Below are positions 1-37,695 of a stretch of DNA of 37,695 bases, one piece after another. Position 1 is the first letter of the stretch. Each line of letters begins with the position of its first letter. The position numbers and the translations under genes are program-made. Source of the DNA: Lysobacterales bacterium (GTDB lineage: Bacteria; Pseudomonadota; Gammaproteobacteria; Xanthomonadales; SZUA-36); NCBI GenBank assembly GCA_013042915.1, contig JABDPF010000002.1, positions 1-37,695 of the forward strand, in the 5' to 3' direction. Under the pieces are notes generated by a model, which had not been told where the DNA came from, ran no database searches, and worked only from the letters and a program-made list of their open reading frames with translations.

Positions 1-638
1 ACCCGGTGATGTGGGAAGTTTTCGATCAACGCTACGGCGCCCGTTACTACCATTTCGCGTACCGCGACGCCCTGTTCCTGGTGCTCGACACCGAGGACAG
101 TAGTGCGGCCGGCCAGTGGGCGCTGCACGAAATTCGTGACGAAGCCCTGGCCGCCGTCAAGCAAGACGGCTGGGGCGTGTTCATGGAAACCGCTTACGGC
201 CAGTCTGCAGAGCGACGTTTCGGTCGCGTGGGCGAGGGCCAGGCAGACTATTTCCTCGACGTGCTGGCCGAATACCCTGATGTTCGCCACACCTTCGTTG
301 TGCTGCACAAGCCGGTATGGGAGCGCGAGGGCGAGGCGCAGTTCGCCCGCCTCGAGCAGGCCCTTTCAGGACGCCCCTATACGGTATTCTATGGCCACGA
401 GCATTCCTACCTGCACCAGCGCCGCAACGGCCGCGACTACATCCGTCTCGGCACCACGGGGGGCGTGCAGAACCCCGCCAAGGACCTGGCCATCGACCAC
501 GTGACTCTGGTCACGGTGTCGGGCAAGGCCGTCGATATCGCCAATCTGAGAATGTCGGGTATTTTCGGCAAGGACGGACGAATTCCGCTGAACGGCGAAG
601 AGTTGTGCTTCGACGTTCGGGCGTGCGGACCGCCATAA
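1..638 (+). CDS. Metallophosphoesterase, C-terminal part (5' end cut)
   Basis: The reading frame is open from the window edge (codons from position 3) to the TAA at 636-638, so the start and N-terminal metal-binding motifs lie outside the window. The visible part carries two late motifs of calcineurin-like phosphoesterases: VVLHKPVW (near 295-320), where His is a usual metal ligand, and YGHEHSYLH (near 390-415), the GHxH motif. It then has a short beta-rich tail ending IRLGTTGGVQNPAK and beyond. Members hydrolyse phosphoesters using a di-metal centre; the substrate cannot be told from this fragment. It converges on yfcC, with 15 bp between the stops. The ATGs at the left edge are internal, not the true start. 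Confidence 0.8.
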   Translation, partial: PVMWEVFDQRYGARYYHFAYRDALFLVLDTEDSSAAGQWALHEIRDEALAAVKQDGWGVFMETAYGQSAERRFGRVGEGQADYFLDVLAEYPDVRHTFVVLHKPVWEREGEAQFARLEQALSGRPYTVFYGHEHSYLHQRRNGRDYIRLGTTGGVQNPAKDLAIDHVTLVTVSGKAVDIANLRMSGIFGKDGRIPLNGEELCFDVRACGPP

Positions 639-653
639 GCCGACGCGACCGGG

Positions 654-2120
654 CTAGCTGAATCCGAGCAGGGAGGCTCCAATCACGAACAGGCTGGCCA
701 GTGCCATCAGCGCGAGAAAAAATACGGCGATCGCCCGGACCCAGGTCAGCCATTCCACTTTTGCCGCTCCCAGGCAGGCCATCAACACGGCCGAGGTCGG
801 GACCACCAAATTGGTCAATCCATCGCCCAGCTGAAACGCCAGCACGGCAATCTGGCGCGTCACGCCGATCAGGTCGGACAGCGGCGCCATGATGGGCATC
901 GTCAAGGCCGCTTGGCCCGACCCCGAGGTGACGAAGAAATTGAACGTGCCCTGTCCCATTAACATCAGCCACGATGCCAGCCAGGCCGGCAGGCCGGCCA
1001 ATGACTCGCTGCCGAAAAAGAGCAAGCTGTTGAGCAGGCTGGGCTGCGTTGGGTCATCGCCTCCCATCAGGTAAACGATGCCACGGGCGAAGCCGATAAT
1101 CAGCGCCGCCGGAACCATTGCCTGCGCGCCCTGGCGAAACGCTTCGGTGGCCGAATTCCCCGTCATGCCGTTCAGGCTGAAAACCCGCCCGATCAGGGCG
1201 CAGGCGATTCCCAGCGCCACGAACTGCGTGGCGATTTCCGGCAGGTAGTAGCCGGAAAAAACGACCCCCCAGACGATCCACGCCACCGTTGCGGCCAATG
1301 CGAGAAGTACCAGCCAGTCCCCGGGGCCCAGTGAAGGCGTGTCGAAGGAGGCCACGTCACCCGGTTCACCCACCGGGGCACGGTGGCGTTGCGCGTACCA
1401 TGAGGTGAACGCGATGCCAAACAGGGTGAACACGGCCCACATTGCAATGCGGAATTCCATGCCGCTGAGCAAGGGCAAGCCGGCAATTCCCTGCGCGACC
1501 GCCACGCTGAAGGGGTTCATCCAGGACGTCGCGAATCCGATCTGGGTGGCGGCCAGCGTGACCAACAGAACAGTCACCCGGTCGTATCCGAGCCTTGCCA
1601 TGACCGGGACGAGCATCAGCACGAAGGGCACCAACTCCTCGCCCATGCCGAAAACGGCGCCGCCCAGCGAGAAGACCAAGAACAGGGCGGCCAGCAAAAG
1701 CCGGGCGTCGTGGGCCTCGCTGGAAATCAGCCGGCGCAGTCCGCGGTCGATGGACCCGGTAGCCATGACGATGCCGAAGGCGCCGCCGGTCAGTAACAGC
1801 AGGGCGATGATGCCGACGGCGCCGCCCGACCTCGAGCCGGAAACCAATCCCTCGTAAAGCGCATTTAGCAGCCCGGGCCGCTGCTCTTCGTTGCTGAAGA
1901 GCGCCGCGGATCGGGGTTGATCCGTGAATGCAAACGTCTCGGGGTCAACCAACTGCTTGACCGTTCCGTTGCTGCCTGCGGTCGTTTCCAATTCAAACTG
2001 CCCCGGTGTGATCAGGAAGCTCAGTACAAATACGAGCAGCCCCACCATCGCGACGAGCAAGTAGGTGTCGGGAAACCGTGCGGAAAGCGCTTCGGCCGAT
2101 CTTTGCTTTTTGTCAGACAT
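654..2120 (-). CDS. yfcC: YfcC family membrane transporter
   Basis: 488-residue polytopic inner-membrane protein that resembles E. coli YfcC (about 506 aa) along its whole length. Recalled YfcC landmarks are present: a FPDTY segment before the first helix, ERPGLLNALYEGL, GGAFGIVMATGSID, FSLGGAVFGMGEE, ATQIGFATSWMNPFSVAVAQG, FNFFVTSGSGQAALTMPIM, and a C-terminal DGLTNLVVPTSAVLMA. The family belongs to the DcuC/NhaC-like ion transporter superfamily; E. coli YfcC is annotated as a putative basic amino-acid antiporter, but the substrate is not firmly established. The predicted topology is about 11-12 helices with a short charged cytoplasmic N-terminus. It is transcribed away from the cupin gene, sharing a 66-bp intergenic region. 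Confidence 0.9.
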   Translation of the reverse strand: MSDKKQRSAEALSARFPDTYLLVAMVGLLVFVLSFLITPGQFELETTAGSNGTVKQLVDPETFAFTDQPRSAALFSNEEQRPGLLNALYEGLVSGSRSGGAVGIIALLLLTGGAFGIVMATGSIDRGLRRLISSEAHDARLLLAALFLVFSLGGAVFGMGEELVPFVLMLVPVMARLGYDRVTVLLVTLAATQIGFATSWMNPFSVAVAQGIAGLPLLSGMEFRIAMWAVFTLFGIAFTSWYAQRHRAPVGEPGDVASFDTPSLGPGDWLVLLALAATVAWIVWGVVFSGYYLPEIATQFVALGIACALIGRVFSLNGMTGNSATEAFRQGAQAMVPAALIIGFARGIVYLMGGDDPTQPSLLNSLLFFGSESLAGLPAWLASWLMLMGQGTFNFFVTSGSGQAALTMPIMAPLSDLIGVTRQIAVLAFQLGDGLTNLVVPTSAVLMACLGAAKVEWLTWVRAIAVFFLALMALASLFVIGASLLGFS

Positions 2121-2186
2121 GAATTCCCCAGTTCAGTATTCGTATGCCGGTTTGTGGTGCCGGGTCGGGAGGGTGATAATTGTGTC

Positions 2187-2501
2187 ATGAACAACCTGTT
2201 CAGTGACATCCCCGACATTCAGGCGGAAGAGTTCATCGAAGCGCTGGTGGACTCCGGTGCGGTCCGGGTCGAGCGAATCGTTTCCCCGGGCCACGCCACG
2301 CCCGCCGCTGAATGGTTCGACCAGTCACGGGACGAGTTCGTGATCCTCTTGCGAGGCGCCGCCAGACTTACCTACCAGGATGGCGGCACCGATGAACTGA
2401 CACCCGGAGACTGGCGGATCATCCCGGCCCGCCGCCGACACCGCGTGGACTGGACCCTGGAAAACACCGAAACGGTCTGGCTGGCCGTGCACTACAACTA
2501 G
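2187..2501 (+). CDS. Small cupin-domain protein
   Basis: 104-residue single-domain cupin. The start is the ATG at 2187, preceded by a GGGAGGG Shine-Dalgarno-like run around 2167-2173; the same frame is open further upstream but has no better start. The visible core is RDEFVILLRGAARL (first cupin strands) and LTPGDWRIIPARRRHRVDWT (second cupin motif with the conserved Gly-Asp and His). The first motif carries Glu/Asp residues rather than the canonical HxH, as in a widespread group of short cupins. A cytoplasmic metal-binding or small-molecule role is possible; the function is unknown. The gst gene starts 10 bp downstream, so the two are likely co-transcribed. Confidence 0.8.
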   Translation: MNNLFSDIPDIQAEEFIEALVDSGAVRVERIVSPGHATPAAEWFDQSRDEFVILLRGAARLTYQDGGTDELTPGDWRIIPARRRHRVDWTLENTETVWLAVHYN

Positions 2502-2510
2502 GAGAGGCCG

Positions 2511-3158
2511 ATGTTCGTTCTGCATGGATTTTTCACCCAGAATACGTTGAAAACATTGTACGTGTTGGAACAACTAGGCGTTGACTATAAGTTCCGGTTC
2601 GTCGACCTGACCAAGGGCGAAAACCGCAGCGAGGCGTTCCGCGCGATGACGCCGGTGGGCAAGGTGCCGGTGCTCGAGCACGACGGTGCCTGCCTGTTCG
2701 AGTCTGGCGCCATCTGCCGCTACGTGGCCGGCGTGGCGCAATCGCCGCTGTACCCGGCGGACAAGCTGGATCGGGCACGCGTCGACCAGTGGATGACTTT
2801 TTTCACCTGCCACCCGGGCCGTTGGTTGACCGACCTCTATTTCGAAAAAATCATGAAGCCGGCGGCAGGCCTCGGGGAGACCAATACGGACCGCTGTGAG
2901 GAATCCGAGCGGTTCGCCACGGCGCAACTGAAAGCAGTCGAGCGCCACCTAGAGAGCCGCAACTGGCTGGTCAACGAGACCTTGTCCATTGCCGAACCCT
3001 GGGCGCTGGCTTACCTCGAGCAAGCGCCGCAGGTGGGGTTTGATCTTGCGGCGTATCCGCGTCTCCAGGCCTGGTATGCCCGTATTGAAGAGTTGCCGGC
3101 CGTGGCGCGGGTCCGCGCCAGAGTCAGGCCTTTCGTCGAGTCAGTCCTTGGCGGGTAA
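2511..3158 (+). CDS. Glutathione S-transferase family protein
   Basis: 215-residue soluble GST. The N-terminal thioredoxin-like domain (about residues 1-78) has the glutathione-site features GKVPVL with the cis-Pro and FESGAICRYVA, the usual E-S pair that holds the gamma-glutamyl group. The C-terminal all-helical domain (about 90-215) contains SIAEPWALAYLEQ near residue 160, a region that usually reads SxAD in GSTs. The catalytic Ser/Cys/Tyr is not obvious in FFTQNTLKTLYVLEQLG, although the position resembles Ser/Thr-type GSTs. AGGAG lies 6-10 bases before the ATG, and the gene follows the cupin gene by 9 bp, suggesting a two-gene detoxification or stress operon. Confidence 0.88.
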   Translation: MFVLHGFFTQNTLKTLYVLEQLGVDYKFRFVDLTKGENRSEAFRAMTPVGKVPVLEHDGACLFESGAICRYVAGVAQSPLYPADKLDRARVDQWMTFFTCHPGRWLTDLYFEKIMKPAAGLGETNTDRCEESERFATAQLKAVERHLESRNWLVNETLSIAEPWALAYLEQAPQVGFDLAAYPRLQAWYARIEELPAVARVRARVRPFVESVLGG

Positions 3159-3297
3159 TTCATTAAGCCAATCGTAAGCTTGGGCGCGATTTTCTTGTCC
3201 GACTGCCTCAATTAGTTGAGCCGTGTCAGTTTCCGCGGCTGTTCGCTCCCCTAAGATCGAAGCAGAACCACATTCGCCAGAAAAAACGGGGAACGTT

Positions 3298-4389
3298 ATG
3301 AATTCTGCGCCAATCCGCTCGCTGCTCCTGTGTCTGCTCGTCTCATTGGGATTGCTGCCCATCGTAGCCACGGCTGCCAACCTGGAGCGCGGTGCCGAGG
3401 TGTACGCGGCGAATTGCGCCACCTGTCATGGGCCCGCGGGCTGGTCGGACCCGGATTCACCCCTGGTCAAAGGTCTCGGCGTAGTGCCGGCTGATTTCTC
3501 CGACGCCCTGTTCAACAGCCGTGAGGGCGAGGGCGAATGGACGCTGGTGGTGACCCACGGTGGCGCCGCGCTCGGCTTTTCCGAGGTGATGCCGGCGTTT
3601 GGCGGAACGCTCAGCGATGAGGACATCGAGAACGTGCTGGCGCATATCAAGACGCTGGGCGGTGAGCACGACTATCCCGACGGCGCGCTCAACCTGTTCC
3701 TTCCGATCAGGACCAAGAAAGCCTTCCCCGAGGACGAGTGGGTGTGGAAGCAGCGCTACACCGACCAGGAAGGCGACAACGCCTGGAAAAATACCCTGGA
3801 ATACGAGTTTCGCCTGGGCCAGCGCTGGCAGGGCATCCTCGAGGCCACGCACACAGTTAAAGGCGACGACGCCGAATTCGGTCATTTCGAACCCGGTTTC
3901 AAGTACGTCCTGAGCCACGACAAGCGCAAAGGGTCGATTTACACCGTGGCCGCGCAGGTCGGCGTTCCCCTGAACAGCGACGAGCCATGGGAATTTCTGC
4001 CGTATCTGGCGATGGGAAAGATCATCAACGATGAGTGGACTTTCCAGGGTAGTGCGCGGCTGAAGCTGGACCTGGAAGACTCCGACCACAGCAGCGCGGA
4101 GTTCGCCGGCATCGTGCACTGGGTGCACACGCCCTGGCCGCGCAGTGTCTTCCCCGGCCTGGAGTTCATTGCCGAGGTGCCGTTCGAACGTGGTACGGGC
4201 CCGGCAAAAGTGGATGCAGTGCAGTTCTCCGTTTTACCGCAGGTGCGTATCGGTATCTCGAAGCGTGGCCACGTCGCCGTCAACGTGGGTGCAGAGATTC
4301 CGCTGAACGAGCGCGATCGCTATGACTGGCGGGCCTACGTGTACCTGATATGGGATTTTGCCGACGGCGGATTCTTCGAGGCCTGGTAG
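3298..4389 (+). CDS. c-type cytochrome fused to a barrel-like C-terminal domain
   Basis: 363 residues from the ATG at 3298, which follows GGGGAA and begins a clear Sec signal peptide (positive MNSAPIRS, hydrophobic core, ATAAN cleavage region near residue 27). The upstream in-frame starts would put a non-signal stretch in front, so they are rejected. A single cytochrome c domain follows: heme motif CATCH at residues 40-44 and probable axial Met98 in VMPAFGG. From about residue 125 to the end there is no second heme; instead there are alternating amphipathic stretches (for example NTLEYEFRLGQRWQGILEAT and YDWRAYVYLIWDF) that look like outer-membrane beta-strands. The protein should be exported; whether the C-terminal part sits in the outer membrane is inference. 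Confidence 0.82.
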   Translation: MNSAPIRSLLLCLLVSLGLLPIVATAANLERGAEVYAANCATCHGPAGWSDPDSPLVKGLGVVPADFSDALFNSREGEGEWTLVVTHGGAALGFSEVMPAFGGTLSDEDIENVLAHIKTLGGEHDYPDGALNLFLPIRTKKAFPEDEWVWKQRYTDQEGDNAWKNTLEYEFRLGQRWQGILEATHTVKGDDAEFGHFEPGFKYVLSHDKRKGSIYTVAAQVGVPLNSDEPWEFLPYLAMGKIINDEWTFQGSARLKLDLEDSDHSSAEFAGIVHWVHTPWPRSVFPGLEFIAEVPFERGTGPAKVDAVQFSVLPQVRIGISKRGHVAVNVGAEIPLNERDRYDWRAYVYLIWDFADGGFFEAW

Positions 4390-4414
4390 CCTTACGAGCC
4401 CCACTGCGACTAAC

Positions 4415-4816
4415 ATGCTGCGCATGTCCCGATTCCTCGCGCGCTACTTACTGTGCCTGTTGCTGCTCAACCTGGCGGCATGCTCGTCGATGCGCACCGT
4501 CGACTTGCAGCGTGCCGTTCAGACCTCCAATGCGCGGGGCGTGGAGTATGGCCGGCTGGTAAAGGTCGAAACGCTGGATAACCGTACCGTCAAATTTCGG
4601 GTTACCGAGATGGACCAGACGGGAATCGGCAACGGCGATGAATTCTTTCGCTATGCGCAGATGAAGAGCCTGAAAGTCGAGGACCCTCATTCGAATACGC
4701 GCGAAACGACCGCCAACTGGATACTGGGCATATTGGGTGCAATCGCACTCGTTGCGCTGGTGGCGAATTCGGACAGCGTCAGTGTCTGCAGCCCGTCGCC
4801 CTGTCCGGACGGCTAA
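4415..4816 (+). CDS. Putative lipoprotein of unknown function
   Basis: About 133 residues from ATG 4415 (a second ATG at 4424 would give 130). The N-terminus is a lipoprotein signal: a basic MSRFLAR, a leucine-rich core and lipobox LAAC followed by SS. The mature part holds a short beta-rich segment (RLVKVETLDNRTVKFRVTEM), typical of small proteins that set a response near a membrane, and then a second hydrophobic segment WILGILGAIALVALVAN near residues 108-124. The last residues contain two cysteines. I do not recognise a family. The gene lies 25 bp after the cytochrome gene and may be read with it, and it ends only 7 bp from the convergent ydhF-like gene, leaving no room for separate terminators. 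Confidence 0.72.
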   Translation: MLRMSRFLARYLLCLLLLNLAACSSMRTVDLQRAVQTSNARGVEYGRLVKVETLDNRTVKFRVTEMDQTGIGNGDEFFRYAQMKSLKVEDPHSNTRETTANWILGILGAIALVALVANSDSVSVCSPSPCPDG

Positions 4817-4823
4817 CCCAGCT

Positions 4824-5747
4824 TTACGCGACGGGCTGGCCGTTGCGGGCTTCGAGCAGTCGGTACCAGTCTTCCCTTCGATAGTTGAGCGAGAGCGCGT
4901 GTGTGGCCGCCCGTATGCGACTTGGCGTGGTCGAGCCGATAATCGGCTGAATGCCGGCCGGGTGGCGAAGCAGCCAGGCCAGTGCGACCTGCCAGGCCTC
5001 CGCCTCGTAACACTCGCTCTGACGCTGCAGTTCCACCTCGATACGTTGTTCGTCCTCCACTGTGAATGTGTTGCCCCATGCCGGGTAGGCAACGGCCCCC
5101 AGCGGGCACCAGGCTTGCGGCGTGATCTTACGTCGCTGGCATTGGTCCAGCGTGCCGTCGGTCAGTGCCCCGATGTTGTGCAGGTTGATCTCCACCTGGT
5201 TGACCAGCAGCGGACGGCTCAGCTGCGACTGCAACAGCTTGACCTGGGAGGTCCGGAAGTTACTGACGCCAAAGTGCCTGACTCGGCCGTTCTCGTAAAG
5301 GGTTTCAAACGCGGTGGCGACCTCCGCGGCGCCGAAAAGGAAATCCGGACGATGCAGCAGAAGGAGGTCGAAGTACTCGGTGCCGAGCCGCGCCAGCGAG
5401 GCCTCCACGCTGTCCACGATGTACTGGTAGGAAAAGTCATACCGTTTCGGGTCGCCGGCCTCGGGTTGGCCGCTTTCACGGATACCGCACTTGCCGGTCA
5501 GGATCAGGTCCTCGCGCAGGCCCGGTGACTCCCGCAACACTTCCCCGAACAGGGTTTCGCACGCGCCCCCGCCGTAGATGTCGGCGTGGTCGAACTGGTT
5601 GTAGCCGGCCTCGAGTGCCGCACGGAGCGCGGCTTTACCCCGCTCGCGATCCTCGGGTGAGTTGTCGCCGGCGATCCGCATGCAGCCGTAAACGAGACGC
5701 GAACTGCTTAAGTCGCTTTTGCCCAGTGAAATTCGCTGCATGGTCAA
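4824..5747 (-). CDS. ydhF: Aldo/keto reductase, YdhF type
   Basis: 307-residue cytosolic NADPH-dependent oxidoreductase of the aldo/keto reductase fold. The catalytic tetrad is visible: Asp53 and Tyr58 in QFDHADIYGGG, Lys86 in LTGKCGI and His132 in LLLLHRPD. The RHFGVSNF strand and the C-terminal PIIGSTTPSRIRAA nucleotide-binding segment are also present. Order and wording of the motifs match E. coli YdhF more closely than other AKRs (for example NQVEINLHN..GTLDQCQRRKITPQAW). The start may be ATG 5747 or the second ATG at 5741, which gives the MQRI beginning common in the family. The physiological substrate of YdhF is not established. The gene lies downstream of pbpG on the same strand, with a 26-bp gap. 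Confidence 0.9.
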   Translation of the reverse strand: MTMQRISLGKSDLSSSRLVYGCMRIAGDNSPEDRERGKAALRAALEAGYNQFDHADIYGGGACETLFGEVLRESPGLREDLILTGKCGIRESGQPEAGDPKRYDFSYQYIVDSVEASLARLGTEYFDLLLLHRPDFLFGAAEVATAFETLYENGRVRHFGVSNFRTSQVKLLQSQLSRPLLVNQVEINLHNIGALTDGTLDQCQRRKITPQAWCPLGAVAYPAWGNTFTVEDEQRIEVELQRQSECYEAEAWQVALAWLLRHPAGIQPIIGSTTPSRIRAATHALSLNYRREDWYRLLEARNGQPVA

Positions 5748-5773
5748 CCCCTATTGTCGGCTCGGAATCCGGG

Positions 5774-6646
5774 TCATCGGTCGCCGGCCAGCAGCCACTT
5801 GCGCAGGCGGTTGGAATCGCCAAAAGGCGTCAGTTTCCCGAAAGAGTCCAGCAACACGATGGCGATCCGTTCGCCCTCGATCGTCGCCTGCATGACCAGG
5901 CAGCGCCCGGCCTCGTTGATATAGCCGGTCTTGCTCAGATCGATATCCCAGCTGGCATTCTTGAGCAGACGGTTGGTGTTGCCGTAGGTCAGCGGGCCCC
6001 GCCCCTTGTAGGGTCGAACTTCGTAGCGGGTGGTGGTGCTCGCTTTTCGAATCAACGGGTATTCCAGGGCGGCATCGGCCATCAGGGCCAAGTCGGCGGC
6101 CGTCGACTGGTTTTCGACGCGCAGGCCGGCCGGGTCGGCGAAGCGGGTTTGGGCCATGCCCAGTGCCCGTGCCTTGGCGTTCATTTGCCTGACGAAGGCG
6201 TCAAGCCCGCCGGGAAAGGTCCTTCCAAGAGCGGTTGCGGCACGGTTTTCCGAGGCCATCACCGACAGCATGATCATCTGCTCACGGGGCAGTCTCGCAC
6301 CGTATTCGAGTCGTGACCCGGTCAGCTGGACGAGGTCGCGGTCGTCCTTGGTGACGGTGATTCGTTCCTGCAGGTCGACACCCGAATCGAGGATGACCAT
6401 GGCGGTCATCAGCTTGGTGATGGACGCGATCGGGCGCACGGTATGTTCATCCTTGCCGTAAATCACACTGCCGTCTTCGGCAACGATCATGGCCGAGGCA
6501 GAGCGCAGCTTGGGGCTTCCCTCGAGTCCCGAGAAACGCGAGGCGACCAGCGATTGCGACGCCAGGAGCAATACGAGCCCGGGCAACAGAAAACGCAGCA
6601 GGTACTTGGAAACGTTCATTGGCCGCAGCATCCCGGTTTTGATCAT
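5774..6646 (-). CDS. pbpG: D-alanyl-D-alanine endopeptidase (PBP7 family)
   Basis: 290-residue periplasmic low-molecular-weight penicillin-binding protein, a peptidase S11 that cleaves D-Ala-meso-DAP cross-links in peptidoglycan. All three active-site motifs are intact: SxxK (Ser75-Ile-Thr-Lys78), SxN (Ser132-Glu-Asn134) and KTG (Lys239-Thr-Gly241). There is no C-terminal PBP5-type extension or amphipathic anchor, consistent with PBP7/8 rather than DacA. A signal peptide runs from the basic N-terminus through LLRFLLPGLVLLLASQSLVAS. The start at 6646 overlaps the yjjX stop by one base (TGATG), implying translational coupling; an internal ATG at 6619 (MNVSK) would give a more ordinary signal peptide. 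Confidence 0.92.
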   Translation of the reverse strand: MIKTGMLRPMNVSKYLLRFLLPGLVLLLASQSLVASRFSGLEGSPKLRSASAMIVAEDGSVIYGKDEHTVRPIASITKLMTAMVILDSGVDLQERITVTKDDRDLVQLTGSRLEYGARLPREQMIMLSVMASENRAATALGRTFPGGLDAFVRQMNAKARALGMAQTRFADPAGLRVENQSTAADLALMADAALEYPLIRKASTTTRYEVRPYKGRGPLTYGNTNRLLKNASWDIDLSKTGYINEAGRCLVMQATIEGERIAIVLLDSFGKLTPFGDSNRLRKWLLAGDR

Positions 6647-7179
6647 CAGGACTCCAAGTAGACAGGATTGGTGAAGGGCAGCAAGGCAATAATCAGGGCG
6701 TCGGTGTAGACGCCCTCGCGCGTGAAGCGTTCCCCGGTCAGCAGGCCAAAGGCTCCCCCGGCCTGCTTGCTGTTGGCGGTCGAGAAAACGCGGTCGTTCG
6801 CCTCGCCCAGCTCCAGCCCCTCTTCCACCAGTTGTTTGACGGCGGGTGGCAACGGCAGGCTAAGCGAACGGGCGACCCCGGTGCGCCCGTCGGGTCCCAG
6901 CACGGCCATCCAGGCAAAGGTCATCAATTGGCCGTTGAAGGTGTCCACACCACCCTCGATACCTACCCAGTAGCTTGCCTCGGGAGCGTTTTCACCGGCG
7001 TTGTGCGCACGGTTGATGGCGCCGTGGCGGGTGTCCTCGTCCGAGAACGGCTGCGCCCCCACGTCCGATTCGCCGGCGACCGGAACGATTTCGACCGCTG
7101 CGCCGGCGAAACAGCTCTCGAACGCGCGGCGCGCGGCGCCGAGCTTGACGGGATTGTGCGAGGCGACTGCGATTTTCAT
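6646..7179 (-). CDS. yjjX: Inosine/xanthosine triphosphatase
   Basis: 177-residue house-cleaning NTPase that hydrolyses non-canonical purine triphosphates (ITP, XTP), keeping deaminated purines out of nucleic acids. Family landmarks are MKIAVASHNPVKLGAARRAF at the N-terminus (substrate and phosphate contacts), PFSDEDTRHGAINRA, YWVGIEGGV, and a C-terminal GAFGLLTGERFTREGVY, ending in a helix with ALIIALLPF. The length matches E. coli YjjX (about 170). It is first in an operon with pbpG (one-base overlap) and is divergent from the DUF4124 gene across 112 bp. It resembles RdgB/Maf-like folds but the motif order is YjjX. Confidence 0.92.
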   Translation of the reverse strand: MKIAVASHNPVKLGAARRAFESCFAGAAVEIVPVAGESDVGAQPFSDEDTRHGAINRAHNAGENAPEASYWVGIEGGVDTFNGQLMTFAWMAVLGPDGRTGVARSLSLPLPPAVKQLVEEGLELGEANDRVFSTANSKQAGGAFGLLTGERFTREGVYTDALIIALLPFTNPVYLES

Positions 7180-7279
7180 GGTCAGCGGTTTTCCGTTGGC
7201 AAGCGATTCGCCGGGTATTCTACCGAAGATTGAACCAAGTGGGCCGACGCTGCCGCTCGGGTCAGGACATGGCGGGGGC

Positions 7280-7285
7280 TATACT
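7280..7285 (+). promoter_or_regulatory. Possible -10 element for a leaderless DUF4124 mRNA
   Basis: TATACT lies seven bases before the ATG at 7292, which would place transcription initiation at or next to the start codon. There is no purine-rich ribosome-binding site between them apart from CGGG directly at the ATG. The -35 position (about 7257-7262) is poor. This is a suggestion only. Confidence 0.28.
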
Positions 7286-7291
7286 ATCGGG

Positions 7292-7786
7292 ATGCTTGGG
7301 TATTGCCTTAACCGTGCGGCTCTCGCGTTCGTCCTCGCTTTTGTTCCTGCGCTTGCTGTGGGAACCGAGATCTACCGCTGGGTCGACGACGAGGGCGTGG
7401 TGCATTTCAGCCAGACACGGCCCCTGGCGCCGGATACCGAGGTCGAGGCATTGTCGATCGAGGACGACCGGCCCAGCGACTACGATCCGGAAGCCGATAT
7501 TTACCGGGTGGCCGAGCAGGCCGAGCGGATGCAGGCCTTACGCGAGGAAATGGCCGCGAAACGGGCCGAGACGCTCGAACGCAAGCGTCGGCAGCCATCC
7601 ACGGTGATCGTGAGATCGGAACCCGAGTACGTCGGATTTCCGATTTACCGGCGGCCCTGGCTGCGACCGCCCTGGCCTCAGCCGCGTCCACCCATCGCCC
7701 GGCCACCCGGGGCGGGAGACTGGATCCGGCCGCCGCGGCCGATCACGCCGCCCTCCTCCCTGGAGCCGCCGCCGATCGAACCCTGA
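7292..7786 (+). CDS. DUF4124 domain-containing exported protein
   Basis: 164 residues from ATG 7292; the longer upstream frame runs through the shared promoter region and lacks a signal peptide, so it is rejected. Residues 1-22 form a Sec signal. The DUF4124 signature follows at once (EIYRWVDDEGVVHFSQTRP, about residues 24-42), a short beta module common in periplasmic proteins of Gammaproteobacteria. A charged helix (about 75-105, rich in Glu/Arg/Ala) comes next, then a C-terminal tail of about 40 residues made largely of Pro, Arg and Trp (RRPWLRPPWPQPRPP). The tail looks extended and could bind peptidoglycan or another polymer, but the function is unknown. Confidence 0.82.
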   Translation: MLGYCLNRAALAFVLAFVPALAVGTEIYRWVDDEGVVHFSQTRPLAPDTEVEALSIEDDRPSDYDPEADIYRVAEQAERMQALREEMAAKRAETLERKRRQPSTVIVRSEPEYVGFPIYRRPWLRPPWPQPRPPIARPPGAGDWIRPPRPITPPSSLEPPPIEP

Positions 7787-7943
7787 GCGGGCTTTGACGC
7801 CCCGGCGTGAACCCGCCATCATTGAGGGGGGGCGCAGGCGAAGAAGCGCTCCTGGAATGCCGTATAGCGCGTGGGAGCAGGGAAGCGAGACTCATTCGTC
7901 GGCGGGAAGTGAGACGATTTTTCTAAACATTCGGAAACCGGAT

Positions 7944-8210
7944 ATGGCAGGTGGATTTGCAAAAGACGGGGCCGTGCAGGAACAAATCGACGCCAGCGTC
8001 GAGGACGGAATCAACCGCGCGCGCAGCAAGTTACCCTGCGGGAAAAGCCTGCGCCATTGCGAGGAATGCGGTGCCGATATCCCCAAGGCCCGGCGGGAAG
8101 CGGTACCGGGCGTGAGGTTATGCGTCGCCTGCCAGGAAACCGTGGACCGCGAGCAGGCCGCATCGGCCGGCTACAATCGACGGGGAAGCAAGGACAGCCA
8201 GTTGCGCTAA
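7944..8210 (+). CDS. ybiI: DksA/TraR-family zinc-finger protein, YbiI type
   Basis: 88 residues from ATG 7944, exactly the length of E. coli YbiI and very similar to it: MAGGFAKDGAVQEQI at the start, CEECGADIPKARREAVPG in the middle and YNRRGSKDSQLR as the last twelve residues. The four-cysteine zinc finger is CxxC...CxxC (HCEECGAD and LCVACQE). It lacks the long coiled coil of DksA, so it probably does not act in the RNA polymerase secondary channel in the same way; the role of YbiI is unresolved. The longer in-frame extension upstream has no family similarity and is not used. It converges on the helicase gene with an 18-bp gap. Confidence 0.92.
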   Translation: MAGGFAKDGAVQEQIDASVEDGINRARSKLPCGKSLRHCEECGADIPKARREAVPGVRLCVACQETVDREQAASAGYNRRGSKDSQLR

Positions 8211-8228
8211 CCCGCCGGCCCCTGCTTC

Positions 8229-11200
8229 CTACACTTCCACCCAGCGGTCGAGCAGCGGAAAGTAAAGCGCGGTGCGGATGGGCCTGTCCTCGCTGAGCGC
8301 CAGCGCGCGCCGATAGCGCCCGAGTTGTTCGCGGTAGCGTTCCGCTTCGCTCTCCAGGAAGCCTTCCAGGTCACCCCCGGCATGCTCGCCACTCTTGTAA
8401 TCGACGATCCAGCGCTCACCGTCGACAACGAAGGTGCGGTCCAGAACCAGGTTCACCGGGTGTTCGCCGATCAGCGCCGTGATCGCTGCCTCGCAGGCGC
8501 TCTCCGCGTGATTCTCAAGAATCCAGCGGCCGCGCTCGGACGCCAGGCATTGCCGCGTGGCCTGTTCGGCCTGGCGAACGATGTTCTGCGCCTGCTCGCC
8601 GACCACCCCGCCTGACCGCAACTGCCGATAGCACCATTCTTCCGCGGCGGTAAAGCCTCCGGCCGCCTGCCACTTGTCGGCGCCCTGCTCGGCAATGTCC
8701 TGCAACAGGCGGTGGACCAGGTTGCCGGTCAGCCGGGCCGCTTCCCCGGCCCAGCGGTACTCCACGTAGGGTGACGGTTCAGCACTGTCTGCCGGGGCCA
8801 CGGTGAGCCCGGCGGGCGGTGCGGGCACGACGGTGTCCGAGGGGAGTCGACGGTAAACCTGCGGCAGTGGCTCGGGTGCCTGCGAACCGGCCGGCTCCGC
8901 TGCGTTTTCTGCCGCTTGCAGAATCAGGGGAGCCTGCTCCAAGCCGATCGCCGGCCACAGCATGGCCGCCAGGGTATTGCCTAGCGGCCGGACGTTACCG
9001 CCGGCATCCGGCGGTATGGCGGCGAGCAGGTGGAGTTGGCGAACGGCGCGTGTTGCGGCTACATACAGCAGTCGTGCGGTTTCCATTGCCTGGCGACGCG
9101 ATTCGACGTCGCTGATATAACGCACCAATCCGCCCTGGGCCCGTTTTTCCCGCTCGTCCCGCATTGGGCACATCACTACCTGGTCGGTATCAGCCAGTTC
9201 GAACCAGTACAGTAGCCGGGTGTCCGAACCGCGCGTCTGGCGGTTCAGGGCAGGCAGCACGACGGTGTCGAACTCAAGGCCCTTGGCGGCATAGATGGTC
9301 ATCAGCTGCACGCTGCCGTCAGCCTCGGCATCGGGCTCTGCGTACAGGTCGGCCAGCCGCTGGCCCAGGCTGTCCCGGTCGACGGGAATGCCCTCGGCTT
9401 CGAGCGCTTCGACCAGTTCGAAATAGCGCGCGGCATCGGTTAGTTCACTGGCGTTGTCCACGCAGGCCGGCCCTCCCAGGCAAACCCAGGTGGCTTCCAC
9501 CAGTTCGCGAAGGGAGCGGCGGCCCCGCAACGCGAGGGTCCTGGACAGCACCGGTGCCACCCGCTGCATTCGCGCTTCGCCGTCCTTGCTCAGCACGGGG
9601 TCGCCGCCGTCGAGCCAGGCCTCGATGGCGTCGGGAAGCACCGCGTTTTCACGGCCATCTGCCAAGCGGTCGAGGTCCGCGAGGTCAAGACCGACGAACG
9701 GGCCTCGCAAGACCGCCAGCCAGGCGAGCCTGTCAGCAGGCTGCAGGGCGGCCATCGTCAGCGAAACGAGGTCGCGAACCAGTGGTGTCTCGCCCAGGAG
9801 ATTGAAATCGATTGCGCGGTAGCGAAAGCGGGAATCGTTCTGTTTCAGCCGGTCGAGCAATCTCACGATCTGCCGGGCCTGCGGGCGTGACCGAAGCAGC
9901 ACCGCGAGGCGTTCGCCGGCAGCCCGTTGCGCGATGATCCTCGCCACCTCTTCCGCCTCGAGAACATCGTCGCGCACCGCAGTGAGATTGAGTTCAACCG
10001 AGCCGCCAGCTGGCGCCCCCGGGGCGGTGTCGGACGGGCTGTAGCTCACGGCCCCTGTGATCGTGTCGCTCTCCTCGGGCATGACCTGCGGGAAGACCGC
10101 GTTCACCCAGTCCACGACCGGGGCCGTGGAGCGAAAATTGACGCTCAGACGCAGGGGCTGCAGGCCCAGTTGGTCGAACAGGCGGCCCTCGAACGCCTGT
10201 ATGAACAGGCTGACCTCGGCTTTACGGAAGCGATATATCGACTGCATCGGGTCGCCGACGAGAAACAGGCTGTGGCCGTCACCCCGGGACCAGCCTGCGG
10301 TCAGCTGCTGCAGCAGGCGGACCTGGTTGTGCGAGGTGTCCTGGAATTCATCGACCAGCAGATGGCCAATCCGATAGTCCAGCCGCAGCGCCAGGTCACT
10401 GGGGGCGCCGCCATCGTCGAGGGCCTGGATGGCACGGCTGGCGATCTCGATGAAGTCCGCACCACCGGTTTCCGCCATCACGACCTGCCATTCCTGCGCG
10501 GCCCGCAGCAGGATGCGGATCAGCGATTCGAGCGCGGCCCAGGCCTCGTCGTCATAACGCGGCTCGGGCAAATAACGAACCCGCTTGAGTTGCGCTGCCA
10601 GCGCATCGTCAGGCCGTAAGCGGTCGAGCAAGGCCTTGTAGTCGTTTTTGTACGCCTGAAAGCGCAACTTGTCGTCGGCCGAGGCGCTCGATTGGGGTGG
10701 AAAACCAAGCTTGGAGTTCAGCCCCGAGAGCCAGGATCCAGACTGGGTCAACATCCGGCTGATCAGTGTCACCCAGTGCCGCAGGGCGTCCGGGGTGGTC
10801 GGAATATCGAGTGTCCCTTCCTTTTCGCACTGGTCCAGCAGCGCGCGAAGTTCGTCCCCGTCCGCGGGTTCGTGTTCCTTGTTGAAAAACAGAAACCGGG
10901 GCAGTTCCTGCCACACCCATCCGGGCATCATCGCGCGCGTGTGTGCGAGCTCAGCGCCGACCAGGCAAGCCAACGCCTGCTCCAGAGCCCTGCGGTCAAG
11001 GCCGCCGCGGGAGGCTTCTAGCAGAAATTCGAGCCATTGATCTCGGCTGCCCAACATGTGGGTGATCAGACCGACCAGGCGGTCGTACTGGTTGGCGTAA
11101 CGTCCCAGCACGCGCTCGACGTCCGACTGCAGCTCGTCGCCGCTGTCCTCGATGGCGGATAGCGTTCGCACGGCGGCCTGGCGATACAGCTCTGCCGGGT

Positions 11201-11639
11201 GGTCGCTCAGCTGCTGGCCGCCGCCCAGCCCGGACAGCAGCGGCAGTTGGCGTGCCAACTCACCGCACAGACTGTCGATGGTGCGCACCCGGAGCCGGCT
11301 GGGTTGCTCGAGCAGGCGCCAGCCGTATCGCCGGTCGTTTTCGAGCACCGCACGGGCCAGTTCGCGGCTGTGCAACTCGTGGGGCTTGAGCATCGACTCG
11401 TCGGAATCCCGGGCCGCCGCGTTGAGCTGTTCCAGCAGCCGGTGTGCCATTTCAGCCGCGGCCTTGCGAGTGAATGTAATGGCAACGACTTCCTCGGGCT
11501 GCTCAACACGGGCCAGCAGCACCAGCATCCGCTGGGTCAGCAGCTCGGTTTTTCCGGAACCCGCCGGCGCCTGCACGATGAAAGACGCCTCCGCTTGCAG
11601 TGCCGATTCGCGTGCTTTCCAGTCCGCTGGCCGCGTCAT
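8229..11639 (-). CDS. AddA-like UvrD-family helicase/nuclease
   Basis: 1136 residues from ATG 11639, chosen because it forms an ATGA overlap with the preceding nuclease gene; the 17 upstream codons fall inside that gene. Superfamily 1A helicase motifs are intact: Walker A APAGSGKTE (residues 24-32), motif Ia ITFTRKAAAEM, and Walker B LLVDEFQDTSHNQ (about residue 430) followed by VGDPMQSIYRFR. Also present are LSVNFRS and the late motifs MTIYAAKGLEFDTVVLP and LLYVAATRA. The C-terminal end carries a PD-(D/E)xK nuclease (LDRTFVVDGERWIVDYKSG, about 1065-1083). This is the AddA architecture: it unwinds and degrades double-strand ends in preparation for RecA. It replaces or supplements RecBCD; a recBCD locus is not visible here. 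Confidence 0.9.
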   Translation of the reverse strand: MTRPADWKARESALQAEASFIVQAPAGSGKTELLTQRMLVLLARVEQPEEVVAITFTRKAAAEMAHRLLEQLNAAARDSDESMLKPHELHSRELARAVLENDRRYGWRLLEQPSRLRVRTIDSLCGELARQLPLLSGLGGGQQLSDHPAELYRQAAVRTLSAIEDSGDELQSDVERVLGRYANQYDRLVGLITHMLGSRDQWLEFLLEASRGGLDRRALEQALACLVGAELAHTRAMMPGWVWQELPRFLFFNKEHEPADGDELRALLDQCEKEGTLDIPTTPDALRHWVTLISRMLTQSGSWLSGLNSKLGFPPQSSASADDKLRFQAYKNDYKALLDRLRPDDALAAQLKRVRYLPEPRYDDEAWAALESLIRILLRAAQEWQVVMAETGGADFIEIASRAIQALDDGGAPSDLALRLDYRIGHLLVDEFQDTSHNQVRLLQQLTAGWSRGDGHSLFLVGDPMQSIYRFRKAEVSLFIQAFEGRLFDQLGLQPLRLSVNFRSTAPVVDWVNAVFPQVMPEESDTITGAVSYSPSDTAPGAPAGGSVELNLTAVRDDVLEAEEVARIIAQRAAGERLAVLLRSRPQARQIVRLLDRLKQNDSRFRYRAIDFNLLGETPLVRDLVSLTMAALQPADRLAWLAVLRGPFVGLDLADLDRLADGRENAVLPDAIEAWLDGGDPVLSKDGEARMQRVAPVLSRTLALRGRRSLRELVEATWVCLGGPACVDNASELTDAARYFELVEALEAEGIPVDRDSLGQRLADLYAEPDAEADGSVQLMTIYAAKGLEFDTVVLPALNRQTRGSDTRLLYWFELADTDQVVMCPMRDEREKRAQGGLVRYISDVESRRQAMETARLLYVAATRAVRQLHLLAAIPPDAGGNVRPLGNTLAAMLWPAIGLEQAPLILQAAENAAEPAGSQAPEPLPQVYRRLPSDTVVPAPPAGLTVAPADSAEPSPYVEYRWAGEAARLTGNLVHRLLQDIAEQGADKWQAAGGFTAAEEWCYRQLRSGGVVGEQAQNIVRQAEQATRQCLASERGRWILENHAESACEAAITALIGEHPVNLVLDRTFVVDGERWIVDYKSGEHAGGDLEGFLESEAERYREQLGRYRRALALSEDRPIRTALYFPLLDRWVEV

Positions 11640-14404
11640 GGGCCGCCTCCTTCGAGAGACTGGAGACGTTCCAACTCGTCGATCCGGCACAGGGGTTGCA
11701 GATCGCAGTAGACGTTCTTGCAGCTCGTCCTGCCCCGCAAAGGCTGAATAGGCGCTGCGCCGGCCAGGAAGTCGGCCATCAGCCGGTGCAGTAGAGATTT
11801 CCAGTGCGCGGTCGTTTCGGCCAGGTTCTGCCCCGCCTCGGCCAGGTGCTCGTTGCTTTTGCCGGAACGGGGCAGGCCCGGGAACAGGCCTTCGCGGCGC
11901 ACGATGCCGCTGAACAGGCAGCCGTCCTCCCGAAGAATGGCGTAAACCACGGCAGCCGGTGGATTTGACGCGCTGATGGCATAGAGCGGGAGCTGCGGCT
12001 CTTCCGGCGGATCGCCGAACCAGCGGTCCGGTTTCACTTTGCCGGTCTTGTAATCGATGATGACTTCCTGACCATCCGGCAGGCGGTCGATCCGGTCGAT
12101 CACCAGGCGAATGCGCTGTCCCTCGATCTCGTACTCGATTTCCTCCTCGAAGCCGCGCACCTCGAACGGCCCGCGCGCCTTTTCAGCCGCCAGGTAGTCC
12201 GATGCGAGTTGCACGATGCGGTCCACCTCCACGCGTCGAAAGGCGGGCCGGGCGTCCATGTCCCGGCGGTCATCGAGCACGGTCTCCGTAACGTCGCGAA
12301 GCTGCGCCTGCAGGGCCTCGTCATCGAGTGCGAGCAAGGCGTCACGATGCTGCAATTGGCGCCAGAGAACCTCGAGCACCCGATGCACCAGGCTGCCGTG
12401 CAGCCGCGCGGTGATGCCATCGGCGGGCGTTTCCAGGCCCTCTGCACCCAGGCGGTTCACCGCGAAAGCGCGAAACGGGCAGGCGGCCTGGTTCCTCAGG
12501 ATGGACGTACCGCCACGCGCGGTTTCACCTTGCATCGGGCCGGGTGGAAGCAGGGGTTCGATAGCAGGCTGCAGGCGGCTTCGCATCGCCTCGGGCCAGG
12601 TTTCTCCGGTCCATTGAGGCGGGCTCTCAAGGCTCTCCATGCCGTTCGCTATCAGCAAGGGGCTGGCCATGGTGTCCTCGCCGTCGACCATGCCGGGATA
12701 ACTGAACCGGACGTCGGGCGCGGTTTCCAGCAGCCGCGCGGTGATCGTGCGGGCGACTTCGAGCTCACGCTGCGGGCCGGAATGGGGAAGTCCGCCCGCC
12801 AATTGCAGGGCAGCGGGTATGAACGGGTTGCCTTTCGCCGGCGGCGGCCAATTGTCGTTGTGCAGCCCCAGCACCCAGAGGTGGTCGAAGCGCAGGCCGA
12901 TGATTTCGTACAGACCCAGGACCTGGATCTTCGACGGCGAAGTGCGTGGCTGAAAGACGGTCTCGGCGCACACCCGTTGCAGCCGCGAAACGGCGGCGTG
13001 GTAGGTGATCGTGCGATGGACGGCATCCAGCGAGGCGAGTTCACGCAGCGCATCCTGCCATGCCTGGAATGCCTGCCAATCCCGATCGTGGTCTTCGCCG
13101 GGCGCGTCACCGTCGCCATGAGGCCAGCCGCAGGCGGCGAGCAGTCGGTCGAATGCACGGGCCCAGGCCGAGGGAGCGCGCGGTTCGAGTTCTTGTCGGA
13201 AGCGAATGAGGTGTTGCGCTATGCGCTCCATTTCCGGGCTGAACAGGGGATTGGGTGCGTCCGGATCGCGTCGGTTGCGCCCACCGCGTTCGCTGGCCCG
13301 ATAGCGCAACTCACCGAGACGGAACTGACGCGGGTATTCTTCGCGCAAGTACTTTTCCAGCAACCCACGGCTGCCGCGCTCGTGTCGGCCGCCACGGATC
13401 CAGGGGCTGCGCAGCACGCGACCCACGTCCCGAATGTCGACACGGGAACCGCCCGCGATACGCAATAGGTCAAAAGCGGCGCCGACCGCCGGCACCCGCC
13501 CGAGCGGTTCACCGTAGGAGATGTTCCACGGCGCGTGGCCGCCGATGCCGCCGCCCGGCGCCAGAACGGCCCGCAGTTGCCGTTCGACTTCTGACCGCCG
13601 GTCGGCCAGGTCGGGAACCACTACGGCAATGCTTGCCTGTGGGTCCCGCTCGTGGCAGTGGCGGACCCAACGCGCCATTTTCTGCAGTTCATCGCGGTGG
13701 TCGGCGGCCCTCCAGAGCGCCCCTTCGCCTTCGCAAGGCGGCAGTTCGACCCGGGTGATGACGGTGCCCGTGGCCGCCAGCGCGGCCATGAGTGCTTCCT
13801 GTGCGGGGCTCAATTCGTCGAAGCCCAGGAGGTCCAGGCTGGGGATGGCGATGGCGCGGTTCGCCTGCTGGTGGGTGTCCGCGGCCTCGCTTAGCGCGCG
13901 CGTCAATGCAGGCAGCCGGTCTTCGGGTGGTGTCCAGCGCCGCGCGCGGCACAGCGATTCGAACGCCCGGTTCCAGCCCAAAAAGGCGGCGCAGTTCTCG
14001 TTGCCGCCGCTCGCGTGCCAGGCCGGATGACCGAGCTCTACCTGCCATTCGACCACCAGGGCGCGCGTGTCGGCCAGCGGGCCGGCTAACGACTCGGGTC
14101 GAACCAGCGTGCGTGCCAGCGGATCTTCAGCCAGTACGGTTTCCCACAAGGCCAGGAGCTGTTGCCGGACGGGGACCGCCCCGTGCGAGTCGATGAGGCC
14201 GTGCAGGACCGACTCGTCCCACAGCTCGGAGACCCAGGCATTCCAGGAACGGATTGGCGGGGACGGCCACTGCCGGTCGCCCCTGGCCTGGCGCCAGCGG
14301 TTGTACTGGCCACCGAGCACCCGCGCCAGCCGGCTGTTGCCCGTTAACAGCAGGCGGCCCTTGGCCAGGCGCTCGAACAACGGGTCGGGTTTGAACTCGG
14401 TCAT
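11636..14404 (-). CDS. AddB-like PD-(D/E)xK nuclease, probable DNA repair protein
   Basis: 922-residue partner of the downstream helicase. The C-terminal nuclease core is clear: VIDRIDRLPDGQEVIIDYKTG near residue 785, with the Asp and DYK catalytic residues. A four-cysteine iron-sulfur clasp of AddB type seems present: one Cys at QAACPFRAFAVNRLG (about residue 641) and three at SCKNVYCDLQPLC (about 893-905), spaced Cx4Cx5C rather than the Cx2Cx5C I recall for Bacillus AddB. The N-terminal part (LLLTGNSRLARVLGGQYNRW) sits where Firmicute AddB has a Walker A motif but has no GKT, so it is an inactive helicase-like scaffold. Overlap with the helicase start indicates a two-gene operon; the divergent gene yhgN begins 59 bp away. 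Confidence 0.87.
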   Translation of the reverse strand: MTEFKPDPLFERLAKGRLLLTGNSRLARVLGGQYNRWRQARGDRQWPSPPIRSWNAWVSELWDESVLHGLIDSHGAVPVRQQLLALWETVLAEDPLARTLVRPESLAGPLADTRALVVEWQVELGHPAWHASGGNENCAAFLGWNRAFESLCRARRWTPPEDRLPALTRALSEAADTHQQANRAIAIPSLDLLGFDELSPAQEALMAALAATGTVITRVELPPCEGEGALWRAADHRDELQKMARWVRHCHERDPQASIAVVVPDLADRRSEVERQLRAVLAPGGGIGGHAPWNISYGEPLGRVPAVGAAFDLLRIAGGSRVDIRDVGRVLRSPWIRGGRHERGSRGLLEKYLREEYPRQFRLGELRYRASERGGRNRRDPDAPNPLFSPEMERIAQHLIRFRQELEPRAPSAWARAFDRLLAACGWPHGDGDAPGEDHDRDWQAFQAWQDALRELASLDAVHRTITYHAAVSRLQRVCAETVFQPRTSPSKIQVLGLYEIIGLRFDHLWVLGLHNDNWPPPAKGNPFIPAALQLAGGLPHSGPQRELEVARTITARLLETAPDVRFSYPGMVDGEDTMASPLLIANGMESLESPPQWTGETWPEAMRSRLQPAIEPLLPPGPMQGETARGGTSILRNQAACPFRAFAVNRLGAEGLETPADGITARLHGSLVHRVLEVLWRQLQHRDALLALDDEALQAQLRDVTETVLDDRRDMDARPAFRRVEVDRIVQLASDYLAAEKARGPFEVRGFEEEIEYEIEGQRIRLVIDRIDRLPDGQEVIIDYKTGKVKPDRWFGDPPEEPQLPLYAISASNPPAAVVYAILREDGCLFSGIVRREGLFPGLPRSGKSNEHLAEAGQNLAETTAHWKSLLHRLMADFLAGAAPIQPLRGRTSCKNVYCDLQPLCRIDELERLQSLEGGGP

Positions 14405-14463
14405 TTCGCTATCATACTGCCTGGATTCTCATAAACCGATAAGCGACTCAGAGGCACCCGGTG

Positions 14464-15060
14464 ATGGAAATCATTTCGGCCGCAACCCTGCTGTTCCTCG
14501 TGATGGACCCGTTGGGCAACATTCCGGTTTTCCTCTCCGTTCTCGAGGACGTGGCGCCCGAGCGGCGCACCCGTGTGCTGCTTCGCGAACTGGTTCTGGC
14601 TTTTTTCGTGCTGCTGTTCCTGCTGTTTTTCGGCCAGTACTTCATCGGCTTTCTTCAGCTCAGCGAGCACTCGATCCGCATCGCCGGCGGCATCATCCTG
14701 TTCCTGATTGCGCTCAAGATGGTGTTTCCCGTGCGCCGCGCCGCCTGGGCCAGCGATGAATTGCAGGGCGAGCCGCTGTTGGTGCCGCTGGCGATCCCCA
14801 TGGTGGCCGGCCCCTCCGCGATGGCGGTCGTGATGCTGCTCTCCAGCGACAACCCCGACCGCATGTGGGAGTGGGTTCTGGCGCTGATCGCGGCCTGGTT
14901 GCTGTCGTCCCTGATCCTGGTCTCCGCCAACGGCCTGAAGCGGTTTCTCGGGCGCCGCGGCCTGATCGCCATGGAGCGATTGATGGGCATGTTGCTGATC
15001 GCCCTTGCCGTGCAGATGTTGCTCGAAGGCATCGCCACCTACCTGTCGAGCGTGCTTTAG
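14464..15060 (+). CDS. yhgN: MarC-family membrane protein, YhgN type
   Basis: 198 residues from ATG 14464, with GAGG at 14451-14454; a GTG directly before it at 14461 is an alternative. Six hydrophobic segments are visible and the sequence follows E. coli YhgN (197 aa): EIISAATLLFLVMDPLGNIPVF, RIAGGIILFLIALKMVFP, PLLVPLAIPMVAGPSAM and ERLMGMLLIALAVQMLL. The MDPLGN motif and the PLAIPxxAGP loop are hallmarks of the MarC family. Despite the name, MarC proteins are not shown to give multidrug resistance; the transported substrate, if any, is unknown. It stands alone, facing away from the repair operon. Confidence 0.92.
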   Translation: MEIISAATLLFLVMDPLGNIPVFLSVLEDVAPERRTRVLLRELVLAFFVLLFLLFFGQYFIGFLQLSEHSIRIAGGIILFLIALKMVFPVRRAAWASDELQGEPLLVPLAIPMVAGPSAMAVVMLLSSDNPDRMWEWVLALIAAWLLSSLILVSANGLKRFLGRRGLIAMERLMGMLLIALAVQMLLEGIATYLSSVL

Positions 15061-15106
15061 CCCGAACGCTGCGCCCGTATTGCTCAGGACAGGTGTCATT
15101 CCGGGT

Positions 15107-17134
15107 CTAGGGCGCAGGCACGACCTGGGCGTGGCTGGCGCGATCCACGGCCAGGTGCCGCGGAACCGCGCCCGGGCCGAGGGGCGGTGTCAACCATTCG
15201 ATCAATGAAAAATCATCGAAGCGGCTCTCGTGCGCGCTTGCCGGGTCGTTCGGCGTTACCTGCAACACCACGCGGTAGGAAACCGCGCTGACCCGGGGCG
15301 AGTCGAAGTCGAAGCGCAACTCCTGCCACTCGCCGGGTGTCACTTCGAACCGGCCAATGGGCCGCAAGCGGTTATTGGCCAACGCCTCGATGCGGTTGTC
15401 GTTGCGTCCGCGCCATTGCTGGTAGGCGGTGACGGTGGCCGGCGCATCGACCTGAACCCGCGTGGCGAAGGTCGTCGGCGTTCCCGGCTCGAAAGTGTAT
15501 TCGAAGGTTCGCATCCCCACGCGGCCGGGGGATTCGCCCGCCGGAATACTTAGCTGCATGAACCGGTTGCCGTCCGCGGATCGGATCACCGACTGGCTAC
15601 CGTCTTGGATCCAGCTACGATCGGGCGCTCCATGGCGGTGGTGGTTTTCCATGTGGCCCATGGGCAGCAGGTTTTGCCCAAGACGCACCCGAACGGCGTT
15701 GCCATCGGTATCGATCGCGGGTACCGGTTCGTTCCATGGCCGGTTGTGCAGGGAAACCAGCACCTCGTCCGGGCCGACGGTGAGCGTCGATCCGGGCGGA
15801 GCAGGCATTGTCAAACCCGGTTCGATCACGCCGTGAGCGCCCGATACGCCCATCCGGATACCGCGCCGTGCCGATAGTTCAGAAGTCCGTTGCAGCACCC
15901 CTCGACGCACGGAATCGGTCGCCGGCATCGGGATGTAGCCCTGCAGGTGAATGGGCAAGACCTCGGCCCGGTGCAGGCTGTCACCGTCCATCCAAACGTG
16001 GACCAAATAGCTGAACCGGGTGGCGTAGTGGTATTGGTCGAAAATGAAATTGCCCATCGAATAGGCGATCAGGCGCCCGTTGTAGATTTCGAAACCCTGG
16101 ACCACGTGCGGATGGTGGGCGATGGCCAAAACCGCGCCGCGGTCGATGCCCTGCTTGAGGCGCGTCTCGGTGACCAGGGTGGGTTCCTCGGTATACTCGC
16201 GGCTGCCGTGGTATTGGATAATCGGCATGAAGCCGGACTGCAGTTCCCGTTCCACGGTCCGTTCAATATTGCGCGTTGTGCCCAACGCCGCACCGCCTTT
16301 CTCCCTGCCCTCGGCGACCTGGTTGGGCGAAAAATTGCCCGCCCAGCCAACGTAACCGAGGAAACTGAAAGGTGCATCGTTGACCCGGGTGCGATAGGGC
16401 GCGAGTGCTCCGGCCTCGTCGAGGCCTGCTCCCGAGTGCGGCAGGCCGGCGCGTTCCAGCGCTTGGAGCGTCGAGGCGAGGCCCTCTTCGAGGTAATCGT
16501 TACTGTGGTTGTTACCCAGCGTGACGTAATCGACCCCGGCATCGCGCAGCGCAGCCACGGCTTCGGGCGGCGTGTAAAACACGTAGGACTTCGGCGCCTT
16601 GTTTTCCGGCCGCTCGTTCATCACCTGGCTTTCCAGGTTGACCGACGACAGGTCGGCGATTTCGAGGTACGGCTTGACGTGGCGAAGCAGCGCTTTCGTA
16701 TCCTCGGCTTCATGGCCCTTGCGAATAAGGACCGGGTCTCCCGGGTAGGGGTTTGAAAAGCGACGCCCCATCATGGCGTCGCCGCCGAAAGTCAGCATCA
16801 CCCGTCCGGGCCGCCGTTCGACCATGGTCACCGCCGGCAACGCGCTGGCCCCGTCTTGTTTGAGCCAGGCCAGGTCCAGCGGGCTGAAACTGTGGATCGA
16901 AGGGTAATGACCTTCGGCCTCGAAGCGCAGGCGATAGGCATCGGCTGGCGGGACTTGCGCGGAATAGCGTCCGGTTTCGTCCGTTTGAACCTGTGTTCCG
17001 TTGATGTCGATGCGGGCCCCGGCAAGCGGTGTACCGGCCTCGTCGGTCAGTATGCCTGTTAGCGTGATGTCTTCAGCGCAAAGGGACGCCGAGGTCGACA
17101 AAAGCAGCAATAAAACGAGAACAATTCTGAACAT
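15107..17134 (-). CDS. CapA-type metallophosphatase with extra N- and C-terminal domains
   Basis: 675 residues with three parts. After a signal peptide (MFRIVLVLLLLLSTSASLCAE), residues about 22-105 form a carboxypeptidase-regulatory-like beta sandwich (LTGILTDEAGTPLAGARIDINGT; YRLRFEAEGHYP). Residues about 110-430 are a PGA_cap/CapA domain: LTFGGDAMMGRR, SSVNLESQV, VTLGNNHSNDYLEEG, PIIQYHGSREY, IAHHPHVVQGFEIYNGRLIAYSMGNFIFDQY, which supply the metal-binding Asp, Asn and His residues. The remaining 245 residues look like a beta jelly-roll that could bind carbohydrate (TFEYTFEPGTPTTFATRVQV; GEWQELRFDFDSPRVS). CapA proteins take part in poly-gamma-glutamate capsule systems, but no capB/capC genes are nearby, so the substrate is open. 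It probably acts in the periplasm or outside the cell. Confidence 0.85.
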   Translation of the reverse strand: MFRIVLVLLLLLSTSASLCAEDITLTGILTDEAGTPLAGARIDINGTQVQTDETGRYSAQVPPADAYRLRFEAEGHYPSIHSFSPLDLAWLKQDGASALPAVTMVERRPGRVMLTFGGDAMMGRRFSNPYPGDPVLIRKGHEAEDTKALLRHVKPYLEIADLSSVNLESQVMNERPENKAPKSYVFYTPPEAVAALRDAGVDYVTLGNNHSNDYLEEGLASTLQALERAGLPHSGAGLDEAGALAPYRTRVNDAPFSFLGYVGWAGNFSPNQVAEGREKGGAALGTTRNIERTVERELQSGFMPIIQYHGSREYTEEPTLVTETRLKQGIDRGAVLAIAHHPHVVQGFEIYNGRLIAYSMGNFIFDQYHYATRFSYLVHVWMDGDSLHRAEVLPIHLQGYIPMPATDSVRRGVLQRTSELSARRGIRMGVSGAHGVIEPGLTMPAPPGSTLTVGPDEVLVSLHNRPWNEPVPAIDTDGNAVRVRLGQNLLPMGHMENHHRHGAPDRSWIQDGSQSVIRSADGNRFMQLSIPAGESPGRVGMRTFEYTFEPGTPTTFATRVQVDAPATVTAYQQWRGRNDNRIEALANNRLRPIGRFEVTPGEWQELRFDFDSPRVSAVSYRVVLQVTPNDPASAHESRFDDFSLIEWLTPPLGPGAVPRHLAVDRASHAQVVPAP

Positions 17135-17229
17135 GGGATGCCCTGAAGGAAAGACGAGTGGCCTCGATCATCCCACATCCCGTCATGCCGTTAAACTGCC
17201 CGCCGCGGGTCCGTGGCGGGCGGGTTGGA

Positions 17230-17499
17230 TCAATAGGCGCGGCGCCCGCGTGAGCCGTAACCGAAATCCCGATAGCGGTCGTAGCCGTAGTCGCGGTAGT
17301 CCTGCTGCGGCCTGTAGACCGCGGCGTCTACGATTGACCACAGGTGAATAATCCAGCCCATCAGGATCAGCCAAAGCACTGCAGTGAGCACAAACATCAC
17401 GCCGGCACGAAGCCAGCGGCCCTGGAGCAACTGCCCGAGCCCGGGGATGAAAAAGCTGGCCAGTGCCGCGATGACGTTTCCACAATAACCGTTACCCAT
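17230..17499 (-). CDS. Small TM2-like membrane protein with Tyr/Arg-rich tail
   Basis: 89 residues from ATG 17499, selected by a perfect AGGAGG nine bases upstream; the longer frame begins before that site. Two hydrophobic segments joined by a short basic loop (NVIAALASFFIPGLGQLLQG and AGVMFVLTAVLWLILMGWII) carry the PGLGQ turn and end in IVDAAVY, as in TM2-domain and related small membrane proteins. The last 25 residues are a cytoplasmic or periplasmic tail of Tyr, Asp, Arg and Gly (DYRDYGYDRYRDFGYG). A near-perfect sigma-54 promoter stands immediately upstream. The function is unknown. Its stop lies about 95 bp from the capA-like gene start. Confidence 0.75.
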   Translation of the reverse strand: MGNGYCGNVIAALASFFIPGLGQLLQGRWLRAGVMFVLTAVLWLILMGWIIHLWSIVDAAVYRPQQDYRDYGYDRYRDFGYGSRGRRAY

Positions 17500-17536
17500 C
17501 TGATACGTACCTCCTGCTTGCCTACAGAAGATAGTA

Positions 17537-17552
17537 TGCAAATAGCGTGCCA
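17537..17552 (-). promoter_or_regulatory. Sigma-54 (-24/-12) promoter of the small TM2-like gene
   Basis: Read on the minus strand the element is TGGCACGCTATTTGCA, which matches every fixed base of the consensus TGGCACGN4TTGCW, with GG and GC at the required spacing. Transcription would start near 17525, leaving a leader of about 26 bases that contains the AGGAGG of the gene at 17499. An RpoN-dependent activator would be required; no activator gene is in the window. Confidence 0.8.
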
Positions 17553-17736
17553 CCCGTGAAACTCCTGCTGCAGCGTGGTTTTCAAGCGACCTGTGGATGA
17601 ATTTTTGGCGAATCCCGCGAGTAAGTGGCGCAAGCGGCTACCCGGTGTTGAGTAACGTTCGGGCGCATGCCTGCCTTAACTGCAAATAATGTTGAATTTC
17701 AGAATCCACTAATCAGGGCTGTGCTACTTTCTTCCA

Positions 17737-17857
17737 GGTTGGATCCCTTTGGGCGGGAGAGAGAACCCGTAACGATCTCCTCGCAGCCGGCAATTGGCTT
17801 CAATCGTTTGCCGGCGACGGCTAGGCGCCGCACACTCTGTGCGGCGCCTATTATTTT
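17737..17857 (+). ncRNA. Candidate small RNA or structured leader
   Basis: This is the main content of the 422-base gene-free stretch between 17500 and 17921. An extended -10 (TGCTACTTT, 17722-17730) would start an RNA near 17737. Downstream are a CGGG/CCCG hairpin (17754-17769) with an AGAGAGAA loop and an unpaired stretch CGATCTCCTCG (17774-17784) complementary to a Shine-Dalgarno sequence. An eight-base perfect stem GCCGGCAA/TTGCCGGC (17786-17793, 17808-17815) and a strong terminator at 17822-17857 follow. The total is about 120 bases. It could be a trans-acting small RNA or a leader with attenuation for the gene at 17922. I do not recognise a known RNA family; the 17553-17730 portion shows nothing else clear. 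Confidence 0.4.
17822..17857 (+). terminator. Strong intrinsic terminator
   Basis: A 13-bp perfect stem, TAGGCGCCGCACA (17822-17834) with TGTGCGGCGCCTA (17838-17850), closes a CTC loop and is followed by TTATTTT. It ends before the start of the VOC lipoprotein gene at 17922, so it terminates an upstream transcript rather than a protein-coding gene; no plus-strand coding gene lies directly upstream. Confidence 0.85.
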
Positions 17858-17921
17858 GGCTCGAGTTTTTTTCGTGGCAGAATAAGCGGCCCCGGGCCCA
17901 TTGCCCCTGGTGGAAGACAAC

Positions 17922-18794
17922 ATGAAAAATTTCCGGATTCTGATGGCGCCCGCCTGGTTTTCTGCGCTGCTGATGGTGCTGAGCGCATGTTCGGCGCCGC
18001 TCGAAGATCGTCTGAGCGGTATCCCACTGTCTAAGGACTCACTGACCGGCAAGTTCATCTGGCACGACCTCATCACCGACGATGTCGCCCAGTCCAAGCG
18101 CTTCTACCGGGAAGTGCTGGGCTGGTCTTATGAGGATACGACCGGACCGGGCGGCAGGCCTTACACCCTGATTTTTGCGGGTAACCGCCTGGTGGCGGGA
18201 ATGGTCGAAATGGACGACCCGGCGCAGGCGGACTACACACGGTGGCTCGGTTACGTATCGGTCGACGACGTGTCGAAGGCGGTGACATTCGTTCGTTCCC
18301 GCGGCGGCAGTGCCGTGGTCGGCCCGGTCGATCTGTCCGGTATCGGTCGCGCGGCGGCCATCCTGGACCCACAGCAGGCGGCCGTCGGACTCTTGGAAAG
18401 CGCGGTTGGCGACCCCGACGACAGCCTGCCACCGAGACCGGGCGTCGTCGTCTGGAACGAGTTGGTCAGCTCCGATGCCGCCGAGGCGGCCGGGTTTTAC
18501 GCGGCGATGGCCGGCATGGATATTGTCGAGCAGCAGCGACCGCTGGGCGTTTATCGGGTGCTGCGATCTCAGGGGCAGGAGCGCGCCGGCATCATGCCGC
18601 GTCCGACGGACGACATCGAACCGTTCTGGCTGACCCATTTCGGCGTGGTCGATGTGGCCGTGGCAGCCGCCCGGGTAGAGGCCGAGGGCGGACAGGTTCT
18701 GCTCGGGCCGTCTCCCGAGTTCCGTGACGGTTCGATGGCCGTCGTGGTCGACCCGGCTGGCGCGATACTGGCTTTGAAGCAATGGACACGGTAG
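17922..18794 (+). CDS. Lipoprotein with two VOC (glyoxalase-fold) domains
   Basis: 290 residues from ATG 17922, preceded by GGAAG; an upstream TTG at 17901 is possible but would precede the signal. The lipobox LSAC follows a hydrophobic core (PAWFSALLMVL), so the protein should be lipid-anchored outside the cytoplasm. Two tandem VOC modules follow: residues about 47-165 (GKFIWHDLITDDVAQSKRFYREVLGWSYE ... RWLGYVSVDDVSKAV) and about 175-288 (GVVVWNELVSSDAAEAAGFYAAMAGMDI ... FWLTHFGVVDVAVAAARVEAEGGQVLLGP). His in IWHDL could be a metal ligand in the first; the second has Asn there. The substrate is unknown. The next small lipoprotein gene begins 13 bases after the stop. Confidence 0.83.
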   Translation: MKNFRILMAPAWFSALLMVLSACSAPLEDRLSGIPLSKDSLTGKFIWHDLITDDVAQSKRFYREVLGWSYEDTTGPGGRPYTLIFAGNRLVAGMVEMDDPAQADYTRWLGYVSVDDVSKAVTFVRSRGGSAVVGPVDLSGIGRAAAILDPQQAAVGLLESAVGDPDDSLPPRPGVVVWNELVSSDAAEAAGFYAAMAGMDIVEQQRPLGVYRVLRSQGQERAGIMPRPTDDIEPFWLTHFGVVDVAVAAARVEAEGGQVLLGPSPEFRDGSMAVVVDPAGAILALKQWTR

Positions 18795-18807
18795 AGGAGA
18801 CGCACAG

Positions 18808-18963
18808 ATGAAACGAATCACCCGGGTCATCCTGATCGGTCTGCTGGCGGTTTGCTGTTTGTCCCTCGCGGGTTGCAGCGGGAATGTCGGCGTCGGCTTG
18901 AATGTGGGCGTCCCCGTGGGTAACCACGGCTACATCAGCGTGGGTGGTCACCGCTGGATGTAG
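18808..18963 (+). CDS. 51-residue small lipoprotein
   Basis: ATG 18808 follows GAGGAG at 18794-18799 and opens a 51-codon frame. It has a basic start (MKRITR), a hydrophobic core, lipobox LAGC after SLAG, and then a Gly/Val-rich mature part with alternating residues (GNVGVGLNVGVPVGNHGYISVGG) ending HRWM. Only about 28 residues would be mature. It overlaps no other gene and forms a tight pair with the VOC lipoprotein gene (13-base gap). I do not recognise a named family; the alternating pattern suggests a short beta-structure or a protein-protein adapter at the membrane. Confidence 0.7.
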   Translation: MKRITRVILIGLLAVCCLSLAGCSGNVGVGLNVGVPVGNHGYISVGGHRWM

Positions 18964-18999
18964 CGCGACGACGCCTTGAGTGGAATGCGCCCGTGATAC

Positions 19000-19494
19000 T
19001 CAGGACTTGCGGTACCGTTTACGGCATTCGGGAGGCAGGTGCGCGAAATCGCCCCGAATGACGCGGCAGGTCCAGTAATACGGCGGTTCGAATACCTCCG
19101 CGGTTACGCCTTTCGGAATCTTAGCAGACCATTCGATGATCGGATTTGGAGACGCGCCGGTATTGAAGGTCCAGACCGTGACGGACAACCTCTTGCGCGC
19201 ACAGTCGGCGTTCAATTCCACGCGATCGATAAAGTCGCGTTCGGGCAATGACGGCCGATAGGTATAGCCGGCATCACGGTTTTCGCTGACAACGGCTCGG
19301 TTGTTCTCCATGCAGGTTCGGACCAGGGCGTTTTGGGCCGGTATGGCCTGCTGTAGCGCCTCGCTGACGCGCGCGCGCGCCGTGTAGTCCTTGAAGTTGG
19401 GCATGCTGACCGCGACCAGGATAGACGTGATCGCAAAGGCAATGATTACCTCCAGCAAAGAAATGCCTGGCATTGCTTGTTTGCTCGTGTTCAT
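19000..19494 (-). CDS. Type IV pilin-like protein (prepilin)
   Basis: 164 residues from ATG 19494, with AAGGA four to eight bases upstream. The prepilin peptidase site is clear: leader ending PG10, cleavage, mature start ISLLEV with the conserved Glu at mature position 5, followed by the hydrophobic alpha1-N helix (IIAFAITSILVAVSMPNF). The globular head contains a Cys pair near the C-terminus (WTC...PPEC) that would form the D-region disulfide of PilA-type pilins, and further Cys earlier. Role: major or minor pilin of a type IV pilus, assembled at the inner membrane. A sigma-54 promoter stands upstream, as is usual for pilA. No other pilus genes are in the window. Confidence 0.88.
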   Translation of the reverse strand: MNTSKQAMPGISLLEVIIAFAITSILVAVSMPNFKDYTARARVSEALQQAIPAQNALVRTCMENNRAVVSENRDAGYTYRPSLPERDFIDRVELNADCARKRLSVTVWTFNTGASPNPIIEWSAKIPKGVTAEVFEPPYYWTCRVIRGDFAHLPPECRKRYRKS

Positions 19495-19558
19495 GGTTCC
19501 TTGACTCCCCCAGCGTTGGGTTTTCCGTCGCGTGGGCGAACGAATACACTGTTATTAA

Positions 19559-19574
19559 TGCAGGAACAGTGCCA
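19559..19574 (-). promoter_or_regulatory. Putative sigma-54 promoter of the pilin gene
   Basis: On the minus strand the sequence is TGGCACTGTTCCTGCA: -24 TGGCAC and -12 CTGCA at correct spacing, differing from the consensus only at the first T of TTGC and the G after TGGCAC. The likely start is near 19548, giving a leader of about 54 bases before ATG 19494. The site lies in an AT-rich intergenic patch. Sigma-54 control of pilA by PilR is established in Pseudomonas and relatives; here it is inferred. Confidence 0.7.
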
Positions 19575-19698
19575 GTTTTAGTCTAATTAAAACAAGTCAT
19601 TAAAAAACATGAACATAAGGGAAAAGCGCCTCGCGATCATCTTGCCTTTTTGACCCGATTAACGTCAGTGGCTGACACAAAGTGTCGCTGCGCCCGGC

Positions 19699-19704
19699 TA
19701 TACT
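19699..19704 (+). promoter_or_regulatory. Candidate -10 element for the hydroxyacid dehydrogenase gene
   Basis: TATACT is 25 bases before the start codon pair and leaves room for GAGG (19719-19722). CTGACA at 19672-19677 resembles a -35 box but its spacing of 21 bases is too long, so the promoter call rests on the -10 alone. Confidence 0.3.
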
Positions 19705-19729
19705 GGCTCTCTCTAAGCGAGGTTTCTGA

Positions 19730-20671
19730 ATGATGCGCCCACGAGTCCTGGTGCTTGCGCCCGATGCCGATCGTTACCTGGCCGAACTGGGTGCCTTGGC
19801 GTCTTCGGGCACCGAACTGGTGGCGGCGCCTGCGGCGCAGGGAGCGCTCGACGATCCGCGCGCGTTTCCCGTGGTCCTTGGACAACCCGACATCGTGGCG
19901 GAGTACCTGGCCGGCGGGGCGGAGGTTCGCTGGATCCAATCGACCTGGGCGGGCGTTCGGCCTTTGCTGTCGCAGGCGCGCCGCGACTTCGTTCTCACAG
20001 GTGTGAAAGACGTCTTCGGCGCACCCATCACCGACTACGTAATGGCCTACGTCCTGGCGTTCGAAATCAAGCTGCGCGAGCGTCTAGGAAGGCAGGCGCG
20101 ACGCAGCTGGTGGCCCGAGGACAGCGGTTCGCCAACGGGCAAGACCATGGGTATTCTCGGTACCGGCTCAATCGGCCGCCACCTCGCAAAAGTCGCAGCC
20201 GCCTTCGGCATGCGGGTCACCGGCCTGAGTCGCAGCGGGCGGCGGGTCGATGGCTTCGATGCGGTTTTTCCCGTCCGGCGCCTGGCCGAGTTTCTGAGCG
20301 AAGCCGATTACGTTGTCTGCACGCTTCCCGACACGCCGGCTACCCGTGGGCTGTTGGACAAGGATGCCTTCGCCGCCCTGAAGAAGTCCGCATACCTGGT
20401 GAACGTCGGGCGCGGTCCGGTGCTCGATGAGTTCGCCTTGGCCGATGCATTGGAGCGAGGCGACATGGCAGGGGCAGCTCTCGATGTTTTCGTTGAAGAG
20501 CCGCTTCCCCGTGATAACCCGCTGTGGCATGCCCGCAATTGCATCGTCACCGCGCACGTTGCTGCGCGAAGCCTGCCGGCAGACATTGCCGCCATTTTCA
20601 GGGAGAATTACGAGCGGTTCCTATCGGGTGAGTCGTTGAAATTCCGCATCGATATCGAGCGGGGCTATTGA
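19730..20671 (+). CDS. D-2-hydroxyacid dehydrogenase (GhrA-like)
   Basis: 313 residues (two adjacent ATGs at 19730 and 19733). NAD(P)-dependent reductase of 2-oxoacids such as glyoxylate or hydroxypyruvate. The Rossmann motif GTGSIGRHLAKVAAAFG begins at residue 144. The catalytic triad of the family is present: Arg228 in VNVGRGPVLDE, Glu257 in EEPLP and His276 in TAHVAA. Basic residues after the second beta strand (SRSGRR) suggest NADPH preference. Length agrees with E. coli GhrA (312 aa) rather than GhrB. The gene is followed after 12 bases by a short-chain dehydrogenase with its own strong ribosome-binding site, so the pair probably acts on related hydroxy- or oxo-acids. Confidence 0.9.
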   Translation: MMRPRVLVLAPDADRYLAELGALASSGTELVAAPAAQGALDDPRAFPVVLGQPDIVAEYLAGGAEVRWIQSTWAGVRPLLSQARRDFVLTGVKDVFGAPITDYVMAYVLAFEIKLRERLGRQARRSWWPEDSGSPTGKTMGILGTGSIGRHLAKVAAAFGMRVTGLSRSGRRVDGFDAVFPVRRLAEFLSEADYVVCTLPDTPATRGLLDKDAFAALKKSAYLVNVGRGPVLDEFALADALERGDMAGAALDVFVEEPLPRDNPLWHARNCIVTAHVAARSLPADIAAIFRENYERFLSGESLKFRIDIERGY

Positions 20672-20683
20672 AGGGAGGACACC

Positions 20684-21439
20684 ATGTCAGGAGTGAAAAA
20701 CAGGGTAGCGCTGGTGACCGGAGCTGGGCGCGGAATCGGCGAGGAGACGGCACGTATCCTGGCGGAGCGCGGGGCCAGGGTGATGGCCGTGGCACGGTCC
20801 AAGCAGGAGCTGAAGGCGCTGGGGCTCGATTACGTTGCAGCCGACCTGGGAACTGCAGCCGGCTGCGCGCGGGTGGTCGAGGAAACCGAACGCCGGCTGG
20901 GTGGAATCGACATCTTCGTATGCAATCACGGCATTGGTTCCGCCCATGAAAAAGTCATCTGGGAGCAGGACCCGGCCACCTGGGAAGAGACCATTCGGAT
21001 CAACCTCGATGCGCCTTTTTACCTTTCACGACTAATCACGAACGGGATGGTGGAACGCGGCTACGGGCGCTGCGTGTACGTTGCCTCCACTGCCGGGGAT
21101 GTCGCCGAATACGCCGGTTCGGCCTACACCGCGGCCAAGCACGGATTGATCGGCCTGGCCAAGGCGGTGGCCCAGGATTGCGGCGAATTCAACGTAACGT
21201 CCAACGCGGTATTGCCCGGCTGGGTCAAAACGGCGATGGCGGACCGCTCGGCGCGCGCCGAGGCCGAGCTGCGGGGCGTGAAGGCAGATGAGGTCTGGAA
21301 GGAACGGGCGGCCCTGTACCGCCCCAACCGGGTCGCCACACCGCGCGAAGTGGCCGAGATGATCGCCTTCTTCGCCGCCGAGGAAAGCAGCGGTGTCAGC
21401 GCCCAGGCCGTAAAAGTCGCCCTGGGTTCGGAGACGTAA
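20684..21439 (+). CDS. Short-chain dehydrogenase/reductase (SDR)
   Basis: 251-residue classical SDR. The cofactor motif TGAGRGIG is at residues 12-19, and the catalytic set Asn107, Ser135 (VASTAG), Tyr148 and Lys152 (YTAAKH) is complete with family spacing. The central NHGIGS segment replaces the common NNAG. The stretch VLPGWVKTAMADRS is the substrate loop. GGGAGG lies 6-11 bases upstream of ATG 20684. Substrate unknown; similar proteins reduce ketoacyl compounds or oxidise sugar acids and alcohols. The gene follows the hydroxyacid dehydrogenase by 12 bases, which suggests a small oxidoreductase operon. Confidence 0.9.
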   Translation: MSGVKNRVALVTGAGRGIGEETARILAERGARVMAVARSKQELKALGLDYVAADLGTAAGCARVVEETERRLGGIDIFVCNHGIGSAHEKVIWEQDPATWEETIRINLDAPFYLSRLITNGMVERGYGRCVYVASTAGDVAEYAGSAYTAAKHGLIGLAKAVAQDCGEFNVTSNAVLPGWVKTAMADRSARAEAELRGVKADEVWKERAALYRPNRVATPREVAEMIAFFAAEESSGVSAQAVKVALGSET

Positions 21440-21511
21440 GCCGGCCGCGCTGCCGTTCAAGGGACGCTCGCACGGTGATGATGAAACCGCGGTAATAACC
21501 GGGTGTTGGCG

Positions 21512-21868
21512 TCAGGCCGGTTTCTTTCCCGGCTTGTAGTGCAGCACCTCGACATCACCCAGGGTGACCATGCCGCCCTTGGCGCAACGCTCCATCATCT
21601 CGGTCAGCACCGGCCGAAACGCCTCGATTTTTTCAGTGGTGTCGACAATTTCCACCACCAGCGGCATATCGCCCGAAAGATCGAGCAGCTTGGAGGTGCG
21701 GATGTGGTCCGAGGCGCCAAAACCCAAAACACCCTTCAACACCGTGGCGCCGGCCAGGCCTTCCTCGCGTGCGCGCTTGACCACCGCTTCGTGGAGGGGG
21801 ATGTGGCCGAGGCGATCGCTCTCGCCCAGGTAGATTCTCATGCGTACCGCCGGTCCGGAGATTTCCAT
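21512..21868 (-). CDS. DUF190 protein
   Basis: 118 residues. The sequence shows the DUF190 fold: MRIYLGESDRLGHIPLHEAVVKRAREEGLAGATVLKGVLGFG, and DMPLVVEIVDTTEKIEAFRPVL. This is a ferredoxin-like/PII-like domain that is often encoded beside crcB. It starts 3 bases after the crcB stop, so it is the second gene of a crcB operon. A regulatory role for fluoride export, or a role in nucleotide sensing, has been proposed for this association, but its function here is unproven. The Gly-rich GATVLKGVLGFG turn is typical of the family. The stretch from 21440 to 21511 shows no gene. Confidence 0.88.
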   Translation of the reverse strand: MEISGPAVRMRIYLGESDRLGHIPLHEAVVKRAREEGLAGATVLKGVLGFGASDHIRTSKLLDLSGDMPLVVEIVDTTEKIEAFRPVLTEMMERCAKGGMVTLGDVEVLHYKPGKKPA

Positions 21869-21871
21869 GGC

Positions 21872-22261
21872 TTACCTCAGTATCAGCCCGCTGATCAGCA
21901 GGCCCAGGCCAAAGGCCAGGGCGGCGCCTGCCAGCGTGGCAATGAAATAGCTCGAAGCGAAAAAATATTCCCGGCCCTGCACGAATTGGCCCAGCTCGTA
22001 AATGAAGGAAGACATCGTTGTGAATCCACCACAGAACCCGGTTGCCAGCAGCAGACGCACCTCCGCCGACATCAATTCGGTGCGTGCCCCCAGGCCCGCC
22101 AGGACGCCGATCAGAAGGCAGCCGCCGAGGTTGGACAGCAGCGTACCGTACGGCAGGCTGAATGCCGAGACGTTCTGCGTGGCCAGGGTCAGGCCGTAGC
22201 GGGCCATGCCGCCAACCATGCTGCCCAGCCCCACCGCCAGGAAAGGTAGAAGAAATTGCAT
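21872..22261 (-). CDS. crcB: Fluoride channel CrcB (Fluc)
   Basis: 129 residues from ATG 22261, which gives a typical four-helix Fluc monomer; the longer frame upstream crosses a gene-free area and is not used. Family motifs are present: GGMARYGL with the conserved Arg, YGTLLSNLGGCLLIG with the conserved Asn, and GFCGGFTTMSSF, the region that lines the two fluoride pathways. The protein works as an antiparallel dimer in the inner membrane to release cytoplasmic fluoride. It is followed at once by the DUF190 gene. The 94 bases upstream lack the recognisable fluoride riboswitch core that precedes crcB in many bacteria. Confidence 0.92.
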   Translation of the reverse strand: MQFLLPFLAVGLGSMVGGMARYGLTLATQNVSAFSLPYGTLLSNLGGCLLIGVLAGLGARTELMSAEVRLLLATGFCGGFTTMSSFIYELGQFVQGREYFFASSYFIATLAGAALAFGLGLLISGLILR

Positions 22262-22355
22262 CCTCAGCACTTTACCCCAGGCACAGACCCGGGCGAAAGG
22301 CACGGGTCGGCGGCGTTCAAGGCTCCGCCGTGTGCGCGGCGCTCGCCGGACACCT

Positions 22356-23780
22356 TCACTCTTCTTTGACCAGGCTCCAGGCAAAGGCCGACAGGGCCAG
22401 ACTCGCGGCCGAGATCTGGAAGATGACGCCCTTATCCGGTGCGCGGCTGACGAACAACGCAATGCCCAGGCTGACAATGAGCTGCGGTAACACCACCGAC
22501 AGGTTGAACAAGCCCATGTAAAGGCCCATCCGGGCCTGGTTGACCTTCTGAGACACGATCGCGAACGGCAGGCTGACAATGGAGGCCCAGCCGATGCCGA
22601 CGACGGCCATCAACAAGTAGACCTGCCCGGGCGTGGCGCCGTAAAAATAGAGGCCCACGTAGCCGGCGGTCATGAAGGCGAGGCTGATCGCGTGAGTTCT
22701 GATCCGACCAATCCGTTTGGCCATCGGCATCAGGACGAATGCGGGTAACAAAGCGCCGACGGCATTCAATACGAGGAAACTGGTCGAACCCACACGGCCC
22801 AAATCGATGTCCGAGAGCTGCGGCAATGCCTGTTGCAGGTAGACGACGAGGAACACGAAGGTGGTCTGGATGCCCACCCAGCTAAAAGAATGGGCCGCGA
22901 TGACTTTGCGAAAGGCGGCGCGGCCGGGACGGCCCGCTACTTCCTTTTCAGCCAGGGCCTGCGCCATCAGACCAACGGTGGCGATGCCGCAGACGATTTC
23001 GGCGTAGTAGTGTTCGACCTCGATACCCGCCAACCGCAGGCCCATTGCATAAATATCGTACACCAGGAAGGCCCACAAGGGGCGTATGGCCAGCAACATG
23101 TTGCGCAGTGAATCATCATTACCTGGGTCGTCGCCTCGGTTGACGCTTGCGTCCGCCGACGCGTCCAATTCACGCGGCTCGGTGACGAACAGCGGTGGAA
23201 TGATGGAGAACAGCAGCACGATCACCGCGCCGGCGTAGATCAAAACGTAGTTGTTCCACAGCGCACCGACCGCGTAAGCTGCCACGCCGAAGGTGCCCGA
23301 GATCGTCTGCATCCAGGTATAACCCTTGGTGCGCTCGTCGCCATCATCTGTGACGTCGGCGATAATCGAACGCGTCGGGTTGAAGCTGACGTTGATCGCC
23401 AGGTCGAGCGTCAGGGCCACAGCGATAGCCACGCCCAGTATTCCGCCGATACCCATGCCGGCCGAGATCACGTCCAGGTGGGGCAGCGCCAGCAGCATCA
23501 GCGCGGCCAGCACGCCTCCGACCAGGATGAAGGGACGCCTGCGGCCGTTCCAGAACCACACGCGGTCGCTGATCACCCCGATTAGCACCTGTCCGATGAT
23601 GCCGGCCAGCGGCCCCGCGGCCCACACCAGGCCGACGTCGTGGATGTCGAGCTTGTACTGCGTTACGAGAATCCAGCTCAGCGCCGATATCTGGATCGAC
23701 AGGGCGAAGCCCATAGCCGTCGAGGGCAGGCTGATCAGCGCGAAAAACGCGGCGGTCTTGTTTTTCTGGAAAGCGAGCAT
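22356..23780 (-). CDS. MFS sugar transporter (SLC45/GPH-like)
   Basis: 474 residues with about 12 predicted helices. The loop after helix 2 carries the MFS signature as SDRVWFWNGRRRPFILVGG, and the N-terminus LPSTAMGFALSIQISALSWIL resembles the sucrose/maltose transporters of the SLC45 group. The long cytoplasmic middle loop is acidic (DASADASVNRGDDPGNDD). Transporters of this type are commonly encoded in maltodextrin loci of environmental Gammaproteobacteria, and the neighbourhood (LacI regulator, TonB receptor, pullulanase) supports oligosaccharide/H+ uptake into the cytoplasm. A palindromic operator is 48-65 bp upstream of the start. No clear Shine-Dalgarno sequence is visible before ATG 23780. 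Confidence 0.82.
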   Translation of the reverse strand: MLAFQKNKTAAFFALISLPSTAMGFALSIQISALSWILVTQYKLDIHDVGLVWAAGPLAGIIGQVLIGVISDRVWFWNGRRRPFILVGGVLAALMLLALPHLDVISAGMGIGGILGVAIAVALTLDLAINVSFNPTRSIIADVTDDGDERTKGYTWMQTISGTFGVAAYAVGALWNNYVLIYAGAVIVLLFSIIPPLFVTEPRELDASADASVNRGDDPGNDDSLRNMLLAIRPLWAFLVYDIYAMGLRLAGIEVEHYYAEIVCGIATVGLMAQALAEKEVAGRPGRAAFRKVIAAHSFSWVGIQTTFVFLVVYLQQALPQLSDIDLGRVGSTSFLVLNAVGALLPAFVLMPMAKRIGRIRTHAISLAFMTAGYVGLYFYGATPGQVYLLMAVVGIGWASIVSLPFAIVSQKVNQARMGLYMGLFNLSVVLPQLIVSLGIALFVSRAPDKGVIFQISAASLALSAFAWSLVKEE

Positions 23781-23827
23781 GGGGCCATGCTAAACGCGGG
23801 AGTGGCCGCAACGCCATAACATCGAGG

Positions 23828-23845
23828 CCTGAATACGAATTCAGG
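23828..23845. promoter_or_regulatory. LacI-type palindromic operator (site 1)
   Basis: CCTGAATACGAATTCAGG is a near-perfect 18-bp inverted repeat with a single mismatch pair near the centre. It lies 48-65 bp upstream of the MFS start codon. The 14-bp core TGAATACGAATTCA recurs, identical and in the same orientation, upstream of the pullulanase gene. A central CG and two-fold symmetry are usual for LacI/GalR-family operators, and a LacI gene is adjacent, so that protein is the natural binding partner. Confidence 0.8.
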
Positions 23846-23895
23846 ACGCGCATGGATCCCGGTGAACCGGCCCTGGACGGCCGGCCTACGTGAAA

Positions 23896-24930
23896 TCAGC
23901 CTTGTCTTCCGCCGCAGGACCCGCGCACGACCATCGAGATCGGTATGCGTGGTGAGGTGACGTCCTCGCCCTCGATCATTTTAAGCAGGTTGCCCATCAG
24001 GGCATGCGCGGCCAGGCGCGTGTCCTGGCGAACGGTGGTCAGCGCGGGGCTGAAGTAGGTGGCGGCTGGCAGGTCGTCGAAACCTACCAGCGAGACCTGG
24101 TCCGGTATCGCGATGTTGTTCTTTTTAAGGCACTTGATCACGCCAAACGCGATCAGGTCGCTGGCAGCAAAAATCGCGTCGAATTCGACCCCGCTGTCGA
24201 GGAGTTTCTGCGTGGCGTCGTAGGCGGAAAGCTCGAGGTTGTCCGTTTGCATCAGAAGTTGAGGGTCCGGCTCGATGGCCGCCTTTTCGAGCGCGCGGCA
24301 ATAGCCCTGGTAGCGTAGCTTGAACTCGGGCGCGTCATCCGAGGCGCTGCCGATATAAGCGACCCGGCGGCGGCCGATGCCCAGCAGGTGCCGGGTGGCG
24401 AGCTCACCGCCCCTCGGGTTGTCGCAGCCGATCGCGTGTCCTTCGAGTTCCGGCACGGTGGCACCCCAGATCGTGAACGGCAGGCCCTCCTCGCGCAGGC
24501 GCTGAAGCTTGTCGGAGATTCGGCCGTAATCGCCGTAGCCCAGCAGGATGATCCCGTCCGCCCGGTTGCTTACGACGTATTCGTTCAGCCAGTCATCGCT
24601 GAGCTGTTGGAACGAGACCAGTACGTCGTATGACTGCCGGGTGGCGTACCGCGTAATGTGGCCGAGAAGGGTGAGGAAGAATGGGTTGATCTGCGAGTCG
24701 TCCGAGGTCGGGTCTTCGAAAAACAGCAAGGCGATGGTATTGCTGCGTTGCGACCGCAGCCCGGCCGCGCTGCGATCGACGCGGTAGTTCATCTCGCGCG
24801 CGATGCGCTGAACTTTTTCACGGGTTTCCGGGTTGACCAAGGGACTGTTGCGCAGCGCGCGGGAGACCGTGGCCTGGGAAACCCCGGCCCGCTTCGCAAT
24901 ATCGAACGATGTGGTCTTGCCTGAGCCCAT
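23896..24930 (-). CDS. LacI-family transcriptional regulator
   Basis: 344 residues from ATG 24930. This start gives the usual helix-turn-helix right at the N-terminus (SFDIAKRAGVSQATVSRALRNSPLVNPETREKV) plus the hinge helix (RSAAGLRSQRSNTIAL); the longer frame back to 25272 would run antisense into the halogenase gene and is rejected. The periplasmic-binding-protein-like sensor domain occupies about residues 65-340, with DDLPAATYFSPALTTVRQD as the late ligand-contact segment. The protein should bind a sugar effector and control the two flanking units. It is read toward the MFS gene, with a 115-bp gap that holds the operator, so MFS can be expressed separately. Confidence 0.9.
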   Translation of the reverse strand: MGSGKTTSFDIAKRAGVSQATVSRALRNSPLVNPETREKVQRIAREMNYRVDRSAAGLRSQRSNTIALLFFEDPTSDDSQINPFFLTLLGHITRYATRQSYDVLVSFQQLSDDWLNEYVVSNRADGIILLGYGDYGRISDKLQRLREEGLPFTIWGATVPELEGHAIGCDNPRGGELATRHLLGIGRRRVAYIGSASDDAPEFKLRYQGYCRALEKAAIEPDPQLLMQTDNLELSAYDATQKLLDSGVEFDAIFAASDLIAFGVIKCLKKNNIAIPDQVSLVGFDDLPAATYFSPALTTVRQDTRLAAHALMGNLLKMIEGEDVTSPRIPISMVVRGSCGGRQG

Positions 24931-25027
24931 CAACCCACGCTGCGTTGTGTGCCGTTCCCGGGCGGGATCGTTTCCTTGCCATGATACCATCCCGGGCTCA
25001 GTGTCCCGCCAGGTCGACGAGGTCTGA

Positions 25028-26539
25028 ATGAAAGACAGAGCGCTACGCAGCATCGCCATCATCGGGGGCGGTACGGCCGGCTGGATGACCGCCGCCGCGC
25101 TGGCCAACATGCTGCACGGGAAATGCGGCGTGACGCTGGTCGAGTCGGAAGCAATCGGTACGGTCGGTGTAGGCGAGGCCACGATCCCCCCGCTCAAGCG
25201 CTTCAACGGCGAGCTCGGTATCGACGAGAATGATTTCATGCGCGCGGTGCAGGGCAGTTTCAAGCTGGGCATCGAATTCGTCGACTGGGCCCGGAAGGGG
25301 CACCGCTACATGCACCCGTTCGGCCAGTTCGGGGCCGATTTCGACTCCATACCGGTACACCAGTACTGGCTGAAAGCGCGCAGCGAGGGAGAGGTCACGC
25401 CGCTTGGCGATTATTCGGTGGCCAACGTGGCCGCCCGCGAGGGCCGCTTTCAGCGACCGACCAAGGACCCCCGCCTGGTCCAATCTACATTCGACTACGC
25501 CTACCACCTCGACGCCGGCTTGTACGCGCGCTACCTGCGCCACTACTCGGAACAGCGCGGCGTCGAGCGCGTGGAAGGGCGCGTTGCCCACGTGGCGCAA
25601 CACAATGAAAGCGGCAACATCACCGGCGTCGTGCTGGATGACGGGCACACGGTGGAGGCGGATTTCTTCGTCGATTGCAGCGGTTTTCGCGGCCTGCTGA
25701 TCGAGGGCGCCCTCAACTCGGGCTACGAGGACTGGACCCACTGGCTACCCTGCGACCGCGCGGTTGCGGTGCCCTGCGCCAGGGGTGGCGAGTTCACGCC
25801 CTATACGCGCTCCACCGCGCACGACGCAGGCTGGCAGTGGCGCATCCCGTTACAGCATCGCACGGGCAATGGCTACGTGTACTGCAGCCAGTTCCTGGAC
25901 GAGGATGCCGCAGCGGCGAAGTTGCTGGCCAACCTCGACGGCCGCGCACTGGCCGATCCCCTGTTCCTGAAATTCCAGACTGGCCGGCGGCGGATGTTCT
26001 GGAGCCGCAACTGCGTCGCGATCGGGTTGTCCGCCGGGTTTTTGGAACCGCTGGAGTCGACCAGCATCCACCTGATTCAGAGTGCCATCAGCCGCCTGCT
26101 GGCCCTATTTCCCGACCGCGACCTGGATCCGCTGGCTATCGAGGAATACAACCGGATTACCGCCAACGAGTATGAACGGGTGCGCGATTTCCTGATCCTG
26201 CACTACCACGCCACAGAGCGCGAAGATTCCGGTCTTTGGCGATATTGCGCCGGCATGACCATCCCAGACGAGTTGCAATACAAGATGGACCACTTCCGCC
26301 GCTATGGGCGCCTGGTGTCGACCGGTACCGAGTTGTTTCAAAACCCCAACTGGCTGGCCGTGCACATTGGTCAGTTCAACTGGCCGGAGCGCTACGATCC
26401 ACTGGTGGACGAGCGTGGCATCGACGGGGCCAAGCGGCTTGCCAGCCTGCGCCGCGTGATCCGCGAAGCGGTCAACGCAATGACCACGCACCAGATGTAC
26501 GTGCGAAAAAACTGTCGCTCGATTGATGCGATGAGCTGA
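25028..26539 (+). CDS. Tryptophan halogenase family protein 1
   Basis: 503 residues. FAD-dependent halogenase of the PrnA/RebH type: FAD-binding GGGTAGWM (residues 13-20), GVGEATIP (47-54), the catalytic Lys79 in GSFKLGIEF (same number as in PrnA), the family signature WxWxIP (Trp269-Gln-Trp271-Arg-Ile-Pro274), and Glu343-Ser344 in EPLEST at the active site. Enzymes of this family make hypohalous acid from FADH2, O2 and halide, then transfer it via Lys to an aromatic ring. No signal peptide is visible, so it acts in the cytoplasm if at all; a flavin reductase is not encoded here. Its start is 97 bp from the divergent LacI gene. Substrate unknown; genes of this type often accompany TonB receptors. 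Confidence 0.9.
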
Positions 26540-26580
26540 ATCCCGGCCAGTTTTTTTTTGGAAAATTGAATAAGAACAGC

Positions 26581-26591
26581 AGGGAATCCCT
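26581..26591. repeat. Short perfect inverted repeat
   Basis: AGGGAATCCCT is an 11-bp inverted repeat (5-bp arms, single central base) just upstream of the receptor promoter. A nine-base T run lies before it (26551-26559). It may be a minor protein-binding site or chance. Confidence 0.3.
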
Positions 26592-26599
26592 CGTTTTCC

Positions 26600-26629
26600 T
26601 TGCGAAACGACTGAATACGTTTGCATAAT
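26600..26629 (+). promoter_or_regulatory. Putative sigma-70 promoter of the TonB receptor gene
   Basis: TTGCGA (26600-26605) and CATAAT (26624-26629) are separated by 18 bases. The spacer holds the left half of the LacI-type operator (26612), which fits repression by blocking polymerase. A 5' leader of about 80 bases would precede ATG 26715, where AAGGTG is the ribosome-binding site. Confidence 0.5.
26612..26625. promoter_or_regulatory. LacI-type operator, half-conserved (site 2)
   Basis: TGAATACGTTTGCA shares its first eight bases and three of the last six with the core TGAATACGAATTCA of sites 1 and 3. It overlaps the spacer and -10 of the receptor promoter. The right arm is degenerate, so affinity may be lower. 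Confidence 0.55.
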
Positions 26630-26714
26630 CTTGCCCGGCAGAGGCTTAGGTCTATAGAGTGCGCAATCAAAGAACCACCAAAACTCAGGCACACAACACT
26701 CGCAAGGTGAAACT

Positions 26715-29426
26715 ATGAAAAGCAATGGCACGATTCGCCGCAAGGAACTGGCAGCCGCCATCTCGATGTTGCTGGCGCTTCCCGGAATAGCCCTCGCGCA
26801 GGACCAGGACTCTGAAGGCCAGGCCGCCGACGATGAAATGATTGCCGAGGAAGTCATCGTTACCGGTATTCGCCGCGGTCTGATGAACTCCGTCGACATC
26901 AAGGGCACCTCGACCTCCATTGTCGAAGCCATTTCCGCCGAGGAAATCGGCAAGCTGCCCGACGTCAGTATCACGGACTCCCTCGCGCGCTTACCGGGCG
27001 TCACGGCCCAGCGCCTCAATGGCCGTAGCCAAGTGCTCAGCGTTCGCGGCCTCGGCCCCGACTTTACCACCGCGCTGCTCAATGGCCGCCCACAGGTCAG
27101 CTCGGGCGACAACCGCGGCGTCGAGTTCGACCAATACCCATCTGAAATGATCAGCCAGGCGATCGTGTATAAGACACCCAATGCCACGCTGATGGGTCAG
27201 GGGCTGGCCGGCACTGTCGACATGCAGACGATTCGCCCCCTGGAATACGGCAAGCAGGCTCTCGTGGCCAATGCCCGTTACGTTTGGAACGACATCACCG
27301 CCCTGAATAACGATGCTTCCGACGACGGTTGGCGCGGCAGCGTAACCTACGTCGACCAGTTCATGGACGACACCGTCGGTGTGGCCTTCGGTTTTGCTTA
27401 CGCCGATACGCCGACCCAGAGTGAGCGTTTCAATGCCTGGGGTTACCCGGATGTCAACGGTGACGCCGTCATCGGTGGTGCAAAACCCTACGCTCAGAGC
27501 AACGAGTTGGAGCGGACCGGCATCATCGGCACCTTGGAGTGGCAGGTCAGCGACCGCGTTCGCACCTCTGTCGACCTCTACTACACTGAGTTCGAGGAGA
27601 CCCAGTACCTGCGCGGAATCGAGTTTCCGCTGTTTTGGTCGTCAGCGGCACTGCAGCCCGGCTACACGGTCGAGGACGGACTGGTCGTCAGCGGCACCTT
27701 CGACAACGTCAAGGGCGTGATGCGTAACGACATCAACAACCGTGACTCCGAGCTGACGGCCGCTGGCTGGAACCTAGAGTGGGACGTGGCAGAGGGTTGG
27801 GTGGTGACCACCGACCTGAGCTACTCCAAGATGGACCGCAAGGACGTCCTTCTGGAAACCTATTCCGGCACAGGGCCGAACGGCTTGCCCGTGTTTGACA
27901 GCCTGAGCTTCGACATGCGCGACGGCAAGGGCGCCCTATTCTCCTCCAGCCTCGACTACACCGACCCGAACCTCGTAATGCTGACCAGCCCTCAGGGTTG
28001 GGGTGGCGACATCATTCCGGGCGGCCAGCTGGGCTACAACAACAGCCCGAGCATCGAGGATGAACTGACCACGCTGGACCTGCGCGCCCTGTACGAAGTT
28101 GGCGGCGACTGGCTGTCCAGCATCGAGTTTGGCGTTAACTATCAGACCCGAAAAAAGTACAAGGTCGCGGACGAGTGGTTCGTCGGCCTGGGTAACGGCG
28201 ACATCTCCGCCCCGCTGCCGGCAGAAACCGGTCTGACCAACCTTTCCCACATCGGCATCCCGGGCATGGTCACTTACGACCCGATCGCTTCGATTAGTAG
28301 CGGTATCTTCACGCTGGTGCGTAATCCGAACGCCGATGTCGTGATCAAGAGCTGGACGGTTGAAGAGGACCTGACTTCGGCCTTCGCCATGGTCAACTTC
28401 GACACCGACGTGGGCGACGTAATGGTTTACGGTAACTTCGGCTTGCAGTATGTGCGGACCGATCAAAGCTCGTCAGCCGCTTCGGCCTCTGGTACCGGCG
28501 ACGACGTGGCTTTGTTCCCAACCTCCGGCGGCGACGACTACACGGAGTGGCTGCCCAGCATGAACGTCACCTTCGACGTGGGCAACAGCAACCTGATTCG
28601 CTTCGCCTACGCCCGCACGCTGGCCCGGGCGCGCATGGACCAGATGCGCGCCAGCCTAAACTGGGGCTTCGATACCTCCAAGGTCGACGAGACCGACATC
28701 AACAATTCGCCCTGGGGCGGCAGCGGTGGCAACCCGGAACTGCGTCCCTGGATCGCAAACGCCTTTGACCTCTCCTACGAAAAATACCTGGATGACGGGA
28801 TCGGCTACGTGGCCGTCGCGGGTTTCTACAAGGACCTCGACTCCTGGGTGAATGACGCCCCGCAGGTGTATGACTTCACCGGTTTCCCGACCGGCGGATT
28901 CGACCCGGTTCTCAGGGAGGGCCTGGTCAGCATTCCGCAGAACCAGGGCGGAGGCAAGATCTACGGCTTCGAAGTGGCAGGTGCACTCGATTTCGGCTAC
29001 TTCGCTGATTCACTAACAGGACTAGGCGTGATCGCCAGCGCTTCGTTTACCAAAAGCGACGTGACCGTGAACGAGGAGGAAATCACCCTTCCCGGCCTGT
29101 CCGAGGATGTCTACAACCTGACCGCGTACTATGAGAACGAGCGCTTCTCCGTTCGCGCCAGCGCCCGCTACCGTTCCGAGTTCCTCGGCGAGGTATCCGG
29201 CTTCGGCGCCGGCCGAGAATTCCGTACCGTTAACGAGGAAACGGTCGTTGATGGCCAGGCCAGCTGGTTCTTCGGTGGCAAACTGACCGGTCTAAGCCTG
29301 CTGTTCCAGGTCTACAATCTGACCGACGAGGCCTTCACGACCTTCGCCAATGACGATACGCGTCAAATCATCGACTACCAGCGCTACGGCCGTACTTACC
29401 TGCTTGGCGCTTCTTACAACTGGTAG
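26715..29426 (+). CDS. TonB-dependent outer-membrane receptor
   Basis: 903 residues. Signal peptide to about residue 29 (GIALAQ), then a short periplasmic stretch with the TonB-box-like EEVIVTGIRRG (about 45-55), the plug domain (EEIGKLPDVSITDSLARLPGV; QVLSVRGLGPDFTTALLNGR) and a large beta-barrel to the terminal aromatic residue (YLLGASYNW). The wording GIRRG...KLPDVSITDSLARLPGV is typical of TonB receptors for carbohydrates in Proteobacteria. It should import oligosaccharides, powered by TonB-ExbBD encoded elsewhere. A LacI-type operator lies in its promoter, and halogenase genes flank it on the same strand. A strong terminator follows the stop. Confidence 0.92.
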   Translation: MKSNGTIRRKELAAAISMLLALPGIALAQDQDSEGQAADDEMIAEEVIVTGIRRGLMNSVDIKGTSTSIVEAISAEEIGKLPDVSITDSLARLPGVTAQRLNGRSQVLSVRGLGPDFTTALLNGRPQVSSGDNRGVEFDQYPSEMISQAIVYKTPNATLMGQGLAGTVDMQTIRPLEYGKQALVANARYVWNDITALNNDASDDGWRGSVTYVDQFMDDTVGVAFGFAYADTPTQSERFNAWGYPDVNGDAVIGGAKPYAQSNELERTGIIGTLEWQVSDRVRTSVDLYYTEFEETQYLRGIEFPLFWSSAALQPGYTVEDGLVVSGTFDNVKGVMRNDINNRDSELTAAGWNLEWDVAEGWVVTTDLSYSKMDRKDVLLETYSGTGPNGLPVFDSLSFDMRDGKGALFSSSLDYTDPNLVMLTSPQGWGGDIIPGGQLGYNNSPSIEDELTTLDLRALYEVGGDWLSSIEFGVNYQTRKKYKVADEWFVGLGNGDISAPLPAETGLTNLSHIGIPGMVTYDPIASISSGIFTLVRNPNADVVIKSWTVEEDLTSAFAMVNFDTDVGDVMVYGNFGLQYVRTDQSSSAASASGTGDDVALFPTSGGDDYTEWLPSMNVTFDVGNSNLIRFAYARTLARARMDQMRASLNWGFDTSKVDETDINNSPWGGSGGNPELRPWIANAFDLSYEKYLDDGIGYVAVAGFYKDLDSWVNDAPQVYDFTGFPTGGFDPVLREGLVSIPQNQGGGKIYGFEVAGALDFGYFADSLTGLGVIASASFTKSDVTVNEEEITLPGLSEDVYNLTAYYENERFSVRASARYRSEFLGEVSGFGAGREFRTVNEETVVDGQASWFFGGKLTGLSLLFQVYNLTDEAFTTFANDDTRQIIDYQRYGRTYLLGASYNW

Positions 29427-29453
29427 GCCGAAACCGGCCCTCGGGCCATTACT

Positions 29454-29492
29454 AAAACCCCCGCTCTTTTCGTCTTAGCGGGGGTTTTTTTT
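29454..29492 (+). terminator. Intrinsic terminator after the TonB receptor gene
   Basis: CCCCCGCT (29458-29465) pairs with AGCGGGGG (29477-29484); flanking AAAA and T tract extend the stem, and eight Ts (29485-29492) follow. It separates the receptor transcript from the second halogenase gene. Confidence 0.92.
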
Positions 29493-29586
29493 GGCCCCCG
29501 AACCGGCCCGGTTTTGGTTGACATCCTCGCTAAGGCCCGACGTCATTTCAACGCGGATACACCCGGCCCGGGGGCGGCGCTGCGAC

Positions 29587-29592
29587 TATACT
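29587..29592 (+). promoter_or_regulatory. Candidate -10 element for halogenase 2
   Basis: TATACT is 55 bases before ATG 29648 in a 221-base gap that otherwise contains only the terminator. TTGACA occurs at 29518-29523 but is too far for the same promoter, and the -35 region proper is GC-rich and unlike the consensus. The gene has its own promoter in any case, because the terminator stands before it. Confidence 0.3.
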
Positions 29593-29647
29593 GAGGAGTA
29601 TTAGCTAGAGCCATTTACTTAGCTCGCCACGGTCATGGAGGCATCAG

Positions 29648-31153
29648 ATGAGTAGAGACCCGATTCGCAAGGTAGTCATCGTGGGCGGCGGCACGGCTGG
29701 GTGGATGGCGGCTGCGGTGTTATCGGAGTTTTTCAAAGGGATGCTGACGGTTGAGCTCATCGAGTCGGACGATATCGGAACCGTGGGCGTCGGTGAAGCC
29801 ACCATTCCCCAAATCCGCTTGTTCACTGGCCTGTTGGGCATCGACGAGGCCGAGATGCTGAGCGCCACGCGCGGAACCTTCAAGCTGGGCATCCAGTTCA
29901 GCGACTGGGGCCGCCTGGACGACACGTATATGCACGCCTTCGGCGCGATCGGGCGCAAGCTGGGTTCACTCGATTTTCATCACTACTGGCTCAAGGCGCG
30001 GGCCGTGGGTCAGGCGAGTAGTCTGTGGAAGTACTCGCTCAACGAGACAGCGGCCGTTGCCAACCGCTTCTCACACCTCGACAACGTGCCCGACATGCAC
30101 CTGGGCGGCTTGGTTTACGCCTACCACTTCGACGCGGCGCTGTTTGCGAAGTACCTGCGCGGCTACAGCGAGCGGCGCGGCGTGCGGCGCAGGGAAGGCA
30201 AAGTCGTCGACGTGGCGATCGGCAAGGAAAACGGGTTCATCGAAGCCGTCACTCTGGAGGGCGGAAAGCGCGTCGGTGGCGACCTGTTCATCGACTGCAC
30301 CGGTTTTCGCGGCCTGTTGATCGAGGATGCCCTGGAAACGGGCTACGAGGACTGGTCCCTTTGGCTGCCCTGCGACCGGGCGGTGGCGGTGCCGACCGCC
30401 CACTCCGGACCGATGCGGCCTTACACCACGGCCCGGGCGCTCGATTGCGGCTGGCAGTGGCGCATACCGTTGCAGCACCGCGTGGGTAACGGGCATGTGT
30501 ATGCAAGCCAGTACATGAGCGACGACGAGGCGGTCTCGGTTCTGCTGGATAACGTGCAGGGAGAAACACTGGACGAGCCCCGGTTGCTGAAGTTCAAAAC
30601 CGGGCGCCGCAAGAAGTTCTGGAACCGCAACTGCGTGGCCCTGGGCCTGGCCAGCGGATTTATGGAGCCGCTCGAATCGACCAGCATCCACCTGATCCAG
30701 ACTGGTATCAGCCGGCTGCTCGAGTACTTCCCGCGGAAAGGATTCGAACAGGTCGATATCGACGAGTACAACCGTCGTTGCACCTGGGAGTTCGAGCGTA
30801 TCCGCGATTTCCTGATCCTGCACTACCATGCCAACCAACGCGACGATAGCCAGTTCTGGATCGACCGCCGGGAACTGCCCGTACCGACTGAGCTACACCG
30901 TCGTACCGACCTGTTCCTGGCCAACGGCCGCATCCACCGGGAGTTCGACGAACTCTTCACCGAAGCCGCCTGGTTGCAGGTCATGGTGGGCCAGGGCATT
31001 CTGCCCGCCGGGTGGCACCCACTGGCCGACCGCATCGACGAGGGCCAGATGGGCCGTTTCCTGACCAGTATCCAGACCATCATCGCCGCCACCGTCGACA
31101 AGCTCCCGGGCCACGAAGACTACGTCAAGAAATACTGCGCCGCCCCGGATTAG
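29648..31153 (+). CDS. Tryptophan halogenase family protein 2
   Basis: 501 residues, a paralogue of the gene at 25028: the two align with no gap over at least the first 350 residues by eye. The same catalytic elements fall at the same numbers: GGGTAGWM 13-20, Lys79 in GTFKLGIQF, Trp269-x-Trp271-x-Ile-Pro274 and Glu343-Ser344 in EPLEST. The protein therefore seems competent for FADH2-dependent halogenation. Differences cluster in the 90-150 segment and C-terminus, which could change the substrate pocket. GGAGG (29638-29642) is six bases from the ATG. It lies between the receptor terminator and a convergent small lipoprotein gene. Physiological substrate unknown. Confidence 0.9.
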   Translation: MSRDPIRKVVIVGGGTAGWMAAAVLSEFFKGMLTVELIESDDIGTVGVGEATIPQIRLFTGLLGIDEAEMLSATRGTFKLGIQFSDWGRLDDTYMHAFGAIGRKLGSLDFHHYWLKARAVGQASSLWKYSLNETAAVANRFSHLDNVPDMHLGGLVYAYHFDAALFAKYLRGYSERRGVRRREGKVVDVAIGKENGFIEAVTLEGGKRVGGDLFIDCTGFRGLLIEDALETGYEDWSLWLPCDRAVAVPTAHSGPMRPYTTARALDCGWQWRIPLQHRVGNGHVYASQYMSDDEAVSVLLDNVQGETLDEPRLLKFKTGRRKKFWNRNCVALGLASGFMEPLESTSIHLIQTGISRLLEYFPRKGFEQVDIDEYNRRCTWEFERIRDFLILHYHANQRDDSQFWIDRRELPVPTELHRRTDLFLANGRIHREFDELFTEAAWLQVMVGQGILPAGWHPLADRIDEGQMGRFLTSIQTIIAATVDKLPGHEDYVKKYCAAPD

Positions 31154-31180
31154 CACCTCCTACATGGCCAGGCCACCGGC

Positions 31181-31507
31181 TCAGTAGCTGTAACCGCGTG
31201 ACTCCATGCACGCCAACACCGCCCGCTCGCGATCTGCGCGGTTCATATCGACGCTAGGGCTGCCGTGCACGGCCTGCCCCGGCTTGGCCTGGCAGTCGCC
31301 GCTGGGGCAACCCACGCTGTTTCGTGCCTGGTAATCGGGCCCGTCGGGCGTCCAGTCCCCCGGGTTCTTGCCGTAGGCGATGTCCTGGCATTCTTCCAGG
31401 TCTTTCTTTCTCTGGGCTTCGCTGGTGTCGGGTCGGGTGTACTCGGTGGCACAGGCTGCCAGCGAGAGGGCAGCGGTGCCGATCAGCACGATATTTCTAA
31501 ACGTCAT
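31181..31507 (-). CDS. Small lipoprotein
   Basis: 108 residues from ATG 31507, selected by CGGAGA eight bases upstream and by the resulting signal; the longer frame is rejected. Lipobox LAAC follows a short hydrophobic core (IVLIGTAALS). The mature protein is polar, with six further cysteine-spaced segments including ECQDIAYGK, GCPSGDCQ and ACMESRGY. The pattern C...C...CxxxRGY near the C-terminus is seen in many short envelope proteins, but no function is known to me. It is read away from the pullulanase gene across a 191-bp region that holds operator site 3, so its promoter may be influenced by the same regulator. Confidence 0.72.
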   Translation of the reverse strand: MTFRNIVLIGTAALSLAACATEYTRPDTSEAQRKKDLEECQDIAYGKNPGDWTPDGPDYQARNSVGCPSGDCQAKPGQAVHGSPSVDMNRADRERAVLACMESRGYSY

Positions 31508-31573
31508 GGCGCATCTCCGGCTGAATTTTTTCGATGGACCCATTATGCAGCAAGGCCTCTGCATCCGACCGGA

Positions 31574-31587
31574 TGAATACGAATTCA
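31574..31587. promoter_or_regulatory. LacI-type palindromic operator (site 3)
   Basis: TGAATACGAATTCA is identical to the core of site 1. It lies 112-125 bp upstream of the pullulanase start and just before a TTGACA hexamer (31593-31598) that could serve as a -35 box; the matching -10 is weak (CAGAGT at 17 bases). It is in the divergent region with the small lipoprotein gene. Confidence 0.78.
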
Positions 31588-31698
31588 GGCCGTTGACAGT
31601 GGGCAACACGGGGGACAGAGTGAAAGACACAAGGGGTCAAAGTAGCTGCGCTACTCTGACCTCGGTTTTCGAAATGTCCTTTCGACGCGGAGATTCCT

Positions 31699-34428
31699 TT
31701 GAACACCTCACGTTTCATGGTAGTTGGCGGGCTGCACCGGGCTGCGTGGGTCGTGCTGGGCCTGGCGGGATTGATGCAGTTGCTTGCTGTCCCGGTTGCC
31801 GCCATGCCAGCGGAAGACCTGCGCGAAGCCCGCGCCCATTGGCTCGCCGAGGACACCATCGCCTGGCGGCCAGCGGTGGAAGGCGCCGTCCGGCTGCATT
31901 TCAGTCTCGATGCGCCGCTCGAGCCCGCGCTGATCGGCAACGAGACCGTGGAATTGCGTGCAAAGGGCATTATCAGCGGCGATCTGCTGGATAAATATCC
32001 GCACCTTGCAGGAACTCCAGTTTTTCAAATCCCACGACCTGCCCTCGAGTTGATCCCGGCCATCCTGCGCGGTCACTTCGTGGTATCAGCCGTCGGTCCC
32101 CACGGAGGGCTATTGGACGCCACCGCGCTGCAACCGGCGGGCGTGCTGGACGATCTCTACGCTCACGACGGCGACCTGGGCGTCGTGTTCGAGAACGGCG
32201 TACCGTCGCTCCGCGTCTGGGCGCCCACCGCGCGTGCCGTGCGTCTGCTGCTGTTCGACGATTCCGGCCCGGGAGGCGAGCCCGTGCAATCCCTGCCGAT
32301 GCAGCGTGGTCCCGCCACGGGCACCTGGTCCATCGAGGGCCGGGCGGATTGGGATCGCAAGTTCTACCTCTACGAGGTGGAGGTATTCGTTCGCCGCACC
32401 GGGCGCTTCGAACTCAACCGGGTAACCGATCCGTATTCGCACGGCCTGGCGACGGACAGCCGCCGCTCGCAGATCGTCGATCTATCAGATGAGGATCTGC
32501 TCCCTGCCAACTGGCAGGTGGTGAAAAAGCCGGCACTCGATGCGCACGAAGACATCGTGCTGTACGAGTTGCACGTGCGTGATTTCAGCATCGACGACGC
32601 GCTGGTACCGCCAAGGCAGCGCGGTACCTTCGCCGCGTTCTCATTGGACGACAGCCACGGCCTGCGCCACCTGGACGCTCTGGCTGCTTCGGGCCTCACT
32701 CACGTGCACCTGCTGCCGGCCTTTGACTGCGCGACCATCCCCGAGGATCCCGCGAGCCGGCTAAGCCCGCCCGCCCTCGGCGGCTTCGCGTCCGACTCGC
32801 CTCGCCCGCAGGAAGAGATCGGCAAGGTCCGCGCCCGCGACGCCTTCAACTGGTGCTACGACCCCTTCCATTACACGGTGCCCGAGGGCAGCTACGCCAC
32901 CGACCCGGACGGCGTGACCCGCATCCGCGAGTTTCGCGGGATGGTGACGGCGCTCAACGCACGCGGCCTGCGCGTGGTGATGGACGTGGTCTACAACCAC
33001 ACCCCGGCCAGCGGCCAGGCCGTGACCTCGGTGCTGGACCGGATCGTGCCGGATTACTACCAGCGCCTCGACGCGCAGGGCCGGGTCGAGACCAGCACCT
33101 GCTGCGCCAATACCGCCAGCGAAAACGCGATGATGGAAAAGCTGATGCTGGACTCGCTGCTCACCTGGGCCCGGCACTACCGTATCGACGGATTCCGTTT
33201 CGACCTGATGGGCCACCACAGCCGCGGCAACATCGAAAAAGCGCGCGACGCACTCCAGGCCCTGAGCCTGGAGCAAGACGGGGTCGACGGCCGCGCAATC
33301 TGCCTCTACGGCGAGGGCTGGAACTTCGGCGAAGTCGCCGACGACGCGCGTTTCGTGCAAGCCTCGCAAGCACGCATGGGGATGGGCAGCGGCGTGGGAA
33401 CCTTCAACGACCGCCTCCGCGATGCAGTACGCGGCGGTGCGCACGATGACCGTGGCCTCGAACACGTGCGCAGCCAGGGGTTCGCCAACGGACTGTACAC
33501 CGACCCCAACCGGGAAAACGAGGGCGGCGATGAAGAGCGCTTGGAACTGCTGCAGCTCACCGACCTCGTCCGCGCGGGCCTCGCCGGAAGCCTTCGAGAC
33601 TACCGCTTCATCAACCACCGGGGCCTGGAGGTTGCCGCGAGCGAGATCGACTACCACGGTCAGGGTGCCGCCTACGCCAGTGACCCGCAGGAAGTCATCA
33701 ACTATGTGGCGGCGCACGACAACGAGACGCTGTTCGATATCAACCAGTACAAGCTGCCGCTCTCGACCTCCATGGACGACCGGGTGCGTGCCGTGAACCT
33801 GGCCAACAGCATCGTAGCCCTGGCCCAGGGCGTTCCGTTTTTCCACGCCGGGCAGGACATGCTGCGATCGAAATCCCTCGACCGCAACTCCTACGACTCG
33901 GGCGACTGGTTCAACCAGCTTGACTTCAGCTACCGCGACAACGGCTGGCCCCGCGGACTGCCCCCTGCCTGGGACAACGAGGCCAACTGGCTGCAAGCGG
34001 GCCCACTGCTGGCGCGGCCGGAACTGGCGCCCGCGCCCCGCCACATTCGCGCGGCCGTGACGCACTTGCGCGAAGTGCTCAAAATCCGGAAGTCATCGCC
34101 GCTCTTTCGCCTGCGCGACGCGGCGGCTATTCGTTTGGCGTTGCGGTTCCACAACACCGGGCCGGAGCAGCTGGCCGGACTGATCGTGATGAGTCTTGAA
34201 GACGAGCGCCACGGCCGGTTCGTCGTGCTGTTCAATACAAGCCCTCAGGCGCAAACCTTCCCGTTTCCGCACACCCGGGGATATGAACTGCATCCTGTGC
34301 AGCAGGCCTCGGCCGATCCCGTGGTCAGAACCGCACGCCACGACCCACGGGCCTCCGTGTTCGAAGTCCCCGGGCGCACGACGGCCGTGTTCATCTCACG
34401 GACTCTGCCCGGAAGCGCTTTTCCTTGA
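31699..34428 (+). CDS. Exported pullulanase-type alpha-1,6-glucosidase (GH13)
   Basis: 909 residues from TTG 31699, chosen because GGAG lies six bases upstream and the start gives MNTSRF before the hydrophobic signal (AAWVVLGLAGLMQLLAVPVAAM); ATG 31717 is the alternative and lacks a ribosome-binding site. Domains: N-terminal pullulanase module (about 30-150), CBM48-like SLRVWAPTARAVRLLLFDD (about 170), GH13 barrel (about 290-740) and a C-terminal DUF3372-type region. GH13 catalytic residues are visible: Asp502 in GFRFDLMGHH (nucleophile), Glu539 in YGEGWNFG (acid/base), Asp674 in AAHDNETLFD; region I is DVVYNHT. It cleaves alpha-1,6 branches of pullulan, starch or glycogen fragments outside the cytoplasm. 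No lipobox, so periplasmic or secreted. Confidence 0.9.
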   Translation: MNTSRFMVVGGLHRAAWVVLGLAGLMQLLAVPVAAMPAEDLREARAHWLAEDTIAWRPAVEGAVRLHFSLDAPLEPALIGNETVELRAKGIISGDLLDKYPHLAGTPVFQIPRPALELIPAILRGHFVVSAVGPHGGLLDATALQPAGVLDDLYAHDGDLGVVFENGVPSLRVWAPTARAVRLLLFDDSGPGGEPVQSLPMQRGPATGTWSIEGRADWDRKFYLYEVEVFVRRTGRFELNRVTDPYSHGLATDSRRSQIVDLSDEDLLPANWQVVKKPALDAHEDIVLYELHVRDFSIDDALVPPRQRGTFAAFSLDDSHGLRHLDALAASGLTHVHLLPAFDCATIPEDPASRLSPPALGGFASDSPRPQEEIGKVRARDAFNWCYDPFHYTVPEGSYATDPDGVTRIREFRGMVTALNARGLRVVMDVVYNHTPASGQAVTSVLDRIVPDYYQRLDAQGRVETSTCCANTASENAMMEKLMLDSLLTWARHYRIDGFRFDLMGHHSRGNIEKARDALQALSLEQDGVDGRAICLYGEGWNFGEVADDARFVQASQARMGMGSGVGTFNDRLRDAVRGGAHDDRGLEHVRSQGFANGLYTDPNRENEGGDEERLELLQLTDLVRAGLAGSLRDYRFINHRGLEVAASEIDYHGQGAAYASDPQEVINYVAAHDNETLFDINQYKLPLSTSMDDRVRAVNLANSIVALAQGVPFFHAGQDMLRSKSLDRNSYDSGDWFNQLDFSYRDNGWPRGLPPAWDNEANWLQAGPLLARPELAPAPRHIRAAVTHLREVLKIRKSSPLFRLRDAAAIRLALRFHNTGPEQLAGLIVMSLEDERHGRFVVLFNTSPQAQTFPFPHTRGYELHPVQQASADPVVRTARHDPRASVFEVPGRTTAVFISRTLPGSAFP

Positions 34429-34552
34429 TGTTCACAAAAACGCAAAGATGATTTTCAATCGGCATTATTTATTCGTTAATTAGAACGATTTAATCTTTAG
34501 ATCAACGATGGGTAAAAATCTGGCACGAAGACACCATGAAAATCAAGATATC

Positions 34553-34569
34553 CAGGGCCGACGGCCCTG
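34553..34569. repeat. Small hairpin in the nitroreductase leader
   Basis: CAGGGCC and GGCCCTG form a 7-bp perfect stem with a GAC loop, 40 bases upstream of the nitroreductase start. The preceding 34429-34550 stretch is AT-rich compared with its neighbours and shows no gene. The hairpin may be in a leader RNA; no T run follows, so it is not a typical terminator. Confidence 0.4.
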
Positions 34570-34608
34570 ATCGCGACGAGGACGAGCCCAGACTGAAAGG
34601 AGAGAATG

Positions 34609-35187
34609 ATGAGAAATCCCGTGGACCACGATGTCCAGAACGTTTTCCGGAAGCGTTGGAGCCCTTATGCCTACGACCCGGATCGGGACGTGAGCAGCGA
34701 ACAGCTCAAAAGCCTGTTCGAGGCGGCGCGCTGGGCCATGTCTTCGTTCAACGCCCAGCCCTGGCGGTATATCGTGGGCGTGAGAGGTCGCAGCGACGAC
34801 ATTTGGAAGGGCGTGTATGAAACCCTGGTCGATGGCAACCGCGAATGGGCCAGGAATGCACCGGTCCTGGCGTTAGGCCTGGCCGAATTGAATTACGAAC
34901 ACAACGGCAAGCCCAACCGCCACGCGGCCCATGACCTGGGTGCCGCTTCGGCCAGCCTGGCACTGGAGGCGGCGGCCCGCGGCCTGGCCGTGCACCAGAT
35001 GGGCGGATTCAGTGTAGACCGCGCGCGCGAATTGTTCGACCTGCCGGACGGCGTCGAGCCATACACCGCGATGGCGATTGGCTATCCGGCCGAGCGCGGC
35101 ACAGGTGAGGGCGAGCTGGAGAAACGTGACAGCAAACCACGCCAGCGCAAGGCCCTTAATGAACTCGTAATCCGCGGCGGTTTCTAG
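34609..35187 (+). CDS. Nitroreductase family protein
   Basis: 192 residues from ATG 34609, six bases after AAGGAG; the ATG three bases earlier is closer than the optimum. FMN-dependent nitroreductase-like flavoprotein: RWSPYAYDPD (FMN phosphate contacts, usual R-R/S-pattern), AARWAMSSFNAQPWRYIV (the S-xx-N-QPW signature), AHDLGAASASLALEAAARGLAVHQMGGF, and AIGYPAE near the end. A soluble dimer would use NAD(P)H to reduce nitroaromatics, quinones or other acceptors; the natural substrate is unknown. The stop overlaps the stop of the convergent Nramp-like gene by four bases, so the two transcripts converge with no spacer. Confidence 0.9.
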   Translation: MRNPVDHDVQNVFRKRWSPYAYDPDRDVSSEQLKSLFEAARWAMSSFNAQPWRYIVGVRGRSDDIWKGVYETLVDGNREWARNAPVLALGLAELNYEHNGKPNRHAAHDLGAASASLALEAAARGLAVHQMGGFSVDRARELFDLPDGVEPYTAMAIGYPAERGTGEGELEKRDSKPRQRKALNELVIRGGF

Positions 35188-36413
35188 GCCAGCAACCGCA
35201 AAGCGATCAAGGAAAAGAACGCGAGCACCAGCACCAGCACCACGACTGTTGCTGGCCGGTTTCTGAAACGCCTGCCCACCCAGGCGGACCTGCCGTTGAG
35301 AACCAGCAGCAACAGCGTCAGGGCCGGAATGAACCAAGCCCCCGCGATGGCATATATCTTCTGCACCTCGCGGAAGGAAAGAAACAGGCCTGCCATCGGC
35401 AGCAGGGCCAGCGCGAAAAGGTACCCCCGGTATGGCGCCGAGCTAGTATCGACGGTATCGGCGGTTTCCGGGCGGTTACCGGGCGCGGTGACCAGCATTC
35501 GCCAGACATCGGCAAACAGGTAAGGGACCGCTTGCCACACGCCCAGCAGGCTGCTGAACACGGCGCCCAGGGCGCCCGCCAGGAACAACCATTTGCCGGC
35601 CGGGCCAAGCGAGGCCTCGAGCCGCTCGGCAAGCGTGACCAGCAGACCCGCACCGCGGCCGTCAAGCTCCAGGGTGCTGCCGATAATGACCATCGCGATG
35701 CCGAACACCCCGGTTAAAACGTAAGCGGAGGCCAGGTCAATGCGGCTGGTTCGGAGCGCGCCTGCGCCGCTGCGGCCTTCCTCACGCAGCCAGTAGCCAT
35801 AGCACAGCACGGTCACCGTGCCGCCGATTCCACCCAAAAGAGCGACGGTCCAGTCCAGTCCCTCCGCCGGAAGCGAGGGGATAAACAACCCGCGCAATAC
35901 CTCGGCCGTGCCCGGCCACACCACGATGGCGGTCAAAAGAACGGTGATCAACATGAAGGCGATGCAAATCTTCATCACGGATTCGAACAGGGCGTAGCCG
36001 CCAGCAAGCACCAGGCCGAGCCCCAGCAGGCTCGCGCACACGCCAAACACGACCTTGCCCCGCTCGGCATCGTCGAACACCGGGATCAGCGCGTGCAGGG
36101 TCACGCCGCAGGCGCTGATCAGCGCCGACCCCACGAAAAACGACCAAAGCAGCAGGTAAGCGAGAAACAACCATCCGACCGGCCGGCCGAGGTGTTCCAC
36201 CACGCCTTCGAGCAGCGTGGTGCCGGTGGCGAACTGCCATCGCGCGAGGCCCTCGGTGATGACGAATTTCAAAAACGCACCGACTACGGCGGCCCACAGC
36301 ACGGCGGTGCCCAAGTAGCTGCCGGCAAAGCTGGCGGTGGCCAGGTCCCCGGCGCCGATGCCGGTGGCCGCAACCAGTAACCCCGGGCCGATGATGGACA
36401 GAACGCGTTTCAT
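35184..36413 (-). CDS. Divergent Nramp-family transporter
   Basis: 409 residues from ATG 36413 (MKRVLSIIGPG), the usual family N-terminus; the longer frame to 36473 has no support. About 11 hydrophobic segments. The start GPGLLVAATGIGAGDLATASFAGS matches Nramp TM1, but the metal-binding DPGN is replaced by GAGDL. The Nramp TM6 MPHN motif is also missing: the equivalent segment reads GGTVTVLCYGYWLREEG. A metal ion other than Mn2+/Fe2+, or a different substrate, is likely; some Nramp-related proteins without these residues carry Mg2+ or other ions. It is convergent with the nitroreductase and divergent from the sortase, with a 97-bp gap. Confidence 0.83.
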   Translation of the reverse strand: MKRVLSIIGPGLLVAATGIGAGDLATASFAGSYLGTAVLWAAVVGAFLKFVITEGLARWQFATGTTLLEGVVEHLGRPVGWLFLAYLLLWSFFVGSALISACGVTLHALIPVFDDAERGKVVFGVCASLLGLGLVLAGGYALFESVMKICIAFMLITVLLTAIVVWPGTAEVLRGLFIPSLPAEGLDWTVALLGGIGGTVTVLCYGYWLREEGRSGAGALRTSRIDLASAYVLTGVFGIAMVIIGSTLELDGRGAGLLVTLAERLEASLGPAGKWLFLAGALGAVFSSLLGVWQAVPYLFADVWRMLVTAPGNRPETADTVDTSSAPYRGYLFALALLPMAGLFLSFREVQKIYAIAGAWFIPALTLLLLVLNGRSAWVGRRFRNRPATVVVLVLVLAFFSLIALRLLA

Positions 36414-36510
36414 GGGCCGCCATTGTACCGGCATGTCTCCGGCTGTCCGTGAAAGCAAAATCGTCTTCATCATGGTCTATGCTGTATAACGCAACGCAAA
36501 ACACCGGGGC

Positions 36511-37167
36511 ATGCAGATGGGACGAGCGAAAAACGGAGTCTTTGGATGGCGCAACCACAGCATGTTCGGGCTGGTTGTCGCGGGGTTGCTGTTGAGCAGC
36601 ACGGCTGTCGCTCGGGACGGCACCGACGCGGAGTATCTCTGGATCCAGGACCCCTGGACGGGGGAGTCGGTGCTGACCGCCGTGCGGGCACCCGACTACA
36701 GCCTTTGGGACCCGACCCAGATCAGCGATTACCAGGCTGCGCGGAACGCGGATTACCCGCCACCGCTGGCGATTCTCACTATCGATGCCCTCGACATTCA
36801 GGTTCCGGTTTGGAACGGCGCGGAAGAACACGTGCTTGACCGCGGGGCTGGCCGAATCAAGGGGATGGCGAAACCGGGGGAGGAAGGCAATTTCGGAATC
36901 TCTGCGCACCGCGATAGCTTTTTCCGTGCGCTGAAAGACATCGAGCAGGGCACCGAGATTGTCGTGCAAACAACGCATGGCGTGGACCGCTACGCCGTCA
37001 GCGAAATCGAGATTGTTCCAAAACATGATTCGTCCGTATTGGAACTGACGGACGACAAGCGCCTGACCCTGGTCACGTGCTATCCCTTCTACCACGTGGG
37101 CCACGCGCCGGAGCGCTACATTATTACGGCCCTGCCCCTTTTGGCGAAAGCCCCTGATGGGCAGTGA
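36511..37167 (+). CDS. Gram-negative sortase
   Basis: 218 residues from ATG 36511 (or ATG 36517). Signal/anchor helix at about residues 17-35. The sortase fold begins near residue 84 (PLAILTIDALDIQVPVW). Catalytic residues are His133 (GISAHRDSFF), Cys190 (TLVTCYPF) and Arg202 (APERYII), the class D-like arrangement of proteobacterial 'marine' sortases. These transpeptidases act in the periplasm on a partner protein with a C-terminal sorting motif. In related genomes the partner gene is next to the sortase; none is visible here, although the gene on the right is cut. The TATAAC at 36485 could be its -10 element. Confidence 0.9.
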   Translation: MQMGRAKNGVFGWRNHSMFGLVVAGLLLSSTAVARDGTDAEYLWIQDPWTGESVLTAVRAPDYSLWDPTQISDYQAARNADYPPPLAILTIDALDIQVPVWNGAEEHVLDRGAGRIKGMAKPGEEGNFGISAHRDSFFRALKDIEQGTEIVVQTTHGVDRYAVSEIEIVPKHDSSVLELTDDKRLTLVTCYPFYHVGHAPERYIITALPLLAKAPDGQ

Positions 37168-37176
37168 GGACAGGCC

Positions 37177-37695
37177 ATGGCCCGATTAACGTTACTGCTC
37201 GTCCTCAGCGCGCTTTTCGGTTGCCAGTCGACCGCTGAGACGTCACCGGAACCGGCACCGCAGCCGCTGCACGTGCTGGTTTACGGCGCCAGCGGCAACA
37301 TCGGCCGCCACATTGTTGACGAGGCGCTGGCCCGCGGACACCTCGTGACCGGCGTTACCCGTGACCCGTCACGCATCAAGCGGCGCCATCCCGGGTTCTC
37401 GGTGGTTCAAGGCGACATTCTCGAACCGAACAGCATACGGTCGCTGATCGCAGACCGGGACATCATCGTGATCTCCGTGCGCGGAATCCTGGGTAACTCG
37501 GAAGATCCGGAAGACGCCGTGGCGTTGCGCGGTTTGCGCGCCGTAGTCGAAACGGTGCGGGAGTCAGGAAAAGCGGGTCCGCGCGTTTTGCACGTTGGCG
37601 GAGCCGGCACGTTGGAGCTGGCGTCCGGTCAGTTGCTGGCCGATGCGTTGCCCGGTGTCTTCATGAACCGTGAACTGCGGACGGAAATCGCGGCC
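37177..37695 (+). CDS. Lipid-anchored Rossmann-fold (NAD(P)-binding) protein, 3' end cut
   Basis: ATG 37177 opens a frame that remains open for 173 codons to the window end. The ribosome-binding sequence GTGAGGA (37164-37170) overlaps the sortase stop, indicating coupling. The N-terminus is a short lipoprotein signal (MARLTLLLVLSALFGC, lipobox LFGC). After a Pro-rich linker comes a nucleotide-binding core: VLVYGASGNIGRHIVDEAL (GASGxxG) and GDILEPNSIRSLIADRDIIVISV, as in NmrA-like/atypical SDR proteins. A cofactor-binding fold on a lipid anchor is unusual because NAD(P) is scarce outside the cytoplasm; cleavage and location are inferred from sequence only. Confidence 0.8.
   Translation, partial: MARLTLLLVLSALFGCQSTAETSPEPAPQPLHVLVYGASGNIGRHIVDEALARGHLVTGVTRDPSRIKRRHPGFSVVQGDILEPNSIRSLIADRDIIVISVRGILGNSEDPEDAVALRGLRAVVETVRESGKAGPRVLHVGGAGTLELASGQLLADALPGVFMNRELRTEIAA

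What the first reader, a model, noticed from the sequence alone, without database searches (positions are those of the whole stretch)
25028..31153. Twin flavin-dependent halogenases bracket a TonB receptor in a glucan locus
Two PrnA-like paralogues keep all catalytic residues at the same numbers (Lys79, WxWxIP at 269-274, Glu343) yet no aromatic biosynthesis gene or flavin reductase is near. Association of PrnA-like genes with TonB receptors in carbohydrate loci has been noticed in Xanthomonas, but the role is unresolved. Possible roles: halogenation of a signalling or receptor-related aromatic, or a flavin-dependent reaction other than halogenation. The retention of two active-looking copies argues for distinct substrates. 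This is the best candidate for an undescribed system here.
Basis: partly seen in the sequence, partly recalled or inferred. Interest (0 to 1): 0.8.

Follow-up and report, generated by a model that had tools for sequence, protein, structure and literature searches.

The report
Halogenase pair serving a sugar receptor
Two halogenase-type enzymes flank the gene for an outer-membrane sugar receptor, and the same pairing recurs with receptors for many different sugars, which suggests that these enzymes, whose natural target is unknown, act on the receptor system and not on a natural product.

Summary
Two intact flavin-dependent halogenase (FDH) genes (503 and 501 aa) flank a TonB-dependent receptor (TBDR) in an alpha-glucan locus with a LacI regulator, a sugar-type MFS and a pullulanase.

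They are not recent twins. H2 belongs to an old clade (31 leaves; 24 directly downstream of a window-type receptor). H1 belongs to another clade whose adjacent receptors are mostly of other types. Lys79 is kept in 169/169 aligned relatives and Glu343 in 168/169.

The link to receptors is very specific. In 80 H1-like loci the gene beside the FDH block is a TBDR in 76/166 cases, against 1/148 one gene further out. It recurs with alpha-glucan, sucrose/fructan, GH43/GH9, fucosidase and hexosaminidase genes, so the sugar is not the common factor. The closest relatives that I found of the solved "orphan" enzymes Xcc4156 and BrvH sit in such loci too.

The most likely role, inferred and not shown, is cytoplasmic oxidation or halogenation of an aromatic side chain of the partner receptor before export. 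Trp429, the only invariant Trp in 25 aligned receptors, is a candidate site, but its link to FDH rests on one change on the tree. The substrate is unproven.

The parts
25028..26539 (+). H1, flavin-dependent halogenase family protein, 503 aa, no leader before the Rossmann motif GGGTAG at residue 13
   Evidence: H1 clade of 59 leaves, support 0.998
26715..29426 (+). TonB-dependent receptor, 903 aa, TIGR01782, MalA-like by context; invariant Trp429 in a long loop
29648..31153 (+). H2, flavin-dependent halogenase family protein, 501 aa; AlphaFold2 model pLDDT 90.1
   Evidence: H2 clade of 31 leaves, support 0.991
23896..24930 (-). LacI-family regulator (ORF open to 25272; the LacI HTH match begins at residue 124, so the true start is probably near 24930)
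22356..23780 (-). MFS transporter (MFS_1/MFS_2; weak GPH-sucrose match, below that model's cut-off)
31699..34428 (+). Pullulanase-type alpha-1,6-glucosidase
   Evidence: TIGR02103 1028 bits
29458..29492 (+). Terminator-like inverted repeat (loop of about 11, longer than the scan allows) and T run between receptor and H2, seen by eye; H2 may be transcribed separately
   Evidence: Sequence printed; place

Best explanation
H1 and H2 are active-site-complete FDHs of the Xcc4156/BrvH group, dedicated to the TonB-dependent receptor between them. They work in the cytoplasm with FADH2 from a general reductase and use their open active site to halogenate (bromide preferred, by analogy) or otherwise oxidise an indole/aromatic side chain of the receptor polypeptide before it is exported, tuning ligand binding or stability of the mature receptor. 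Shown: intact genes with the catalytic residues, two separate clades, gene-to-gene coupling to receptors whatever the sugar. Inferred: cytoplasmic location (no leader seen in the sequence; no predictor run), that the receptor is the substrate, the chemistry, the residue (Trp429 is a candidate only) and the effect on uptake.
For: (1) Adjacency: 74 of 80 H1-like loci have a TBDR within 5 kb of an FDH; the gene beside the FDH block is a TBDR in 76/166, against 1/148, 1/136 and 1/117 at 2-4 genes out. In 41 genomes (own and relatives), 23 of 44 FDH clusters lie within 5 kb of a TIGR01782 receptor against 0.67 expected (largest of 200,000 simulations: 6). In one Asticcacaulis genome (that of L057, G806), 11 of 13 FDH clusters are directly beside a receptor or in its operon. 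(2) Cargo changes, receptor stays: GH13/GH97, GH32/amylosucrase, GH68, GH43/GH9, GH95/alpha-N-acetylglucosaminidase, GH20, GH3. (3) The FDH clade follows the receptor class: 24 of 31 H2-clade genes are directly downstream of a window-type receptor. (4) Catalytic residues kept. (5) The nearest solved enzymes have an open site, do not halogenate free Trp, and a peptide substrate has been proposed for them (PMC7336383, passages); their closest relatives found here sit in receptor loci. (6) Companions of peptide/protein-oxygenase type (Cupin_8/JmjC, 2OG-FeII_Oxy_5) or SapC occur in 36 of 121 FDH loci and 0 of 55 receptor loci without FDH (flanks shorter in the latter). (7) Precedent: outer-membrane transporter CciT needs cytoplasmic dioxygenase CciO, while three other receptors do not (PMC11870441, passages and section 21).
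Against: No halogenated receptor has been shown, and none of this is biochemical. Window-type receptors exist in genomes where the searches used found no FDH (G036, G034 and the weaker G039; G589, G645, G669, G689), so the modification cannot be essential for the class. 19 of 50 receptors in the 398-genome sample had no listed FDH within 5 kb (a capped list). In the unselected relatives 16 of 43 FDH loci had no TBDR within 5 kb, some of them cut by contig ends. Some FDHs sit in alpha-glucan loci without a receptor in the stretch fetched (L121, L008, L028; L131, cut on one side). Trp429 is present in G589 without an FDH found and a Trp stands at the aligned position in FDH-free receptors of other classes (L162, L164); its absence maps to one change on the tree. 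Sec-exported receptors are reachable in the cytoplasm only before export. CciO's own substrate is unknown; its authors propose a siderophore-like, self-made compound as the cargo and leave several models open.
Confidence: 0.4

Rival explanations
1. The FDHs act on a small aromatic compound that enters through, or signals for, the receptor (for example an aglycone of a plant or algal glycoside), in the cytoplasm.
For: Xcc4156 and BrvH are active on free indole and indole derivatives in vitro (PMC7336383, passages). The receptor, MFS and LacI would form an import and sensing route.
Against: The sugar genes beside FDHs differ from locus to locus, and no aromatic catabolic or biosynthetic gene recurred among the neighbours that I identified. 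One receptor may have 2-4 FDHs.
Confidence: 0.25
2. The FDHs act on another envelope protein or peptide made with the receptor (SapC, TonB, a lipoprotein or a small peptide), not on the receptor itself.
For: SapC and Cupin_8 are in the same operon in the second locus of this genome. One FDH (L061) is next to a gene with a TonB C-terminal domain.
Against: SapC was found in 12 of 121 FDH loci only, and neither SapC nor Cupin_8 among the 20 window ORFs scanned; the receptor is by far the commonest neighbour.
Confidence: 0.15
3. The flavoproteins do not halogenate: they hydroxylate an aromatic residue or act as flavin-dependent redox sensors or assembly factors for the receptor.
For: In vitro halogenation of screening substrates does not prove the native reaction. 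Partner genes are hydroxylase-like.
Against: Lys79 (169/169), Glu343 (168/169) and the WxWxIP tryptophans (169 and 168 of 169) are kept, which a non-halogenating role would not be expected to require.
Confidence: 0.13
4. Ordinary natural-product halogenases that happen to lie here.
For: The family name, and divergent members outside receptor loci that sit near carbamoyltransferase or HlyD genes (L160, L158).
Against: Adjacency far above chance, and no biosynthetic gene was seen among the 20 window ORFs scanned.
Confidence: 0.03

Closest known systems
Xcc4156 (PDB 6y1w) and BrvH (6frl), orphan flavin-dependent halogenases
   Same: Fold (H2 model: TM 0.95 and 0.93; 50-51% and 44-45% identity), catalytic Lys/Glu/WxWxIP, no long free-Trp lid, native substrate unknown; their closest relatives found here sit in receptor loci.
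   Different: H1 and H2 are in clades tied to window-type and sucrose-type receptors; relatives of Xcc4156 are typically the last FDH of TBDR-(FDH)-(SapC)-Cupin_8-FDH operons, like L005:12767-14251 of this genome.
PrnA / RebH / PyrH free-tryptophan halogenases
   Same: Family PF04820, FAD site and catalytic residues.
   Different: About 30-36% identity; substrate lid segments absent in H1; no biosynthetic cluster seen.
CUT loci (carbohydrate utilisation with TBDR), e.g. the maltodextrin CUT locus of X. campestris and malA of Caulobacter (PMC1790865, passages)
   Same: TBDR, repressor, sugar transporter, glucan enzyme.
   Different: Two FDH genes beside the receptor; the word halogenase does not occur in that paper's main text.
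CciT-CciO receptor/dioxygenase pair of Caulobacter (PMC11870441)
   Same: One outer-membrane receptor served by one cytoplasmic oxidising enzyme encoded next door; specific to that receptor.
   Different: Fe(II)/2OG dioxygenase instead of FDH; iron instead of glucan; function shown genetically there, not here.

Membership tests
Flavin-dependent halogenase (PF04820) | FAD motif GxGxxG | tested here: met
   Residue 13 in both; 169/169 aligned FDHs (FDHs without such a motif were left out of that alignment, so this figure is partly by construction)
Flavin-dependent halogenase (PF04820) | Catalytic Lys (PrnA K79) and Glu (PrnA E346) | tested here: met
   K79 169/169, E343 168/169; mapping to PrnA by the alignment
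Flavin-dependent halogenase (PF04820) | WxWxIP motif | tested here: met
   WQWRIP 269-274; W269 169/169, W271 168/169, P274 158/169
Flavin-dependent halogenase (PF04820) | Halogenation activity with FADH2, O2 and halide | not testable with these tools
   Needs purified protein
Free-tryptophan halogenases (PrnA/RebH type) | C-terminal Trp-binding segment (PrnA Y443, E450, F454; their role is recalled, E450 and F454 are named as mutated positions in PDB titles) | tested here: not met
   These PrnA positions fall in segments missing from H1 in the alignment; H2 was not aligned to PrnA in print
Xcc4156/BrvH group | Closest structures and short substrate loops | tested here: met
   Ranks 1-7 of the fold search with H2 are chains of 6y1w, 9luq and 6frl; against BrvH and Xcc4156 H1 has no insertion longer than 6 residues
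Xcc4156/BrvH group | Bromination of indoles, none of free Trp | not testable with these tools
   Known for the relatives from PMC7336383 (passages) only
CUT locus (alpha-glucan) | TBDR, sugar regulator, inner-membrane transporter and glycoside hydrolase together | tested here: met
CUT locus (alpha-glucan) | Induction by, and uptake of, the glucan | not testable with these tools
   No expression data
CciT-CciO type pair | Fe(II)/2OG dioxygenase as the partner enzyme | tested here: not met
   The partners here are FDHs

The most novel reading that the evidence does not exclude
There is a general system of 'oxidative tailoring' of TonB-dependent receptors in Pseudomonadota: many receptors carry their own cytoplasmic FDH(s), often with a JmjC/Cupin_8 or 2OG-Fe(II) oxygenase and SapC, and these halogenate or hydroxylate defined aromatic residues of the receptor (Trp429 in a predicted extracellular loop here) before export. 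The orphan enzymes Xcc4156 and BrvH would be members, and halogenated outer-membrane proteins would be a new class of bacterial protein modification.
Probability: 0.3. Interest if true: 0.92.

Novelty: new variant of a known kind. Interest (0 to 1): 0.62.

Why it matters
A group of FDHs has solved members and in vitro activity but no known natural substrate. Their gene neighbourhood points to one specific, testable partner, the receptor next door, and away from natural-product searches. If right, it adds protein halogenation to bacterial envelope biology and would explain why one Asticcacaulis genome holds 18 BrvH-like FDH matches.

Tried and rejected
Local tandem duplication: rejected, H1 and H2 meet only in a 110-leaf node of the tree. 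Free-Trp halogenase: rejected for H1. Loss of catalytic residues in orthologues: not found, apart from one degenerate FDH (L085_8220). Nearby flavin reductase as partner: none in the window; the nitroreductase-like gene 34606-35187 was not pursued.

Trp429 as proof of substrate: rejected as proof. Among 73 window-type receptors, 59 of 60 with an FDH within 5 kb have the Trp and 5 of 13 without do (naive Fisher 8e-7), but the Trp state changes once on the tree, G589 has the Trp and no FDH was found there, and a Trp stands at the aligned position in FDH-free receptors of other classes. The first comparison mislabelled L017 and L019 as unlinked because their FDH is cut at the locus end; they count as linked. 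Rows dropped before counts: L119 and L123, taken as duplicates of L009 and L007 from contig length and scores (and later tables; they are still), L214, L217, L218, FDH ORFs of 900 bases or less or scoring 100 bits or less (this drops locus L126), and FDHs under 420 aa or without the FAD motif.

Operator search (AANCGNTT): 14 matches in the window against 7.8 expected, none in the gaps between LacI, H1, receptor, H2 and pullulanase. Promoter and terminator scans were at chance level. The paper that I recalled as discussing jumonji/cupin enzymes in such neighbourhoods (Iyer 2010) is not held, so it is recall only and not used.
Full report
The observation. The window lies in a 2.69 Mb draft genome (G000, 105 contigs, 96% complete). 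Two FDH genes, H1 (25028-26539) and H2 (29648-31153), flank a TonB-dependent receptor (26715-29426), all on the + strand. To the left, on the other strand, are a LacI regulator and an MFS transporter; to the right is a pullulanase. Both FDHs match PF04820 over nearly the whole profile (656.7 and 639.2 bits). K79, WQWRIP 269-274 and E343 stand at the same numbers in both. Counting along the printed alignment, H1 K79 falls on PrnA K79 and E343 on PrnA E346. Neither protein shows a leader before the Rossmann motif at residue 13, so both should be cytoplasmic (reading of the sequence; no signal-peptide program was run).

The rest of the genome. It has four FDHs: the two here and two in one operon on contig 5, in the order TBDR, FDH, SapC, Cupin_8/JmjC, FDH, LacI. 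Of 14 Plug-domain matches, the two in these loci have FDH neighbours. One Flavin_Reduct gene lies on another contig.

The FDHs are old paralogues, not twins. In a FastTree of 169 FDHs, H2 sits in a clade of 31 (support 0.991), 24 of them directly downstream of, and on the same strand as, a receptor of the window type. H1 sits in a clade of 59 (support 0.998) whose receptors, where adjacent, are mostly of other types, in loci with GH32, 2OG-FeII_Oxy_5 or other genes. Their common node holds 110 leaves. In the relatives, H2-type genes occur beside the receptor with no H1-type gene in the 15.6-19.5 kb fetched (L136, L142, L144). K79 is kept in 169/169 and E343 in 168/169.

How specific is the link to receptors? 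In the 80 loci found with H1 (the best 80 of 583 relatives), 74 have a TBDR within 5 kb of an FDH; of 132 FDHs, 75 lie within 500 bp and 124 within 5 kb. The six loci without are L047, L053 and L058 (FDH close to a contig end; L058 has a receptor 6.9 kb away), L008 and L028 (alpha-glucan loci with GH13 and GH97 genes) and L061 (beside a TonB_C gene). Counting genes outward from the FDH block, the first gene is a TBDR in 76/166, the second in 1/148, the third in 1/136 and the fourth in 1/117. In 41 genomes taken without regard to FDH clade, 44 stretches with FDHs were read; 43 hold an FDH over the size and score limits (L126 dropped). Of these 27 have a TBDR within 5 kb, and 41 of 58 FDHs do. 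Those without are of several kinds: cut by a contig end (for example L125, L139, L150, L131), divergent FDHs, or whole H2- or H1-like ones (L121, L133, L137, L154). Among the neighbours scanned were carbamoyltransferase, HlyD, RND, S9 peptidase, DUF885 and fatty-acid hydroxylase. Against TIGR01782 receptors over the cut-off, 23 of 44 FDH clusters are linked where 0.67 are expected under uniform placement (200,000 simulations, largest 6); 23 of 85 such receptors are linked, 62 are not. In a sample of 398 Pseudomonadota genomes, 45 hold a window-type receptor, 52 an H2-like FDH and 40 both (naive Fisher p about 1e-38, not corrected for kinship). 31 of 50 receptors have such an FDH within 5 kb. 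This is a lower bound, because the search scored at most three FDH candidates per genome: G430 counts as unlinked there, but its receptor has an FDH next door. In 274 genomes of the class the figures are 6, 7 and 5.

The sugar is not the common factor. Receptor-coupled FDHs lie beside GH13/GH97, GH32 with a 2OG-Fe(II) oxygenase, or amylosucrase, GH68 and alpha-galactosidase, GH43 and GH9, GH95 and alpha-N-acetylglucosaminidase, GH20 and GH3. In 10 of 10 named plasmid records that I opened (of 25 listed and 91 found), the FDH or its block is beside a TBDR or one gene away. In one Asticcacaulis genome (that of L057, handle G806) with 18 BrvH-like FDH matches, I read all 13 clusters: 11 are directly beside a receptor or in its operon, one is 4.7 kb away and one has none found.

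The orphan enzymes with structures belong to this group. The fold search with the H2 model (pLDDT 90.1) ranks 6y1w (Xcc4156), 9luq and 6frl (BrvH) first. Relatives of Xcc4156 were sought in 151 genomes of the order: 19 genomes matched at E <= 1e-170, 20 matches of 50-88% identity. I read ten of these loci widely (52-88%). Seven have a receptor of one type (TBDR_5) in the same operon: L284, L285, L286, L288, L289, L292 and L293, four of them (L285, L286, L292, L293) with a second FDH, SapC and Cupin_8 between (in L293 the last FDH is hidden in the script's table by an overlapping ORF). Three begin or end at a contig end just beyond Cupin_8 or SapC (L287, L290, L291); L290 has another receptor 4.9 kb away. 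The same operons appear in other relatives that I had read before (L127, L132, L135). The closest BrvH relative found in eight genomes (66%, L294) is 96 bp from a receptor. For Xcc4156 and BrvH the published text says that native substrates are unknown, that both substrate loops are short and the site open, that free Trp is not halogenated, and that a peptide substrate is possible (PMC7336383, passages). Whether Xcc4156 and BrvH themselves stand beside a receptor was not looked at.

What the enzymes most likely do. A partner that is constant while sugars, glycosidases and regulators change is best explained if the enzyme serves the receptor. FDH clades that follow receptor classes, several FDHs per receptor, and companions of peptide-oxygenase type (Cupin_8, 2OG-FeII_Oxy_5) or SapC in 36 of 121 FDH loci but 0 of 55 receptor loci without FDH (flanks up to about 10 kb and about 4 kb, so not fully comparable) fit enzymes that modify the receptor chain before export. 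A precedent for one receptor needing one cytoplasmic oxygenase is CciT-CciO. There the receptor is still made and placed without CciO, and the authors propose a self-made, catecholate-like cargo and leave several models open (PMC11870441, passages and section 21). That the receptor itself is the substrate is inference.

A candidate site and its limits. Among 25 aligned window-type receptors, all FDH-linked, Trp429 (consensus LTDPxGWG) is the only invariant Trp. By strand order in the receptor model (pLDDT 85.1) it lies in a long loop, 387-445, between long strands with short turns elsewhere, which I read as extracellular (inference from secondary structure, no coordinates seen). In a further set of receptors from the class and phylum samples, 24 of 24 with an FDH in the 1.5 kb flank have it; of ten others four have it and six, all of one family, do not. 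But across 73 receptors it changes once on the tree, it is kept in G589 where no FDH was found, and a Trp stands at the aligned position in FDH-free receptors of other classes. It may simply be a sugar-binding Trp.

Known or new. In the held open-access library I found no paper on the FDH-receptor pairing (as listings; PMC1790865, PMC2996990, PMC8269204 and PMC11337851 by passages). Most subscription papers are not held, so the pairing may be in print elsewhere. The enzymes are members of a known group; the receptor-dedicated system is, as far as I could search, undescribed. I file it as a new variant of a known kind.

Noticed in passing
L005:6250-15453 (contig 5 of the same genome): Second receptor locus: TBDR, FDH, SapC, Cupin_8/JmjC, FDH, LacI; the last FDH groups with the relatives of Xcc4156.
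   Followed up: yes
L259 (Pelagibacter phage HTVC008M) and Synechococcus phage hits: Phage-encoded FDHs (about 30% identity) overlap or adjoin a 2OG/phytanoyl-CoA dioxygenase gene (HTVC008M, Sf-CH11, Sf-CH1a), in HTVC008M between the two terminase genes; the same FDH plus 2OG-oxygenase pairing as in some receptor loci. TBDRs are known phage receptors (recalled), so a link is conceivable.
   Followed up: partly
Phage collection records MT835646.1 and MT837902.1: Two unannotated 'Bacteriophage sp.' records hold FDHs at 49-51% identity to H2, with two and three places each; they may be bacterial DNA rather than phage.
   Followed up: no
L061:10001-12815: An H1-type FDH directly upstream of a gene with a TonB C-terminal domain, with no receptor found in the 21.5 kb held.
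   Followed up: no
L284 (G726): The FDH closest to Xcc4156 (88% identity) is interrupted by a stop codon, while its TBDR and Cupin_8 neighbours remain.
   Followed up: no
window 36511-37167: Sortase (matches class D and class GN models, below their cut-offs) in a genome with outer-membrane receptors.
   Followed up: no
window 26591-26610: Inverted repeat TCGTTT-8-AAACGA upstream of the receptor start, a possible operator; none seen upstream of H1.
   Followed up: no
L256:6294-6989 and L258:8541-9257: DUF6445 genes beside receptor and FDH on Sphingomonas and Catenovulum plasmids; another possible companion family.
   Followed up: no
L088:3776-9626: The unlinked receptor on contig 10 stands divergently beside acyl-CoA dehydrogenase and APH-family kinase genes.
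   Followed up: no
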